Below, piece after piece: positions 1 through 64,000 of a stretch of 64,000 nt of DNA. The stretch comes from Candidatus Acidiferrales bacterium. GTDB taxonomy: Bacteria > Bacteroidota > Ignavibacteria > Kryptoniales > JAKASW01. How positions within the stretch are numbered: position 1 is the first letter of the stretch; each line of letters opens with the position of its first letter. The notes beneath the pieces were generated by a model. The model had not been told where the DNA came from, did no database searches, and worked only from the letters and a program-made list of their open reading frames with translations. The position numbers were made by a program, and so were the translations under genes. The stretch lies in contig DATJAY010000020.1 in assembly GCA_035515795.1 (NCBI GenBank), forward strand, positions 62,001 to 126,000. The letters run 5' to 3'.

Positions 1-818
1 TTCTCGATACTTGCGGAACGGGCGGCGACAGCGCGGGCACATTTAACATTTCTACCGCTGCTGCATTGGTTGCATCTGCGGCCGGCGCGACGGTCGCAAA
101 GCATGGAAATCGAGCAGTGTCGAGCAAATCGGGAAGCGCAGACGTCTTGAAGGCTCTTGGATTAAATCTGGACGGACTCGATTTGCAGAAGACGGAGAAG
201 GCACTGCGAGAGATCGGGCTGGCTTTTCTTTTCGCGCCGGTCCATCATAAGTCGATGAGGTTTGCGGGGCCGGTCAGGCGCGACCTCGGCGTGCGGACAA
301 TTTTTAATCTGCTCGGCCCGTTGACGAACCCGGCAGGAGCGAATCGTCAATTGCTGGGGGTTTACAGCAAGAATCTCCTGCGAAGAATAGCGGAAGTTCT
401 TAGAGACCTCGGGAGTGAGGCGGCGCTCGTCGTTCACGGTGAGCCGACGATGGATGAGATTTCGCTCTGCGGAAAAACTTTTATTGCGGAACTAAAGAAC
501 GGAAAGATAGACGAGTACGAAATTGCGCCTGAAGATTTCGGCTTCAAGCGCGCTGCGCTAAACGATCTCGTCGTCCATAATCAGGAAGAGTCTGTCGATG
601 CTTTTATGAAGGCAATAAAAGGGATGGATTCGCCGTTCTTTGATGCTATGCTTCTTAACGCGGGTGCGGCAATTTATGTGGCGGGCATCGAGCAGAATAT
701 TGAGGCTGGAATAGCCAGGGCGCGTGACGTTGTCGTAAATGGACAGGCGGAGAACAAGCTCCGCTGTCTTATTGAGATAACCGGGTCTGCCGGTCCGACA
801 AACACTCCGCAAGCATGA
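1..818 (+). CDS. trpD: Anthranilate phosphoribosyltransferase, 5' truncated by window edge
   Basis: Transfers phosphoribose from PRPP to anthranilate, the second step of tryptophan synthesis, in the cytosol. The frame is open from base 3 and begins with the PRPP-binding glycine loop DTCGTGGDS, followed by KHGNR, SSKSGSADVLKALG and GPLTNPA, all typical of TrpD. About 271 residues are visible; the N-terminal helical domain (roughly 80 residues) lies upstream of the window. Its stop overlaps the start of the CorC-like gene as ATGA, so the two are probably co-translated. trpE/trpG may lie upstream but cannot be seen. Confidence 0.96.
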   Translation, partial: LDTCGTGGDSAGTFNISTAAALVASAAGATVAKHGNRAVSSKSGSADVLKALGLNLDGLDLQKTEKALREIGLAFLFAPVHHKSMRFAGPVRRDLGVRTIFNLLGPLTNPAGANRQLLGVYSKNLLRRIAEVLRDLGSEAALVVHGEPTMDEISLCGKTFIAELKNGKIDEYEIAPEDFGFKRAALNDLVVHNQEESVDAFMKAIKGMDSPFFDAMLLNAGAAIYVAGIEQNIEAGIARARDVVVNGQAENKLRCLIEITGSAGPTNTPQA

Positions 819-2131
819 TCGAGAGTTTCATTCTGGCCGTGGTGCTTTTTGCTTCCGCATCACTTTGCTGGGGTTTCGTATGCTCCGTTGACGCGGTCAA
901 GTTTGGGAAACGTCTCCTTATTACCTCGATCTTTATTTCAGCAATCCTTTCTATATTTGCCGCCATATTTTTCGTGAAGGGATTTGCGGAATTGGAAGAG
1001 GATATCGGTATTCTCGGCGCATCAATAGTCTTTGCCCTTTCTTTTATTCTGAGCCTGTCGGTCGGTGCCGTGTTGAGCGTCTATTCGAAGTCAGCGAAGA
1101 TGTTCGTGTATGTCGAGAAAATGCTTAGAGGGTCCGGCGAGAAAGACGGGCGTGAGGAAATTATCGACGAGATTCTGGATCGCAGCTCCGAAACCGGACA
1201 GATAGATGTCCTTGAACGTGAGCTGATCGAGAGCGTGCTGAAGTTCACCGACAAAACAGTCCGTGAAGCGATGGTTCCACGCGGCGATATAGTGGCGATT
1301 GATATTGATGAAGATCGCAGGCATTTCCTGCATAAGGTTATCGAGGAAGGATATTCGCGTCTTCCGGTCTTTCGCGGCTCGATAGATAATATCGTCGGAA
1401 TAATTTATGCAAAGGATTTGCTGACGATGGTGGAAAGCGATGCTGTGATAGTTCTCCACGACCTTCTCCGGCCTCCGTACTATGTGCCGGCTACGAAAAA
1501 AATAAGTCAGCTCCTCCGTGAAATGCAGAGGGACAAGATACATCTCGCGGTTGTGGTCGACGAGTTCGGCGGAACAGAAGGCATTGTGACTCTTGAAGAC
1601 GTTCTCGAGGAAATCGTCGGTGAGATACAGGACGAATACGATGAGAATCCATCGGAGTTGACCCGCGATCCGAACGGAGATGTTCATATTGCAGGGTTGA
1701 TGACAGTGAACAGGTTCAACGAGCTTCTCGAAGCCGGTGTCCCGCAAAGCGACGATTATGACACCATGGCAGGCTTCGTACAGAAACTTGCCGGAAAGCT
1801 TCCCCAAAAAGATGAAATCTATAACCACGAGGAAATGTTTTTCATCATAGAAGAAGTCGCCCGTCATAGGATCAAGCGGCTTCGGGTATCGTTTAAAGAA
1901 CACCCGGCTCAGACTGCCGAGACGAACGATACGGCTTCTGATATAGATCGCTTGACCGACGTCTATCGCCGGTTTCAAAGACAGAGTGGCGATAGGGTTG
2001 ATCCTTCCACAGATAGGTCAGGCGATTCGTACGGAAAGAAAAAGAGCCGCAATGGAAAAAAGAAGAATTCGAGGGACCAATCTCGACAGGAAAAGATGAA
2101 AACCTTCAGGAAACCCGGGGAGATGAAGTGA
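815..2131 (+). CDS. CNNM/CorC (HlyC) family membrane protein with CBS pair
   Basis: 438 aa. The N-terminal 90 residues hold about three hydrophobic segments, a short version of the DUF21 membrane domain. A CBS-domain pair follows at about residues 150-270 (VREAMVPRGDI, YSRLPVFRG, VVDEFGGTEGIVTLEDVLEEIVGEI), then a CorC_HlyC transporter-associated domain (about 285-365) and a lysine/arginine-rich tail of about 50 residues. Family members are linked to Mg2+/Co2+ efflux; the substrate here is inferred. It overlaps trpD by 4 bp (ATGA) and trpC by 4 bp (GTGA), so it is embedded in the trp operon without an obvious role in tryptophan synthesis. Confidence 0.88.
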   Translation: MIESFILAVVLFASASLCWGFVCSVDAVKFGKRLLITSIFISAILSIFAAIFFVKGFAELEEDIGILGASIVFALSFILSLSVGAVLSVYSKSAKMFVYVEKMLRGSGEKDGREEIIDEILDRSSETGQIDVLERELIESVLKFTDKTVREAMVPRGDIVAIDIDEDRRHFLHKVIEEGYSRLPVFRGSIDNIVGIIYAKDLLTMVESDAVIVLHDLLRPPYYVPATKKISQLLREMQRDKIHLAVVVDEFGGTEGIVTLEDVLEEIVGEIQDEYDENPSELTRDPNGDVHIAGLMTVNRFNELLEAGVPQSDDYDTMAGFVQKLAGKLPQKDEIYNHEEMFFIIEEVARHRIKRLRVSFKEHPAQTAETNDTASDIDRLTDVYRRFQRQSGDRVDPSTDRSGDSYGKKKSRNGKKKNSRDQSRQEKMKTFRKPGEMK

Positions 2132-2955
2132 CGAATTTCCTTGAGGAAATAGTCCGTAAGAAAAAAATAGAAGTCGAGACGGCGAAAAAGAAGTTGAGCC
2201 TCTCCGAATTGAAGAATATCGTCGACGGCTTACGGCCGAGGAATGATTTTAGAAGCGGAGTCACGCGGAAGAAAGATGGACCCCTAAGTGTTATCGCGGA
2301 ATTCAAGCGTGCGTCGCCCTCAAAAGGCGTGATTGCAGAAAACGCCGATCCGGCCGCAATCGGCCGGGATTACGAAAAAGGCGGGGCCTCTGCGATCTCG
2401 GTCTTGACGGAGAAAAATTATTTCAAAGGCACAGTTGAGGATCTGCAGTGCATCCATGATGCTGTGAGTAGTGTTCCTATTCTCAGGAAAGATTTCATCG
2501 TAGATGAATACCAGATTTATGAATCTGTGCGAATGGGCGCGGATGCAATATTATTGATTGTCACGGCGTTGGCTGAGAGTGAACTGAAGAAATTCGCAGC
2601 GCTGGCAAAAGACCTGTCACTTAGCAGCCTAATTGAAGTGCATTCGGAGGAGGAGCTTGGAATTGCGCTCGCCGCCGGTGGGGAAATTATCGGAGTGAAC
2701 AATCGAAATCTTATTACTTTCGAAGTCTCCAATGCAGTTTCCGAGCAGCTGGCAAAGAAGATCCCCGATGAAATCGTGAGCATCAGCGAGAGCGGGATCC
2801 GCGACATGTCGGGACTTCAAGCTGCGTTAGAATCCGGCTATCATGCCGTTTTGATCGGCGAACATTTTATGCGGGCGGAAAAGAGAGCTGATGAAGTGCG
2901 AAGATTTGCGTCTTATCGCATGGAGAAGAGCGCTCGGCGCATGGCACGGATGTGA
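2128..2955 (+). CDS. trpC: Indole-3-glycerol-phosphate synthase
   Basis: 275 aa, close to the usual 255-270. Closes the ring of CdRP to indole-3-glycerol phosphate in tryptophan synthesis. TIM-barrel motifs are in order: VIAEFKRASPSKG (catalytic Lys strand), ISVLTEKNYFKG, PILRKDFIVDEYQIYE, LLIVTAL, LIEVHSEEEL, IIGVNNRNL, SISESGI and LIGEHFM. The start is GTG, overlapping the upstream stop as GTGA, which implies translational coupling. trpF follows three bases downstream. Confidence 0.96.
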   Translation: MTNFLEEIVRKKKIEVETAKKKLSLSELKNIVDGLRPRNDFRSGVTRKKDGPLSVIAEFKRASPSKGVIAENADPAAIGRDYEKGGASAISVLTEKNYFKGTVEDLQCIHDAVSSVPILRKDFIVDEYQIYESVRMGADAILLIVTALAESELKKFAALAKDLSLSSLIEVHSEEELGIALAAGGEIIGVNNRNLITFEVSNAVSEQLAKKIPDEIVSISESGIRDMSGLQAALESGYHAVLIGEHFMRAEKRADEVRRFASYRMEKSARRMARM

Positions 2956-2958
2956 CAG

Positions 2959-3585
2959 ATGTTCGTAAAAATCTGCGGTATCACAAACATCCAGGATGCT
3001 TACGCCTGCATCGAAACCGGCGCAGATGCGATCGGCTTGAATTTTTACCCGAAGAGCAAACGTTTCATTCGATTTGATGATGCCGCGGCAATCGTTCGGG
3101 AAGTCTCGGCCTACGCGACGACCGTCGGTGTCATGGTACAGCCTACGATTGAGGAGATCGCCGAAGCGATCGATGCTACCGAGGTCGATGCACTTCAGGT
3201 TTACGAGCCGAAATTTGAAACGGCGGACTTCGATTTCAAGAAATTGCTATATTACACCGTTCGCGTGAAGAAGCGTGGCGAAGTAAAAGCCGCGTCGAAG
3301 GTTGGAGCGGACCTGATTTTTTTGGATTCATTTACGCAGAGCGAATTCGGCGGGACTGGCAAAATATCGGATTGGGATGAAATTGTGCAAAGCGGCGTCG
3401 ATCTGTCGACCAGGTTTGTGATTTCAGGAGGCCTGAACAGCCAGAATGTCTGCGACGCTATCAAGAGGTTGAATCCGTACGGCGTCGACACAGCGTCGGG
3501 GGTAGAATCGACCCCGGGCAAGAAGGATCATGGAAAAATTAGAGAATTTGTGTCGAATGCAAAGCAATGCGGCAATACCGACTAG
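2959..3585 (+). CDS. trpF: Phosphoribosylanthranilate isomerase
   Basis: 208 aa, normal length. Performs the Amadori rearrangement of phosphoribosylanthranilate to CdRP. The N-terminus VKICGITNIQDA carries the catalytic Cys of the KICG motif. GADAIGLNFYPKSKRF, VGVMVQP, LDSFTQSEFGGTG and the phosphate-binding end ISGGLNSQNV with GVDTASGVE follow in family order. The C-terminal Asp-Thr-Ala-Ser-Gly segment is typical of TrpF. It lies directly after trpC in the same operon. Confidence 0.95.
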   Translation: MFVKICGITNIQDAYACIETGADAIGLNFYPKSKRFIRFDDAAAIVREVSAYATTVGVMVQPTIEEIAEAIDATEVDALQVYEPKFETADFDFKKLLYYTVRVKKRGEVKAASKVGADLIFLDSFTQSEFGGTGKISDWDEIVQSGVDLSTRFVISGGLNSQNVCDAIKRLNPYGVDTASGVESTPGKKDHGKIREFVSNAKQCGNTD

Positions 3586-3644
3586 GTTTTCGAAAATCGG
3601 ATGTCAGCAGTTGGTAGATAGAACCTGAAAGTTGAAGAGCAAGA

Positions 3645-4865
3645 ATGGAAAATGTAAAAGAAAAAATTGACGAGTATTATAAACTTCCGGACAAAAAAGG
3701 CCATTTCGGGACTTATGGCGGATCGTTCGTGCCGGAGACAATTGTAAAAGCCGCACAGGAACTCGACGAGGCGTTCGAGTCCGTAAAGAATGATAAAGAT
3801 TTCAACAAGGAATTTGAAGACTTATTAAAAAGCTTCGCCGGCAGACCGACTCCAATTTTCTATACTAAAAATCTAAGCCGCAAGTACGGCGCGAAATTTT
3901 ACCTAAAGAGGGAAGACCTTCTTCATACCGGGGCGCACAAGATTAACAACACGATCGGTCAGGCGCTGCTTGCTGAGAGATTAGGCAAGAAGAGAATTAT
4001 TGCAGAAACTGGCGCAGGCCAGCACGGAGTCGCTACGGCGACTGTTTGTGCGCTGCTCGGATTGAAATGTATCGTTTATATGGGCGAGGAGGACATGCAT
4101 CGCCAGGAGCCGAACGTTTTCAAGATGAGACTTCTTGGCGCGGAAGTCGTTCCCGTCTTGAGCGGGACAAAGACCTTGAAGGAAGCGACGAGCGAAGCGA
4201 TACGAGACTGGGTGACAAATGTCAGAGATACATTTTATATAATCGGCTCGGTTGTCGGGATGCACCCGTATCCGAAGCTGGTGAGGCATTTCCAGGCAGT
4301 AATCGGCCGCGAATCGAAGAAACAATTCAAAGAGAATTATGGAAAGCTTCCTGATTATGTCGTCGCTTGCGTCGGCGGTGGAAGCAACTCGCTGGGGATT
4401 TTTTACGACTTTGTAAGGGAGATTCCACACGTGAAGCTGATCGGCGTCGAGGCAGCGGGTGAAGGACTCGATACCGGAAAAACCGCGGCTTCTCTCTCGC
4501 TCGGCAAGCCGGGCGTGCTCCATGGTGCAATGCAATACCTCTTGCAGGATGAAAATGGAAACGTCCTGAATGCATATTCGATCTCGGCTGGTCTCGATTA
4601 TCCCGGCGTCGGACCGGAACATTCCTACTTAAAAGATTCCGGTCTTGTCAAATACGTTTCCGTGACGGATACCGAGGCTCTCGATGTCTTCGTCGAATTG
4701 TCGCGTCTCGAAGGGATCATCCCTGCACTCGAATCTGCACACGCTGTAGCTTATGCGGAGAAGCTCGCGGCGGGTGAAGGACAAGGGAAGGATATTCTCA
4801 TCAATCTTTCCGGTAGGGGAGATAAAGACCTTTACAGCGTGGCAAAAAGGTTGAACCTGGTGTGA
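3645..4865 (+). CDS. trpB: Tryptophan synthase beta subunit
   Basis: 406 aa. PLP enzyme condensing indole with serine to give tryptophan. The PLP lysine motif is [43 protein letters not shown], the phosphate loop [10 protein letters not shown] and the C-terminal LSGRGDKDL are all present, so this is the classical TrpB1 type that pairs with TrpA. A trpA gene is expected next, but the gene three bases downstream is queD. About 60 bp separate it from trpF. Confidence 0.96.
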
Positions 4866-4868
4866 ATT

Positions 4869-5231
4869 TTGAAAACTAAGATCGGTAAGCATTTCGATTT
4901 CGAGTCGGCACACCAGCTGAAAGGCTCAATATACGGAAAGTGCCAGAACCTCCACGGCCATCGGTATCACCTGATAGTGGAAATCGAGGGCGAAGTCGAT
5001 CAGCACGGATGGGTATGTGATTTCGCGGAGATAGAAGAAGTCGTAAAGAAATTGATCATCGACAAATTCGATCACAAGAATTTGAACGACCACTTCGAAG
5101 TGTCGACCGTCGAGAACATTGCCAAATTTGTTTTCGAGACGATAGATAAAGAGCTTAAAGCTAGCACTTATCGGTTGTCGAAAGTTTTGTTGTACGAAAC
5201 AGCTGACAGCTATGCCGAAGTTACGCGTTAA
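4869..5231 (+). CDS. queD: 6-carboxy-5,6,7,8-tetrahydropterin synthase (QueD)
   Basis: 120 aa, the normal size. Converts 7,8-dihydroneopterin triphosphate to 6-carboxytetrahydropterin on the way to queuosine and other 7-deazaguanines. Zinc-ligand histidines are visible as H15 (FESAH) and H29/H31 (NLHGHRY), with the catalytic Cys at C25 and the FDHKNLND segment. The start is TTG, four bases after the trpB stop. The 3' end overlaps queE by 20 bp, so the two are one translational unit. Confidence 0.92.
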   Translation: MKTKIGKHFDFESAHQLKGSIYGKCQNLHGHRYHLIVEIEGEVDQHGWVCDFAEIEEVVKKLIIDKFDHKNLNDHFEVSTVENIAKFVFETIDKELKASTYRLSKVLLYETADSYAEVTR

Positions 5232-5796
5232 CGAAATTTTCTACAGCCTCCAGGGAGAAGGCGCTCGTAAGGGGAGCGCAAATATTTTCGTGCGGTTTGC
5301 GCATTGTAATCTCGAATGCGGATTCTGCGATACGGAGTTCGAAAGCTTTCGCGAGTTGACAGTCGATGAGTTGCTCGAAGAATGCAGCCGATTCGCTTGC
5401 AAGAACATAGTCTTCACGGGAGGCGAGCCTCTCCTCCAGCTCACTATCGATGTGGTGAGAGCGTTCAAGAAACCCGGATATTTTCTGGCCATTGAAACGA
5501 ACGGGACAATCATTCCACCGAAGGGATTAGACTGGATCACCGTGAGTCCGAAGGTTGCGGAGCACGTTCTGGCGAAAAACTTCAGGAGAATCCATATCAA
5601 CGAACTGAAGTACGTTCGCAACAAATCTCAGGGTATTCCTCGGAGCAAAGTCAAGGCAGATCATTATTATATCAGCCCGGAATTTGACGGAGACTACCCG
5701 AATGAAGAAAATATCAAACACTGCATTGATCTTGTCAAACAAAACGCTGAGTGGAAACTTTCTCTTCAGGAGCACAAGCTTCTGAAAATCAGATAA
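5212..5796 (+). CDS. queE: 7-carboxy-7-deazaguanine synthase, radical SAM (QueE)
   Basis: 194 aa, on the short side for the family. Radical-SAM ring contraction of carboxytetrahydropterin to 7-carboxy-7-deazaguanine. The cluster-binding cysteines are C32, C36 and C39 in CNLECGFC, the Cx3Cx2C spacing characteristic of QueE, preceded by the substrate-side motif FYSLQGEG. VFTGGEPLLQ and IETNGT are standard radical-SAM strands. It overlaps queD. No queC or queF is in the window. Confidence 0.92.
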   Translation: MPKLRVNEIFYSLQGEGARKGSANIFVRFAHCNLECGFCDTEFESFRELTVDELLEECSRFACKNIVFTGGEPLLQLTIDVVRAFKKPGYFLAIETNGTIIPPKGLDWITVSPKVAEHVLAKNFRRIHINELKYVRNKSQGIPRSKVKADHYYISPEFDGDYPNEENIKHCIDLVKQNAEWKLSLQEHKLLKIR

Positions 5797-5845
5797 GTGT
5801 TTTGATAAAAGATCCGATCTTGATTTAAGCTTGGGTTGGCCTACC

Positions 5846-5874
5846 TTGACTTTACTTTAAACGACATTTAAATT
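5846..5874 (+). promoter_or_regulatory. Predicted sigma70-type promoter of the nuo operon
   Basis: TTGACT at 5846-5851, a 17-bp spacer and TAAATT at 5869-5874, in the only sizeable gap before nuoA. The predicted transcription start near 5881 leaves a leader of about 20 bases. It has the same geometry as the candidate promoters at 49638 and 60286. Confidence 0.45.
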
Positions 5875-5901
5875 GAGCCCGAAAATTTTTTGGTGAAATA
5901 G

Positions 5902-6333
5902 ATGCTTTCTCAATTCGGAATTGTGCTGCTTTTCTTTATTGTCGGAGCAATACTCGTAGTTGCGACGCTTTTGATAGCACGGTTATTGAGACCTCATCGG
6001 CCGAGCGCGGAAAAACTCAGCACGTACGAATGCGGCGAGGAGCCGATCGGCGATAGCCGGATAAAATTCAACGTAAGATTCTATATCATCGCGCTAATAT
6101 TTCTGATCTTCGATGTTGAAATAGTGTTCCTTTTCCCGTGGGCGCTCGTCTATCAAAAGCTCGGCATGTTTGCGTTCGTAGAGATGATGATTTTTCTGGC
6201 GATCCTCATCGCGGGTTATGTCTATGTGTGGGTGAAAGGTGATCTCGACTGGGACAGGCCGCGGCCAAGGTATATCGACTACGTACGCAACGAATTGACC
6301 AGGACCAAGCAAGTCGGGACCGAAACGAAGTGA
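5902..6333 (+). CDS. nuoA: NADH-quinone oxidoreductase subunit A
   Basis: 143 aa membrane subunit of complex I with three hydrophobic segments (about residues 5-30, 60-85 and 92-115). The conserved loop [21 protein letters not shown] and [12 protein letters not shown] identify it. It is the first gene of the nuo run. The next gene begins 25 bp downstream. Confidence 0.96.
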
Positions 6334-6358
6334 ATGGAATTCTAAATTTGATTTTACG

Positions 6359-6871
6359 ATGGGTTTATTAGATAAACAATTCAGCGACGGAAATATAGTA
6401 ATAACCTCTCTCGATAATCTTCTAAATTGGGCACGGCTCTCTTCTCTCTGGCAAATGCACTTCGGGTTGGCTTGCTGCGCAATCGAGATGATGGCAGCGT
6501 CCGCGTCGCACTTTGATATGATGCGGTTCGGTGTCATACCACGGGCCACTCCGCGTCAAACCGATGTCATGATTGTTTCTGGAACGGTCACACTGAAGAT
6601 GGCGACACGGGTCAAGAGGCTCTACGAGCAAATGGCCGAGCCGCGCTATGTCATTTCAATGGGATCCTGCTCAAACTGCGGCGGTCCGTATTGGGAGCAT
6701 GGCTACCACGTTTTGAAGGGTGTTGACCGTGTTATTCCCGTAGACGTCTATGTACCAGGATGCCCGCCCAGACCAGATGCGCTCCTCGAAGGTTTGATGA
6801 AATTGCAGGAAAAGGTTAGGCGGGAAAGTCGCATCAAGAAAGAAGATGTTAAGCTGGCGCCGGCTGCGTGA
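6359..6871 (+). CDS. nuoB: NADH-quinone oxidoreductase subunit B (N2 cluster)
   Basis: 170 aa, cytoplasmic peripheral-arm subunit that holds the terminal [4Fe-4S] cluster N2 next to the quinone site. The ligands are visible: the tandem pair C39-C40 (FGLACCAIE), C104 in MGSCSNCGG and C135 in [15 protein letters not shown]. All required cysteines are present. It sits between nuoA and nuoC in the standard order. Confidence 0.97.
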
Positions 6872-6917
6872 AGAATTGGTCCATGCTTCGCAACGGCTGA
6901 CATCTGATAGCTAAAAC

Positions 6918-7397
6918 ATGAACGCAAACGAAATTCACGATAAGGTAAAATCAAAGTTCCCGGAAGCGGTTATTGAATTCAAACCCGAGGCCGTTACCGA
7001 GCCCTTCATTGTCGTCCGTTCCGAAATGATCAGGGAAGTCGCGCAATTTATTTCAGAAGATCCAGAGTTGAAATTTGATTACTTGATTTGTCTGTCGGGA
7101 GTAGATTTCAACGACGGCAATCTTGGCATCGTTTATCATTTGTCTTCGATGCCGAAAAGACACCGGATCGTGTTGAAGGTGAAAGTACCTAAAGACAAAC
7201 CTGAAGTGCCGTCCGTCGAATCGGTTTGGAAGACAGCCAACTGGCATGAACGGGAAGCGTTTGATCTTTTCGGAATCGTTTTTCTCGACCATCCCGATCT
7301 GCGGAGAATTTTGTTGCCCGACGACTGGGAAGGTTTCCCGTTAAGAAAGGATTATAAAGTACAAGAGTATTACCAGGGAATGAAAGTGCCATACTAA
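6918..7397 (+). CDS. nuoC: NADH-quinone oxidoreductase subunit C
   Basis: 159 aa, 30-kDa-type subunit of the peripheral arm, separate from nuoD rather than fused. The family signature is VWKTANWHEREAFDLFGI followed by HPDLRRILLPDDWEGFPLRKDY. The stop TAA is immediately followed by ATG of a possible small ORF (7398-7538). Confidence 0.96.
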   Translation: MNANEIHDKVKSKFPEAVIEFKPEAVTEPFIVVRSEMIREVAQFISEDPELKFDYLICLSGVDFNDGNLGIVYHLSSMPKRHRIVLKVKVPKDKPEVPSVESVWKTANWHEREAFDLFGIVFLDHPDLRRILLPDDWEGFPLRKDYKVQEYYQGMKVPY

Positions 7398-7538
7398 ATG
7401 GCAGCGTCCGGCACTTTTATAAAAATTATTTTGCGGAGAGATCCGCAGAAAGTCCCACCTGAGCGAGTAGCAAGAAAAATTTTTGATCTAAGTCAACGAC
7501 TAAGCGATTTGGAAAATCTCAGAGGAATAAATGGCTGA
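7398..7538 (+). CDS. Possible 46-aa small protein between nuoC and nuoD
   Basis: An ATG directly abuts the nuoC stop (TAAATG). The frame stays open for 46 codons across the whole nuoC-nuoD gap and stops at TGA 8 bp inside nuoD. The peptide begins [19 protein letters not shown] and ends in an acidic/basic amphipathic stretch ([17 protein letters not shown]). No membrane segment or known motif is seen. It would be translated by reinitiation after nuoC, and nuoD's own SD (AGAGGA) lies in its last codons. It could equally be a chance open spacer. Confidence 0.4.
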
Positions 7539-8649
7539 ACTGCACACCGAAGAAATGGTCCTGAACATGGGACCGCAGCATCCTTCGACGCATGGTGTGC
7601 TACGGGTCGAATTGGTTGTCGACGGCGAAGTTGTAGTCGATGCCGTTCCACATATCGGGTATCTCCATAGATGCTTTGAGAAGCATGCCGAGGCAATGAA
7701 TTACCAGCAGGTTGTGCCATACTGCGACAGAATGGACTACCTCGCGTCGATGAACAACGACCACGCGTATGTGCTTGCTGTAGAGAAACTTCTGAACATT
7801 CAGGTGCCGGAGCGGGTGGAATATATCCGCGTTGTGATGGCAGAGCTTCAGAGGATCGTCAGCCATCTGGTTGCAATCGGAACTTACGGCCTCGACATCG
7901 GTGCGTTCACGCCGTTTCTATACTGCTTCCGCGACCGCGAGATGGTGCTTGATCTGTTCGAGAGAACCTGCGGAGCGAGGCTCCTGTATAATTATATGTG
8001 GCCCGGCGGATTATCACACGATATACCGTCCGATTTTATTGAAAAGACGAAAGTCTTCGTCAAACAGTTTCCGGCGACGATAAAAGAGCTCAACGATTTG
8101 TTGAGTTACAATGAGATTTTTGTTAAACGCACGGCAAATGTAGGTGTTCTCCCTGCTGATGTGGCAATCAACTACGCGGCAAGCGGCCCGGTCCTTCGCG
8201 GCTCGGGCGTGAAATGGGATTTACGGAAAATGGATCCTTATTCGGTGTATCCAAAATTGGATTTTGACGTCGTGGTGGGAACGGGCGAGATGGGAACGCT
8301 CGGCGATTGCTGGGACAGGTACATGGTCAGAGTCCGCGAGATGGAACAGAGCCTGAGAATAATTGAGCAGGCAATCGAAAAGATTCCTGAAGGCAACGTC
8401 CAGGCCGCGATCCCGAAACGAATTCGACCGCCCGTCGGCGAGGTTTATGTGAGAAGCGAGGCGCCGCGCGGAGAACTCGGCTATTACATAATCAGCGATG
8501 GGAGTCAAAATCCGTTCAGAGTCAAAGCGAGGGCGCCGTCGTTTGTCAATCTAAGTCTGCTTCCTGAAATATCCCGCGGCTATTTAATCGCGGACATGAT
8601 CGCGATCATAGGGAGCATCGATATAGTGCTGGGCGATGTCGATAGATAA
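7531..8649 (+). CDS. nuoD: NADH-quinone oxidoreductase subunit D
   Basis: 372 aa, 49-kDa-type subunit that with NuoB forms the quinone-binding pocket; related to [NiFe]-hydrogenase large subunits but without Ni ligands. Signature motifs are [37 protein letters not shown] and the C-terminal DIVLGDVDR. Start ATG at 7531 has AGAGGA about seven bases upstream. Confidence 0.97.
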
Positions 8650-8703
8650 ACGAATCCGAGATTTGAGATCTAAGACCCTAAGTTGTAAACCATAGATTCT
8701 TTT

Positions 8704-9726
8704 ATGCATAATTTCATAACATATTACCTTGGTACGGGCATCGTTGGCTCGCTGGTGTCAAGCCTCTTGCCTCTATTATGGATTTTCCCGTATGCCCTTG
8801 TTGCAATGTGGATCGAACTCAAAGTTTCGGCTCATATGCAGGACAGGCTTGGTCCGATGCGCACGGGAAAATGGCATGGATGGGCGCAGCCTCTCGCAGA
8901 TGTTGTGAAACTCCTGCAGAAGGAAGACACGATACCGACTGCGGCGGATAAATTGTTATACATCCTCGCTCCGCTTCTCGTGTTTGTGGGTGCATACGCG
9001 GCTTATGCTGCACTTCCATTCAGCCCTGCTTACATTGGATGCGACATCAATCTCGGGATTTTTTATATCATTGCCGTAAGCGCCATCGTGGTGCTCGGTA
9101 TTCTGATGGCCGGTTGGTCGTCGGACAACAAATGGTCTCTTCTCGGCGCGATGCGGACTGCTGCCCAGCTTGTAAGCTACGAGATTCCTTCATCACTTGC
9201 GGTGATTGCCGTTATCATGGTCGCCGGAAGTTTGAACCTGAACGACGTGTGCGCCGCGCAGGCTGGGTGGTTCTGGCACTGGTTTATTTTTGGAAAGTTT
9301 CCATTTCTCTTCATTACTTTCATAATTTATTTCATCGCCTCTCTCGCCGAGACGAACCGCGCGCCGTTCGATATCCCCGAAGCGGAGTCGGAGCTCGTCG
9401 CGGGTTATCATACCGAGTATAGCGGGATGAGATTCGCATTCTTCTATCTTGCAGAATATGCGAACATGTTTACGGTCGCGGCAATCGCGTCGATATTGTT
9501 CTTCGGAGGATGGAGCAGCCCGTTCGGTGCGTTCATGTCCGGACCGGTGTGGGGCGCGTTTTGGCTGATTACGAAGGGAATGGTTTTAGTATTTGTCCAG
9601 ATGTGGCTGCGCTGGACGCTGCCGCGCTTCAGAGTCGACCAGCTGATGTATTTGAGCTGGAAGGTTCTTACGCCGTTTGCACTTGCAAATCTGGTTGCAG
9701 TCGGTCTGTGGACAGTGCTCCGGTAA
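8704..9726 (+). CDS. nuoH: NADH-quinone oxidoreductase subunit H
   Basis: 340 aa, polytopic membrane subunit (about eight segments) that joins the peripheral and membrane arms at the quinone tunnel. Diagnostic stretches are [26 protein letters not shown] and the long [25 protein letters not shown] loop region. The order nuoD-nuoH without nuoEFG between them is typical of 11-subunit complex I. Confidence 0.96.
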
Positions 9727-9760
9727 GAAATCATAAAGATTGAATCTTGATTTACAAATT

Positions 9761-10468
9761 ATGAGTTCGACGACAAGATACTTTAGAAATATAGGGAAAG
9801 GATTCTGGACGGTCCTCATCGGAATGAAAGTTACGATGAAGCACATGTTTACGCCGGCAGTAACGGTCCAGTATCCGGATGCAAGGATGACGATCCCCGA
9901 GCGGGGCCGCAACCGGCTTTACGTCAACATGGACGACTGCATCGGATGCGACCAGTGTGCTATGGCATGCCCTGTCGATTGTATCACCATCGAAACTGCC
10001 AAGTCTCTTCCTACCGAAGATCTTGGAGTGACCTCTACGGGACAAAAGAAGCGTCTGTGGGTCACGCAGTTCGATATCGATTTCGGAAAATGCTGCTACT
10101 GCGGTCTGTGTGTGCCGCCATGTCCGACAGAGTGCATATACATGACCAACGTTTTTGAATTCTCCGATTACGACCGCAAGAATCTGATTTATAGTTTCAT
10201 AACTCTTACGCCCGAGGAGGTCGCGCAAAAGACGAAACAGGCGGAGGAGGCTGAGCGTGAAGCGGCAGCGAAGAAAGCTGCGGCCGCCGCAGCTGCAGCG
10301 GCGCAAAAGGCGGCTCAGGCTGCCCAGAAACCGCAAACCTCGCCTACAGATTCATCGCAGTTGACGCCGTCGGCGCAGACGAGTCCGATTCAAAAAAATG
10401 TTCCGGAAGTTCAACCGCCACCATCATCGACCGGTTCGGAAAATCAAAACCAGGACAAACCGAATTGA
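9761..10468 (+). CDS. nuoI: NADH-quinone oxidoreductase subunit I, with long low-complexity tail
   Basis: About 235 aa from the ATG at 9761; a TTG at 9740 would add seven residues. Carries two [4Fe-4S] clusters: CIGCDQCAMACPVDC and CCYCGLCVPPCPTEC, both with full Cx2Cx2CxxxC spacing. After the ferredoxin fold the last 75 or so residues are an Ala/Lys-rich then Pro/Ser/Gln-rich low-complexity tail that normal NuoI (about 160-180 aa) lacks. nuoJ starts two bases after its stop. Confidence 0.94.
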   Translation: MSSTTRYFRNIGKGFWTVLIGMKVTMKHMFTPAVTVQYPDARMTIPERGRNRLYVNMDDCIGCDQCAMACPVDCITIETAKSLPTEDLGVTSTGQKKRLWVTQFDIDFGKCCYCGLCVPPCPTECIYMTNVFEFSDYDRKNLIYSFITLTPEEVAQKTKQAEEAEREAAAKKAAAAAAAAAQKAAQAAQKPQTSPTDSSQLTPSAQTSPIQKNVPEVQPPPSSTGSENQNQDKPN

Positions 10469-10469
10469 A

Positions 10470-10979
10470 ATGAACTTTTACGATGTAATTTTTTACGCAT
10501 TTGCGATTCTAACTATTGTCAGTGCAATCGGCGTCGTCTTTTCTCGAAATATTGTGTATGCCGCATTTGCACTCTTGTTTGCCTTCTTTGGAGTCGCAGG
10601 AATCTACGTCTTGCTTGCCGCCGATTTCATAGCGGTAACGCAAATACTTCTGTACGTCGGCGGAATCCTCGTCCTGATAGTTTTTGGTGTCATGTTGACT
10701 TCGAAGGCATACGATGTGGAGGTGAAGCGAGGCGTCTTGCAGGTGGTTCCTGCCGTTGTTATTGTCGGTGCCATTGCCGGGACGCTGATCGGAGTTTTCA
10801 TGACGACGCCATGGCCGATATCGAATTTTGCCCCTTATGAAGAGACTGCCCGTCCGATCGGAGCGCTTCTGATGACGCAGTTCGTGCTTCCTTTCGAACT
10901 GGCTTCGGTGTTGCTGCTCGTCGCGCTTATCGGCGCTGTAATTATTGCACGACGCGAGAAAGGGACAAAACCACGATGA
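10470..10979 (+). CDS. nuoJ: NADH-quinone oxidoreductase subunit J
   Basis: 169 aa hydrophobic subunit with about five membrane segments. The N-terminus MNFYDVIFYAFAIL and the segment FVAVTQ-like IAVTQILLYVGGILVLIVFGVML are typical of NuoJ. The ATG at 10470 was chosen because longer versions would read a basic non-hydrophobic leader overlapping nuoI. It ends in a 4-bp ATGA overlap with nuoK. Confidence 0.94.
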   Translation: MNFYDVIFYAFAILTIVSAIGVVFSRNIVYAAFALLFAFFGVAGIYVLLAADFIAVTQILLYVGGILVLIVFGVMLTSKAYDVEVKRGVLQVVPAVVIVGAIAGTLIGVFMTTPWPISNFAPYEETARPIGALLMTQFVLPFELASVLLLVALIGAVIIARREKGTKPR

Positions 10980-11293
10980 TGACGCTGCATGTAGGGTTGT
11001 ACCACTTTCTGATCGTCAGCGCCATGCTTTTTGCTCTCGGGATTTATGGTGTGATCACGAGAAAGAACGCTATCATGGTCCTGATGGGAATCGAGCTGAT
11101 TCTGAATTCGGCGAATATAAATTTTATTGCGTTTACTCGATTCGGACTGATGAACCTTACCGGTCAGGTGGTTGCCATTTTCGTAATCATCCTTGCTGCG
11201 GCGGAGGCTGCAATATTGTTGGCAATTGTCCTGAATGTTTTCCAGCAGCTCAATACGGTGAATGTCGACGAAGTCGACAAGTTGAAGAACTGA
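10976..11293 (+). CDS. nuoK: NADH-quinone oxidoreductase subunit K
   Basis: 105 aa, the expected length, with three membrane helices. The conserved helix carries MGIELILNSANINF with the membrane Glu used in proton transfer, and AEAAILLAIVLNVFQ follows. Either of two adjacent ATGs could start it. It overlaps nuoJ by 4 bp. Confidence 0.95.
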   Translation: MMTLHVGLYHFLIVSAMLFALGIYGVITRKNAIMVLMGIELILNSANINFIAFTRFGLMNLTGQVVAIFVIILAAAEAAILLAIVLNVFQQLNTVNVDEVDKLKN

Positions 11294-11319
11294 AAATCCA
11301 AAATTGAAAAATTTAAAAG

Positions 11320-13509
11320 GTGTCTCCGATTGAAAGTACGTTGATAAACTTGGCTCTTGCGGTGTTGCTCCTGCCGCTTGCAGGTTTTGCGATGCTGATA
11401 TTTTTCGGCAAGGCCATCCCGCGGCGGGATCTTTTTGAGACCGGGATTATGTTCGTCGCCCTCGGGCTCTCTATATTTATCATGATCGAGAAGGTCTTCG
11501 TACTGTCGGTCCCGAGAATTGACATGACAATACGATGGATCGACCTCGGGCTTTTAGGATCGACTCAGGGGTTCGTTCTCGACGTCGGCATAGCGATCGA
11601 CAATCTTTCCGCAATCATGCTTGTCGTAGTCACGCTGATAAGCGCCTTGGTACATATGTTTTCTCTCGGCTACATGAAAGGCGACGTGAGATATTCGCGT
11701 TACTATGCATACCTAGGTTTGTTTAGCTTCTCAATGCTGGGTATAGTTCTCTCCAACAATATCTTGATGATGTATATCTTCTGGGAGCTAGTCGGGATCT
11801 GCTCGTACCTTCTCATAGGGCACTGGTACGAGAAGAAATCCGCTGCCGATGCCGGGAAGAAGGCGTTCATCGTCAATAGAGTTGGCGACGTCGGATTTTT
11901 TATCGGGATCATGATTTTATTTACTCAGCTTCATACCGTCTTGTTCAAAGGAATATTCAGCGGAATTGCAGACGGGCAGCTGTCCGATGCATGGCTGACG
12001 GCCGCCGGCATTTTGATATTCTGCGGGGCAGTCGGCAAGTCCGCGCAGTTCCCGCTGCACGTATGGCTGCCGGATGCTATGGAAGGTCCTACTCCCGTGA
12101 GCGCCCTCATTCACGCAGCGACCATGGTTGCCGCCGGCGTGTATCTCGTCGCAAGGGTTTATCCTATGTTTACCGGCGATGCGCTGACAGTCATAGCTTA
12201 CATCGGAGTCATCACAGCATTCATCAGCGCTACTATCGCCATTACGCAAAATGATATAAAGAAAGTTTTAGCCTACTCGACGATAAGCCAGCTCGGCTAT
12301 ATGATAATGGGGCTCGGCGTGGGCGCTTACTCGGCAGGCTTCTTCCATCTCGTGACTCATGCCGCATTCAAAGCAGGACTGTTTCTTGGAGCAGGCTCCG
12401 TAATTTACGCAATGCATCATGAGCAGGACATGCGGCAGATGGGCGGGCTTCGGAAAAAGATGCCGATAACATATTGGTGCTTCGTTATTTTTAGCCTGTC
12501 GATCGCGGGAATCCCATTCACTTCAGGCTTTCTCAGCAAGGACAGTATCCTAGCCGGTGCGTTTGCCTACGGAAGGCTCTCCGGGAATTATCTGATCCCG
12601 ATCGTAGCATATGCGGTCGTCTTTCTCACCGCGATGTACATGTTCCGTCTCATCATTATGACATTTCATGGCGAGCCGCGTGATCAGCACAAATTCGAAC
12701 ACGCGAAAGAATCACCGGCGGTCATGACGATACCGCTGATCGTACTCGCGTCGCTGTCGTTGTTTTTTTTCTACAGCCTCAATCCTTTCGATCCGGAAAA
12801 GGGATGGATTCCGCAAGCAGTTGAAAGGCCTGAATCGGTCGCACCGGGGTGGCAGCAGCGAACATGGGATATAATAAAGATTCAAGAAATAACAAGATTG
12901 CATCCGAATCTCGGAGGTTCCTCTGCCGTCACAGGACAAGGCGAAACAGGCTCGACTGGCCAACTGCAGGCGAACAACAACGTGTCCCCATTTGAGGTGC
13001 AGCCGGGTGACATAGTGAACAATACGACTCCATACGAAATCATACTTGGGGAAGTCCGCTATCCCGGACTCGAGCTTTCGCTGTCGATGGCTGTGATGGG
13101 AATCCTTGCTGCCTTTGTTATTTATCAGTGGAAGAAAATCGACGCCGGCAAGTTGAAAGAATCTGTGAAACCCGTTTACACTTTTCTTTCGAATAAATGG
13201 TACTTCGATGAATTATACGGTGCGACTGTCGTCGGTGGAACGGTGGCCTTCAGCAGAATGCTTGCGTGGTTTGACAACAACGTGATCGATGGCATTGTGA
13301 ATGGCGCTGCGACTGTGACTCGTTTAGGATCTTCGCTTAGCGGGTGGTTTGACAACAATGTTGTCGATGGACTGGTGAATTTTTCTGCATGGTTCACCGG
13401 TCTTCTCGGACGGGAAACTCGCAGAATCCAGACCGGCAAAGTACAGACTTACATTGTGTTTGCATTGCTGGGCGCGATAATAATATTTTTTGCGTTCAGG
13501 CAGTTTTGA
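11320..13509 (+). CDS. nuoL: NADH-quinone oxidoreductase subunit L
   Basis: 729 aa, distal antiporter-like proton-pumping subunit with many membrane segments. Core motifs are FWELVGICSYLLIGHWYEK, GKSAQFPLHVWLPDAMEGPTPVSALIHAATMVAAG and THAAFKAGLFLGAGSV. The start is GTG. A polar insert at about residues 490-575 (Gly/Gln/Asn-rich) precedes the last segments. Near the C-terminus the motif WFDNNVxDGxVN occurs twice (about residues 648 and 677), a tandem duplication in the amphipathic-helix region before RRIQTGKVQTY. Confidence 0.95.
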   Translation: MSPIESTLINLALAVLLLPLAGFAMLIFFGKAIPRRDLFETGIMFVALGLSIFIMIEKVFVLSVPRIDMTIRWIDLGLLGSTQGFVLDVGIAIDNLSAIMLVVVTLISALVHMFSLGYMKGDVRYSRYYAYLGLFSFSMLGIVLSNNILMMYIFWELVGICSYLLIGHWYEKKSAADAGKKAFIVNRVGDVGFFIGIMILFTQLHTVLFKGIFSGIADGQLSDAWLTAAGILIFCGAVGKSAQFPLHVWLPDAMEGPTPVSALIHAATMVAAGVYLVARVYPMFTGDALTVIAYIGVITAFISATIAITQNDIKKVLAYSTISQLGYMIMGLGVGAYSAGFFHLVTHAAFKAGLFLGAGSVIYAMHHEQDMRQMGGLRKKMPITYWCFVIFSLSIAGIPFTSGFLSKDSILAGAFAYGRLSGNYLIPIVAYAVVFLTAMYMFRLIIMTFHGEPRDQHKFEHAKESPAVMTIPLIVLASLSLFFFYSLNPFDPEKGWIPQAVERPESVAPGWQQRTWDIIKIQEITRLHPNLGGSSAVTGQGETGSTGQLQANNNVSPFEVQPGDIVNNTTPYEIILGEVRYPGLELSLSMAVMGILAAFVIYQWKKIDAGKLKESVKPVYTFLSNKWYFDELYGATVVGGTVAFSRMLAWFDNNVIDGIVNGAATVTRLGSSLSGWFDNNVVDGLVNFSAWFTGLLGRETRRIQTGKVQTYIVFALLGAIIIFFAFRQF

Positions 13510-13567
13510 ATTATGAGTTTGATACTCTTAATTCGAAATTCGGAATTTAAAATCTTTTAGGAGAATT

Positions 13568-15166
13568 ATGGCTTATCAATTCCTTGGAATTGGTTACCTG
13601 ACCTGGATCACTTTCTTGCCTGTACTCGGGATGATTCTTGTTTTGCTCATCCCGAAGGCAGGCGTGAACCTGATGAAATGGACGGCACTTGCTGCAACGC
13701 TATTGCAGCTCGTGTTTGCGGGGCTCATCTGGATGAATTTCAGCGCGCCGCTTACCGGCATCAATGATCCGAACAACTTCCAGTTCGTCGAGAAAACAAG
13801 ATGGATTGACCTGCCGGGTGTGGCCTGGTTTGGACGGGTTGCTGTCGATTACTTCATGGGAATCGACGGCCTGAGTCTGCCGATGGTGATCCTCACGGCT
13901 CTGATTTCATTTGTCGGAGTGATTGCATCATGGAACATAAATAAATCTCAGAAAGGTTACTTCGCTCTGTATCTTCTTCTCGACACCGGTATGATGGGCG
14001 TCTTTGTCGCGCTTGATATGTTTCTGTTTTATGTTTTCTGGGAATTGATGCTTCTGCCCATGTACTTTCTCATTGGCATCTGGGGCGGACCGAGGAGGGA
14101 ATACGCGGCAATAAAATTCTTCCTTTATACTCTGCTTGGTTCGGTACTGATACTTTTAGTCATGTTGGGTCTATATTTCAGTGTCAGCATAAAAGAATCT
14201 GGTCAGGAGATGCACACGTTTAACATGCTTGCGATGATGGATCCGAAGAATTTCGTGACCGGTTCACTATTTGCCGGACTCGGTACCTACTGGAGATATG
14301 TCGCATTCATAGCGCTTTTCATCGGTTTTGCGATAAAAGTCCCGGTCTTTCCGTTCCATACGTGGCTCCCCGATGCTCATGTGGAGGCGCCGACGGCCAT
14401 TAGTGTCATTCTTGCCGGCGTCCTTTTGAAAATGGGAACTTACGGACTCTTAAGAGTCAGCTTCCCGATTTTCCCTGACGCGATGTTGAAGTACGCATTT
14501 CCACTCGCGATTCTCGGCTTTATCAATATTATTTATGGTGCTCTCTGTGCCATGGCACAAACTGATTTCAAGAAGTTGATCGCTTATTCAAGCATAAGCC
14601 ACATGGGCGTGGTGCTTCTTGGCATCGCATCGCTGAACACGCAGGGCGTTGCCGGCGGAGTACTGCAAATGTTCAACCATGGCGTCGTCACCGCGATGCT
14701 ATTCTTGATAGTCGGAGTGATTTACGACCGGGCTCATACGCGCGGCCTGGATGATTTCGGCGGACTCGCAAACCAAATGCCGGTTTATACCGGGATCATG
14801 ACCGTCGCTTTCTTTGCGGCTATCGGTCTGCCGGGGCTGAGCGAGTTTGTCAGCGAGCTTCTTTCTTATTTGGGTGCGTTCCAGACTTTCAGATGGGTTG
14901 CAATTTTCTCCAGCCTCGGAATTGTTCTGACAGCGGGTTATATGCTCTGGACACTGCAGCGCGTCTTCCTTGGACAGCTTCCCGAAAAGTGGAAATCGCT
15001 GACCGATGTTAACGGGAGAGAACTCGTTTCGTTTGTTCCTCTCGTGATCGTGGTTATTGTGCTGGGTGTGTTCCCGTCCATTATGCTCCATCCGATTAAT
15101 GCATCGCTGAACCATCTTGTCGATTTTGTCCAGAAAGTCGGGAACGGCTTGACGGCAGCGAGGTAA
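13568..15166 (+). CDS. nuoM: NADH-quinone oxidoreductase subunit M
   Basis: 532 aa antiporter-like proton-pumping subunit with about 14 membrane segments. Motifs include FYVFWELMLLPMYFLIGIWGG, FPFHTWLPDAHVEAPTAISVILAGVLLKMG and AYSSISHMGVVLLG. An AGGAG lies just upstream of the ATG. The 58-bp gap after nuoL is AT-rich with the words AATTCGAAATTCGGAATT. Confidence 0.96.
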   Translation: MAYQFLGIGYLTWITFLPVLGMILVLLIPKAGVNLMKWTALAATLLQLVFAGLIWMNFSAPLTGINDPNNFQFVEKTRWIDLPGVAWFGRVAVDYFMGIDGLSLPMVILTALISFVGVIASWNINKSQKGYFALYLLLDTGMMGVFVALDMFLFYVFWELMLLPMYFLIGIWGGPRREYAAIKFFLYTLLGSVLILLVMLGLYFSVSIKESGQEMHTFNMLAMMDPKNFVTGSLFAGLGTYWRYVAFIALFIGFAIKVPVFPFHTWLPDAHVEAPTAISVILAGVLLKMGTYGLLRVSFPIFPDAMLKYAFPLAILGFINIIYGALCAMAQTDFKKLIAYSSISHMGVVLLGIASLNTQGVAGGVLQMFNHGVVTAMLFLIVGVIYDRAHTRGLDDFGGLANQMPVYTGIMTVAFFAAIGLPGLSEFVSELLSYLGAFQTFRWVAIFSSLGIVLTAGYMLWTLQRVFLGQLPEKWKSLTDVNGRELVSFVPLVIVVIVLGVFPSIMLHPINASLNHLVDFVQKVGNGLTAAR

Positions 15167-15194
15167 GTGAGAAGTTAAAAGCGAAAAATTAAAA

Positions 15195-16691
15195 ATGTTT
15201 CAGACCATCTACGAGAGTTTTGGTTATATCTTGCCGGAGACGACGCTCGCAATATTTTTTGTCCTGACGTTATTGACGGCGATTGTTGGAAGAAGGCGCG
15301 GGAAGTACCTACCCGCGTTTATGGCTCTGATCGGATTCATAATCGCGGGCATCTACGTGTTTAGGCAGATCGATGTCAGTGTGCTGGTGTTCAGCGGCAT
15401 GTACGCGGTCGATCCATTCAGCTGGTTCTTCAAAGTGATATTTTTAATAACCGGGATACTCATCGTTCTCTTCTCGATGCAGAGCCGCGAACTTGAGGCG
15501 GCTTCAACGAAGTATGCAGAATATTTCAGCCTGATAATTTCGCTGACCATCGGCGCGTTCTTCATGGCGGGTTCGACAAATCTGCTTATGATGTATTTGT
15601 CGCTGGAGCTCGTCAGCATTTCATCCTACATTTTATCCGGCTTCACGAAGGAAAACGCGAGAGCAGATGAAGCGTCGTTGAAGTACGTGATCTACGGAGC
15701 GTTTTCGTCGGGACTGATGCTCTACGGTATTTCTCTGCTTTACGGACTTACGGGAGAAACCAATATCTATTCATTCAACCAGGCGATAGCCGCCGGTGGT
15801 GCACCGAGAATTACCATCCTGGTTGCGATCATCCTGATGCTTGTCGGACTGGGTTACAAAATAAGCGCGGTGCCGTTTCACTTCTGGACGCCCGACGTTT
15901 ATGAAGGTGCGCCGATTACGGTTACCGCATTTCTTTCCGTCACGTCGAAGGCGGCTGGCTTTGCGATGCTAATAAGGTTTTTTAAAATTGCATTCATCGA
16001 TGTCACTGCTCAACCGATGGCTGCGGGGATGTGGGAGATCTTCAGAGGGTTCAATTGGACGGACATAATTGCTGTGCTTTCGGTTCTTACTATGACCGTC
16101 GGCAACCTTGTTGCGATATGGCAATCTAACATGAAGCGGCTCCTCGCATACTCGAGCATCGCGCATGCCGGGTATATCCTGATGGGATTTGTGACGCTGA
16201 CGAACCAGGGCATATCCGCGATGCTTGTGTATCTCATAGCTTATCTTCTGATGAACCTTGGAGCATTTTACATCGTAATGCTGGTCGCAAATAAATATCA
16301 TACCGAAAACGTCGACGGCTACAATGGACTCGGTTATCGTTCGCCATATGCGGCATTTGCGCTGACCGTATTTCTCTTTTCTCTGACTGGGATTCCGCCG
16401 ACGTTCGGATTCATAGGAAAATTCTATTTGTTCTCATCGCTGATCAGCGCACATTATATCTGGCTTGCGATTGTCGGTGTCATTAACAGCGTGATCTCGC
16501 TTTATTATTATGCGAGGGTCGTGCGCAATATGTACCTCGTCCAACCCGAAGACACAACGCGGATCGAGTTTGATTTCGGCACCAATCTCCTTATGACGGT
16601 TTTTGTTATTCCCAACATCGGATTGATGCTCTACTTCTCACCGATACTGAGCTGGGCTCAGTATTCCGTAAGCATGTTCGGACTGAGATAA
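15195..16691 (+). CDS. nuoN: NADH-quinone oxidoreductase subunit N
   Basis: 498 aa, third antiporter-like proton-pumping subunit. Motifs: LLMMYLSLELVSISSYILSGF, AVPFHFWTPDVYEGAPITVTAFLSVTSKAAGF and LLAYSSIAHAGYILMG. It closes the nuoABCDHIJKLMN run. No nuoE, nuoF or nuoG lies in the cluster, so the NADH-oxidising module is either encoded elsewhere or replaced by another electron donor. Confidence 0.96.
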   Translation: MFQTIYESFGYILPETTLAIFFVLTLLTAIVGRRRGKYLPAFMALIGFIIAGIYVFRQIDVSVLVFSGMYAVDPFSWFFKVIFLITGILIVLFSMQSRELEAASTKYAEYFSLIISLTIGAFFMAGSTNLLMMYLSLELVSISSYILSGFTKENARADEASLKYVIYGAFSSGLMLYGISLLYGLTGETNIYSFNQAIAAGGAPRITILVAIILMLVGLGYKISAVPFHFWTPDVYEGAPITVTAFLSVTSKAAGFAMLIRFFKIAFIDVTAQPMAAGMWEIFRGFNWTDIIAVLSVLTMTVGNLVAIWQSNMKRLLAYSSIAHAGYILMGFVTLTNQGISAMLVYLIAYLLMNLGAFYIVMLVANKYHTENVDGYNGLGYRSPYAAFALTVFLFSLTGIPPTFGFIGKFYLFSSLISAHYIWLAIVGVINSVISLYYYARVVRNMYLVQPEDTTRIEFDFGTNLLMTVFVIPNIGLMLYFSPILSWAQYSVSMFGLR

Positions 16692-16710
16692 CCCCTGCGT
16701 CGGTGGGGTT
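16690..16710 (+). terminator. Weak hairpin after nuoN
   Basis: AACCCC at 16690-16695 pairs with GGGGTT at 16705-16710 across a 9-base loop, starting within the nuoN stop region. No T-run follows, so it could be a rho-dependent end or only a stabilising hairpin. Confidence 0.28.
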
Positions 16711-16859
16711 GCGCCGGAGCTGATGAGTCGAAATTTTCCTTTCTCCTTTATATCTTAACGTTTCAGGCAACGTTGAAGATGTTGATAAATCGTTAGTGAT
16801 AAATTGAAGATGCCGCCGCCAGATTTGTTATATGCCGGCATGAGAAAGGGAGACTTTTG

Positions 16860-19800
16860 ATGCGTAGTATCTACCTAATTGTGTGTATTTTCCTATCAAC
16901 TTCTATTCTAGGTTTCAGCAGAACCGTTGTTTTCTACGAACAAAATTTTCCCTCAGTTGATAACGGGGTGATCAGTCGTGCGACACTTGAACGGGCATTT
17001 GCCTCGATGAACACTCAATTCGTAGGACTTGATGGTCTGGAGAAAGATTTAGCTGACAGTGACCTTCTTGTATTGCCATATGGCTCCGCGTTTCCCGCAG
17101 ATGCCTGGGACATGGTTAGCCGTCATTTAGGAAGCGGCAACCTCCTGGTGTTGGGCGGAAGACCACTTTACGTGCCGGTGTACCATGATAGTGCCGGCGG
17201 CTGGTGGGCGGGACAACCGCAGAATACTTTTTCAAGATACCTCGGCATCATGTACTCGCATGTCGTGACGCAGCTCGAAAATCCGGCGCACAAGCCATGG
17301 AGTCTGAGATGGGGTGATGACGCGCCATTTTTCAGTAACCAATTACCGTCAATCACGTTGAATCCTGAGCGTGTTTTCGCTAATTCGGGTTTTGGACAAA
17401 AGTATCGCGGCATCGGGTTTCTAGTCGATGCTCACGGCAATCGACTCGCCGCTCCGATAGTCGCCGACGATCGATTCGGTCATGCCTCAACACCGCGGCG
17501 TGGCGTTTATCTGAGCTTCGACGCTGACTCCACTTATTGGAATTCAGAAGCGGCAATAGATTTAATACATCAAGCTGGAACATATGCATCCTTCGGTGGG
17601 GATCGCCTATGGATCGATTTGCAGTCATTGGCAGTTGATCCGGGCGAGCATGTTACAGGCACGATTGATGTTACGCGGAACGGAGAGCCGGCGGAACTAA
17701 TGCTGGAATTGTTGTCGGGCTCAAATGTCCTTGAGACCAGGAAGGTAAGTTGTAGTAATTCTCTCCATGAGGAAATTGGACTGACCACGCCATTGAATGT
17801 GTCCGGACTCTACGAAGTGCGTGCCATCTTATCGGTGGGTGATACGGTTGTTGACCAGTACACCTCTGGAGTCGAGGTGCGTGATACGTCGCTTCTGCAC
17901 TCAGGCCACCAGATTGAGGCAGGGCGAGATTATTTCAAGTTGGACGGGAAACCGTACTTGCCGGTCGGGATCAATTACTTCTCTACAGATCCTAATACTT
18001 CCGACTTCTTTGTTGGCGGGAGTCTGGGCGGCAACGCATACGTTTGGGAACGAGACTTTGCCGAGATGGAGCACGAAGGAATCACAATTGTTCGGACGGG
18101 GACGTGGCAAAATCGCGTTCGTTATCTTGATCAGGTAACCGGTGCGGCAGACGAACAACTTCTCCGAGCCATCGAAGCTTACCTCGACGCAGCCGCGCGA
18201 CATCATATGCAGGTTATATTCACGTTCTTTGCATTCAATCCTCAAGTGGAAATGCAGCAGGGACCCGGACAGGAAGGCGACCTCCTCGGACCGGGCTCCA
18301 ATCCATACCTGGATCCGGTCGCGATAGATGCAGAAACCGCTTATGTCTGTTCCATTGTCTCGCGCTTCAAGGATGTACCGTTTTTGAGTTACGATCTTAT
18401 TAATGAACCGAGTTTTGCAAATCCAAAGCGAATATGGAAAGGAAATTCGCCGAACGGCGATCCGAGAGAAGTTGCCGCCTGGCACCGTTGGATCGAAAAG
18501 CGTTATGGCACAATCGACAGTCTCGCGAAGGAATGGCATACACCTCCTTCTGAGCTTGGCTCATTTAATGATGTGCCGGAGCCCACGCTGCCAGATTTCG
18601 ATTTGACGCGTTACGGAAATCCAAATACGGTGCGGGCGATTGACTTCGATTTGTTTGCACAGGACGCTTTCATCCGATGGGCGGATACGATCATTCAAAC
18701 GATTCGGTCAACAGGTTCTAAGCAAGTAGTTACTGTGGGTCAGGATGAAGGCGGGGTCACTGATCGCGTGCTTGATCAATTCTGGTCAAATTCAGAAGTC
18801 GACTACACGGTAAACCATACATGGTGGCGGGACGATGCGTTACTGTGGGGTTCGGTTGCCGCCAAGAGTACTCGCAAGCCGAATCTGATTGAAGAAACCG
18901 GCCCTCAGCCTGTCTGGGACATGGACGGAACCTGGCGCTGGGACGATCATGGAGGACTCGGACTGGAGGAGCGGAAGTTAGCGCTTGCGTTCGCGAATGG
19001 GAACGCCGGTATTCTACATTGGGATTGGACTCGCAGCGATGACTTTGGCATCATGCGGCGCGACGGTTCTGAAAAAGTTTGGATGGATGCGTTGAACGGC
19101 ATAGCCTCCTTCGCTAAAAAAGCACAGCCCTACGCGACCGAAGCCGGACTTCCTCAGGTCGCTCTAGTACTGCCTCAGTCACTGCAGCTCTCGCCGTTCA
19201 GCAGTTATGGTTTGGAGGTGCAGCAAAAGGCGGTGCGCGCATTGTACCAGTATGCACGATCGACGGCATTTGCGATTGGAGAATATCAACTTTCTCATAT
19301 GCCAGATGCGAAACTAATTATTGTCCCTGCGCCATGGATATTGAGCCAGGAATCATGGAATTTATTGATGAGCAAAGTCAGAGACGGTGCGACTCTACTC
19401 ATCTCCGGAAGGATCGACGTCGATGAGCATTGGATAACGGTTCCCCGTCGCTCAGAAGAACTGAACCTGAAGTACACGTCGGCCGATCTGACCACGCGGG
19501 AAGTCGAGGTGAAGTGGCCCGAAGGCACCGCGCACTTGAGCTATTCCACGGACAAGACTACTTACGCGCAGCACGGTGCGTTAAGCAACGGCCGGACCTT
19601 TGACGACATCTCTTTGGGCAGAGGACATATATTGTACTTCACCGTTCCCCTTGAGCTTTCCGACCAGCTTAGCGAGATCGGGCGGATTTATAGGTATGCT
19701 ATTAGGTTCGCCGGTGTCAATTCTCCTTACGAGACTTCTTGTGAAGATCCCGGCATTCTGATTTGTCCGACGGAGCTGCCCGAAGCGACACTTTACGTTT

Positions 19801-19949
19801 TGACTTCCGAGAGTTCGAACACAGCTCCGTTCGAATTTCACGACAGACTGAGCGGAAAAAATTTTCAAGTTAAACTCGCACCCGGTAGGGCAGCACTGAT
19901 GCTTATTGGAACGGATGGACGGCTCGTCGCTTCCTACAATGTGAAGTGA
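16860..19949 (+). CDS. Secreted clan GH-A glycoside hydrolase (beta-galactosidase/cellulase-like)
   Basis: About 1029 aa. The N-terminal signal peptide runs to about residue 22. Residues about 25-250 look like an alpha/beta GATase-type domain, about 250-360 like a beta-sandwich, and a TIM barrel starts at LDGKPYLPVGINYF (about 360). The acid/base Glu is E516 in LINEPSF. The nucleophile is E678 or E679 in LIEETGP. A second alpha/beta domain (about 765-860), resembling the GH42 trimerisation fold, and a beta-rich end follow. Substrate unknown; it probably acts on periplasmic or external polysaccharide. An SD-like GGGAG precedes the ATG. It has no T9SS tail. Confidence 0.8.
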   Translation: MRSIYLIVCIFLSTSILGFSRTVVFYEQNFPSVDNGVISRATLERAFASMNTQFVGLDGLEKDLADSDLLVLPYGSAFPADAWDMVSRHLGSGNLLVLGGRPLYVPVYHDSAGGWWAGQPQNTFSRYLGIMYSHVVTQLENPAHKPWSLRWGDDAPFFSNQLPSITLNPERVFANSGFGQKYRGIGFLVDAHGNRLAAPIVADDRFGHASTPRRGVYLSFDADSTYWNSEAAIDLIHQAGTYASFGGDRLWIDLQSLAVDPGEHVTGTIDVTRNGEPAELMLELLSGSNVLETRKVSCSNSLHEEIGLTTPLNVSGLYEVRAILSVGDTVVDQYTSGVEVRDTSLLHSGHQIEAGRDYFKLDGKPYLPVGINYFSTDPNTSDFFVGGSLGGNAYVWERDFAEMEHEGITIVRTGTWQNRVRYLDQVTGAADEQLLRAIEAYLDAAARHHMQVIFTFFAFNPQVEMQQGPGQEGDLLGPGSNPYLDPVAIDAETAYVCSIVSRFKDVPFLSYDLINEPSFANPKRIWKGNSPNGDPREVAAWHRWIEKRYGTIDSLAKEWHTPPSELGSFNDVPEPTLPDFDLTRYGNPNTVRAIDFDLFAQDAFIRWADTIIQTIRSTGSKQVVTVGQDEGGVTDRVLDQFWSNSEVDYTVNHTWWRDDALLWGSVAAKSTRKPNLIEETGPQPVWDMDGTWRWDDHGGLGLEERKLALAFANGNAGILHWDWTRSDDFGIMRRDGSEKVWMDALNGIASFAKKAQPYATEAGLPQVALVLPQSLQLSPFSSYGLEVQQKAVRALYQYARSTAFAIGEYQLSHMPDAKLIIVPAPWILSQESWNLLMSKVRDGATLLISGRIDVDEHWITVPRRSEELNLKYTSADLTTREVEVKWPEGTAHLSYSTDKTTYAQHGALSNGRTFDDISLGRGHILYFTVPLELSDQLSEIGRIYRYAIRFAGVNSPYETSCEDPGILICPTELPEATLYVLTSESSNTAPFEFHDRLSGKNFQVKLAPGRAALMLIGTDGRLVASYNVK

Positions 19950-20071
19950 TCCCGGATAATCTTAAAAAGTGGATCAACACCTTCCTTAAAGATCTCTGTT
20001 TGTAACTATCGGCAGGAAATCTGTGTTATTCATGGTACGGTTATGTTACAATTTGCCGAGGAGGAGTTACC

Positions 20072-21727
20072 GTGGATACCAAGAAATTCCCTAAGCCATT
20101 TGATACGGACTTGAATCGCAGAAGCATTTTAAAGAGAGCTTTGGCGGGCGGAGTTCTTGCAGCTACATTCCCCTCACTCGTGAGAGAAAAATTTCCTGTC
20201 GGTTTTTCTTTCGATGTGTCACCGTCGGATTTCGATGAGATAACGGTTGCCGAGCTGCAAGATGGAATGAAGTCCGGAAAGTATACGGCAAGATCAATAG
20301 CCGAGCGCTATCTTGATCGCATCAATGCAATCGATAAACAAGGTCCGACTCTTAAGAGTGTAATCGAAGTGAATCCTGATGCGTTGGAGATTGCCGATGA
20401 ACTCGATAAAGAGCGGAAAGAAAAAGGCGAGCGAGGACCGATGCATGGTATACCGGTGTTAATTAAGGATAACATTGACACGGCCGATAAGATGATGACT
20501 ACTGCGGGTTCACTTGCGCTCGTCGGCTCGAAACGGTCGTCCGATTCATTCCTTGCACAGCAGCTGCGAATGTCCGGCGCGGTGATACTCGGCAAAACTA
20601 ATCTCAGCGAATGGGCAAACATTCGATCGAATCACTCTACGAGCGGATGGAGCGGCCGCGGCGGACTGACAAGAAATCCTTATGCACTCGACAGAAATAC
20701 GTCGGGATCAAGCTCTGGTTCTGCAGTAGCAGTGTCGTCGAATCTCTGTGCGGTGGCGGTCGGAACTGAGACTGACGGTTCGATTGTAAGTCCCTCGTCC
20801 ATAAACGGTATCGTTGGGATAAAACCGACGGTAGGATTGGTGAGCCGCACCGGCGTGGTGCCGATCTCACATTCACAGGATACGGCCGGTCCAATGGGAA
20901 GGACAGTGCGAGATGCGGCGACTTTGCTTGGCGCCCTCGTCGGCGTGGATCCGGAAGACAAAGCAAGCGGAGCAAGCAAAGGCAAATTCTTTTCCGATTA
21001 CACTCAGTTTCTAAATGCCGATGGTTTGAGAGGAGCGCGAATCGGCGTTGTCCGAAGTTACTTTGGTTTCCATGAGGGTGTTGATGTTGTGATCAACAAC
21101 GCAATTGAAGTTATGAAAAGCAGTGGAGCAACTCTCATCGATCCGGCTGAAATCAAGACTCTCAGCCAGCTTGGGAACGCCGAGGATTTAGTCCTTCAAT
21201 ATGAACTCAAGGCAGATATGAAAACATATCTCGACAGGCTCGGCCCGAATGCGCCGGTGCATACTTTGAAAGACATCATCGAGTTCAACGAAAAGCACAA
21301 AGAAATCGAGATGCCTTACTTCGGGCAGGATGTTTTTCTAAAAGCTGAAGCCAGAGGTTCACTGACGAGCAAGGAATATCTTGATGCTCTCGCAAAATGT
21401 CGAAGACTCTTCAGGAGGGAAGGAATTGATGCGGCTCTAAAGAGACATAGACTCGATGCGTTGATTGCTCCTACCGACAGTCCTGCTTGGCTGACGGACT
21501 TAGTGGACGGCGATCATTTTCTTGGAGGGAGTTCACAGGCAGCTGCGGTTGCAGGTTATCCAACCATAACCGTGCCCGCCGGATTTGTATTTGGACTTCC
21601 CATAGGTGTCTCGTTCTTCGGTCGCGCCTGGAGCGAGCCGACGCTTATCAAACTTGCGTATTCATTCGAGCAGGCAACAAAAGTAAGGAAGCCCCCACAG
21701 TTCAAAGCCACAGTTGATTTGGTTTAG
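20072..21727 (+). CDS. Tat-exported amidase (amidase signature family)
   Basis: 551 aa. The N-terminus has a twin-arginine signal (NRRSILKRALAGG plus a hydrophobic stretch), so export of the folded enzyme is predicted. The amidase-signature Ser-cisSer-Lys triad is visible: Lys in VLIKDNIDT, and the serines in GSSSGSAVAVSSNL followed by GTETDGSIVSPSS. These enzymes hydrolyse amides; the substrate is unknown, and export argues against a role as GatA. GTG start with a strong SD (GAGGAG) about eight bases upstream. Confidence 0.88.
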   Translation: MDTKKFPKPFDTDLNRRSILKRALAGGVLAATFPSLVREKFPVGFSFDVSPSDFDEITVAELQDGMKSGKYTARSIAERYLDRINAIDKQGPTLKSVIEVNPDALEIADELDKERKEKGERGPMHGIPVLIKDNIDTADKMMTTAGSLALVGSKRSSDSFLAQQLRMSGAVILGKTNLSEWANIRSNHSTSGWSGRGGLTRNPYALDRNTSGSSSGSAVAVSSNLCAVAVGTETDGSIVSPSSINGIVGIKPTVGLVSRTGVVPISHSQDTAGPMGRTVRDAATLLGALVGVDPEDKASGASKGKFFSDYTQFLNADGLRGARIGVVRSYFGFHEGVDVVINNAIEVMKSSGATLIDPAEIKTLSQLGNAEDLVLQYELKADMKTYLDRLGPNAPVHTLKDIIEFNEKHKEIEMPYFGQDVFLKAEARGSLTSKEYLDALAKCRRLFRREGIDAALKRHRLDALIAPTDSPAWLTDLVDGDHFLGGSSQAAAVAGYPTITVPAGFVFGLPIGVSFFGRAWSEPTLIKLAYSFEQATKVRKPPQFKATVDLV

Positions 21728-21827
21728 ATATCTCTTAAAAGCACGGTTAGCCTCGTGCCATTACTCTAAAACGAGAAAGTTACACCATTCGACGGGTCTT
21801 GCTCATGCCGGCGGTTCTGAGCTTGAG

Positions 21828-22979
21828 TTACTTCACAAGAGTCATTTTTCTCACCTGATTGATCCCGGGTGAAATTAAACGATAAAAGTAAACTCCGCTC
21901 GCTATATTCCGGCCATTGAAATCTGCATAATAACTTCCCGCATTCTGTAGTTCATTCACCAGCGTTTCCACCTCGCGGCCAAGCACGTCGTAGACCTTTA
22001 AGGAAACATTGCCAGGTGTCGAGACCTGGTACTCGATGACCGTCGTAGAGTTGAACGGGTTCGGATAATTTTGCATGAGAGCCAATCTTTGTGGAATCGT
22101 GAGGGCGTTGAATACCGCATCGGTGTATGATTTGAGATTGTTCGCAGCAAACACCATTATGCCCGCCTTGGGCGAAGAAGTGGGTTGCCATGCCGCAGCA
22201 GCAGTTGCAGTTGATAGATCATAATAATCGTTGAGGACCCCGACCATGGTTTTGGACGAACCTATGGAATCGGCCCACTGGTTGAATCGAGAAATGTAGT
22301 TCGGTGAAAAATAGGCTATGTCCATTACAAAATTCAAATATGCTGCAACATCCCGGGACCTGCCTATTACGGAACCTGGAGCGCCTCCGGCATAGATGGC
22401 CGCTGCATATATTTGTGAATTACTGTTGGAGGATAGCGGGCCAAAATACTTCCCGATCTCTTTTATCAATGCTATGTAGTTTGTGTTGCCGGTCGCCCCA
22501 TGTTCTATATCAAGTGAAATTCCATCTAAATGCAGTGAGTCAATTGCACATGTTTTTATAAACGTGGCGAATTGCTGATAATCGTACTTTGTACCATCAT
22601 AAGCAGTGAACGGCGTTGGAGTGCTCCACGATGCCGCGTCGTCGACATTCATTAAAACTTTGACGCCTCTTGCCTGTAATATCCTGATGTCCCTGATGAT
22701 TTCACCGTAATAATGATAATTTACATTTGTAGTGGTCATCCATCCCGTCGAGTAATGGGCCGAGTCAGCTAATTCCCACAATGTTCCCTCGAAAAGTACC
22801 ACTATGTTGGCCTCGTCCGTGAATGTTGTCAACGGAAAATGGTCGGGTCCACCGGAATCAAACACATAATATGCCACCTTGTTGGTTCCCGCGACGGGAA
22901 TGCCTGCTTTTGACACTTGCAAGGCAGGAGTAACAATAAGCAGCAACGCCGTAATTCTTGCAGACAGTATTCTCTTCAT
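21828..22979 (-). CDS. Secreted GH18-like hydrolase with T9SS C-terminal sorting domain
   Basis: 383 aa from the ATG at 22979, chosen because it puts a signal peptide (MKRILSARITALLLIVTPAL) at the N-terminus; an upstream in-frame start adds 18 polar residues. The glycosidase motif LDGISLDIEH gives D152, D157 and E159, the GH18 DxxxxDxE pattern with Ser at the second Asp position; it is closest to EndoH/EndoS-like chitobiosidases. The last 80 or so residues (MQNYPNPFNSTTVIEY, KVYDVLGREVETLVN, GVYFYRL, KMTLVK) are a T9SS type A sorting domain. Confidence 0.82.
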   Translation of the reverse strand: MKRILSARITALLLIVTPALQVSKAGIPVAGTNKVAYYVFDSGGPDHFPLTTFTDEANIVVLFEGTLWELADSAHYSTGWMTTTNVNYHYYGEIIRDIRILQARGVKVLMNVDDAASWSTPTPFTAYDGTKYDYQQFATFIKTCAIDSLHLDGISLDIEHGATGNTNYIALIKEIGKYFGPLSSNSNSQIYAAAIYAGGAPGSVIGRSRDVAAYLNFVMDIAYFSPNYISRFNQWADSIGSSKTMVGVLNDYYDLSTATAAAAWQPTSSPKAGIMVFAANNLKSYTDAVFNALTIPQRLALMQNYPNPFNSTTVIEYQVSTPGNVSLKVYDVLGREVETLVNELQNAGSYYADFNGRNIASGVYFYRLISPGINQVRKMTLVK

Positions 22980-23109
22980 GACCGGATAAAATTGCCGTGC
23001 CCCCGAGCGGAAGTCAAGGTACATTCGCGACAAGAGGAGTCTGACTGTTTCAATCTCAGTCGTACGAGCAATCCCCCAAGGAATTCTGAAAGTTAGTACT
23101 GGTTATACG

Positions 23110-23140
23110 AAAAAGTCCCGTCAAACGACGGGACTTTTTT
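23110..23140 (-). terminator. Strong intrinsic terminator downstream of rpsU
   Basis: Thirteen-base complementary arms (110-122 and 127-139 of the 23 kb block) with a GTCCCGTC/GACGGGAC core, a 4-base loop, and A and T runs on either side. It is symmetrical, so it could stop transcription on both strands. It lies just after the rpsU stop and before the GH18 gene. Confidence 0.9.
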
Positions 23141-23145
23141 CCGTA

Positions 23146-23340
23146 TCAACCGAGTTCCGATGCAATCTTGATGTTGCGACGTATTGCTTTTACGCGCTTC
23201 ATCCTCTTGCGGACTGATGGCTTCGTAAAGTAAGTTCGCTTCTTGAATTCTTTGAGAATTCCGGAACGCTCGTACTTCTTCTTGAAGCGCCTCAGTGCTC
23301 TGTCGATCGGCTCATTCTCTTGAACAATGACGCCGACCAA
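23146..23340 (-). CDS. rpsU: 30S ribosomal protein bS21
   Basis: 64 aa from a TTG at 23340, the canonical bS21 length; an in-frame GTG at 23349 would add three residues but lies inside the SD. The protein begins VGVIVQENEPIDRALRRFKKKYE and is rich in Lys/Arg. It binds the platform of the small subunit near the anti-SD end of 16S rRNA. Translation is probably governed by the very strong SD upstream. It is monocistronic, ended by the terminator at 23110-23140. Confidence 0.93.
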   Translation of the reverse strand: MVGVIVQENEPIDRALRRFKKKYERSGILKEFKKRTYFTKPSVRKRMKRVKAIRRNIKIASELG

Positions 23341-23344
23341 TCTT

Positions 23345-23357
23345 ATCACCTTCCTTT
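23345..23357 (-). promoter_or_regulatory. Extended Shine-Dalgarno site of rpsU
   Basis: On the minus strand AAAGGAAGGTGAT matches the extended anti-SD complement AAAGGAGGTGAT except for one inserted A. The GGAAGG core ends eight bases before the TTG start at 23340. This decides the start and is one of the longest anti-SD matches noticed in the window. Confidence 0.7.
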
Positions 23358-23377
23358 TTTTAATGAACTTTAGTTAA

Positions 23378-23406
23378 AATTTAATCGACACTCGTTCTAA
23401 AAACAA
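23378..23406 (-). promoter_or_regulatory. Possible sigma70-type promoter of rpsU
   Basis: On the minus strand TTGTTT (23401-23406), a 17-bp spacer and TAAATT (23378-23383). The geometry is right but the -35 match is partial. It lies in the 167-bp divergent gap shared with folP. Confidence 0.3.
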
Positions 23407-23507
23407 GGGTCGATTCGGGAATTATTCGTGTCAAAATCGTTCATTCGAAGAACGCAAATAATGCAATTACGCTCATATCTCATTATATTTACTTCGTTAA
23501 GGGATAA

Positions 23508-24356
23508 ATGACAATGACCAATCTCAAATATCAGTTCGGCGAAACAATCGTCGAATTTGGAAAACGTACCTATCTGATGGGGATCTTAAATATCACGCCC
23601 GATTCCTTTTCCGATGGAGGCAGATTTTTTGATCAGACCGACGCGGTGTTGCATTCGTTCCAGATGGTGAAAGACGGAGCGGACATTATCGATGTCGGTG
23701 GCGAATCAACCAGACCCGGTGCGGAGTCTGTTCCGGTCGAAGAAGAACTGCGAAGAGTGGTTCCTGTGATTCACAAGATTCGACAGAAGAGCAACGTGCC
23801 CATTTCGGTTGATACGTACAAATCCAAAGTTGCAGTTGAAGCTCTGAAGGCGGGTGCAAACATCGTTAATGATATCAGCGGCCTTCACTTTGACGAAAGG
23901 ATGGCGGATGCCATTGCGGAAAGTGGAGCATCCGTGGTGATAATGCACATGAAAGGTACCCCGAAAGACATGCAGGCGAATCCGCAATACGATAATGTGA
24001 TACAGGAAATCTACGATTACTTGGCCAAGTCTGTCGATGCTGCGGGGAAAAAAGGGATAAGACAAATAATGATCGATCCAGGTATCGGGTTCGGAAAAGG
24101 GCTCGAAGATAATTTGATGCTGATAAATCATCTCGAAAAATTTCGCGGCATTGGCGTGCCGATATTGATTGGTGTTTCCAGGAAATCGTTCATCGGGAAA
24201 ATTCTTGAAACTCCTGTAGAGACGAGGTTGGAAGGTACTGCTGCAGCAGTGACGGCAAGTATTCTTCATGGTGCAGACGTCGTTCGCGTCCATGATGTGC
24301 GCGAAATGCGCCGCGTCGCTCTCATTGCCGATGCGATTCAGAGGCAAGGGATTTAA
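23508..24356 (+). CDS. folP: Dihydropteroate synthase
   Basis: 282 aa. Joins pABA to the pterin diphosphate in folate synthesis (sulfonamide target). Both family signatures are present: MGILNITPDSFSDGGRF and DIIDVGGESTRPGAE. SVDTYKSKVA, NDISG, IMIDPGIGFGK and GVSRKSFIG follow. Its stop TAATG overlaps the start of cdaA, a pairing common in Bacteroidota and Chlorobi. It starts a five-gene operon. Confidence 0.96.
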   Translation: MTMTNLKYQFGETIVEFGKRTYLMGILNITPDSFSDGGRFFDQTDAVLHSFQMVKDGADIIDVGGESTRPGAESVPVEEELRRVVPVIHKIRQKSNVPISVDTYKSKVAVEALKAGANIVNDISGLHFDERMADAIAESGASVVIMHMKGTPKDMQANPQYDNVIQEIYDYLAKSVDAAGKKGIRQIMIDPGIGFGKGLEDNLMLINHLEKFRGIGVPILIGVSRKSFIGKILETPVETRLEGTAAAVTASILHGADVVRVHDVREMRRVALIADAIQRQGI

Positions 24357-25174
24357 TGGAATTATTTCACATCGGTTTCATCACGGTGTCGCTCATCGAT
24401 CTCCTAGATATTGCGCTGGTGGCTTTTATTTTTTACAAGCTGTATCAGGTCATGCGAGGAACCGTCGCAGCGCAGATATTCATAGGGTTGCTGATGATCC
24501 TCGCTTTGTCGTTTGCCGCGCAAGCTCTCGGAATGCGGGGTCTCGGATGGCTCCTCGGAACTCTCACCAACATTTGGGTAATCGCGTTCATCGTTCTGTT
24601 CCAGCCTGAGTTGAGAAGGCTGTTTCTCTACTTCGGCAAGAACAGCTTCGTAAGGTTCTTTATTCACATCGATATCAGCGAGACGGTGGATGAAATTGCC
24701 GATGCGGTAGCTGAATTGAGCAATCGCCAACATGGTGCTCTGATTGTCATTACGCGCGGGAGTGCGCTGAGAACGATCATAGAGACGGGCGAAGAGATGG
24801 GTGCGAAAGTCTCAAAAGAACTCCTGATCGCCATCTTCAACCCCAAAGCCCCATTGCATGATGGAGCGGTTGTGATCCGAGGCGACACGGTCGAAGCGGC
24901 GAGATGCACACTGCCCTTAACCGCCACTACCAAGATAAGCGGGTATGTTCTCGGAATGAGGCACCGTGCGGGGCTCGGCATATCGGAACAATCGGATGCC
25001 CTGGTAGTGATTGTCTCGGAGGAGACCGGCACAATTTCAATTGCAGAAGAAGGTATGCTGAGTCGCGGACTTTCTCCTGAGGGATTACGCAGGAAGCTGA
25101 AAGAGACTTTGCCGCGTCCTTCAGGGAGGACCGCGAAGTCTCTCTTTTTGAAACGTGCGACGGAAGATGCTTAG
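24356..25174 (+). CDS. cdaA: Diadenylate cyclase (c-di-AMP synthase), CdaA type
   Basis: 272 aa. Three N-terminal membrane helices (about residues 10-95) are followed by a DisA_N/DAC domain. The nucleotide-binding motifs DGAVVIRGD and RHRAGLGISEQSD are intact, so the enzyme should make c-di-AMP from two ATP. c-di-AMP usually controls K+ and osmolyte balance and envelope homeostasis. Its start overlaps the folP stop by one base. No CdaR or GlmM neighbour, unlike in Firmicutes. Confidence 0.94.
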   Translation: MELFHIGFITVSLIDLLDIALVAFIFYKLYQVMRGTVAAQIFIGLLMILALSFAAQALGMRGLGWLLGTLTNIWVIAFIVLFQPELRRLFLYFGKNSFVRFFIHIDISETVDEIADAVAELSNRQHGALIVITRGSALRTIIETGEEMGAKVSKELLIAIFNPKAPLHDGAVVIRGDTVEAARCTLPLTATTKISGYVLGMRHRAGLGISEQSDALVVIVSEETGTISIAEEGMLSRGLSPEGLRRKLKETLPRPSGRTAKSLFLKRATEDA

Positions 25175-25826
25175 AGTCGCGGCCGCGATACCTGCCTACA
25201 ATGCAGCAGGGACTATCGGGTCTGTAATCTCTCAAGTCGCTGCGTACGTCGGACCCGAAAATATTTTTGTTGTGGATGACGGCTCCGCCGATGAAACTAC
25301 CCTTATCGCCCGAAGAAAAGGTGCTTGGGTTTTACGGCACACAAGAAGAAGAGGCAAAGGCTCGGCACTCCATGATGCAGTAAAAGAAATTATTGAGCAG
25401 GACTACGAATGGATCATAACTCTCGATTCCGATTTGCAGCACGATCCGGGGGAAATTCCCAACTTCCTGTCGGCAGCGGAGCACTTTGACGTCGTGTTAG
25501 GGAAGAGATCGATATCGTCAAGTGGAATGCCTTTCCATCGATTTCTTTCAAACTTGATCACCAGCAAGCTCATTTCGCTGAGGACAGGTATCGATGTTGA
25601 GGACAGCCAGTGCGGCTACAGACTCTTTCGGGCGGAGGTTCTGAGAAAAATAGAATCGCCATCCAGGCATTATGACTATGAATCGGATATCCTACTCAAG
25701 GCTGCTCTTGGCGGTTTCTCGATCGGGTTTGTTCCGATAAAAACAATTTACAACGACTCGAAGAGCAGCATCAGGGTGATCGATGTTCTGCGTTTCATGA
25801 AAGTCTACCTAAAGTCTTTTGCATGA
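25167..25826 (+). CDS. Family 2 glycosyltransferase (dolichyl-phosphate-mannose-synthase-like)
   Basis: 219 aa from the ATG at 25167, overlapping the cdaA stop by 8 bp. Single GT-A domain: AAIPAYNAAGTIGSVI at the N-terminus, FVVDDGSADET and the metal-binding LDSDLQHDPGEIP. It has no C-terminal membrane domain, so it probably makes a lipid-linked sugar such as polyprenyl-phosphate mannose or glucose. Acceptor and sugar cannot be told from the sequence. Confidence 0.85.
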   Translation: MLRVAAAIPAYNAAGTIGSVISQVAAYVGPENIFVVDDGSADETTLIARRKGAWVLRHTRRRGKGSALHDAVKEIIEQDYEWIITLDSDLQHDPGEIPNFLSAAEHFDVVLGKRSISSSGMPFHRFLSNLITSKLISLRTGIDVEDSQCGYRLFRAEVLRKIESPSRHYDYESDILLKAALGGFSIGFVPIKTIYNDSKSSIRVIDVLRFMKVYLKSFA

Positions 25827-25863
25827 ATTCGACACGAACTCCAGGAAACATAACAGTGACTCT

Positions 25864-26568
25864 ATGACAAAAACAGGATTGCTTGACAAGTACTTAGAAG
25901 CGCGCGATGATATGGTGAGGCTCCTCAAAGAACGACGAATTTCCGACGAACGTGTTCTTAAGGCGATGATGAAAATAGAGAGACATCTTTTTGTGCCCGT
26001 GCCTCTTCGGCACCACGCTTATGACGATGCGGCGCTTCCTATAGGTGAAGGACAGACCATCTCGCAGCCATTTACGGTTGCGATTATGACCGAAGCATTG
26101 TGCCTTAGGGCGCTTGACAAGATTCTCGAGATAGGAACTGGAAGTGGTTACCAGGCGGCGATACTGGCCGAAATGGGAGCGAGAGTGTTTACGATTGAAA
26201 GAATTCCCGCATTGCTCAAGAATGCAAGACAGGTTTTGGAGAGTCTGAATATTAGGTTCGTCTCAAAAGAAGGTGACGGCACAATCGGATGGGTCCAATT
26301 TGCTCCATATGACGGAATCATCGCAACTGCAGGTGCCCCTGAGATTCCGAAACCGCTGGTCGAGCAGCTAAGGGTCGGCGGGAAACTCGTCGTGCCGGTT
26401 GGCTCGCATGCTTTTCAACAGATGAAAGTGGTTACCAAGATAAACGACAATAATGAATTTGAGGTGGCTGACAAAGCAGACTTCAAGTTTGTCCCGCTGA
26501 TTGGCAAGGAAGGCTGGCCTGAAGAGTCATTTCCGAGAGGGTCGGATGGCAGAGAGAATGATAAATGA
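25864..26568 (+). CDS. pcm: Protein-L-isoaspartate O-methyltransferase
   Basis: 234 aa from the ATG at 25864; a TTG at 25819 would extend it by 15 residues and overlap the upstream gene. Methylates isoaspartyl residues for protein repair. Motifs: GEGQTISQPFTVAIMTEAL (substrate side), the SAM-binding LEIGTGSGYQAAILAEMG, and ATAGAPEIPKPLVEQL. A C-terminal extension of about 20 residues follows the usual end. It overlaps miaA by 23 bp. Confidence 0.92.
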   Translation: MTKTGLLDKYLEARDDMVRLLKERRISDERVLKAMMKIERHLFVPVPLRHHAYDDAALPIGEGQTISQPFTVAIMTEALCLRALDKILEIGTGSGYQAAILAEMGARVFTIERIPALLKNARQVLESLNIRFVSKEGDGTIGWVQFAPYDGIIATAGAPEIPKPLVEQLRVGGKLVVPVGSHAFQQMKVVTKINDNNEFEVADKADFKFVPLIGKEGWPEESFPRGSDGRENDK

Positions 26569-27535
26569 ACGAACAGTCGTCGCTATCGTGGGGCCTACCT
26601 GTTCTGGAAAAACTAGGATAGGAATCGAGCTTGCAAAACTCATCAACGGCGAAATAATTTCCGCGGATGCCCGGCAAATTTTCAAACTGATCGATATCGG
26701 AACGGCCAAGCCGACGCGTGAAGAATTATCGAAAGTCCCGCACCATCTTGTTGATGTTTTCCCGCTTGACAAAGAAATCAGCGCCGGCGCTTACGCGGAG
26801 CTCGCCGGTAAAATTGCAGCTGAGATTTTTTCCCGCAACCGCGCTCCAATTATTGTCGGAGGCTCGGGGCTCTACATTCGCGCTCTCGTTGACGGGCTAT
26901 TTGATGCTCCGAAGATTGAACCGAAAGTCAAGGAAGAATTGAGGGAGAGGCTTCACTCGGAAGGAGCAAAGGAGCTTCTTGATGAATTGAAGCGCATCGA
27001 TCCGGACGCGGCGCAGGGGTTGCTTCCGCAAAATTACAAACGTGTCGTCCGGGCCCTCGAAGTCTATTACTCCTCCGGCAAGCGAATTTCCGAATTGAGG
27101 AAGACACGTCCCTCGGTTGTTAATTTTAATGCCATTCAATTTGGAATTCAGCTTGACAGAAAGCTTCTATATCAGAGAATTGAAAGACGCGTTGACGAAA
27201 TGGTCGGCCGTGGGCTCGTCCATGAGGTGAAGGAGATTCTGAGGCGTGGATTTGATCCGAAATTGAATTCTCTTCAAACTGTCGGCTACAAAGAAGCGAT
27301 CAACCATCTCAAAGGAAAAATAAGTTTTGAAGAGATGATCTCATTGATCAAGATGAATACGCGCCGGTACGCGAAACGACAGATGACATGGCTTAAGAAA
27401 GACAAGAGGATTGTTTGGATTGAGGCGGACAATAAAGATCCGAAACAGATTGCTGAAGAAATCTGCAGCCATGCCAGTGAAAATGGATTTGTGAAAAACA
27501 GAATAGGGGCTGGTCTAAAAAAGGATTGTAATTAA
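26546..27535 (+). CDS. miaA: tRNA dimethylallyltransferase
   Basis: 329 aa from the ATG at 26546, which follows GAGAGGG in the pcm coding end. Transfers a dimethylallyl group to A37 of tRNAs reading UNN codons. The P-loop is GPTCSGKT, followed by EIISADARQIFKLIDIGTAKPT, VGGSGLYIRALVDGL and LQTVGYKEAI. It is the last gene of the folP operon and overlaps the convergent LOG gene by four bases. Confidence 0.94.
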   Translation: MAERMINERTVVAIVGPTCSGKTRIGIELAKLINGEIISADARQIFKLIDIGTAKPTREELSKVPHHLVDVFPLDKEISAGAYAELAGKIAAEIFSRNRAPIIVGGSGLYIRALVDGLFDAPKIEPKVKEELRERLHSEGAKELLDELKRIDPDAAQGLLPQNYKRVVRALEVYYSSGKRISELRKTRPSVVNFNAIQFGIQLDRKLLYQRIERRVDEMVGRGLVHEVKEILRRGFDPKLNSLQTVGYKEAINHLKGKISFEEMISLIKMNTRRYAKRQMTWLKKDKRIVWIEADNKDPKQIAEEICSHASENGFVKNRIGAGLKKDCN

Positions 27536-28107
27536 TTCCTAACTGGGAGTGCTTCGATCATCATATCGGCAGCTTCAGAGGCGTCTCTTGCTATCTTTAC
27601 ATATTTCGTACAAGATTCGAGTCCTTCGTAGGCGAGTTCCGTATCGAGGAGATCGACGACCGGTTTCCAAAAATCCGTAACCACGATGATCGGCTTTTCG
27701 GAAATCATGTTCTTGTTCATCAGCTCCCAGACGAGTGCAAGCTCAACCAGCGTTCCGGTACCGCCTTTCAGAATGATGTAACCGCTCCCAAGTTCTATTA
27801 ATTTTTGAAGCCGCTCATAAAGCGTCATCGTGTGAACCTGCATGTTCACGTATTCATTTGGTGTGGGAGAGAAAACAGCGGATGTCACTCCGATGATATT
27901 TCCCTCCACCCGGGATGCTCCCTTCGACACGGCTTCCATTATGCCGCGATAGCCGCCGGTGCATACCGACAAGCCCGCCTCAGACAATTTTCTTCCGAGT
28001 AACTCGGCTTCTTGATATTCTGGGGAATCTTCTTTCGGACGACTGCTTCCGAAGATGGATACAATCCTGTTCGGTTTGTTTGGACTTAGAGCTATGTTTT
28101 CAGACAC
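27532..28107 (-). CDS. LOG family (lysine-decarboxylase-like, Rossmann) protein
   Basis: 191 aa. The family motif appears as KGGTGTLVELALVWE, the PGGxGTxxE loop with Lys instead of Pro. VCTGGYRGIMEAVSKGA supplies the first nucleotide loop. Characterised LOG proteins are phosphoribohydrolases that release cytokinin bases from their 5'-monophosphates, but many bacterial members have unknown nucleotide substrates. It is convergent with miaA with a 4-bp overlap, so no terminator separates them. Confidence 0.82.
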   Translation of the reverse strand: MSENIALSPNKPNRIVSIFGSSRPKEDSPEYQEAELLGRKLSEAGLSVCTGGYRGIMEAVSKGASRVEGNIIGVTSAVFSPTPNEYVNMQVHTMTLYERLQKLIELGSGYIILKGGTGTLVELALVWELMNKNMISEKPIIVVTDFWKPVVDLLDTELAYEGLESCTKYVKIARDASEAADMMIEALPVRN

Positions 28108-28132
28108 CTCGAATGTCCGTATCTGGAAAGAG

Positions 28133-30283
28133 TTAATTATAAATCACGATTCGCTGACCGGGTCGGATGTCGCGGTCGGCGGTTACGTTCCATTTTCTAA
28201 GTTTATTTATTGTTATGCCGAATTTCTTTGCTATGCTCCATAATGAATCGCCGCGCCGGACTCTATAGATCATTTTTGATTCTTGATTAGCTGATTCCGC
28301 GATCATGCTACTGTTATTTGCGTATCCGATGGATGGTCTCAATATTTTCAGACGCTGCCCGACTCTCACACGGTTTGTCGACAAGTTGTTCCAGCCTTTC
28401 AGGTCGGAGATACTGACTCCATAGAAAGCGGCAATCTTGGTTAGGTTCTCACGACGTCTGACTCTATGAAAAGTAGCTGAAGCCCGTTGAGAAGGAGTTG
28501 TGGTCTCGACTTTTGACGACACCTCATTTTGATTTTGCATATCAACGGAGGACACATATAACTTCATGTTGGGTTTGATCCTGGAACCGGTCAAACGGTT
28601 TATTCTCTTTAATGCTGCGACTGTCGTGTTGTAATCGCTGGCAATCGACGTAAGCGTTTCGCCTTCCTCGACGATATGAATTGAAGAGTCTGTCCGGCCC
28701 GCATCATGGTGCACCTGCCTGGATGCGAAAGCGGCGCCGCCTTGCTGTTTGTTGCGTGCGTAGAATGAGCTGTTTACCGGGATCATTAGTATTGTGCCGG
28801 GACGTATGCGGCGAGTTCTTCGAGAGAAGTCGTTCGCAAGTTTCAGCGAAGAGAGCCTGACTCCGTACCTCCTGGCGATTCCTCCGAGAGTTTCTCCTCG
28901 CCTGACAGTATGAAAAGTCCAGGTGAGTTTTGCGCTTTCAGGAAGTTTCTGATAGTTCATAGCAAATAAGGGTCCCATGCCCTGCGGTACCTTAAGCGGA
29001 TAACCACCGCCATCAAAATTAGGAGGCGTCACCGAGTGCACCAATTCCGGGTTTAGATCGAGCAACGAGTCGATATCAATTCTTGTTTCATCTGCCAGCA
29101 CCTTCAAATCGACGCTCTCGGGAATTATCACGGTGTCGCAAAGGGGGGGAGAGACTTCATCCACTTTGTCGTCGAATCCGTAAGTCTTCGGGTCCATCGC
29201 GATGAGAGCAGTTGCAATGTATTGCGGGACATAATTTCTTGCTTCTCTTGGAAGTCGTTTCTTTATTTGCCAGAAATCTCTCTTGCCGTGGCTTCTCCTG
29301 ATCGCTCTTCCAACCGATCCACAATCATACGAAGCGAGTACTAAATACCAGTCACCGTACCGATCATACAAGTCGCGCAGGTATACCGCGGCTGCGCGCG
29401 TACACTTGATAGGATCGCGTCTCTCGTCGTACCACCAGTTCGAATGAAGTCCGTACAGTGAGCCCGTGCCTCGCGTGAACTGCCAGAGTCCAACTGCTCT
29501 CGCCCATGAGCGCGCTTTCGGGTTAAGACCGCTTTCCGGCATTGTCATATAAACAAGTTCTTCGGGGACTCCCTCTTCCTTGAAGATCCGTTTCATCATC
29601 GGTATGTAATAACCCGATCGGTAAATCCAATCCTGCATGTGCCATCTTCCGCGGGTCGTTAAAAATTCTATGTTCTGTTCGACATACTTGTTCATTACGA
29701 GGGGAACCGTCGTCTTTGTGGTCTCGGGTTGGGGAAAATTTGTGCCGCTGACGTTTATGGAATCGACAACCTGGGAGAGTTTTTCTTTCAATGCAAAAAC
29801 CGATGTGCCAGGACCCAAGTTCTGCACGCTAGATATATATTTCTCGTAGTCGCCGATAATTTCGCGGCTGAGCGCAACAAAGTCGGAGTCATTTTCAATG
29901 TCAGGATAATAGCTCAAATCATTCAAAACATTTATTGCATTTTCGAATTCCATGGCAGAAGAATCCTGAGCTTTTCCTTTCTGCAGCCTCATTGCATTCG
30001 AATAATGTTCATTGGCAACCTGGAGAAGCTTATCAACTGCTTGATCATCAGTCAAGATGGAATCAAGACCATACAAAGCGGCAAACCTTGATACTTGAGC
30101 AATGCTTTGGCTATGTATTTCGATTGACGCTTTTAGGCTTGTGGTATCTAGCTGGCTGGCGTGCACAACGTCTGTCGTTTCAATCGTTTGGGTTTTTGTC
30201 AGCTTCTGGTTTGAGGAACACGAAAATGTGCTGAATGCCATCAACCCCACGAAAATTGCTAAAAATCGGCTTTTATTAAACAT
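28133..30283 (-). CDS. MltD-like lipoprotein lytic transglycosylase with four LysM domains
   Basis: 716 aa. A lipoprotein signal has its lipobox Cys at C22 (TFSCSS). The SLT domain (about residues 205-345) carries the catalytic Glu in [10 protein letters not shown], then [11 protein letters not shown] and [15 protein letters not shown]. Four LysM peptidoglycan-binding repeats occupy the C-terminal third, each starting like [27 protein letters not shown] and YRVRRGDSL. It cleaves the murein glycan at the periplasmic face, probably from the outer membrane. It starts 25 bp upstream of the LOG gene and probably shares its transcript. Confidence 0.92.
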
Positions 30284-30535
30284 TTGCCTCAGTATTTCCG
30301 TAAATATGTTTCAAATAACCTACCAATATATGTCCATCGTTCTTCTTAATCAAGAAAAAGTTTAAATGTTTCTCGAAACCGCTTAACTAATCAGCAGTTA
30401 ACAACGGTCGACACTCAGCATCACCTGATCGAGTTCTTTCTTCAGCCCCAGAACCATATTTTCACTTACGGTGATGGTGATGTGGATGTCTCGACGTTTC
30501 TTAATATCGGCGGTTCTTGGAAAAGCATTAGTGTT

Positions 30536-32218
30536 TCAGAACACCACCGGCTCTTCGTACACCCCAAACACTTTCATGAGCACAGAACACATCTCGCCGA
30601 GAGTTGCGTAAGATTGTGACGCCCGGATCAGATGTGGCATCAGGTTCGAGCCGCCTTCGGCCGCTTTTCTTAAGGCCTCAAGTGAATTTTCTGCATCAAA
30701 GTTGCTTCTTTGTGCGCGGACTTCAGCGATCCGTCTTCTCTGCTTTCCCTCCACCTCTTTTGGAATTTCGAGAAGCGGGATCTCAATTTGCTCGTTTTCT
30801 TGCACATACTGATTAACACCGACAATGACTTTTTCCTTCCGGTCGAGTTCCTGTTGATACCTGTATGCGGCATCTGCGAGTTCTCTCTGGAAAAATCCTT
30901 GCTCGATTGCGGGAAGCACTCCGCCAAGCGCCTGGATTCTTTCAAAGTATTTTTCGGCTTCCCGCTCCATGTCGTTTGTCAAACTTTCGATGAAATAGCT
31001 TCCGCCAAGAGGATCGACAGTATTTGCGACGCCGGTTTCACAGGCTAAGATTTGCTGCGTCCGCAGTGCGATAGTGGCCGCTTTCTCACTCGGCAGCGCG
31101 AGCGTTTCGTCCATAGAATTCGTATGAAGTGATTGCGTGCCGCCGAGTACTGCCGCCAACGCCTGGTACGCTGTTCGTATGATATTGTTTTCGGGCTGCT
31201 GTGCGGTTAGTGAGCAGCCTGCTGTCTGAGTATGAAACCGCAGCTTCCAGCTTCGCGGATTCTTCGCGCTGTATCTGTAGCGGATGTGTCGTGCCCAGAT
31301 TCTTCTTGCGGCTCTGAATTTTGCGATCTCTTCAAAAAAATCCAAATGAGAATTGAAAAAGAAGGACAGCTTCGGCACGAACTCATCGACGACAAGTCCT
31401 GCTGCAATTCCTGCTTCAACGTATGCAAATCCATCGGCAAGCGTGAATGCCAATTCTTGAATCGCCGTCGAACCCGCTTCGCGAATATGGTACCCGCTTA
31501 TTGAAATCGGATTCCATTTAGGCATCTCTTTGGTGCAGTATTCGAACATATCTGTAATGATTCTCATCGAAGGAGTCGGAGGATAAATCCATTCTTTCTG
31601 TGCAATGTACTCTTTGAGTATGTCGTTCTGGATTGTGCCACGAAGATGATTCGATTTTACATTTTGTTTTTCTGCCACGGCGATGTAGAATGCCAGCAAC
31701 ATTGCGGCCGGTGCGTTTATCGTCATAGATGTTGAAACTTTATCAAGCGGGATTCCCTTGAAGAGCATTTCCATGTCTGCGAGTGAGCTCACTGAGACAC
31801 CGCAGACGCCGACTTCTCCTTCGGAAAGCGGGTCATCTGAGTCGCGTCCCATCAAAGTAGGAAGGTCAAATGCGACACTTAATCCGGTCTGCCCGTTTTC
31901 CAGAAGATAGTGAAATCTTTTGTTCGAGTCCTCGGGAGTCCCGAATCCGGCGAACTGGCGCATTGTCCAGAGTTTGCTGCGATACATGGTCTTGTGAATT
32001 CCCCGTGTATATGGAAATTCACCCGGGAGACCGAGATCATTGCCTACGTCCATGTTCTCGATATCGTCCGGTGTATATAGCATTTCCACCGGATAGCCGC
32101 TGATAGTGGTGAACTTAACATCCCGGAGTTTTTCGCCTTTGACTCTCTTCTCCCAATTGTCCTTCTGTTTCTTCATCTCATCGCTCGAATGTGTTATGGT
32201 ATAGTCCGGTTCTCCCAT
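30536..32218 (-). CDS. Acyl-CoA (methylmalonyl-CoA type) mutase large subunit, no B12-binding domain
   Basis: 560 aa, matching the catalytic TIM-barrel domain only. Motifs: [66 protein letters not shown] and the C-terminal [15 protein letters not shown]. Isomerises acyl-CoAs by radical chemistry with adenosylcobalamin, which here must be supplied by a separate small subunit not seen in the window. It ends EEPVVF as is usual. The exact substrate (methylmalonyl-, isobutyryl- or ethylmalonyl-CoA) is not decided here. Confidence 0.9.
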
Positions 32219-32329
32219 TGTTCTATACGTCTTATGTTACCGCAGGCCATGGTTTACTGCTCTTACAACTGCTACGCTGATTTCATCCCTGCATGGTGTA
32301 ATCCGATGATTCACGAATCCGTCAGTTTG

Positions 32330-33130
32330 CTATTCTACCGTCTCCGCCTTTGTCCTGCGATAACAATCTCTTATCGTAAAGGTGGCCGAGACGCACAAGA
32401 GCAGGAAACCTATCAAGAAGATCGGCCAGTCAAACGATGCCGGCCTAAAATTTTCCAGGCCCCTAGTGCCGTGTTTCAACAAGATACGAAAAATTTGCTC
32501 GGTAAACGAGTAAATTTCTGCTGCTGCTCCAAGCAAGAAGATCACAAGATTGACGCCGGCGATCGTAAGGTTTTCCGATTTTGCGCCAAAGAAAATTAAG
32601 ACAGCGGACGTCAGCGTCAGCAAGAGTGAAATCAGAACCGGGCAGATAACCGGGCTGATCCATGCTACCGGGATCAGGAAAAGAACATCATAGTCCATGA
32701 TCGTTCCCGGCCAGCCTGTAAACAGTTTCAAAAATATGTAATAGAAAATGTCCCATATTGCAAATGCATACACGAAGAACATACATTGCTGAAAACGATT
32801 CCTGCCCGCAAGATAGCCGACTGCCAAAAGCATGACGATGGTTGACGCTTCGCGCACAAATTCAATTCCGCTAATCTGAGGTTCCAGGAATTGAATCGGG
32901 AAAACCTGAACCGAGTTCCCAAACGCGCATTCTCGCAGATAGATTACAACGGCTGATTCAAGGTATCCCATTGCTACCGCATAGATCGTCACCGCCGCAA
33001 GTTTCTTTAATGTTGATCCTGTTCCTTTGGACAACTTATTCCCGATAGACCCTCCGATCGGAGCCTTCTGGGCATTCGGATAGCTCATTTCAAAAATTTC
33101 AGAAGACGCATTGAATGTTTCAATGTTCAA
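32330..33130 (-). CDS. Conserved hypothetical membrane protein
   Basis: 266 aa; the first 40 residues are polar and the true start could be the Met at residue 15. About six hydrophobic segments follow. Recognisable stretches are AMGYLESAVVIYLRE, VREASTIVMLLAVGYLAG, WDIFYYIFLKLFTGWP and DVLFLIPVAWISPVICPVL, which look like a conserved uncharacterised integral membrane family. No catalytic motif is evident. It lies 111 bp upstream of the mutase on the same strand. Confidence 0.75.
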   Translation of the reverse strand: MNIETFNASSEIFEMSYPNAQKAPIGGSIGNKLSKGTGSTLKKLAAVTIYAVAMGYLESAVVIYLRECAFGNSVQVFPIQFLEPQISGIEFVREASTIVMLLAVGYLAGRNRFQQCMFFVYAFAIWDIFYYIFLKLFTGWPGTIMDYDVLFLIPVAWISPVICPVLISLLLTLTSAVLIFFGAKSENLTIAGVNLVIFLLGAAAEIYSFTEQIFRILLKHGTRGLENFRPASFDWPIFLIGFLLLCVSATFTIRDCYRRTKAETVE

Positions 33131-33170
33131 AAAAATCTTCGATCCGGATGACTCAGTTCAGTAAGAGTTT

Positions 33171-33218
33171 TTGAAGCGCAGGATTGTTACCGTTACCATG
33201 CGAACCAAGCAGGTTCGC
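33171..33218 (+). promoter_or_regulatory. Possible dxr promoter with downstream operator-like dyad
   Basis: TTGAAG at 33171-33176, a 17-bp spacer and TACCAT at 33194-33199 are followed immediately by a perfect 7-bp dyad GCGAACC-AAGCA-GGTTCGC (33200-33218), about 55 bp before dxr. The promoter match is modest; the dyad is exact. It could be an operator or an mRNA 5' hairpin. Confidence 0.28.
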
Positions 33219-33273
33219 CGGAGTGAGTTGTTTTGCCGGAATGACGTGGTTAAATTGACTTGCAGAGTCATCA

Positions 33274-34440
33274 ATGAAAAAAGAAATTGCAATCCTTGGC
33301 TCCACCGGCTCCATCGGCAGAAGCAGTTTGGATGTCATCTCCAGCTTGAACGAGCAGGGCGAAGACTACCGTGTGGCTTATCTGGTCGCGAATAAGAATA
33401 TCGACTTGCTATATCAGCAGGTGAAGACATACAAGCCTGTCGGAGTTGTGGTAATAGATGAACAACAAGCAATCCGTTTTTGCTCCTATCTGAACGGAGA
33501 GAAGCTGAAAGTTTTATCCGGTGAAAAAGGCTTGATGGATATAATGGCCGGCGGCGAGTTTGATATTCTGGTCAGCTCACTGGTAGGCTTCGTGGGGCTC
33601 CGTCCTACTTTGGAGGCACTGCGCGCGGGGAAAAAGGTTGCACTTGCAAACAAGGAGACCATGGTCGTTGCCGGTGAAATTGTAAATGAGACCGTGAAAC
33701 GATGTAACACGACGCTTTTGCCTATCGACAGTGAACATAGCGCAATTATGCAGTGCTTATCCGGAGAAAGAAGGGAATCTGTGGCGAGGCTTATTCTCAC
33801 CGCATCCGGCGGTCCTTTTTTAAATCGTGACAAATGCGAACTTGAAAACGTCACGGTCGAGGAGGCGTTGAATCACCCTAAATGGAAAATGGGGAACAAA
33901 ATCACGATCGATTCTGCGACTCTGATGAATAAGGGTCTTGAAGTCATAGAAGCGCATTATCTTTTCGGGCTCCCTGCGGAAAAAATTGAAATAGTGATAC
34001 ATCCACAGTCCGTCATTCATTCCATGGTAGAGTTTGTCGACGGCTCGATAAAAGCTCAGCTCGGGATGCCGGACATGAAGATCCCGATCCAATACGCGTT
34101 GTCATATCCTGAACGGGTGAAGTCAAATTATGAAAGGGTCGACTTCGCTAAAATTTCGCAGCTCACATTCATGAAACCGGACGAGGAAAAATTTTCTCTG
34201 ATAAAACTGGCATACGAAGCACTCAGGGCGGGCGGAACCGCAACGGCAATTTTGAACGCTGCAAACGAGGCGGCCGTAGACTTATTCCTTCAACGGAAGA
34301 TAAAGTTTACTAAAATTGCCGCACTCGTCGAAGAAGGACTTCAATCCATTCCAATAAAGAGTTCTCCGGCCATCGAGGAAATATTCGAAGCCGATCGAGC
34401 AGCAAGGCTGTTCGTTTATTCCGATACGGAACATACATAA
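33274..34440 (+). CDS. dxr: 1-deoxy-D-xylulose 5-phosphate reductoisomerase
   Basis: 388 aa. Second step of the non-mevalonate isoprenoid pathway. The NADPH loop is ILGSTGSIGRSS. The metal- and substrate-binding region reads LPIDSEHSAIMQCL, with TASGGPF and the HPKWKMGNKITIDSATLMNKGLE stretch after it. It supplies the isoprenoid precursors used by MiaA and the UbiA-type enzyme in this window. rseP follows after 70 bp. Confidence 0.96.
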   Translation: MKKEIAILGSTGSIGRSSLDVISSLNEQGEDYRVAYLVANKNIDLLYQQVKTYKPVGVVVIDEQQAIRFCSYLNGEKLKVLSGEKGLMDIMAGGEFDILVSSLVGFVGLRPTLEALRAGKKVALANKETMVVAGEIVNETVKRCNTTLLPIDSEHSAIMQCLSGERRESVARLILTASGGPFLNRDKCELENVTVEEALNHPKWKMGNKITIDSATLMNKGLEVIEAHYLFGLPAEKIEIVIHPQSVIHSMVEFVDGSIKAQLGMPDMKIPIQYALSYPERVKSNYERVDFAKISQLTFMKPDEEKFSLIKLAYEALRAGGTATAILNAANEAAVDLFLQRKIKFTKIAALVEEGLQSIPIKSSPAIEEIFEADRAARLFVYSDTEHT

Positions 34441-34510
34441 ATTTTTAGCGTTGGATTGTAAGTATCAGGATCCCGTTCGATCATTTGAAATCTAAAACTC
34501 AGAATTACTG

Positions 34511-35812
34511 ATGACATACATAATCTATTTCATAATAACTGTTGGCGTACTCGTCCTGGTGCATGAGTTCGGTCATTTCATCGCTGCAAAAAGTTTTGGA
34601 ATGAAAGTCGATACCTTCTCGATCGGTTTTCCCCCACGCGCCTTCGGCAGGAAAATCGGAGAGACGGACTATTGCATATCATGGATACCCATCGGGGGAT
34701 ACGTAAAAATCGCTGGAATGGTCGATGAGAGTTTTGATACCGAATTCCTCGACAAACCTCCCCAGCCGAACGAGTTTCGCTCCAAGCCGATATACCAGCG
34801 CATCATCGTCGTCTCTGCCGGTGTGATAATGAATTTCTTATTGACGTTTCTGATTTTCTACGGGATAAGTCTCGTCAACGGGAGATCATACATTGCCTCA
34901 ACCACGATAGGTATTGTCGATACAAGCTCCGTCGCGGCGAAACTTGGCTTTCAACCGGGCGACAAACTAATCGCGATCAACAACAAAGCGATGAACAGCT
35001 GGCAGGATATTCAGGCGGATCTGTACATTGATAATGTCGGCTCTCCGCTGGCGGTTACCCTCAACCGCGGTGGACAGGTCAGAACAATAATTGTTCCCAA
35101 GGGCTCGGCTAAGGCGGATGATCAAATCGGGATTTATCCGGATCACATGAATGCGGAAATTGATGTTGTCGATCCCAATATGCCGGCTTACAAAGCGGGA
35201 CTTCGACCCGGGGACATCATATTGTCGATAGATGGAAACGAGATCGCGGCTAATACACAGGTCAGTAATTATATAAAAAAAGATAAAGGAAAATTTGCTC
35301 ACCTCGTAATAAGACGGGGAAATGAAGATAAGCAGTTTCAGGTCATGCCCAATTCCGATAGTCTGATCGGCATCCAGGTTGGTGGACACTATACAGGGCC
35401 CGTTACAAAGTATAGCTACAATATGGTGTCAGCAGTTCCTGTCGGATTCATGCAGACGGTAGACGCGACGGGACTTCTGGTCAAATCTATTTGGCTGATG
35501 ATAACGGGAAAGGTTTCATTCACGAAGTCGATCGGCGGCCCTATCAAGATTGCACAGCTCGCGACTCAGAGCGCCGAGATGGGCATAGGAGCTTTTCTCG
35601 GTTTCATGGCGCTATTAAGCATAAGCCTTGCAGTGTTGAATATACTTCCAGTCCCTGCGTTGGATGGTGGACATCTTGCCTTTCTTGTCTACGAATCGAT
35701 TTTCAAAAAAGAAGTCCCCGCAAAAATAAAATTGTTTGCGCAGCAAGTTGGCTTTGCGCTTCTATTGCTATTTATGGCCTTTGTAATCTATAATGATATA
35801 GTACACTTCTGA
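34511..35812 (+). CDS. rseP: Site-2 intramembrane metalloprotease (RseP/M50)
   Basis: 433 aa. The zinc motif HEFGHFIAAK is in the first membrane helix and the third ligand segment NILPVPALDGGHL is in a C-terminal helix. Two PDZ domains lie between, near residues 130-200 and 205-285 (VAAKLGFQPGDKL and PAYKAGLRPGDII). It cleaves membrane-bound regulators such as anti-sigma factors. The dxr-rseP neighbourhood is common in bacteria. Confidence 0.94.
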   Translation: MTYIIYFIITVGVLVLVHEFGHFIAAKSFGMKVDTFSIGFPPRAFGRKIGETDYCISWIPIGGYVKIAGMVDESFDTEFLDKPPQPNEFRSKPIYQRIIVVSAGVIMNFLLTFLIFYGISLVNGRSYIASTTIGIVDTSSVAAKLGFQPGDKLIAINNKAMNSWQDIQADLYIDNVGSPLAVTLNRGGQVRTIIVPKGSAKADDQIGIYPDHMNAEIDVVDPNMPAYKAGLRPGDIILSIDGNEIAANTQVSNYIKKDKGKFAHLVIRRGNEDKQFQVMPNSDSLIGIQVGGHYTGPVTKYSYNMVSAVPVGFMQTVDATGLLVKSIWLMITGKVSFTKSIGGPIKIAQLATQSAEMGIGAFLGFMALLSISLAVLNILPVPALDGGHLAFLVYESIFKKEVPAKIKLFAQQVGFALLLLFMAFVIYNDIVHF

Positions 35813-36006
35813 ATTAATGCATCGCAGGAGCTCGAACGGCTTTCGGGCGCCAGCTTCGAGATTCATGAGTGCCAGGGTTGATCACGTTTGTTCGCCCTCA
35901 TAGTAAAGTAAATAATTTCAAATAGGCGCCAGCGCTGAGGCGTGACATCCATCAAAGCGTGAATTGACTCGATGTGTTTAAATTTTCCTTGAAAAGAGAG
36001 GTGTTT

Positions 36007-37074
36007 ATGCGTTGTCTTAAACTTGGGTTGTTCATCTTCGTATTGTTTGTCGCCGCCGTTGAGTCACATGCACAGTACTCCGTTAATCTCGACGTCAACG
36101 TTCCACAATACAATCAAATCTACATTGCAGATTTAGACATCCAGAACAAGATTGCACAGAGTTCCGGTGTTCTGTTTACCGCGACACTTCGATCGAAAGC
36201 CTCGACCCCAATTCAGGTGAAACTTAATTTGTCCGTAAATGTAACTCTGGTGGGGCAGACCCCTTTCCAGGTCGCTCAGGGTACAACCACACCGCTTACA
36301 TTGAATCCGGGACAACTAAAAGTCATAACCAATGTTGATTTATCAGGCCCCACCCCACCGATACAATTTGACAGCTATTCTTTCGATCAAAGTCAGTTCG
36401 ACCGCATCAGAGACGTTGCATTGGCAACGGGTAAGGCTCCCGCTGGCGTCTATGAGTTTAAGTTGACTTGTTTTGATGTAAGCGGCAACCAGGTTTCAAA
36501 CGACGCGGCAGGAGATATTATCGTTACCAATCCAAGTCGGATCGATCTCGTCATTCCTATTGAGGGAGAAAACGTCACAACTCTCTTCCCGCATTTTCAA
36601 TGGTCCGCAAACTCCGACACCGTGATATTATCTATCTACGAAAAGTTGCCAAGCCAGCAGAGCCCGCAGGATGTAGTCTCCGGAGTACCTTTCCTGCAGC
36701 AAACAGTGGCAGGCAGCTCGTTCAACTATCCACCTTCCGGTGCAGCAGTAAGGCCATTGGAAAACGGCAAGACTTATTATTGGTTCGTTGATATCCCGCC
36801 ATCTTCGACAAGAGGAAACGGGACACGGAGCGATATCTGGGATTTCACCGTCGGTGGAATTGATACGACTGGTGGAGCCGGCGTGGATAATGTAGCGGCA
36901 ACAAAGGCGCTCCAGAATCTTTTGAACGGGACTCAATATCAAAGCTTGCTAAATCAGATCACGACGTTGAACGGCAATTCTTCGTACGATGGAAGTTCGC
37001 TCAACATACAGGATTTGATCGACATCCTTCAAAACATGGATAAATCTAAAATTACCAATGTTACCATTCAGTGA
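36007..37074 (+). CDS. Secreted Ig-like/fibronectin-type protein, first gene of FecR-cyclase module
   Basis: 355 aa from the ATG at 36007, chosen because AGAGAGG precedes it and a signal peptide (LFIFVLFVAAVESHAQ) starts at once; an in-frame ATG at 35974 adds 11 residues. The mature protein is beta-rich. About residues 180-285 resemble a fibronectin-like repeat (LVIPIEGENVTTLFPHFQWS ... GKTYYWFVDI). No enzyme motif is seen. It is only 10 bp upstream of the FecR gene, so they are co-transcribed. The 194-bp gap before it contains GGCGCCAGC twice (35846 and 35925). Confidence 0.72.
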   Translation: MRCLKLGLFIFVLFVAAVESHAQYSVNLDVNVPQYNQIYIADLDIQNKIAQSSGVLFTATLRSKASTPIQVKLNLSVNVTLVGQTPFQVAQGTTTPLTLNPGQLKVITNVDLSGPTPPIQFDSYSFDQSQFDRIRDVALATGKAPAGVYEFKLTCFDVSGNQVSNDAAGDIIVTNPSRIDLVIPIEGENVTTLFPHFQWSANSDTVILSIYEKLPSQQSPQDVVSGVPFLQQTVAGSSFNYPPSGAAVRPLENGKTYYWFVDIPPSSTRGNGTRSDIWDFTVGGIDTTGGAGVDNVAATKALQNLLNGTQYQSLLNQITTLNGNSSYDGSSLNIQDLIDILQNMDKSKITNVTIQ

Positions 37075-37084
37075 GGAGACGCAA

Positions 37085-37777
37085 ATGAAAAAACATAATT
37101 CGATTTTTGCGATTGCATTATTTGCATTCGTTGCATCGATCGCTTTCATGGTGGCGACTCCTTCGAACAGCAACATCGCCTTGTTCTGGGTTGTAAAAAA
37201 CACCGTTGAGAAAAAAGATTCTACCGATCAATGGGTCCAGGCAAAGAAAGGCGATTTTATTTACCCGGGCAATTTCGTTAGAACTGAAAAGGAATCATTC
37301 ACCCTGGTGAAATTCAATGATGCGAGTACTCTTCGTCTGGGTTCGAACGCCGAGGTGCAAATCTACGGCGACAAGAATCCGCAGAGTGCCAACGTCAGCA
37401 GCGGCGATGTCGGCTTCACGATGACGAAGAGGACAAATGGTCAATTTGAATTCACCACCCCAACGAGCGTCGCATCTATCCGGGGTACGGAAGGAGTGGT
37501 GACTGTGCAAATGGATGGGACGGATTTTCTCACGATAGTCGAAGGACTCGTGCAATTCACAAACAAGTTTTCAAACAAGACTATCGATGTAAGTGCTGGT
37601 CAAACCGGAGAGTCGTCAAAAGACGGAGGGATAGACGTTCATCAATCTACTCAAGAAGATCTGAACAGACTGTCACAGCTGGATAACCAATTCAACCAGC
37701 AGCAGCATAAACTTGAGGTATGGTTCCTGGGAAGCGACGGAAAGCTGCACGAGGTTATTATCGAGACCCAGCAATAG
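37085..37777 (+). CDS. FecR-domain periplasmic protein
   Basis: 230 aa from the ATG at 37085, which has GAGGAG upstream. N-terminal signal peptide or anchor (SIFAIALFAFVASIAFMV). A FecR domain follows: KKGDFIYPGNFVRTEKESFT, LVKFNDASTLRLGSNAEV, then the typical beta-helix strands FEFTTPTSVASIRGTEGVV and IVEGLVQFTN. Unlike anti-sigma FecR regulators it has no cytoplasmic N-terminal domain, so it is a free FecR of the kind found beside CHASE2 cyclases. The C-terminal tail is Gln-rich. Confidence 0.85.
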   Translation: MKKHNSIFAIALFAFVASIAFMVATPSNSNIALFWVVKNTVEKKDSTDQWVQAKKGDFIYPGNFVRTEKESFTLVKFNDASTLRLGSNAEVQIYGDKNPQSANVSSGDVGFTMTKRTNGQFEFTTPTSVASIRGTEGVVTVQMDGTDFLTIVEGLVQFTNKFSNKTIDVSAGQTGESSKDGGIDVHQSTQEDLNRLSQLDNQFNQQQHKLEVWFLGSDGKLHEVIIETQQ

Positions 37778-37923
37778 TCGTGTCCTGCTTTTGGCGAAGG
37801 CGCTCGATTCAATTAAACAATCCGATGTCCCGTATGAAATTATTAATGCTTCGGGATGGGGCGCTTGTTGGAGCGGGAGAGATTGTCTTTAAATCATAGA
37901 AGAATTTTTACCGAGGAGGCATC

Positions 37924-40320
37924 TTGAAAATTTTCATTTACCGCGGCGGGGATTCTTTGTGTCGCGTCTTGGTCACATCTTTTACAGTTGTCTTATTTCT
38001 ATTTCCAGGTTCGTCTTATGCTCAACAGGGTCAGATCATCAATATCGTAGCCGCTTCTCAGCCGGCCGAGAATGAAGCCTTGAAGGTTAAGGCAAACGTC
38101 AAGAGCCTTTCCGGCATATCACAATCGATATTGTTTTACCGTAACGATTTGTCATCAGATTTTCAACAAACGGAAATGAGCCTCGATGAAACAACGATGA
38201 CGTTGAACGGCGTTGTTCCCGCCGACTATGTGGTGAGTCCTTATGTCGAAGTCTACATAAGGATAACCATGCAGGATGGTACAAGTGAGACTTATCCGTC
38301 CGAGAATCCTACTGAGACTCCTGTCCGCTTCACCGTCAGCCAGCCCGAATCTCAACAGAATATTCTTGTCATAAGTCCCGAAAGGAATCAGAAGCTGGAC
38401 ATAAATGACCTGATGATTGCGGCTTCGATGCTTTATGCTCCTGATTATGTGGATCGAACCAAAACTCAGTTGTACCTTGACGGCATAGACGTAACGGCGG
38501 ATGCGGTCGTGAGCGGCGATATCATTGTTTACTCGCTGTCGAAGTTCCCTGTGGAAATAGCCGGCGGTATTCATACGGCGCGAGTAGTGCTTCACAAGAC
38601 CGACGGAACTGAGTACGACAGTCTCGAATGGAGTTTCTTCATAACGTCACCGGCAGGACGGACGGCTGAAGAAATAATTTCTTACAGAGGACGGGGTCAA
38701 ATCGAGCTGAGAGACGAGAATATCTCGGGAAGCTCAACATGGTACAACCGCGGAGATCTAAATTTCGGAGGCAATGGCTACGGCGTCGGTGTAGGAGTGA
38801 ATCTCCACCTTACTTCGGAAGAAAAATCATATCGTCAGCCTCAGGATAAATATGCATTATATGCAAACACTTCATGGTTAAGCTTAAAGTTAGGTGACAG
38901 CTATCCGGCATTCAGTCCGTTGATAATGAACGGGATGCGCGTACGTGGAGTTTCCGGGGAACTTTCTGTCGGTTTCTTCAACCTTGAAGCGGCTTACGGG
39001 CAAACAATAAGGAGAGTTGATGGACAATATCTGGACACCGTGTCGACTCCGCCGGTCACCAGCTATATCAAATTGGATAGTTTGACTTACGTTAATGTCA
39101 ACTACGGCACCTACAGCAGGAATCTTTTTGCGATCCGGCCCTCGTTCGATTTCGGGAGCCATGCGCAGCTCGGATTGACGTATCTGAAATCTTCAGACGC
39201 AGCGGGTTCGATCGGCCTCGGAAAAGATCCCAGCCAGAATCTCGTGCTCGGCTCCGATTTTTCCATGAATTTCGACGACCACAGGATAAATCTTCTCGCG
39301 GAAGGTGCAATGAGCATGGTCAATCAGAATATCGCCGCGGGAAATCGAACCGCGGCCGACATCGACTCGATTTCTCAATCTAATGCAGGCGACCAGATCA
39401 ACAATTTTATTCCGCTGTCGACTCTCTCGAGCTTCATCACGATAAATGAATTTCTCGTTCCACTCGATCCATCAAAGCTTTCTTCTCTTGCCTGGGATGC
39501 CAATCTAAGCTTGAACTATTTCAACACATTTGCAAAGATAGGATATGTCTATCGCGGTCCCGATTACACCTCGTTCGGTCAAATGTATATCCGGACGGAT
39601 ATCCGAGGCTTGAATGTCGCATTGAGGCCGCGCCTTTATTCGAACCGGATCATACTTTCGATTTACTATGAGAACCTTTTCGACAATCTGCAGAAACAAA
39701 AATTTGCCACAACGCATTTTATTAACACTAACGTTGCCGCTTCGTACTTCCCGACCATCGACATGCCAAGCATTACACTCGGGGTCTCTTCTTATTCAAA
39801 CTCGAATCCGGTTCCGCTAGATTCCAGTTATGCCGTAGACAATGCGACGATAAGGTACTACGTGCAGTCCAGCTATGGTTTTAATTACGTTATCAAACAT
39901 TATCTGACGGTTGATTTCGGAATAAGCAATACAAACGACCACACTTTCTCAGGCACTAATCTGAGTGATTTCAACTTTGCATTTCTGCTCAACTCGGATT
40001 TCGGGGACATGCCGCTGAAGACCACGATAGGGTTCAACATAAACGGGAACAAGACTTCACCGAAGGACACGGCAGTAATCGGCGGGGCATTCAATTATAC
40101 CTTCATAACATTCGGCGGCACGTACGGCTTGTTGGAGAACCAGCTTGTCGTCGGCGCGAGCTATACTCCGACTTTCGGCTCATTTTCGAGAAACATGTTT
40201 GCAGTGACTGCGAGTTACAAGGTGGCAAAATCTCAGTCGTTGAACCTGAATCTAAATTATCTTGCCGTAACAGGCTCGAACGACTTTGTCGGGTCGCTTA
40301 TCTATGCCGTGGATTTTTGA
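37924..40320 (+). CDS. Outer-membrane beta-barrel protein of the FecR-cyclase module
   Basis: 798 aa from a TTG at 37924 with a strong GAGGAGG upstream. A signal peptide ends near SSYAQQ. Residues about 35-240 form beta-sandwich-like periplasmic domains. From about 260 to the end, alternating hydrophobic strands of 9-12 residues with aromatic girdles suggest a beta-barrel of many strands, closing with the terminal Phe typical of Bam substrates (IYAVDF). No porin or TonB motif recognised. It is the third gene of the module. Confidence 0.72.
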   Translation: MKIFIYRGGDSLCRVLVTSFTVVLFLFPGSSYAQQGQIINIVAASQPAENEALKVKANVKSLSGISQSILFYRNDLSSDFQQTEMSLDETTMTLNGVVPADYVVSPYVEVYIRITMQDGTSETYPSENPTETPVRFTVSQPESQQNILVISPERNQKLDINDLMIAASMLYAPDYVDRTKTQLYLDGIDVTADAVVSGDIIVYSLSKFPVEIAGGIHTARVVLHKTDGTEYDSLEWSFFITSPAGRTAEEIISYRGRGQIELRDENISGSSTWYNRGDLNFGGNGYGVGVGVNLHLTSEEKSYRQPQDKYALYANTSWLSLKLGDSYPAFSPLIMNGMRVRGVSGELSVGFFNLEAAYGQTIRRVDGQYLDTVSTPPVTSYIKLDSLTYVNVNYGTYSRNLFAIRPSFDFGSHAQLGLTYLKSSDAAGSIGLGKDPSQNLVLGSDFSMNFDDHRINLLAEGAMSMVNQNIAAGNRTAADIDSISQSNAGDQINNFIPLSTLSSFITINEFLVPLDPSKLSSLAWDANLSLNYFNTFAKIGYVYRGPDYTSFGQMYIRTDIRGLNVALRPRLYSNRIILSIYYENLFDNLQKQKFATTHFINTNVAASYFPTIDMPSITLGVSSYSNSNPVPLDSSYAVDNATIRYYVQSSYGFNYVIKHYLTVDFGISNTNDHTFSGTNLSDFNFAFLLNSDFGDMPLKTTIGFNINGNKTSPKDTAVIGGAFNYTFITFGGTYGLLENQLVVGASYTPTFGSFSRNMFAVTASYKVAKSQSLNLNLNYLAVTGSNDFVGSLIYAVDF

Positions 40321-40474
40321 CTCTATCGGGATGGACCTTTGGACCCGATTCGAAATTGTTCCTGACCGCAGAGATTGAAAAGTCACGTCAACTTTGTTTG
40401 CTTGAACCACAATTTTTCTTCGCGGCACTTTCCAGTGGTTGCAGTTAAGATTCTTTTTGATTATGGTTTAAATA

Positions 40475-42667
40475 ATGATTAAGGCTCTCGGCGGATTTTC
40501 TAAGACGCGAAAATTGATCTTGCCTCTGGTCATTGCCGCGGCCTCATCAGCCCTCGCCTTCCTCCTTTCAAGAGGCATCCCCATGGAGATTTCATTTCTT
40601 GAGACTGCACAAATGAAGACACTCGATCAGCGTTTCGAGCACCGCGGGGCAATGGACATCAAAGACTCTTCGAAGGTGGTGATTGTCGGGATAACCGATC
40701 AATCATCAGAGGCGCTTCCCGCAGGCTTCCCGTTCCCGCACTGGTACTATGCGCGAATGATCAAGAACCTTTTTGATGCGGGAGCAAAAGCCGTAGGGAT
40801 CGATATCCTGTTTGAAGACTCATCCCGGATACCGGGGGATGATAAGATTTTTTCCGATGCGCTGCGAAAATACAAAGGTGTGGTATTGGCTGTGAGAAGC
40901 GAGATCGAGAGCAGCGAGAAATACAAGATCCTGAAGAGCGAGGATTTTTATCACAATATTTTCGCGGGAGCAGACAGCTCATTAGGGATGGTGTTCGTAG
41001 AGAACGATCTTGACGGAGTTTATCGCAGGTATCGTCCGATCGTTGAGATCCAGGCAGGTCAGGGGAAATACAAATTTATTCCGTCGTTTGCGTTTGCAGT
41101 CCTGTCGCAATATTTAGGATTGGGAAATCAGCTGGCTGTCAATCATGAGAGATATTTCGAAATCGGAAATCTTGAGATTCCCAAATACGACGAGACGTCG
41201 ATGCTCATAAATTACCCCGGGCCGTCGGGAAGGATCTTCCCAAGATATGATATGTGGCAAGTTCTGGATGATTCTTCGTTCACTACGAAAGACGAAAAGG
41301 AAGCTGGTATTGAAATAAACGCATACTATGATTTGAAAGACGCCGGGCTGTTTAAAGATAAGATCGTTTTGGTAGGCGCATTCTCTCCCGAATCTCATGA
41401 CCTGATGCCGATCTCGTTCACTCTGGGGGAGAATAATCTCGCTTACGGAGTCGAAGTTCACGCGGCGGCCATAGAAACTGTTCTCGATGGGGATTTTCTG
41501 AGACGCTCGGATGCAATCATGGATCTCGCCGAGATGTTCATAGGCGCATTCCTGATTGCATTGACCTCATTTGTATTTAAGTCCGCGCAGCGTTCGAGAA
41601 TGTTGCTGGTAATCTTCATACCGTTGCTCGCTACGATCGCAGTTATCTTCATATCGTTTCAGGCAGCATTTTTGTTCTTTGACAGACAAAGAATTGTTTT
41701 GGATGTCATTTATCCGGTCCTTGGTTATGTTTTCGGTTATGTCGGTACGGTTGTTTACCAATATGTTTCGGAACGTCGGCAGAAGGCCGCTATCAAATCA
41801 ATCTTCAGCAGATACGTCGATCCATCTGTCGTGAATCAGTTAGTCGATAATCCCGAGCTTGTTAGATTGGGCGGAGAGAAAAAAACGATGAGCGTCCTTT
41901 TTTCCGACATAGCCGATTTCACAGGTGTCAGTGAAAAACTTTCTCCCGAAGAGCTGGTCGCCCACCTGAATGAGTACCTGACAGAAATGACCGGGACGAT
42001 TTTCCAATACAGCGGCACACTGGACAAATACATCGGTGATGCCATCATAGCATTTTGGGGAGCGCCGATCGAGCTTAAGGATCATGCCTTTCGTGCCTGC
42101 CAGACTGCGATGGAGATGACGAGAAAATTGGGCGAGCTTCATTCAAGGTGGACCAAGGAGGGGAAACCTTTGCTGGATTTCAGGATTGGAATTAATTCCG
42201 GCGAGATGGTTGTTGGAAACGTGGGAGGGAAAGAGCGTTTCGATTATACGGTGATCGGGGACAATGTTAATTTGGCTTCCCGCCTCGAGGGTGCGAACAA
42301 ATTCTACAGGACGAAGATTCTTCTAAGCGAGTTTACCCACGAGCTGGTCAAAGAAAAGGTCTTTGCGCGTGAATTGGATTTGATAGTCGTGAAAGGGAAG
42401 ACGCGTCCCGTAAAAATATATGAGCTATTGTCGGATAAAATTGAAAGCGTAAGCAAAGAAGAGAAAGAGCTTGTGGATCTCTATTGCTTCGGGATTTCAA
42501 AGTACAGGAACCGGGAGTGGGGAGCCGCGGCAGACTTCTTCGAGAAGGTGATTTCATTGGATCCATCCGATTATCCTTCCGAAATGTACCTCGAACGAAG
42601 CAAGGTTTATGAAATTGATCCGCCTCCCGATGATTGGAACGGCGTGTTTGTCATGGAGACGAAATAA
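40475..42667 (+). CDS. CHASE2-domain class III adenylate cyclase
   Basis: 730 aa. One N-terminal helix, a periplasmic CHASE2 sensor (about 40-340: VVIVGITDQSSEALP, DAGAKAVGIDILFED), three helices (about 345-425), and a cyclase domain (about 455-640). The metal Asp residues are in LFSDIADFTG, the adenine-selecting Lys in DKYIGDAIIAFWG, and the transition-state Asn/Arg in GDNVNLASRLEG, so cAMP is the likely product. A short TPR-like tail ends it (YRNREWGAAADFFEKVISLDP). It is 154 bp after the barrel gene and on the same strand. Confidence 0.92.
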   Translation: MIKALGGFSKTRKLILPLVIAAASSALAFLLSRGIPMEISFLETAQMKTLDQRFEHRGAMDIKDSSKVVIVGITDQSSEALPAGFPFPHWYYARMIKNLFDAGAKAVGIDILFEDSSRIPGDDKIFSDALRKYKGVVLAVRSEIESSEKYKILKSEDFYHNIFAGADSSLGMVFVENDLDGVYRRYRPIVEIQAGQGKYKFIPSFAFAVLSQYLGLGNQLAVNHERYFEIGNLEIPKYDETSMLINYPGPSGRIFPRYDMWQVLDDSSFTTKDEKEAGIEINAYYDLKDAGLFKDKIVLVGAFSPESHDLMPISFTLGENNLAYGVEVHAAAIETVLDGDFLRRSDAIMDLAEMFIGAFLIALTSFVFKSAQRSRMLLVIFIPLLATIAVIFISFQAAFLFFDRQRIVLDVIYPVLGYVFGYVGTVVYQYVSERRQKAAIKSIFSRYVDPSVVNQLVDNPELVRLGGEKKTMSVLFSDIADFTGVSEKLSPEELVAHLNEYLTEMTGTIFQYSGTLDKYIGDAIIAFWGAPIELKDHAFRACQTAMEMTRKLGELHSRWTKEGKPLLDFRIGINSGEMVVGNVGGKERFDYTVIGDNVNLASRLEGANKFYRTKILLSEFTHELVKEKVFARELDLIVVKGKTRPVKIYELLSDKIESVSKEEKELVDLYCFGISKYRNREWGAAADFFEKVISLDPSDYPSEMYLERSKVYEIDPPPDDWNGVFVMETK

Positions 42668-42687
42668 ACAGGCTGCAGACAGGTTAT

Positions 42688-42714
42688 GGCGATTGTCGTT
42701 GTGTCTCAATCGCC
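42688..42714 (+). terminator. Hairpin between cyclase gene and ruvB
   Basis: GGCGATTG (42688-42695) pairs exactly with CAATCGCC (42707-42714) across an 11-base loop. It lies 21 bp after the cyclase stop. Only short T runs follow, so termination is possible but not certain. Confidence 0.4.
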
Positions 42715-42733
42715 TGCCGTTTAAATTGATTTC

Positions 42734-43825
42734 ATGAAAACCGATCGGAAAGAGCAAAGAGCGAAGAGCAAAGTTAAATCGGGAGCGGCGTCCGAAAGGC
42801 CTGCAGCGCCGAGTCAAGCGGGAGACGATGTAAAATTCGATAGAGCACTTAGACCTAAGCTACTGAACGACTTTGTCGGTCAGAAGAAGATTGTAGAGAA
42901 GCTGCGCGTTTTCATCGAGGCTGCAAGAAAAAGGAAAGAATCTCTTGATCACGTCTTGTTGATGGGGCCGCCGGGATTGGGGAAGACCACCTTGGCGAAT
43001 ATCATCGCAAACGAACTTCAATCGGAGATCGTTTCCACGACAGGTCCGTCTTTAGAAAAACCGGGAGACCTCGCGGGAATATTGACCTCGCTGGAGACAG
43101 GTGTTGTCTTATTTATCGACGAAGTCCACAGGATGCCGCCGGCTGTGGAAGAAATTCTGTACGGCGCCATGGAAGATTACCGGCTCTCGATTGTCGTTGA
43201 TCGCGGGCCCGGTGCACGCAACGTCCAGCTTGATTTGAAGCCGTTCACCCTTGTTGCGGCCACGACGCGCGCTGGACTTCTAAGCAACCCTTTCAGGTCA
43301 AGGTTCGGCATTATTGAACGACTCGAATATTATGAAGACGGAGAGCTTAAGAAAATTGTCAATCGTTCGGCGGCCATTTTGAAAGTTCCGATTGAAGAAG
43401 ATGCCGCTTTTGAAATCGCGAGGCGCAGCCGTGGCACGCCTAGAATAGCGAATCGCCTTTTGCGGCGGACGAGGGATTTTGCGGATGTAAAGGGGAAAAA
43501 CAGAATCGATGTCGAAACCGCACGGGATGCGCTCGACCGCCTGGAAGTTGACAAGACCGGGCTCGACGAAATGGACAAAAAGATTTTGTCGACGGTAATA
43601 GATTTCTACAAGGGTGGGCCGGTCGGTGTAAGTGCCATAGCAGCGGTGGTGAGCGAAGACAGCGGAACACTCGAAGAAGTTTATGAACCTTTCCTGCTGC
43701 AAAAAGGCTATTTGAGACGGACTTTGAGAGGGAGGGAAGCTACGGAAAGAGCTTATGAGCTTTTGAACAAGAAGAAAACGGCCCCTTCTTCACAAACGGA
43801 GATAGATGGGTTGACCAAGCAGTGA
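42734..43825 (+). CDS. ruvB: Holliday junction branch-migration helicase RuvB
   Basis: 363 aa. AAA+ motor of Holliday junction branch migration. A Lys/Ala-rich leader of about 30 residues precedes the core [19 protein letters not shown]. Walker A is GPPGLGKTT, Walker B LFIDEVHR, sensor 1 [18 protein letters not shown], and the C-terminal winged helix has [15 protein letters not shown]. ruvA and ruvC are not adjacent. The glycosylase gene follows after 25 bp. Confidence 0.96.
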
Positions 43826-43850
43826 GAAGCAAACGGTAAGCAGATTTTAT

Positions 43851-44447
43851 TTGTCCAAAATCAAGAATTATCCCCCTCTCCCGCCGAAATTTTTCCAAAG
43901 AGACACTCTTGAATTAGTCCCGGAAATTCTCGGCAAAGTCCTTGTCCGGAAAATCCGCGGAAAAATGCTGTCTGGCAGGATTGTCGAAATCGAAGCCTAC
44001 ATAGGAAATGATCCTGCGAGCCACGCGGCGAACGGAATGACTGAAAGAAACAAGGTCATGTTCGAAGACGGCGGGCTCTCTTATGTTTATTTCACCTATG
44101 GCATGCATTTCTGTTTCAATATTGTCACCGGCAAGAAAGGATTTCCTGCGGCACTCCTCGTGCGGGCTCTGGAGCCGCTGGATGGAATCGAAGTGATGAA
44201 AAAGTTCAGGGGGACAGATGTCATCACAAATCTGACAAACGGTCCTGCAAAGCTTTGTCAGGCGATGAAGATCGACCGCAAATTGAATGGAGTCAAACTG
44301 GACTGCAAAAATTTTTTTATCGCGGATGATGGATTCGTTGTCGGGAAAAAAGACATTGAGTGCTCCACGAGAATTGGAATCAAGGTCGGAACAGATAAGG
44401 AATGGAGATTTTTCTTAAGGGGGAATGAGTTCGTGAGCAAGCGCTAA
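43851..44447 (+). CDS. DNA-3-methyladenine glycosylase (Mpg/AAG family)
   Basis: 198 aa from a TTG. Removes alkylated or deaminated purines to start base-excision repair. The active-site segment VEIEAYIGNDPASHA has the catalytic Glu, and YVYFTYGMHFCFNIV carries the intercalating Tyr motif. NGPAKLCQAMKI and GIKVGTDKEWRFFLRG complete the family pattern. It is probably co-transcribed with ruvB, both being repair genes. It is convergent with the kinase-like gene 28 bp on. Confidence 0.93.
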   Translation: MSKIKNYPPLPPKFFQRDTLELVPEILGKVLVRKIRGKMLSGRIVEIEAYIGNDPASHAANGMTERNKVMFEDGGLSYVYFTYGMHFCFNIVTGKKGFPAALLVRALEPLDGIEVMKKFRGTDVITNLTNGPAKLCQAMKIDRKLNGVKLDCKNFFIADDGFVVGKKDIECSTRIGIKVGTDKEWRFFLRGNEFVSKR

Positions 44448-44475
44448 AATAGATATATGGCAGTCTCTTCTGATC

Positions 44476-45156
44476 TTATCCCAGGAAGAACAAGTTGAGC
44501 TGGGGAAGGAATATCACGTAAAGCGCCCACATTGTAAGACCGAACGAAATCGGGATAGCGATATTGTCGTCCACGATGCTGTAAGACAGGACTTCGGCGA
44601 ACGACGCGACCACAACCGAAGCCGTGCCGATCAAATATTCAACAGCCGAATAATTTATTTTTGGTGTCAGAGCGACGGCCACCATACCCGCAACTATAAA
44701 TGCAAAAGAGCCTTCGTAACTTTTCGGCACATTTCGGGCCGGGAAAATTCTGTGCTTTCCAAATCTCTTTCCGAAAACCGCCGATGCAGCGTCGCTGAGA
44801 ATCAAAACGGGAAAACTGTTTATCATGACATACTTCGGAAATATTGCCACGCAAATTACAGCGGAGATCAACATGAATGTTGCGCCGTTCAGCGCGTGCT
44901 TCTTCTCGTCGACTTCATGCCTGCGAAGAAGGAATCCGAAAAACCTGTAGAAGAATCCGGAGAAAATCGGAACTTCGTATCGTGCCAGGTCTGCAATAAT
45001 GAAAATTATGGTTAGCGGTACGAGGATTATCAGAGCCGCCTCTTTTGAAATGAAATAATAAACGACAGGGATCGAAAGAGAGAAGAGGTGGATCGCCTTT
45101 CTGACGAGTTCTGCTCTGAAATTTACATTGTCTCTGAGTGCGGTTTGTTCGGTCAG
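44476..45156 (-). CDS. Polyprenol/diacylglycerol kinase-like membrane protein (SEC59/DGK1/VTE5 type), non-canonical start
   Basis: About 226 aa if translation starts at CTG 45154-45156, with GGAGG ten bases upstream. The frame carries RAELVRKAIHLFSLSIPVVYY, IADLARYEV, HALNGATFMLIS and LSDAASAVFGKRFGKHR, a family-typical series, with about seven membrane segments and a CTP-binding-like end (VPKSYEGSFAF). No in-frame ATG, GTG or TTG exists before the Met at 44874, which would cut off the first 94 residues. The frame runs open back into the end of ftsH. It probably phosphorylates a lipid alcohol. Confidence 0.62.
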   Translation of the reverse strand: MTEQTALRDNVNFRAELVRKAIHLFSLSIPVVYYFISKEAALIILVPLTIIFIIADLARYEVPIFSGFFYRFFGFLLRRHEVDEKKHALNGATFMLISAVICVAIFPKYVMINSFPVLILSDAASAVFGKRFGKHRIFPARNVPKSYEGSFAFIVAGMVAVALTPKINYSAVEYLIGTASVVVASFAEVLSYSIVDDNIAIPISFGLTMWALYVIFLPQLNLFFLG

Positions 45157-45227
45157 ATTATCCAGTCCTCCGGAAGGTGCGTCATGTCTCGGATGATTTT
45201 GATTTTGAAGCGGCTCGATGATTCTTC

Positions 45228-47279
45228 TTAACTTTTGGTGGAAGTTGTTGTGGTCTGTCCCGATTGGCTTCCATCCATTCGGGATTCTTCGGGCTGCGTT
45301 CCGTTGCCATTCGGTTTGACGAACGGGGGAAGCTCCTCGCCTTTTATTGCCTTGCCGATCTCATCCGCATCAAGTATCTCACGCTCGAGCAACGCCGCTG
45401 CAAGTCTGTCTAATGCATCTTTGTGGTTGTTGATTATATTCTCCGCCCGACCCATACACATCAGGACGATTGATCTTATCTCACTGTCGATCTCGATCGC
45501 GGTCTTTTCGCTGTAATTTCTATGTTTTGTAATTTCACGTCCGAGGAAAATTTCCTGCTCATTTTCTCCCCACGTCAACGGACCAAGTGTGTCGCTCATT
45601 CCCCATTCACAGACCATCTTGCGGGCGATATTGGTTGCCTTCTCGATATCGTTCCCCGCGCCGGTAGTGAACTTGTTGAAAATAATTTTCTCCGCCGCGC
45701 GTCCACCGAGCGCATAAGTTATCATGGCCATAAGATATTCGCGGGAATACGTATGCTTCTCGTCGATGGGAAGATATGTAGTCACACCAAGAGCTCTTCC
45801 TCGCGGTATGATGGTCACTTTGTGGACGGGGTCCGCCTCAGGAACCATCTTCGCAACGAGCACGTGTCCGGATTCATGGTATGCGGTTACTTTTTTCTCT
45901 TCGTCGGAAATGATCGTGCTCTTCCGCTCCGGTCCCATCATGACTTTGTCTTTTGCCTCTTCCATATCCGCCATCGATACGCTTGAGCTGTTTCTTCGGG
46001 CCGCTAACAAGGCAGCCTCATTGACAAGATTCGCGAGATCTGCTCCGGCAAACCCGGGCGTTTCCTTCGCGAGAATGCTTAAGTCCACTTCAGCAGACAA
46101 TGGAATATTCCGCGTGTGAACCTTCAGAATCCCTTCTCTTCCTTTAACGTCCGGTCTATCGACTACAACCTGGCGGTCAAATCGTCCGGGACGAAGGAGA
46201 GCAGGATCAAGAACGTCAGGCCGGTTTGTGGCAGCAATTATTATGACGCCGCTGTTTTGCTCGAAGCCATCCATCTCCACGAGGAGCTGATTCAAAGTCT
46301 GCTCGCGTTCGTCGTGACCTCCTCCGAGACCTGCGCCGCGGTGCCTTCCGACTGCGTCAATTTCATCTATGAAGACTATGCAGGGCGCATTTTTCTTTGC
46401 CGTATCGAAAAGGTCGCGGACGCGGCTTGCTCCGACACCTACGAACATCTCGACGAAGTCGGCACCGCTGATCGAGAAGAATGGAACACCGGCTTCTCCT
46501 GCCACAGCCCTTGCTAAAAGCGTTTTGCCCGTACCGGGAGGACCAAGCAGAAGAACACCGCGCGGAATTTTTCCACCTAACCGCTGAAATTTCGCCGGCT
46601 CCTTAAGAAACTCTATGATCTCCCCGAGCTCCTCCTTTGCTTCGTCGGCGCCTGCAACGTCATGGAACGTTACTTTTACCTGACTTTCAGTCATGAGTTT
46701 AGCGCGGCTCTTGCCGAAGCTGAAGATTCCTTTGGTGCTGTTTCCCTGCATTCGCCGCATGAAAATCAGCCAGATCGCCCCAAGGAAAATCCACGGCAGG
46801 AAACTGATCAGACCGTTCACCCACTGGTCGCTTTCTTTGACGAAATTGAATTTCACACCTTCCTTCTGCCATTGAGCAACGACGTTTGGATCGGCGGCCT
46901 GGGGCAGGAATACGATGAACTTTTCAATCTTGATCCTCTTTCCAGCATCAGTCGTGATCTCCGTCGGTTCTTTCAGCGTGCCGTGGAAGTCGAAATTGTT
47001 TATGTCCGATTTTTTTATGATCGCTTCCTTTATTAGTCCGGAATCTAAAAGTGTCTGGTACTGTGTGTAAGTAATTTCCGTTTCCTGGTTATCACTTCCC
47101 CTAAAAAGGGTCATGACCAGGAAAACCGCGAGAATTATCGCCGCCCACCCAATTATGATCCGGCCCGTTCTCCAATTGAAGTCGTCTTCAGGCTGCTGAC
47201 TCGACTTCCTCTTGAGGTTCGGAGGCCTTCTTCTTAGATTGCCATTTTTGTTTCTATCGTTTTGTGGATTCGGCATCAA
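45228..47279 (-). CDS. ftsH: ATP-dependent zinc metalloprotease FtsH
   Basis: 683 aa. Membrane-anchored AAA+ protease that degrades membrane and some soluble proteins. Two helices (about residues 37-60 and 155-175) flank a periplasmic domain. Walker A GPPGTGKT, pore motif [22 protein letters not shown], Walker [11 protein letters not shown] and the zinc site [12 protein letters not shown] are intact. The N-terminus is Arg/Lys/Asn-rich and the C-terminus is a Gly/Ser/Thr-rich tail. It follows hpt after 12 bp. Confidence 0.97.
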
Positions 47280-47291
47280 AACTCCTATCGC

Positions 47292-47849
47292 CTATTTATC
47301 TAAAATATATATCGATCTCAAATTTCTAGCTTTCTGTGCGTAATCCAGTCCATAGCCGACTACGAAATGGTTGGGAATTTGAAAACCTATATAATCTACT
47401 TTAAAATCGATTCTAACGCAATCACTCTTGTAGAGAAGCGTAACAACGGCAAAAGATCGCGGGTTCTGTTTCATAATGAGCTGTTTTATGAAACCTATTG
47501 ATATACCTGAGTCGATTATGTCCTCGACGATGATTATATCCCTTCCCGTAACCTGACAATTCAAGTCCTTTAAAAGTTTCACATTCCCGGAAGAGATCTT
47601 AGCATCGCCGTAGCTTGAAAGTTTAAAAAAATCTATCTCGCAGTCTAAATCCACCCTGCGTATCAAATCGGAAAAGAATATGAAAGCTCCGTTAAGGATT
47701 CCAATGAAAATCGGCGTTTGACCGGAATAGTCGCGCTCTATTTCTTTTGCAAGCTCTTCTACTCGTTTTTGAATCTCATCCTCTGAGATAAAAAGACGAA
47801 ATCGTTCGTTGTTTATTGTTACAACTTTTTCATTTATAACCGAACTCAA
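47292..47849 (-). CDS. hpt: Hypoxanthine phosphoribosyltransferase
   Basis: 185 aa. Salvages hypoxanthine (and guanine) with PRPP. The PRPP-binding loop is IIIVEDIIDSGISI; FIGILNGAFIFFSDLIRR and the DYIGFQIPNHFVVGYGLDYA purine-binding stretch also fit. It overlaps tilS by 20 bp. The order tilS-hpt-ftsH is conserved in many bacteria. Confidence 0.95.
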   Translation of the reverse strand: MSSVINEKVVTINNERFRLFISEDEIQKRVEELAKEIERDYSGQTPIFIGILNGAFIFFSDLIRRVDLDCEIDFFKLSSYGDAKISSGNVKLLKDLNCQVTGRDIIIVEDIIDSGISIGFIKQLIMKQNPRSFAVVTLLYKSDCVRIDFKVDYIGFQIPNHFVVGYGLDYAQKARNLRSIYILDK

Positions 47850-49206
47850 GTTTCAATACTCTCCTTGTTTTTTCCGTAATCTTAAACCTGTCGTCAACTC
47901 TCAGCCCGCATACCCAGATTATTCCATCCTTGCCTGACAACACCAACACATTATTTTTCTGATAGATAGGGATTTTCTGATCCACCAGAAAATCGCTGAT
48001 TTTTTTGTGGCCCTTCATTCCGAGCGGCGTAAACGAATCTCCGGGGTGCCAGCTCCGAAGCGTAAGGGCATCTCCTGCATTGTCCGCATCAACAAATTCA
48101 ACAACCGGAGAAAGCGAAAAGTTGACTTCGCCTTTTTCGACAACTTCGGTGTTAAGGTAAAACTCTTCAAACTCATATTTCTTCCCGGGAATTATTTCGG
48201 CGACGAAGTCCGCGGGCTCTTTCGGATTCTTTATGAAGACCAGATTATACCTGTCTCTGAATACGACGACATCGCTCCCTAATTCTATTGAACTCCCCGT
48301 TTCGGAGTTTATCAGGTCCATGACGGCGTGGACTTTGTTGTAGTCTACTTCTCCCCGGACAAATTCCTTCAGTGCCGCCATGATCATGTTTTCGCGGATG
48401 AAGAGAAGAGTGTTTTTCAGTTTGAAAATATCCAGAACGAGCTTCTCCCCTTCGAAATTCTTCGCCACGCTGGAATAGAGAAGCTTCACCTCGTTGCTTA
48501 TGAATGAGTTCATCTCCTGAAAAATTTCAGCGGTTCGATTAAGTGTGGCGATTACCGCAGGATTGATCTTTTCTTGAATCTGAGGGATTGTCGAATGGCG
48601 GATTACGTTGCGCATGTAATAATTTTTTATGTTTGACGAATCTTCACGGTACTTGAGACTTTTTAATCTCGCATATTGTTCTATCTCTTTCCGTTCCGCA
48701 AACAGAAGAGGTCTGATTATATGTCCTCGTTTTACCGGAATTCCTCCGAGACCGTTGGCGCCCGAGCCGCGCAGCAGATTAAATAACATGGTTTCGGCGT
48801 TATCGTTTGCATTGTGCGCAGTGGCGATCCTTGTAAAATTCTTCAATATCATAACCGTTTCTAGAAATTTGTAACGGATTTCTCGCGCACCGGCTTGAAG
48901 CGATGTTTTGTGTTCTATGATAAACGCCCGTGTGTCAACCCCATGCACGAAGCACTCGATCCCGCTGCTCTCCGCCAGGTCCTTTACGAACTTTTCATCT
49001 TCTTCGGATTCACTGCCGCGGAGCTTGTGATTGATATGTGCGACGGCGATTTGCATTTGCATGCGGTTCTTCAACTCCATCATCAGATCCAGGAGCACGG
49101 TGGAGTCTATTCCGCCAGAGACGCTCACGATGATCTTGTCGTTCTCGGAGACGAGCTGGTGCTTTCTGATGTAGTTCTCGAACCTATTAAAGAAATCGCG
49201 CAGCAT
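47830..49206 (-). CDS. tilS: tRNA(Ile)-lysidine synthase
   Basis: 458 aa. Attaches lysine to C34 of the CAU-anticodon tRNA-Ile so that it reads AUA. The PP-loop is VSVSGGIDSTVLLDLM, followed by VAHINHKLRGSESEEDEKFV and TAHNANDNAETMLFNLLRGSG. The C-terminal domain (about 365-458) has LRSWHPGDSFTPLGMKGHKKISDFL. It is the first gene of the reverse cluster. Confidence 0.95.
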   Translation of the reverse strand: MLRDFFNRFENYIRKHQLVSENDKIIVSVSGGIDSTVLLDLMMELKNRMQMQIAVAHINHKLRGSESEEDEKFVKDLAESSGIECFVHGVDTRAFIIEHKTSLQAGAREIRYKFLETVMILKNFTRIATAHNANDNAETMLFNLLRGSGANGLGGIPVKRGHIIRPLLFAERKEIEQYARLKSLKYREDSSNIKNYYMRNVIRHSTIPQIQEKINPAVIATLNRTAEIFQEMNSFISNEVKLLYSSVAKNFEGEKLVLDIFKLKNTLLFIRENMIMAALKEFVRGEVDYNKVHAVMDLINSETGSSIELGSDVVVFRDRYNLVFIKNPKEPADFVAEIIPGKKYEFEEFYLNTEVVEKGEVNFSLSPVVEFVDADNAGDALTLRSWHPGDSFTPLGMKGHKKISDFLVDQKIPIYQKNNVLVLSGKDGIIWVCGLRVDDRFKITEKTRRVLKLEFGYK

Positions 49207-49353
49207 AACTTATTCTTTTCGAAACCCTCACGAATCTCCTGAACTGAGGGCCGGTTTTTTCAAAAAAGTTATAACTCGCACGCATCAATTGCAATTTTCG
49301 ACCATGATACAACCCCCTTTTCATTGAAAGGCAGATGAGTTATATTATTGGTT

Positions 49354-49420
49354 CGCGAGGTGCAGCCCGGCCGGAGCGTGGTGCCTTTGGTGCCAAAGCC
49401 GCGGGTCGGACGTTACACTC
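49354..49420. ncRNA. Candidate structured RNA or long hairpin between tilS and tRNA-Pro
   Basis: A GC-rich island in an otherwise AT-rich gap. CCGGCC (49368-49373) pairs with GGTCGG (49404-49409), CGTGG with CCGCG, and CTTT with AAAG around GGTGCC, giving one long interrupted hairpin. The sequence GGTGCC is repeated either side of TTT. GAGGTG and CACTC may close the base. It is not a cloverleaf tRNA (no T-loop). It could be a small RNA, a leader for tRNA-Pro or a tRNA remnant. Confidence 0.35.
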
Positions 49421-49460
49421 TAAGACGATACAAAGTTCTTTAACTTTTGTCAGAAGAATT

Positions 49461-49535
49461 CGGGGCGTGGCTCAGTCCGGTTAGAGCACTTGGTTTGGGA
49501 CCAAGGGGTCGTGGGTTCGAATCCCTCCGCCCCGA
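49461..49535 (+). tRNA. tRNA-Pro (anticodon UGG)
   Basis: Acceptor stem CGGGGCG pairs with CGCCCCG, discriminator A. The anticodon stem CTTGG/CCAAG encloses TTTGGGA, giving anticodon TGG. T-arm GTGGGTTCGAATCCC is standard. CCA is not encoded. Confidence 0.96.
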
Positions 49536-49637
49536 CAAAAAGATTAAAGATGGAATGAGGTCGAGGATTCTGTGCCGAGGGCGGACTGGCTCCGGCTGAG
49601 AATTCGTCGGACCTGAGTTGTTTGCTTAACGTTCAGC

Positions 49638-49666
49638 TTGATTTTTTTTCCCACCTCGGCTATATT
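49638..49666 (+). promoter_or_regulatory. Predicted sigma70-type promoter of tRNA-Gly
   Basis: TTGATT at 49638-49643, a 17-bp spacer and TATATT at 49661-49666, with the mature tRNA starting 46 bases after the -10 box. The 176-bp gap between the Pro and Gly tRNAs otherwise shows no gene. Confidence 0.45.
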
Positions 49667-49711
49667 TTTACCGGAACGTGTCTGTTCATTGAAGTAATTT
49701 GGCACGCAAGT

Positions 49712-49784
<73 letters not shown>

Positions 49785-49790
49785 CGACAA

Positions 49791-49886
49791 TAGCTCATGG
49801 CTGACAGTTCATAGCTCATAGGGAAACAATTTTGTTTATTGTATTTGAAATGCCTTACCACGAGCTGTGAGTCATGAACTATGAGC
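49791..49886. repeat. Imperfect inverted repeat between tRNA-Gly and tRNA-Cys
   Basis: AGTTCATAGCTCATAG (49806-49821) is imperfectly complementary to CTGTGAGTCATGAACT (49865-49880), and the 8-mer GCTCATAG also recurs within the arms. These GCTCATAG/AGTTCATA words fill nearly the whole spacer between the two tRNA genes. Copies of similar words occur near other gene ends in the window (for example GCTGACA around 5203 and 6893). Confidence 0.4.
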
Positions 49887-49894
49887 AAAAATCT

Positions 49895-49966
49895 GGCGAC
49901 GTACCCAAGTGGTAAGGGAGAGGTCTGCAAAACCTTTATGCGGCGGTTCGAATCCGCCCGTCGCCT
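49895..49966 (+). tRNA. tRNA-Cys (anticodon GCA)
   Basis: Acceptor stem GGCGACG pairs with CGTCGCC, discriminator T, as usual for Cys. Anticodon arm AGGT-CTGCAAA-ACCT gives GCA. T-arm GCGGTTCGAATCCGC is standard. CCA not encoded. Confidence 0.96.
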
Positions 49967-50014
49967 CTCCGCCGGAATTCAATTCGGCTCCGGCGTAAGC
50001 CCCCATCCTCCTGC

Positions 50015-50055
50015 TCCAAAGTGGTCCTTTGGATCATTCTCACGCGACGTGAGAA
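50015..50055 (+). promoter_or_regulatory. Two perfect hairpins upstream of phoB-like gene
   Basis: TCCAAAG-TGGTC-CTTTGGA (50015-50033) and TTCTCACG-CGA-CGTGAGAA (50037-50055) stand four bases apart, 30 bp before the regulator start. Neither is followed by a T run. They may mark the end of the tRNA transcript or form a leader or operator for the regulator operon. Confidence 0.35.
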
Positions 50056-50085
50056 GTGTACTCCCAAACTTATCTCGGAGTTTTT

Positions 50086-50769
50086 ATGAAAACTATTTTG
50101 GTCGTTGACGACGAAAAGGACATCGTTCAACTCATCAGGTATAATCTCGAGCGCGAAGGTTTCAGAGTTGAAGCAGCGTCAGACGGAAATGAAGCTTTGA
50201 AAAAGGCGAACGAAGTAAGACCGGATCTTATATTGCTCGACATAATGCTTCCGGGGAAAGACGGCTACGAAGTCATGAAATCTTTGAACCAGAATGAAAA
50301 GACGTCGAACGTACCGGTGATTTTCCTGACTGCCAAGAGCGCCGAGTTCGACGAAGTACTGGGATTGGAGTTGGGCGCGGATGATTATATAGTCAAACCT
50401 ATTAGTCCCCGCAAACTTGTCTCGCGTATTCGCGCAGTGTTGCGGAGAGCGGAAGGAGTAAAAACCGAAGACGGCAAGAATATCGACTACGGCAGAATCC
50501 TGATCGATAGGGAAAGTTACATGGTGAAGATAGAAGGAGAGCATGTATTTTTCCCGAGGAAAGAATTTGAAATATTATATTACCTTGCATCTCACGAAGG
50601 AAAAGTCATCTCTCGTGAGACTCTTCTAAGCAGGATTTGGGGTGCAGAGGTCTATGTCGGAGACAGGACGGTCGATGTCCATATCCGCAAGATTCGGGAG
50701 AAGTTAGGGGATCATGCGAACATGATCGAGACGATCAAAGGCGTCGGTTACAAATTCAAAGCCGAATGA
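50086..50769 (+). CDS. phoB: OmpR/PhoB-family response regulator
   Basis: 227 aa from the ATG at 50086, preceded by CGGAG. Receiver domain with acidic pair D8/D9, phospho-acceptor D52 (LLDIMLPG), T82 and K104 (VKPISP). The C-terminal winged helix (about 130-225) has REFEILYYLASHEGKVISRETLL and GDRTVDVHIRKIREKLG. The stop overlaps the kinase start. The nearby phoU suggests control of phosphate genes by phosphate starvation; this is inference from context. Confidence 0.92.
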   Translation: MKTILVVDDEKDIVQLIRYNLEREGFRVEAASDGNEALKKANEVRPDLILLDIMLPGKDGYEVMKSLNQNEKTSNVPVIFLTAKSAEFDEVLGLELGADDYIVKPISPRKLVSRIRAVLRRAEGVKTEDGKNIDYGRILIDRESYMVKIEGEHVFFPRKEFEILYYLASHEGKVISRETLLSRIWGAEVYVGDRTVDVHIRKIREKLGDHANMIETIKGVGYKFKAE

Positions 50770-51818
50770 ATAGACTTCTTCATTCACGTAAAATAAAATT
50801 AGCCTTCGCGGTGATTTTTGGAATTGCCGTGTATTTTCTCACGATGCTGGTGGAAAATATTTTTTCATCCGGGATTTCCTTCGGCGAGAACCATCTCGTG
50901 CTCGCCGGAATTCTCAGCACCGTCTTGCTTTATCTGTTCGAAGAAGTCTTTTACTCTTACAGCGCCCGGCAGTCAAAGATATTGAGCACGATCGTGGATG
51001 CTCTTCAGAGAATCAGTGCCGGCGACTTGTCCGTGCAGCTGCCCAGAACCGGCTCCGTGGAATTAAAACAAATCAGCGAATTGACAAATCAGATCGTCGG
51101 GAACCTGAAGAGAGACATAGCAAAGTTTGAAAAATTGGAGAGAGTCAGGAGTGAATTCCTTGCCAATGTTTCTCATGAGTTGCGTACGCCGATATTCAGC
51201 ATACAGGGTTTCATAGAAACCCTGATTGACGGAGCGATAAGTGATCCGAAGGTCAACAGGGAATTTCTTCAGAAGGCACTCGAACACTCCGAACGCTTGA
51301 ACGTTCTGTTGAACGACCTCATAGAAATTTCCCGGATCGAAAGCGGCGAGATGAGAATGAGCTTTCGGTACTTCGACATAACCAATTTCCTGAGAAATGT
51401 CGTTCAAGAGATTTTGCCGAAGGCGGAAAAGAAGTCTTTGAAGATTGTTCAGTGCTTCGATTCGAGTGAGGTTCTTGTCCTCGGTGATAAGGATAGACTC
51501 AGGCAGGTTTTAGATAATTTGATAGACAATTCAATTAAATACACCGACCGCGGCGGGACGGTAGAGGTCGGATTCGAGGAGTTTCCTAATTCGGTCAGAG
51601 TATTTGTGAGAGACAACGGTGCCGGGATAGGTGAGGAGCATCTATCCAGAATCTTCGAGAGATTTTACCGGGTCGACAAAGATAGAAGCCGGAGCGTCGG
51701 TGGAACGGGGCTTGGCCTCGCGATCGTAAAACATATAATTGAGGCGCATAATAGTAAGGTTGAGGTGAAAAGCGAATTGGGAAAGGGATCGGAGTTCAGT
51801 TTCGTTTTGAAAAAGTAG
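50766..51818 (+). CDS. phoR: PhoR-like sensor histidine kinase
   Basis: 350 aa from the ATG at 50766, overlapping phoB by 4 bp. Two helices (about 10-30 and 42-62) with almost no periplasmic loop, a HAMP-like region (about 62-120), a HisKA with H137 in NVSHELRTP, and an ATPase domain with DNLIDNSIKY, RDNGAGIG and GGTGLGLAIVKHI. The lack of a sensor domain fits PhoR kinases that read the state of the transporter via PhoU. Confidence 0.92.
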   Translation: MNRLLHSRKIKLAFAVIFGIAVYFLTMLVENIFSSGISFGENHLVLAGILSTVLLYLFEEVFYSYSARQSKILSTIVDALQRISAGDLSVQLPRTGSVELKQISELTNQIVGNLKRDIAKFEKLERVRSEFLANVSHELRTPIFSIQGFIETLIDGAISDPKVNREFLQKALEHSERLNVLLNDLIEISRIESGEMRMSFRYFDITNFLRNVVQEILPKAEKKSLKIVQCFDSSEVLVLGDKDRLRQVLDNLIDNSIKYTDRGGTVEVGFEEFPNSVRVFVRDNGAGIGEEHLSRIFERFYRVDKDRSRSVGGTGLGLAIVKHIIEAHNSKVEVKSELGKGSEFSFVLKK

Positions 51819-51873
51819 CGGCGATTGCGCGCGACTACTTAACAGTCTGTATTGAGAATGAAGGAGAAGAAAT

Positions 51874-52539
51874 ATGCATAGACATTTTGAAGATTTACTC
51901 GAAAACCTGAGATCAAATCTGATTAAAATGGGAAGCCTTGTTGATGAGCAGCTTGAGTTGGCCTTGCGTGCGCTGCACGATGGCGACTTGAAGACCACTG
52001 AAAAAGTGTACGAGAACGAAAAGAAGGTAAATGAATTCGACAATCTTTTGGATAAGCAGGTCGACGAGATTATGGCACTTGAGCAGCCGGTCGCCGCAGA
52101 TCTGCGTCTCGTGGTTTCTGCAATAAAGATGAATCATGAACTCGAAAGGATAGGAGATGTGGCTGTAAACATCGCCCAGCGTGTCAAGCCGCTCCTAAAT
52201 TACGCGGATCTTGTCCGCAGAACCGCAATTCTCGATATGGGTGATGTGGCGAGGAAAATGGTACATGATGCCATCGATTCTTTCATTCATGGCGATCCTG
52301 AATTGGCACAGCAAATCTGCAAAAAAGATGATGTGGTCGACGAGATGAATCGTAATAAATTCAAGTTTGTAATTGAAGAGATGGAGAAAAATCCGAATTT
52401 GATCGAGCCCGGCGCACACTTGATTGTGGCGCTGAAACACATTGAAAGGGTAGCCGATCACGCAACGAACATCGCCGAAGACGTGGTGTTTCTAGTCGAT
52501 GCGAAGATAATTAAGCACCACGCGGCAGAGAAAGCTTGA
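51874..52539 (+). CDS. phoU: Phosphate signalling regulator PhoU
   Basis: 221 aa, two repeated three-helix bundles. Motifs: FEDLLENLRSNLIKMGSLVDEQLELAL, MALEQPVAADLRLVVSAIKMNHELERIGDVAVNIA and the second-bundle ALKHIERVADHATNIAEDVVFL, where E/D-xx-D residues bind metal. It normally links the Pst transporter to PhoR. No pstSCAB genes are in the window. SD AAGGAGAAG precedes the ATG. Confidence 0.95.
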   Translation: MHRHFEDLLENLRSNLIKMGSLVDEQLELALRALHDGDLKTTEKVYENEKKVNEFDNLLDKQVDEIMALEQPVAADLRLVVSAIKMNHELERIGDVAVNIAQRVKPLLNYADLVRRTAILDMGDVARKMVHDAIDSFIHGDPELAQQICKKDDVVDEMNRNKFKFVIEEMEKNPNLIEPGAHLIVALKHIERVADHATNIAEDVVFLVDAKIIKHHAAEKA

Positions 52540-52582
52540 AAAAACGGAAACTTTGCCGGGCTGACATTTTGTCATACTAAAT

Positions 52583-52671
52583 CCTGAACGGTCGTCGGAT
52601 TCCATTTGCAGGATTTCGGAGTCTCACCGCTCCATGTTTTTGGATGTTGAAATTCCTGCACAGTCGTCAGA
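52583..52671. repeat. 17-bp imperfect direct repeat in a 313-bp gene-free gap
   Basis: CCTGAACGGTCGTCGGA (52583-52599) and CCTGCACAGTCGTCAGA (52655-52671) match at 14 of 17 positions, 72 bp apart. The gap 52540-52852 contains no ORF of note and no clear terminator or promoter. The repeats could be binding sites governing the downstream coiled-coil receiver gene. Confidence 0.3.
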
Positions 52672-52852
52672 CCATCTTAATCTGGGGTTATCTCGCGGGG
52701 GCGGAACAAGTTTATCGCTACGCTCTTGAAATAAGCCTTAGAGGTAGTCTAAACGTACGAATTTCCATGAACATGCGGGAATAATTATTTTTTGCCAGAT
52801 GCCTTGGCTTATTGATATTCAACGCCGGGTTTAATAACTTACAAAAGGATTT

Positions 52853-54925
52853 TTGCGCAATTACATGCTTTTTAAGAAAACCCAAAATATCAGGCCGGCT
52901 ACCCAACAACCACAACAACCTGCCAGTACACGACAGGAGATTGCCGCTCACCTTAGAATGGCAGATAAGCACATCAGAGAAGGCAATCTTGCAGAAGCCA
53001 AAGTGGAACTGGATGCCGTGAGGGCAATCGAGCCGAATAATGTCTATGCTTTGGCTCTTGAGGAGAGAAGACAGGCACTCGAGAAAGCCACGAAGGAAGG
53101 GGAAGTTCCTGCCGAAGAAGCCGCTAAGCCTGAAGCGGCGGCGGCGGTAGAAGAAAAACCATCTGAGAAACCGCCTGTTGCAGTCGACGAAGAAACAATA
53201 AGAGCCGAGATCGAGCAGCGTCTCGAGATCGAGTACAACAAGAAATTCACCGAAGAAATTCGCAAGGCTGAACAGCGCATAGCGGAAGCTCTCAAGAAGG
53301 AACGTGAATGGCAGGAAGCGGAACGTGCATCTTTGATTGCAAATCTCGAAAAGGAGAAAGACAAATTTAGAAGGGAATTAGAGAAGCAATCGAAAGATGC
53401 CTTTGAAATTGAAGTGGGAAAGATGGAAGCGACTTACCGGCAGCAATTATCTGCCGAGCGCAAGAAGGCTGAGGAAGAAACTCGTGCAGAGATGAGCGCG
53501 CTGTATGAAAAGTCGATGAATGAATTAAAGGAATCGGCGGTCAAAGAAAAGCGTCAACTGCTGGAAAAAGAGCGCAAAGCACTTGAGGAAAGTAAGAAAC
53601 AAATGGAGGACGAGTTCCAGAAACGACTTTCTGGAGAGCTCGCAAAAGGGAGAAGTACATCCTTAATAGATCACGAAAAGGAACGGGAAAGATTTGAATC
53701 GGAAACGAGAGCCAAGCTTCAACGAGAGTTTGACGACAAGCTTGACGCAGATAGAAGGCGGATCGAGGAACAGATCAGGTTACAGCATATGGATCTCGAG
53801 AGGTCCTACGAAAATCGCCACGGTAAACTAGAACGTGAAACACAAATTGAGCTCAATCGGCGTCTCGAAGAGATTAAGCTGAACGAGCAGAGGGAATTTG
53901 AGCGGAAGCATAGCGAACTGCGAACCCAGCTTGAGAGCGAATACACCGTAAAGCTCGCTGCCGAGCTGGCAAAAGAGCGCGAGCGAATAGAGAAGCAGGT
54001 TGAGGTAGAATTAAAAGGTCGGCAGTCCAAGCTCGAATCGGATAGAAAGAAGGTTGTGGGCGAAGAGCAGTCCAAGCTCGACGAGGCACGCACCATCATG
54101 AAGATGGAGATGGAAAAGGAAATCGAGCGAAGAGTTGCAGACGCAAAGAATTCGGTGGAGACGATTTACAAGGAAAAACTAAAGCTCCTTGGCGTTAAGC
54201 TGCCCGATACGCGCGAAGAAAAGCTGAGGATATACGTTACTCGTTTGAGGGAAGCCTGGGAGGCTCCTCCGGTCACTCCAGAAGCAGCCCGCGAGCTTAT
54301 GCAGCTTCGCGATATTTTCAATTTGTCGTTTGAAGACCATATCGAAATGGAAGGAGAGGTGCGTCTCCAGGTTTACGTGACCGAAGTGGAGAAGGAAATA
54401 AAGAGAGGTCATATAAGACCGAATGATGACAATTCGCTCGAGGAATTGAAACGCCGTTACCAGATTACCCCTGAAGAGCAAAAGAAGCTTGAGCCCCACA
54501 TCCTTTCAGCGTTCCAGCGTGCCATAATGAAAGCGGTTATTCTTGTCGTCGATGATGAGGCTGGATTTCTTGAAACAGTGAGAGCCGTCCTTGAAGGATA
54601 CGGATACAGCGTCTTGACTAAACAAAGCCCCACGGACGCGCTGAAACTTCTAGAGACAACGAATGTCGACATGATCATTGCCGATGTCATGTTCTCGGGT
54701 ACGGAAGGCGATGGGTTCTCTTTTTACGAGCGCGTTCAGAAAATTCCTCACCTGAAGAAGGTTCCTTTCGTCCTTATGAGCGGGCTGCATGAGAGCTTTT
54801 TCGTACGCACGGGAATTCAACTCGGCGTCGATGATTATTTGACGAAACCGGTCGATCCCGATATGCTTGCTGCGGTTGTAGAAGGCAAACTTAAGAAATA
54901 CAAATCTCTGCGCGAAGCGGACTAG
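52853..54925 (+). CDS. Long coiled-coil protein with C-terminal response-regulator receiver domain
   Basis: 690 aa from a TTG with AAAAGG six bases upstream; an ATG four codons on is the alternative. Residues about 25-70 are a TPR-like helical pair (HIREGNLAEAKVELDAVRAIEP). About 95-445 is an unbroken Glu/Lys/Arg-rich coiled coil. About 455-560 has two related helical units (LMQLRDIFNLSFEDHIEMEG and LEELKRRYQITPEEQKKLEP). A receiver domain ends it with acidic D567/D568, phospho-acceptor D611, S643 and K665 all intact. No signal peptide or output domain. Function unknown; a phosphorylation-controlled scaffold is a reasonable guess. No kinase adjoins it. Confidence 0.85.
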   Translation: MRNYMLFKKTQNIRPATQQPQQPASTRQEIAAHLRMADKHIREGNLAEAKVELDAVRAIEPNNVYALALEERRQALEKATKEGEVPAEEAAKPEAAAAVEEKPSEKPPVAVDEETIRAEIEQRLEIEYNKKFTEEIRKAEQRIAEALKKEREWQEAERASLIANLEKEKDKFRRELEKQSKDAFEIEVGKMEATYRQQLSAERKKAEEETRAEMSALYEKSMNELKESAVKEKRQLLEKERKALEESKKQMEDEFQKRLSGELAKGRSTSLIDHEKERERFESETRAKLQREFDDKLDADRRRIEEQIRLQHMDLERSYENRHGKLERETQIELNRRLEEIKLNEQREFERKHSELRTQLESEYTVKLAAELAKERERIEKQVEVELKGRQSKLESDRKKVVGEEQSKLDEARTIMKMEMEKEIERRVADAKNSVETIYKEKLKLLGVKLPDTREEKLRIYVTRLREAWEAPPVTPEAARELMQLRDIFNLSFEDHIEMEGEVRLQVYVTEVEKEIKRGHIRPNDDNSLEELKRRYQITPEEQKKLEPHILSAFQRAIMKAVILVVDDEAGFLETVRAVLEGYGYSVLTKQSPTDALKLLETTNVDMIIADVMFSGTEGDGFSFYERVQKIPHLKKVPFVLMSGLHESFFVRTGIQLGVDDYLTKPVDPDMLAAVVEGKLKKYKSLREAD

Positions 54926-55005
54926 TTTTCCCTCCTTTTCAGTCACGGCACATCGAACCCAAACCTGTCTTCCTTCCTTTGATGACTTCCGCCGAAATTT
55001 TGGGC

Positions 55006-57264
55006 TCAGCCTCTCCAAAGATATTGCAGCTTCACAAAGAATTGACGGCCTGTTTGCCTTATCCCGAATTCGTCGCCGTAGTTTGTGAGATTGTCGGTTG
55101 ATCCGGCATAGAATATTGTAAAGGGGTTAAGCTTGTAGCTGAAGAGCGGATCGATTTCGAGGGCTTTATTGAACTGATCGTACTGGCCGATCAGCCTCAC
55201 GAAAATCCGATCGCTGAACTGATATATCGCGGATATCCTGGAGATGTATCCGTCGAAAAGAAGATTGCTTCCGACGGTATCGACAAGTCGCGACCGCGAA
55301 TAATCCAGCGTTAAAGAAAGTTTTGACGTCGGCTTTAAGATTAGTTCTGCGGTGATATTGTGGCCGTTGCCAAGTGTGGTATTGTCCGCGCGGTATATGA
55401 ACTTTCCGACAGCAGCGGAAACATTCAAGTTCACCGCGCTCGAGGGTCTGGTATATAGATTGAAGATCCATCTGTGCACGCCAAAAAAATTTACCGAATG
55501 ATATAGCTCATCGTTGACGAGTAAGTAATTAACGGATAACTGGGTTTGACTCTTCAGTTGTGTGAACGGTGTCAAGACTATCCATCTTTCCTTCCTTGCG
55601 TTCTCATAATCAAAATGCAGGAACGAATCCAGATCGATCCCCCACCAGTCTATCAGAGATGTATTAGGATAAAACTGCAGAGTATGATCCATCTCGAGCG
55701 TTCTCAAATCGTTTGCGAATATGTATCCGTCTTCCGCTTGGAAAGTCGGGGAGAGATCTCTGTACGTGAATCTGAAACTATAAATTCTCGCATCTCTTCT
55801 AAAGTCCGCCTGAAATGCTGTTCCATCATACTCCTGTCCATCGAAAGCCTTCGTGAATTTTGTGTCTCCAAAATGAGATGTGTCCGAGACTATGCTTGTA
55901 TCGTTCAGTTCTCTGGTGTTCGAATAGAGGAATTGTCCGTCGAAAGTGTAGTTGTCACCGAAGAACAAATCCCAATCGAATCCTCCGACGTAATTGTGCG
56001 AGTTCTCGAAATTTCTGCCGGTTCCAAGTGCGCCGACAAAAGATTGTGCTCCGAAGTCGTACTTGGCTCTGAGGACATTAGAGATGGATTGATGTGAAGT
56101 CGAAAATGAATTATCACCCGCGTTGTCGAGTACGCTTCCTTCCTCACCTGCAATGATAAAGGCTGAATTCCTGTCTTCCGCCCCGAGGTAAGCCAGGGTC
56201 AGCGGTCCTGTTTTTTCCATGACCTTCGTTGCTCCTAGAGGGTTGTTGATCATGCGAGAGTAATACGCCTGGATCGTCGTGTTGAAGAGATCGTTCCCTT
56301 CGATGAAGAATGGCCGCTTTTCGGGATAGAAAAGAGCGAATGTCGAATTAACACTTATCTGAGTAGCGTCAGATTCAACCTGACTGAAATCGGGATTGGC
56401 GACGCCTTCTATTGAGAAACTTGGGTTTGGGGAATATTTGCCGCCGATACCGAATCTTCCTATAACCGGCCCATCGGAGAATCCGGAATTCGGATCGCTA
56501 TTGTCGTTAGTCGACCCGCTTTCCAATCCCATCGCATAGGGCAACAGTTCCAGACCACCGATTGACTGAAGTCCTTCGAGACCGTCCAGGGTGCCCTCCT
56601 GGCATAAAGGACATGGGTCGTTCAGATCCAGTCGCAGCCACGAATATTGGTAACGGCTTTCGCGCGGCAGATTTCTCAGAAACTCTATTCCCCAGTCCTG
56701 CACGCCCGACGCTGGGAAGCGAAGACTTTTGAACGGCAATGCGATTTCTACTGTATACCCGCTGTCGTTCAGCGCTCCCTTCGAATCCCAGACCGCGTCG
56801 AAGTTCGCGTCTTCGTTGTTCCCGGTTCTCATAAGATCACCCTGGATACCGAGAGGATTAACGACGAACTCGTATGCCTTTTGGTGGCTCAGGTATGTAT
56901 CGAGGAACACCATCACAAAATCATCGTCAAAAATATTGTCCCGGTCTGTGACATGAGCCCTTATTTGAGATGGATGCGTATCGTGGCAAATAAATCCAAC
57001 GTACAAATAGCTGGAGTTGTATAAAATCATAACGGTCGTTTTTTGTTTCGCGGGCAAATTGTAGCCGGGTTGTATTTCGTAATTTATTTCGATTCGAGGT
57101 GCCAGCTGCCAATGAGGATCTGTGAGTTTGCCGGTAAGGGCGATATCCCCGTCTATCTTGACCGCCCTGACGTATTTTGATTGATTCGTTGAATCCAGGT
57201 CTGCCTTGGCGGATATGGGTAAGCAAATAGACATGATTGCACCCAACAGAATCGTACTCCTCAA
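55006..57264 (-). CDS. DUF5916 outer-membrane protein with N-terminal CBM9-like domain
   Basis: 752 aa. Signal peptide (LLGAIMSICLPISAKA). Residues about 35-220 match a CBM9-like sugar-binding sandwich (KIDGDIALTGKLTDPHWQLAP, FICHDTHPSQIRAHVTDRD). The DUF5916 barrel follows, marked by EGVANPDFSQVESDATQISVNSTFALFYPEKRPFFIEG. Function of the family is unknown; it is common in Bacteroidota envelopes. It is convergent with the coiled-coil gene, 80 bp apart, with no evident terminator. Confidence 0.85.
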   Translation of the reverse strand: MRSTILLGAIMSICLPISAKADLDSTNQSKYVRAVKIDGDIALTGKLTDPHWQLAPRIEINYEIQPGYNLPAKQKTTVMILYNSSYLYVGFICHDTHPSQIRAHVTDRDNIFDDDFVMVFLDTYLSHQKAYEFVVNPLGIQGDLMRTGNNEDANFDAVWDSKGALNDSGYTVEIALPFKSLRFPASGVQDWGIEFLRNLPRESRYQYSWLRLDLNDPCPLCQEGTLDGLEGLQSIGGLELLPYAMGLESGSTNDNSDPNSGFSDGPVIGRFGIGGKYSPNPSFSIEGVANPDFSQVESDATQISVNSTFALFYPEKRPFFIEGNDLFNTTIQAYYSRMINNPLGATKVMEKTGPLTLAYLGAEDRNSAFIIAGEEGSVLDNAGDNSFSTSHQSISNVLRAKYDFGAQSFVGALGTGRNFENSHNYVGGFDWDLFFGDNYTFDGQFLYSNTRELNDTSIVSDTSHFGDTKFTKAFDGQEYDGTAFQADFRRDARIYSFRFTYRDLSPTFQAEDGYIFANDLRTLEMDHTLQFYPNTSLIDWWGIDLDSFLHFDYENARKERWIVLTPFTQLKSQTQLSVNYLLVNDELYHSVNFFGVHRWIFNLYTRPSSAVNLNVSAAVGKFIYRADNTTLGNGHNITAELILKPTSKLSLTLDYSRSRLVDTVGSNLLFDGYISRISAIYQFSDRIFVRLIGQYDQFNKALEIDPLFSYKLNPFTIFYAGSTDNLTNYGDEFGIRQTGRQFFVKLQYLWRG

Positions 57265-57409
57265 GTTCTCCTCCTTTTGACGAAGATACGGATGTCTCAG
57301 AAAATCGTTACAGAAAAATTCTTGTTAGATCTGACTTTGTGATGATTTCGGGATGTGAGGATTCTTATCGGTTCTCCATCTGACCTCGCGGGGCAGGAAA
57401 CATCACCGA

Positions 57410-58237
57410 TTACACTTTTCCGACGATCAATGCAATTAAGCCGAAGACCATCATCAGTTTATAACCGAAACTTGCCTCAGAAAATCCCCGTCTGGAAATG
57501 AGCAGGTACGATATATATGCCCCGATCGGAAGGATTGTCAAACCGCAGACCGTGAGGAACTGTATGGGAAGAATTCGCAAGTCAAAGGCGCCCCAAACCA
57601 TGAATAGTAGTATTGCAGTTAACGCGATAGAAATGTAGGCGGATGCTGCAGTCCCAAATTTCGTAGCGATTGTTTTTACCCCAATCTCACCGTCGCCTTT
57701 GACATCCTCGGCATCTTTTATTATTTCCCGAATTAAGTTTGTCAGGAACGCGAACACTGCCGCCGGATATACATCCACGAAATCTTTCACCGCTGCACCG
57801 GCATATATGAATGTGAGCCCGGTGACCAGTGCGACGGTGAAGTTTCCGAAAAAGACGGACCGTTTCAATTTAAAGCTGTACATGAATATGAAGACGGCAG
57901 CGACGATGGCGATAATAAACGAATGGAAACTTAACCCGGCGCTCGCGATCAAGCCGGCGGTTGTGACAACAAAGTAAAATATTTTCGCTTGGCGTGTTGA
58001 AAGTTTTCCGGATACAAGCGGTCGGTACGGACGGTTTATTTTGTCGATGTCCATGTCGAACAGGTCGTTCACCGCGTTTCCCCCGGCCGTAATGAGAGAT
58101 GCAGCTATTGCGGCCACGAAGATTTCCCAGCTCTTTGCGATGTCTACTCCGCAGAGTATGCCTGCACATTCAACGCTCAGGAAGGTTATGATAACGTTTC
58201 CGATGCGTGCTAACTTTAAATAGTATTTCATTTTCAT
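57410..58237 (-). CDS. UbiA-family prenyltransferase
   Basis: 275 aa, about eight membrane helices. The two Asp-rich prenyl-diphosphate motifs are NAVNDLFDMDIDKINRPYRP and IKDAEDVKGDGEIGVKT. This spacing resembles the geranylgeranylglycerol-phosphate geranylgeranyltransferase-like group in Bacteroidota, but quinone or heme prenylation cannot be excluded. A 145-bp gap separates its 3' end from the DUF5916 gene. Confidence 0.86.
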   Translation of the reverse strand: MKMKYYLKLARIGNVIITFLSVECAGILCGVDIAKSWEIFVAAIAASLITAGGNAVNDLFDMDIDKINRPYRPLVSGKLSTRQAKIFYFVVTTAGLIASAGLSFHSFIIAIVAAVFIFMYSFKLKRSVFFGNFTVALVTGLTFIYAGAAVKDFVDVYPAAVFAFLTNLIREIIKDAEDVKGDGEIGVKTIATKFGTAASAYISIALTAILLFMVWGAFDLRILPIQFLTVCGLTILPIGAYISYLLISRRGFSEASFGYKLMMVFGLIALIVGKV

Positions 58238-58325
58238 CTCTCGGAACTCAGCATTTAGCTGTCAGTTTTTTGACAAGCGCATGTTCAGTCATTTTCCCCT
58301 GTTGCTTTTATTTCCTTTTGACCAT

Positions 58326-60104
58326 CTAAAACCGATTCACGATTCCGAAATGTATCTTGCCTTCGACGAACGAATCGCCTTTACCCAGCGCATAGCTTGC
58401 TTTAAGTATGCCGATCCCGGTTTCCACCTGTGCTCCCGCACCGTAGCCGTAAGCCGAAAGCGAGTTGGCTGGAACGTTTGCGATCGGATCGCTTTGCCGG
58501 TAAATGTATCCGGCATCAAGGAAGCCGAAGAAAAATGATTCTCTCCCGGTCGCAAACCTGTATTCGATATTTGTCCATGCCGCCTTTGTTGCGATGAACT
58601 GGTTTTCAATGTATCCCCTGATTGTGTTTGTCCCGCCAAGTCTGTACATATCACTCTGGTCGAGCTCAGTGCCTGTCACCTGTTCTCCATGAATTCCGAT
58701 CGCGAATATTTGTCTTGCTATAAATTCGTGGTACAATGAAAGGTCGATGCCGAGATGCTCCGTGTAGTTGATGAGCTTGGTGGTCGGAGTAATCAGCTGT
58801 TGAGGCCCGTAGATCTTTTTTTCGCCGAATTGTATTTGAGTTAGATAGAGAACTCCTTGGCGCGGGCTGTAGATATCGTCGCGGGTATCGAAGGTGATCC
58901 CGACGCCAAGGTTGAGGACGCTGCTTTCATAGACGAAATAATTGTTGTTTGAATTTTGAAGCGGCGTCGTGGAAAGTGTGCTGATCGAAGTACTGCCGTT
59001 GAAATTATCGTTGAATAGGAATGTGCCGCTCACTCCGAAATTTCTTGTTACTGAAGTTGTGTCTTGCTGGCGCTGCGCGAAGTCGAATTCGGCATTTATC
59101 GGATATCCAAAAATGTACGGCTCGGCGTAGCCTATCTCTAGTTCCTGTGTGAGTTTCGTTTCCTGGTGCCACATCGCGCGGAACTTTCGACCGCTTCCAA
59201 AAAGATTCAGCATCGAAATGTCGATCATGCCCGTGAAATAACCCGATTGGCCAAGCTGTGCCGGCATGTAGCCGATCACTCCATCGAACGTGTTTGTGTT
59301 ACCTTCGACTACTTTGACGAGCACTCCCGTCGTGTCGCCGGCTTCGAAAAGTTCAGGATCACTAACGCTCTGGAAAAAGCCCAATTTCTGAAGCCGCTGC
59401 TTTGCATTTGCCATTTCCGACTGGTCGTAATAAGCTCCCGGTAGGATTCTCATGGCCCGCAATACCACATAATCTTTGGTCTCGGTGTTTCCTTCGACCC
59501 GTACCGCGTTTATGCGGAACCTTTCCCCTTCGTTGACGCTCAAAGCGACGCCGAGTGAATCTGTCCCGTCACCGCCATAGACAAAGATGCTGTCGATATG
59601 AACCTTGGTGAGCGGGAAGCCGCTGTTGTTGTACTTGCCGATTATATAATCTATATCTTTTTCCAAATCGTCTTGATTCAGCGGGCTTCCGACGCGGGTG
59701 GCGAATTCCGTTGTTAGATCTGCGAAGGTGAAAAATTTATTCCCTGTTATCAGTAATTTCCCGATGGTAAGGCGCGGACCTTCACTCAGATAGATCGTGA
59801 GCGTCGGTGAAGCGGTGTCTGCAGAGAGCGAGGATGAGTCAACTTTAAAAAGGAGGTAGCCTTCGGAAAAATATTTTTCCTGAATCGACGAGATGCCGGC
59901 TTTGATCCGGGCGGTATCTTTGGAAGAGAAATTCAGAGGTTTGAAATATTCGAGGAGATCGATGTTTGAAATTGCATCTGAGCCTACGAATTTTACGTGT
60001 GCTATCTTCCATCCCGCAGTCGCGATCTTCGGTTGGGCGTTTGCATTGATGACAAGAAAAAGGAGACTATGGAGAATTGCGGCGGCTGCTATAAAGAATT
60101 TCAT
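58326..60104 (-). CDS. BamA/TamA-like outer-membrane protein (POTRA plus Omp85 barrel)
   Basis: 592 aa. Signal peptide ends near VINANAQ. POTRA-type repeats occupy about residues 30-260 (KIAHVKFVGSDAISNIDLL, GPRLTIGKLLITGNKFFTFADL, RINAVRVEGNTETKDYVVL). The C-terminal barrel has TNTIRGYIENQF as the Omp85 L6 signature, here with TIRGY, and ends in Phe (VNRF). At 592 aa it is shorter than BamA, so a TamA- or lipid-linked role is more likely. Its start overlaps a candidate small ORF as ATGA. Confidence 0.87.
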   Translation of the reverse strand: MKFFIAAAAILHSLLFLVINANAQPKIATAGWKIAHVKFVGSDAISNIDLLEYFKPLNFSSKDTARIKAGISSIQEKYFSEGYLLFKVDSSSLSADTASPTLTIYLSEGPRLTIGKLLITGNKFFTFADLTTEFATRVGSPLNQDDLEKDIDYIIGKYNNSGFPLTKVHIDSIFVYGGDGTDSLGVALSVNEGERFRINAVRVEGNTETKDYVVLRAMRILPGAYYDQSEMANAKQRLQKLGFFQSVSDPELFEAGDTTGVLVKVVEGNTNTFDGVIGYMPAQLGQSGYFTGMIDISMLNLFGSGRKFRAMWHQETKLTQELEIGYAEPYIFGYPINAEFDFAQRQQDTTSVTRNFGVSGTFLFNDNFNGSTSISTLSTTPLQNSNNNYFVYESSVLNLGVGITFDTRDDIYSPRQGVLYLTQIQFGEKKIYGPQQLITPTTKLINYTEHLGIDLSLYHEFIARQIFAIGIHGEQVTGTELDQSDMYRLGGTNTIRGYIENQFIATKAAWTNIEYRFATGRESFFFGFLDAGYIYRQSDPIANVPANSLSAYGYGAGAQVETGIGILKASYALGKGDSFVEGKIHFGIVNRF

Positions 60105-60256
60105 TCCGGTTTAAAAAATAAGAAGAGACGGCGAGAAGAAACAGGGATTAAAAACTTAAAAGTAAGCATCAAGATATTAGAAGCCAAGATGAATGCTAAA
60201 AACACACGGCATCTTGGGGCTAGAGTTGATGAATCGAGTTCCGTCTTTTGTGGCAA
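60101..60256 (-). CDS. Candidate 51-aa membrane peptide translationally coupled to the TamA-like gene
   Basis: On the minus strand a perfect AAAGGAGG stands six bases before a TTG at 60256. The frame stays open for 51 codons and stops at TGA that overlaps the ATG of the Omp85 gene (ATGA). The peptide begins MPQKTELDSSTLAPR, has one hydrophobic stretch (VFLAFILASNILMLTFKFLI) and a basic end (SSRRLFLFFKPE). The SD plus the stop-start overlap argue for a real gene; the sequence is otherwise unfamiliar. In this 366-bp gap nothing else is seen on this strand. Confidence 0.42.
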   Translation of the reverse strand: MPQKTELDSSTLAPRCRVFLAFILASNILMLTFKFLIPVSSRRLFLFFKPE

Positions 60257-60285
60257 AGGATTCCTCCTTTTTTCCCCTTTTCCAC

Positions 60286-60314
60286 TTGACATTCACTTCA
60301 TGGTGTATTACAAT
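60286..60314 (+). promoter_or_regulatory. Near-consensus sigma70 promoter of the secreted-protein operon
   Basis: TTGACA at 60286-60291 (perfect), a 17-bp spacer and TACAAT at 60309-60314 (5 of 6). Expected start near 60321, leaving a leader of about 150 bases before the gene at 60471. It is the best promoter match noticed in the window. Confidence 0.6.
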
Positions 60315-60470
60315 TTAGTCGCAGATATTGCCAGAGGGCAGAAAAAAGCAGGGCGCCCAAAGCACGAAGATCCACCTTATTGTTAAAGTAATTTAAAAAA
60401 TCTGTCCCCGAATGGTTTCATGCTGCAAGGCGGTATCGAGGAATTACTTGGCATCAAAGGAGTCTCTGAG

Positions 60471-60920
60471 ATGAAAAGTGCTGCAGCGGTTATTGCAATG
60501 ACATTTCTAACAGTAGGATCACTTCTCGCGCAGGTGCATATAAGGGAGAGCGCGGTGATCACACCGGAGCAGGTGAAGAAAGTGCAGGATGGCGCGACTA
60601 AGAATCATACTATGCGCTTCGAGTTTCACTGGGACGGAGCCCCGAAAGGAAGGGTTGAGTGCACGGCACAATGGCCGCACAGCATTGGTCAATGCCCGGT
60701 CGAATATACGACGGAGGAATCCGGCAACTTCTTTATTTTAAACTTCCCTTCGCCATCGGCTCAAGCTTACACATTCACGATGTACCTGTGGGATCGGGAT
60801 TGCAGTGAGAACGCATTAGGCCGGTTCTCATGTCAGGTCTATTGTGACGGTGTATTTGCCGGCAGTGATTCCGGTATCGTTCGTCTGTTCGATTCTTGGT
60901 ATTATGGCGGCTTGGATTGA
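60471..60920 (+). CDS. Small secreted protein of unknown function
   Basis: 149 aa from the ATG at 60471, chosen because AAGGAG lies eight bases upstream and a signal peptide (AAAVIAMTFLTVGSLLAQ) follows. The mature part is beta-rich with five cysteines and many aromatics (MRFEFHWDGAPKGRVECTAQW, YLWDRDCSENALG, CQVYCDGVFAG). Family not recognised. Its TGA is in frame with the next long ORF and overlaps a TTG in another frame. Confidence 0.68.
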   Translation: MKSAAAVIAMTFLTVGSLLAQVHIRESAVITPEQVKKVQDGATKNHTMRFEFHWDGAPKGRVECTAQWPHSIGQCPVEYTTEESGNFFILNFPSPSAQAYTFTMYLWDRDCSENALGRFSCQVYCDGVFAGSDSGIVRLFDSWYYGGLD

Positions 60921-60944
60921 ACAGATTGCGGCTCATACTCATTT

Positions 60945-62999
60945 TTGCCTCCCTTTTACGCGAACTTTTCGTTTGCTTTAGGTACGCACGCATTCCATTC
61001 CGGAGATTCGACGGGAATGAACCTGGCGGGAATGTATAACGAGGACTACAACAGCGATTGCACCACGACATGGTCGCCGACAGACCCGCTTACATTGACC
61101 ATCGTTTCAGGGAGTCAATACGTATCGTTTCATCAAAGAGATTCACCGACGGGGGTAGATGCAAAGATTGGTTCGGTCGTTACGACAACGGGGAACGATA
61201 TTGGTCATTATTCTCTTGTTGCGGACGGAATCACTCCTGATTCAAGTGGTGATTGGGCAACGGTACAGGCGGTTAGTGATGGAATAACCGGAACAGATTC
61301 AGTGCAAGTTTGCCAGCTGCCGGATCACTTCTCCGTTTATACTGACCCGGATACAGTCGCACATTCAGGAAGGGCATACATATATGTTCAAGCAGAAAAC
61401 AGCGCAGGTAATGATATTGTGATTCCCTGGAGTACCCCTCTTTACATCACTGCAGATGATAGTGGAAAGTACGGCGAAGCCTATGATTGGAATAATAATA
61501 GCTCACCCTATCCATACGGCGATGCTTCCGGAGAGATGCTGTACAACGCCGATGGTGTGGAACCGAATGGCGTGCAGAAGATTACGATATCTGTTTTAGA
61601 TGCTAATGATCCGACGAAGAGCGGCACTGGGAGCTTATTTATCGAAGGAGACATTGTTGTACAGGTTGTTCCTTCGGAGATATCGCCCGGCGACACAGCG
61701 GCAATTACTGTCAAGCAGAGAAATCCGGATGGAAGCCTGACCGACTTTTCACCGAATCAATCATTCGAAGTCGGGATAGACAGCGGAAACGCTTATGGAA
61801 CGATTCTGTCATCGGGCGGCGCAGGTGGATATTTCGCATCCGTGTCTCAACCGTTTCAATTCATAGCGGCAGACAGCATAGGTGCAGACTCGGTAAAGGC
61901 AGAAATAAGGGTAGGTATACCGAATGAGATAGCGACTTCTATACTGCCTGGTCGAAAAGGAAATTCAGATCAGAACATGAAAGCGAAGCACCCGACAATT
62001 AGCATAAATGTCGCAAGTCCTAAGATCCCTGCAAGCAGAGTGAATTCTGTTACAAAAAGTCACAAGATTATTTCTGATGAGAGTAGTTTTACTATGCCCG
62101 ATTATGGAATTGGATATGTGACTATAAAGGAAGGCGGACCAGAATTAGTGGTTATATATCCTACCGACGAACTCAAAGACGAGAAAGACATAACTAAAGA
62201 TCCAAAGATGCCTGACATCACGACAGAAGCCAAACTTGCAAATTTCAAAGGCGACTCTGTACATTTCCAATGGAACCTTCGGGTGCAGTGGGAAGGTGAT
62301 GATGGCAGACAGTTTGACGATTCTTTCAAAGGAAATACAACTGCAGCAGACTCGAATGGTAGTTCATGGAACATAAACTGGGACAAGATACGAGGTGGTG
62401 ATGAACTGACACTCGATGTAACGGCGACGGCTAGCGGAAAGGTTTATGATAAAACAATAAATCATCCTTTTATAATTACGGGTCTGAATCCGACAAAAGA
62501 ACAAGTAAAGAATGGATTAAGCACTGAAGAACAAGTGATAGTGTATATGGAAAGCAGGCCGAAGTGGCATCATTTTATAAAAGACCATGATTTTCCGATC
62601 TTCGGAAGGCCTCACGGGTACGGACTGATGCAACTTGACACACCGCCTGCCACTGATGAACAAGTTTGGAACTGGAAGGAAAATAGAGCAGAAGGGCAGA
62701 GACGTTTTGCTGAGAAAAAAGGATTGGCAGCAGCGCATCCATCAAAGGTAAGAAGGAGGAGTGGCGCGTGTCGTTATGCGACAGACTTTACACAGCAAGA
62801 GTATTTAACGGAAGCCTTTCAATTATACAATGGATATTATTACTGGATTTGGCATCCCCGATTTGCCTGGGCTCCTATGTTAGGTGGTTATTGGGAAAAG
62901 GATCCAAATTTAGGAGTAAGATATGGAAGAGATTATGGCGGACCTGCGATAGAAATATATAATGATGTAGTAAACGGCAATCCGCCAAGCGGTTGGTAA
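60945..62999 (+). CDS. Large secreted Ig-like protein with C-terminal lysozyme-like domain; N-terminus apparently frameshifted
   Basis: 684 aa from a TTG at 60945 with no SD and no signal peptide. The frame is continuous back to the TGA of the preceding gene (60918-60920). A signal-peptide-like start (MNRLRLILIFASLL) is encoded one frame away from TTG 60917; deleting one T in the run near 60953-60957 would join it to this ORF. Beta-sandwich repeats occupy the first 450 residues. The end has ESRPKWHHF, then HGYGLMQLDTP, WNW and EAFQLYNGYYYW, resembling goose-type lysozyme or transglycosylase folds with E of ESRP as possible catalytic acid. Confidence 0.62.
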   Translation: MPPFYANFSFALGTHAFHSGDSTGMNLAGMYNEDYNSDCTTTWSPTDPLTLTIVSGSQYVSFHQRDSPTGVDAKIGSVVTTTGNDIGHYSLVADGITPDSSGDWATVQAVSDGITGTDSVQVCQLPDHFSVYTDPDTVAHSGRAYIYVQAENSAGNDIVIPWSTPLYITADDSGKYGEAYDWNNNSSPYPYGDASGEMLYNADGVEPNGVQKITISVLDANDPTKSGTGSLFIEGDIVVQVVPSEISPGDTAAITVKQRNPDGSLTDFSPNQSFEVGIDSGNAYGTILSSGGAGGYFASVSQPFQFIAADSIGADSVKAEIRVGIPNEIATSILPGRKGNSDQNMKAKHPTISINVASPKIPASRVNSVTKSHKIISDESSFTMPDYGIGYVTIKEGGPELVVIYPTDELKDEKDITKDPKMPDITTEAKLANFKGDSVHFQWNLRVQWEGDDGRQFDDSFKGNTTAADSNGSSWNINWDKIRGGDELTLDVTATASGKVYDKTINHPFIITGLNPTKEQVKNGLSTEEQVIVYMESRPKWHHFIKDHDFPIFGRPHGYGLMQLDTPPATDEQVWNWKENRAEGQRRFAEKKGLAAAHPSKVRRRSGACRYATDFTQQEYLTEAFQLYNGYYYWIWHPRFAWAPMLGGYWEKDPNLGVRYGRDYGGPAIEIYNDVVNGNPPSGW

Positions 63000-63022
63000 T
63001 TTAAATTTATGAGGAGTTAGTC

Positions 63023-64000
63023 ATGCTAAAAAGAATATTGTTTCTGACGGTGCTGGCAAGTTCGGCGGTTTACGCACAACCGTACTACTATTATTTTAAG
63101 CATAATTCAGCTTACGATGTGCCAGGGTATAGTGGAGACATTTACAGACTAGATTTAATGACAAACAGCAGCGAACTTTTCGTCAAGGATGCAGGACGTG
63201 TTAACGGTCCGATTTTTCATAATTCTGACCAATCTAGAATATTCTTTCAAGTGAGATTTTCGCTTGCAACGGTAGATGTAAGTGATCCATCCCTTCAAAT
63301 CAAATATGCTCTTAATGGTATAAATGAAGTCAATGAAATAAAGGACTCTCCAAAGACGAATCGATACTACATCACTATTGATGATATGCAAGATAGTACA
63401 AGAACTATTGTGGTAGATCGGCAGATGGTAGAGCCTATCGATACAATTTATGAAGATTACACATCGTACAATTCTTTTCTGTCTCAAGACGGAAAAAGCC
63501 TTTACAGACTTCAGGATGATTCCACCGGAATATTTTTCTCGGAATATATCATTGACAGCAAACAACAAATGAAACCTCAGAGGGTGGGTAATATCGGGCC
63601 TTTTGTAGCGGCCGTATTAAGTGATTCCAGATCTGGGTATGCCCTCGTAAGCTATGTCTACAACCTGGATACTAATTTGACGAGTTTGGAATATACAATT
63701 TGTAATGTAAATACGAGAGAGATAATAGCTTCGATAAAATTCCCATGGAATTCTAATGGGTATTTAGTCCCAGCGGAGAATTGTATTGTCTTGGCAAAGT
63801 TGATTTCTGATAGAAGTCAAGCAGGTGGTGAATATCATACGGGAGATATTTCTGTCTTTGATGTCCATGCCGGGACATTATTGCAGCGATTAAAACTCCC
63901 ACCCGAAGGGAAGATATTGTTGTTCGATAACTATCCTAATATGGTGTATTACTATTTTGAGAAGAAGCAAACTTCTATCAACATCGATCTCACCAAACTT
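63023..64000 (+). CDS. Secreted protein, possibly beta-propeller, truncated by window edge
   Basis: The ATG at 63023 has GAGGAG upstream and a signal peptide (ILFLTVLASSAVYAQ). The frame is open for all 326 codons to the window end. The mature part repeats short beta segments such as YRLDLMTNSSELF, SFLSQDGKSLYRLQ and ISVFDVHAGTLLQRL, which look like WD40/TolB-type propeller blades. No enzyme motif is visible. Third gene of the secreted operon, 23 bp after the lysozyme-like gene. Confidence 0.7.
   Translation, partial: MLKRILFLTVLASSAVYAQPYYYYFKHNSAYDVPGYSGDIYRLDLMTNSSELFVKDAGRVNGPIFHNSDQSRIFFQVRFSLATVDVSDPSLQIKYALNGINEVNEIKDSPKTNRYYITIDDMQDSTRTIVVDRQMVEPIDTIYEDYTSYNSFLSQDGKSLYRLQDDSTGIFFSEYIIDSKQQMKPQRVGNIGPFVAAVLSDSRSGYALVSYVYNLDTNLTSLEYTICNVNTREIIASIKFPWNSNGYLVPAENCIVLAKLISDRSQAGGEYHTGDISVFDVHAGTLLQRLKLPPEGKILLFDNYPNMVYYYFEKKQTSINIDLTKL

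Follow-up and report, generated by a model that had tools for sequence, protein, structure and literature searches.

Do four adjacent genes for an exported Ig-like protein, a FecR-domain protein, a predicted outer-membrane beta-barrel and a CHASE2 adenylate cyclase serve one pathway, or do they merely lie side by side? We took up this question for a locus in a 4.08-Mb genome (G000), where it falls within the 64,000-nucleotide stretch of contig C20 that was analyzed as a whole (hereafter, the window). An initial annotation of this DNA had called four co-directional genes here, and all four ORFs were indeed found, on the + strand between dxr–rseP and ruvB. Listed 5′ to 3′, the locus comprises the following features:

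33274–34440, + strand: dxr, upstream flank
34511–35812, + strand: rseP (M50 site-2 protease), upstream flank
36007–37074, + strand: Ig-like gene, 355 aa; signal peptide followed by two beta-sandwich domains of Ig/FnIII-like type and a helical tail at the C terminus
37085–37777, + strand: FecR gene, 230 aa; FecR domain near the center, N-terminal signal peptide or membrane anchor
37778–37923, + strand: FecR–barrel spacer, 146 nt; GAGGAGG Shine-Dalgarno-like sequence at its end
37924–40320, + strand: barrel gene, 798 aa, TTG start; predicted outer-membrane beta-barrel with periplasmic Ig-like domains
40321–40474, + strand: barrel–cyclase spacer, 154 nt
40475–42667, + strand: CHASE2 class III adenylate cyclase gene (Pfam), 730 aa
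42734–43825, + strand: ruvB, downstream flank

The Ig-like ORF has its ATG at 36007 in a frame that opens at a GTG (35974), and an in-frame ATG of the FecR ORF (37058) overlaps the Ig-like stop codon. Shine-Dalgarno-like sequences lie 5′ of the Ig-like, FecR and barrel genes but not of the cyclase gene, in keeping with the remark in the annotation that most of the genes have one. Scanning for promoters and terminators yielded no more than expected from shuffled sequence, and we claim no internal promoter or terminator. The dxr and rseP genes, which are upstream neighbors in some families only, are probably not part of the module.

Domains and structures of the four proteins

Pfam securely assigned two of the four proteins: the FecR domain (PF04773) scored 39.9 bits against a cut-off of 24, and the cyclase scored 157 bits for CHASE2 (cut-off 26.3) and 87 bits for Guanylate_cyc (cut-off 21.9). 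Neither the Ig-like protein nor the barrel matched a family in Pfam or NCBIfam, and the identities given to them at the outset agree with their AlphaFold models. The model of the Ig-like protein (pLDDT 85) consists of two beta-sandwich domains and a helical tail, for which Foldseek returned only generic Ig/FnIII-type matches of low TM among solved structures. That of the barrel (pLDDT 81.5) has two N-terminal Ig-like domains (about residues 38–241) followed by ~26 long strands (residues 252–797); neither Pfam nor NCBIfam placed the plug or STN domain of a TonB-dependent receptor in this protein.

Profile comparison of the Ig-like protein with the N terminus of the barrel gave a 40-residue match at 60% probability, which did not convince us of a common origin, and comparison of the Ig-like protein with FecR gave no match. 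We also considered a programmed frameshift for three loci in which the barrel ORF is split (L092, L150 and L153) and rejected it, as the break sites differ and one of them is an N gap. A search for the barrel family on plasmids produced a single weak match.

The cyclase begins with a transmembrane segment, followed by the periplasmic CHASE2 domain, further transmembrane segments (which hydropathy placed within residues 347–403), the catalytic domain (residues 469–649) and a short TPR-like tail that terminates in PPPDDWNGVFVMETK. Its catalytic residues align with those of CyaB (3r5g) and of the adenylate cyclase 1wc1, and D478, K518, D522, T592, N599 and R603 were invariant across 26 cyclase sequences. 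We take D478 and D522 to be the metal-binding aspartates, K518 the adenine-binding lysine, T592 the Thr/Asp partner and N599 and R603 the transition-state residues; the threonine at 592 is presumably the mark of class IIIb. By sequence, the protein keeps its class III catalytic residues, as would an active adenylate cyclase.

The four genes are conserved as a module

Co-occurrence of the four genes in relatives was one of two points on which the initial annotation had beforehand staked its reading, and the quartet proved to be conserved across many families, reaching beyond the class. Of 12 relatives within the genus, 10 carried the complete quartet with its order unchanged. From the remaining two (G002 and G006) the quartet was missing as a unit, with dxr–rseP separated from ruvB by 148 or 152 nt at a clean junction. 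When named genome contigs were scanned by pattern, 57 loci with a barrel emerged; their sources include Ignavibacteria/Ignavibacteriales, Melioribacter, the cultured species Stygiobacter electus (quartet in L136) and Candidatus Kryptonium. In 44 of these loci the Ig-like, FecR, barrel and cyclase genes were complete, in order and on one strand; 12 of the remaining 13 were cut by contig ends, and one (L152) had no adjacent cyclase gene. Outside the class of the window, the full quartet was present in four families (f26, f37, f52 and f57; 11 loci). The spacing between barrel and cyclase genes, 154 nt in the window, was ~25 nt in most congeners; in the majority of other families it lay between –4 and +15 nt.

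Linkage of the barrel to CHASE2 was also apparent in a sample of 396 genomes spread over the phylum. Leaving out of the strong set seven genomes with weak partial matches, we found a strong barrel in 93 genomes, every one of which also encoded a CHASE2 protein, and in 82 of them (81 judged from coordinates and one, G061, from its locus) CHASE2 lay directly downstream of the barrel on the same strand. CHASE2 was present in just 44 of the 303 genomes with no strong barrel (Fisher p about 6e-57, with relatedness ignored). These locus surveys partly overlap in genomes, and their counts are therefore not additive. Conservation of this arrangement is far above chance, and the four-gene module is real.

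A conserved gene order might also arise if these were co-expressed envelope genes that were inherited vertically beside dxr–rseP, each acting alone. The locus is indeed mostly inherited vertically, in that the trees of its genes agree with those of dxr and rseP. Distance correlations among the four families in a mirror-tree analysis were high (r 0.90–0.97) and equally high with dxr and rseP; because the four gene trees thus track those of unrelated genes, these correlations say nothing about contact between the proteins. The flanks, which vary, speak against independent action. The dxr–rseP pair lies upstream of the module in f1, f2, f4, f6, f13, f17 and f20, and the flanking genes are different in f12 and in f10, f19, f24, f26, f37, f52 and f57, all but the first of which keep the quartet. 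This persistence in other surroundings, the loss of the quartet as a unit in two congeners and the sharing of a domain by FecR and barrel proteins in some genomes (described below) make independent action of the four genes quite improbable.

The linkage has its exceptions. In f29, f44 and a single f56 genome, the barrel gene is apart from CHASE2, which is encoded elsewhere in the genome, and in f29 and f44 the barrel instead has as neighbors a HIT protein and a TPR protein of 108–121 aa. In f12, the Ig-like–FecR–barrel trio is separate from the cyclase gene, and one f20 genome (G295) has no cyclase gene within the stretch read around its barrel. These separations indicate that tight linkage is not obligatory. 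A converse case, dxr–rseP–cyclase with no Ig-like–FecR–barrel trio, was seen in G060, a genome that is 68% complete.

In some genomes, FecR shares a domain with the barrel

The N-terminal Ig-like domain of the barrel has homologous counterparts, numbering 1–3, within the FecR protein of four genomes: three copies in the module FecR of G049 and one in that of G058 (domain scores of 29–42 bits in these two), with the same domain type also found in the FecR proteins of G163 and G240.

FecR domains are otherwise familiar from anti-sigma regulators, which raises the possibility that this FecR is such a regulator, cleaved by the neighboring RseP, with the cyclase as a bystander. The position of rseP directly upstream in several families would fit, as would the precedent of E. 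coli, in which the FecR domain works with the outer-membrane protein FecA (PMC5498481). Yet the N terminus of the FecR protein holds only an export signal (a signal peptide or anchor) where a cytoplasmic anti-sigma domain would be expected, and no sigma-factor gene lies near, the neighbors being dxr, rseP and ruvB. Moreover, about half of the families do not have rseP as a neighbor of the module, and rseP stays in place where the quartet is absent. We consider an anti-sigma role very remote indeed.

The main rival to a sensory pathway is a device for transport or assembly, in which the barrel and the Ig-like protein would form an usher- or conduit-like unit at the outer membrane, and FecR and CHASE2 would merely monitor it, the signal being the status of the envelope or cargo as opposed to an external ligand. 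Among solved structures, the barrel model came nearest to 6r2q_B, the barrel of the Mtr complex, and to the FimD usher, although both matches are weak (TM 0.34–0.50). Paralogues of the barrel (580–780 aa) adjoin large proteins of 1.8–2.2 kaa whose N-terminal part resembles the Ig-like protein, with neither FecR nor CHASE2 alongside, and the barrels of f29, f44 and f56 that are apart from CHASE2 point the same way. However, no conserved cargo or chaperone gene was seen at the quartet loci, and the near-universal linkage to CHASE2 points to signaling as the main selected function. We therefore regard the transport device as unlikely, though it deserves more weight than either of the alternatives above.

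A proposed cell-surface-to-cAMP pathway

Retention of the same gene order across much of the phylum argues for a single pathway from the surface to cAMP, and the reading that we favor, as probably correct, is that the quartet specifies one sensory pathway across the envelope, running from the barrel through FecR to the CHASE2 cyclase, and via cAMP to Crp-like regulators. The barrel would reside in the outer membrane with its two Ig-like domains in the periplasm, where FecR and the Ig-like protein, as its exported partners, would read its state (a bound ligand or a condition of the envelope). FecR would then relay this information to CHASE2, the periplasmic domain of the cyclase in the inner membrane. 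The cyclase would accordingly set the level of cytosolic cAMP, to which Crp-like regulators encoded elsewhere in the genome would respond. In this proposal, we infer the physical contacts, the signaling direction, the ligand and cAMP as the in vivo output.

The annotation had noted that the window encodes no cAMP receptor. This holds, in that no cNMP-binding protein is encoded there, but it can be refined: the host genome encodes seven such proteins outside the window, two of which are Crp-like with HTH domains, so a candidate receptor for cAMP is available.

The sensory reading can be taken a step further. What CHASE2 domains detect has been described as unknown (PMC5192318). More tentatively, and with somewhat less confidence than in the pathway itself, we suggest a phylum-wide four-protein receptor in which CHASE2 senses no small molecule itself and would read the state of the barrel via FecR. 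Ig-like domains in the periplasm would mediate recognition between barrel and FecR, and the Ig-like protein would serve as a third, dedicated component. The occurrence of barrel, FecR and CHASE2 together in two phyla as distant as this one and Pseudomonadota suggests a general rule, that CHASE2 listens to outer-membrane proteins via FecR. The question of an orphan sensor would thereby become one of three defined candidate upstream partners, and the Ig-like and barrel families, which have no Pfam or NCBIfam model, gain a probable role.

Comparison with known systems

Proximity of FecR and CHASE2 genes, which the initial annotation had given as known, is on record in the literature for Campylobacterota (PMC9239204) and Burkholderiales (PMC5192318). 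In Campylobacterota, the gene cluster of a CHASE2 adenylate cyclase includes an outer-membrane protein with a FecR domain, and one pathway has been proposed; that cluster has in addition a phosphodiesterase and a TPR protein, and an Ig-like protein or separate barrel is not described (PMC9239204). Burkholderia contaminans encodes an exported FecR-domain protein beside a CHASE2 receptor, but its operon has a histidine kinase and response regulator as output, a FecR–LysM fusion and no barrel (PMC5192318). The FecA–FecR–FecI system has the same logic of a barrel relaying to a periplasmic FecR, whereas the quartet lacks an anti-sigma domain and a sigma factor as well as the plug or STN domain of a TonB-dependent receptor.

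The closest parallel, and the only experimental precedent that we found (PMC7529298, PMC13001267), is the NsrA–CyaK pair of the plant symbiont Sinorhizobium meliloti (with CyaD1/D2 and Clr), in which both proteins are required for perception of signal 1 (PMC7529298). As in the quartet, the coding sequence for a FecR domain and an outer-membrane barrel immediately precedes a CHASE2 class III cyclase gene; on pSymB, nsrA overlaps cyaK by 1 nt. NsrA (1200 aa) combines in one polypeptide a FecR domain (Pfam, residues 66–160, 57 bits), TPRs and a predicted barrel from about residue 600, whereas in the quartet FecR and barrel are separate genes. This fusion and the domain shared by FecR and barrel are independent hints from which we infer that FecR and the barrel touch. 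The two systems differ further in that the NsrA barrel showed no homology to the profile of the quartet barrel at the sensitivity used, nsrA has no adjoining Ig-like gene, and CyaK is shorter than the quartet cyclase, the match stopping before the C-terminal tail.

This parallel lends plausibility to the envelope-to-cAMP path that had been suggested from the sequence and also tempers its novelty. We found no description of the quartet in this phylum in the open literature, to which our search was directed, and the Ig-like protein and the separate barrel stand as new elements; the plan of FecR, CHASE2 and barrel is, however, already known from NsrA–CyaK, and the arrangement is less novel than the annotation had implied. 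By this analogy, the quartet would work like NsrA–CyaK, yet it is not a strict member of that type, with its separate polypeptides, its different barrel and its added Ig-like protein.

CHASE2 cyclases and barrel genes in other settings

The genome from which the window comes encodes a second CHASE2 cyclase on contig C12 (in locus L063, within the stretch 8345-12427), the setting of which differs from that of the quartet of Ig-like, FecR, barrel and cyclase genes: an SH3_3+M48 peptidase gene lies 3' of it, followed by small lipoprotein-like genes and, farther along, a caspase-like protein. The cyclase–peptidase pair was found again in locus L100. CHASE2 cyclases of both quartet and non-quartet loci have in common a conserved C-terminal end, approximately PPPxDWxGVFxMxTK, placed C-terminal to a TPR-like segment (the cyclases with this end being that of the window, 40475-42667, and those in L063, L098, L100 and L204).

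Barrel genes, too, were found in other settings.

Barrel paralogues without FecR or CHASE2:
L256, 3010-10884
L257, 3919-13696

Barrel with HIT-family and TPR genes (families f29 and f44):
L199, 6539-10032
L200, 7009-10480
L201, 5681-9252
L202, 5540-9136

The paralogues in L256 and L257 (660-779 aa) adjoin 1.8-1.9 kaa proteins with an N-terminal part resembling the Ig protein, as well as a 673-676 aa protein. In f29 and f44, the place of FecR and Ig upstream of the barrel gene is taken by two other proteins: one of the HIT family, which is conserved, and a TPR protein of 108-121 aa.

Similarity to known systems

NCBIfam models for the Leptospira surface proteins Lsa33, Lsa19 and LipL45 matched the window's FecR protein (37085-37777), well under their cut-offs. 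In genome G134, three proteins are encoded in a row (L253, 1399-9130): one of 1583 aa, one that is FecR-like, and a CHASE2 cyclase. This arrangement resembles the FecR/TPR/CHASE2 clusters reported earlier in Campylobacterota (PMC9239204).
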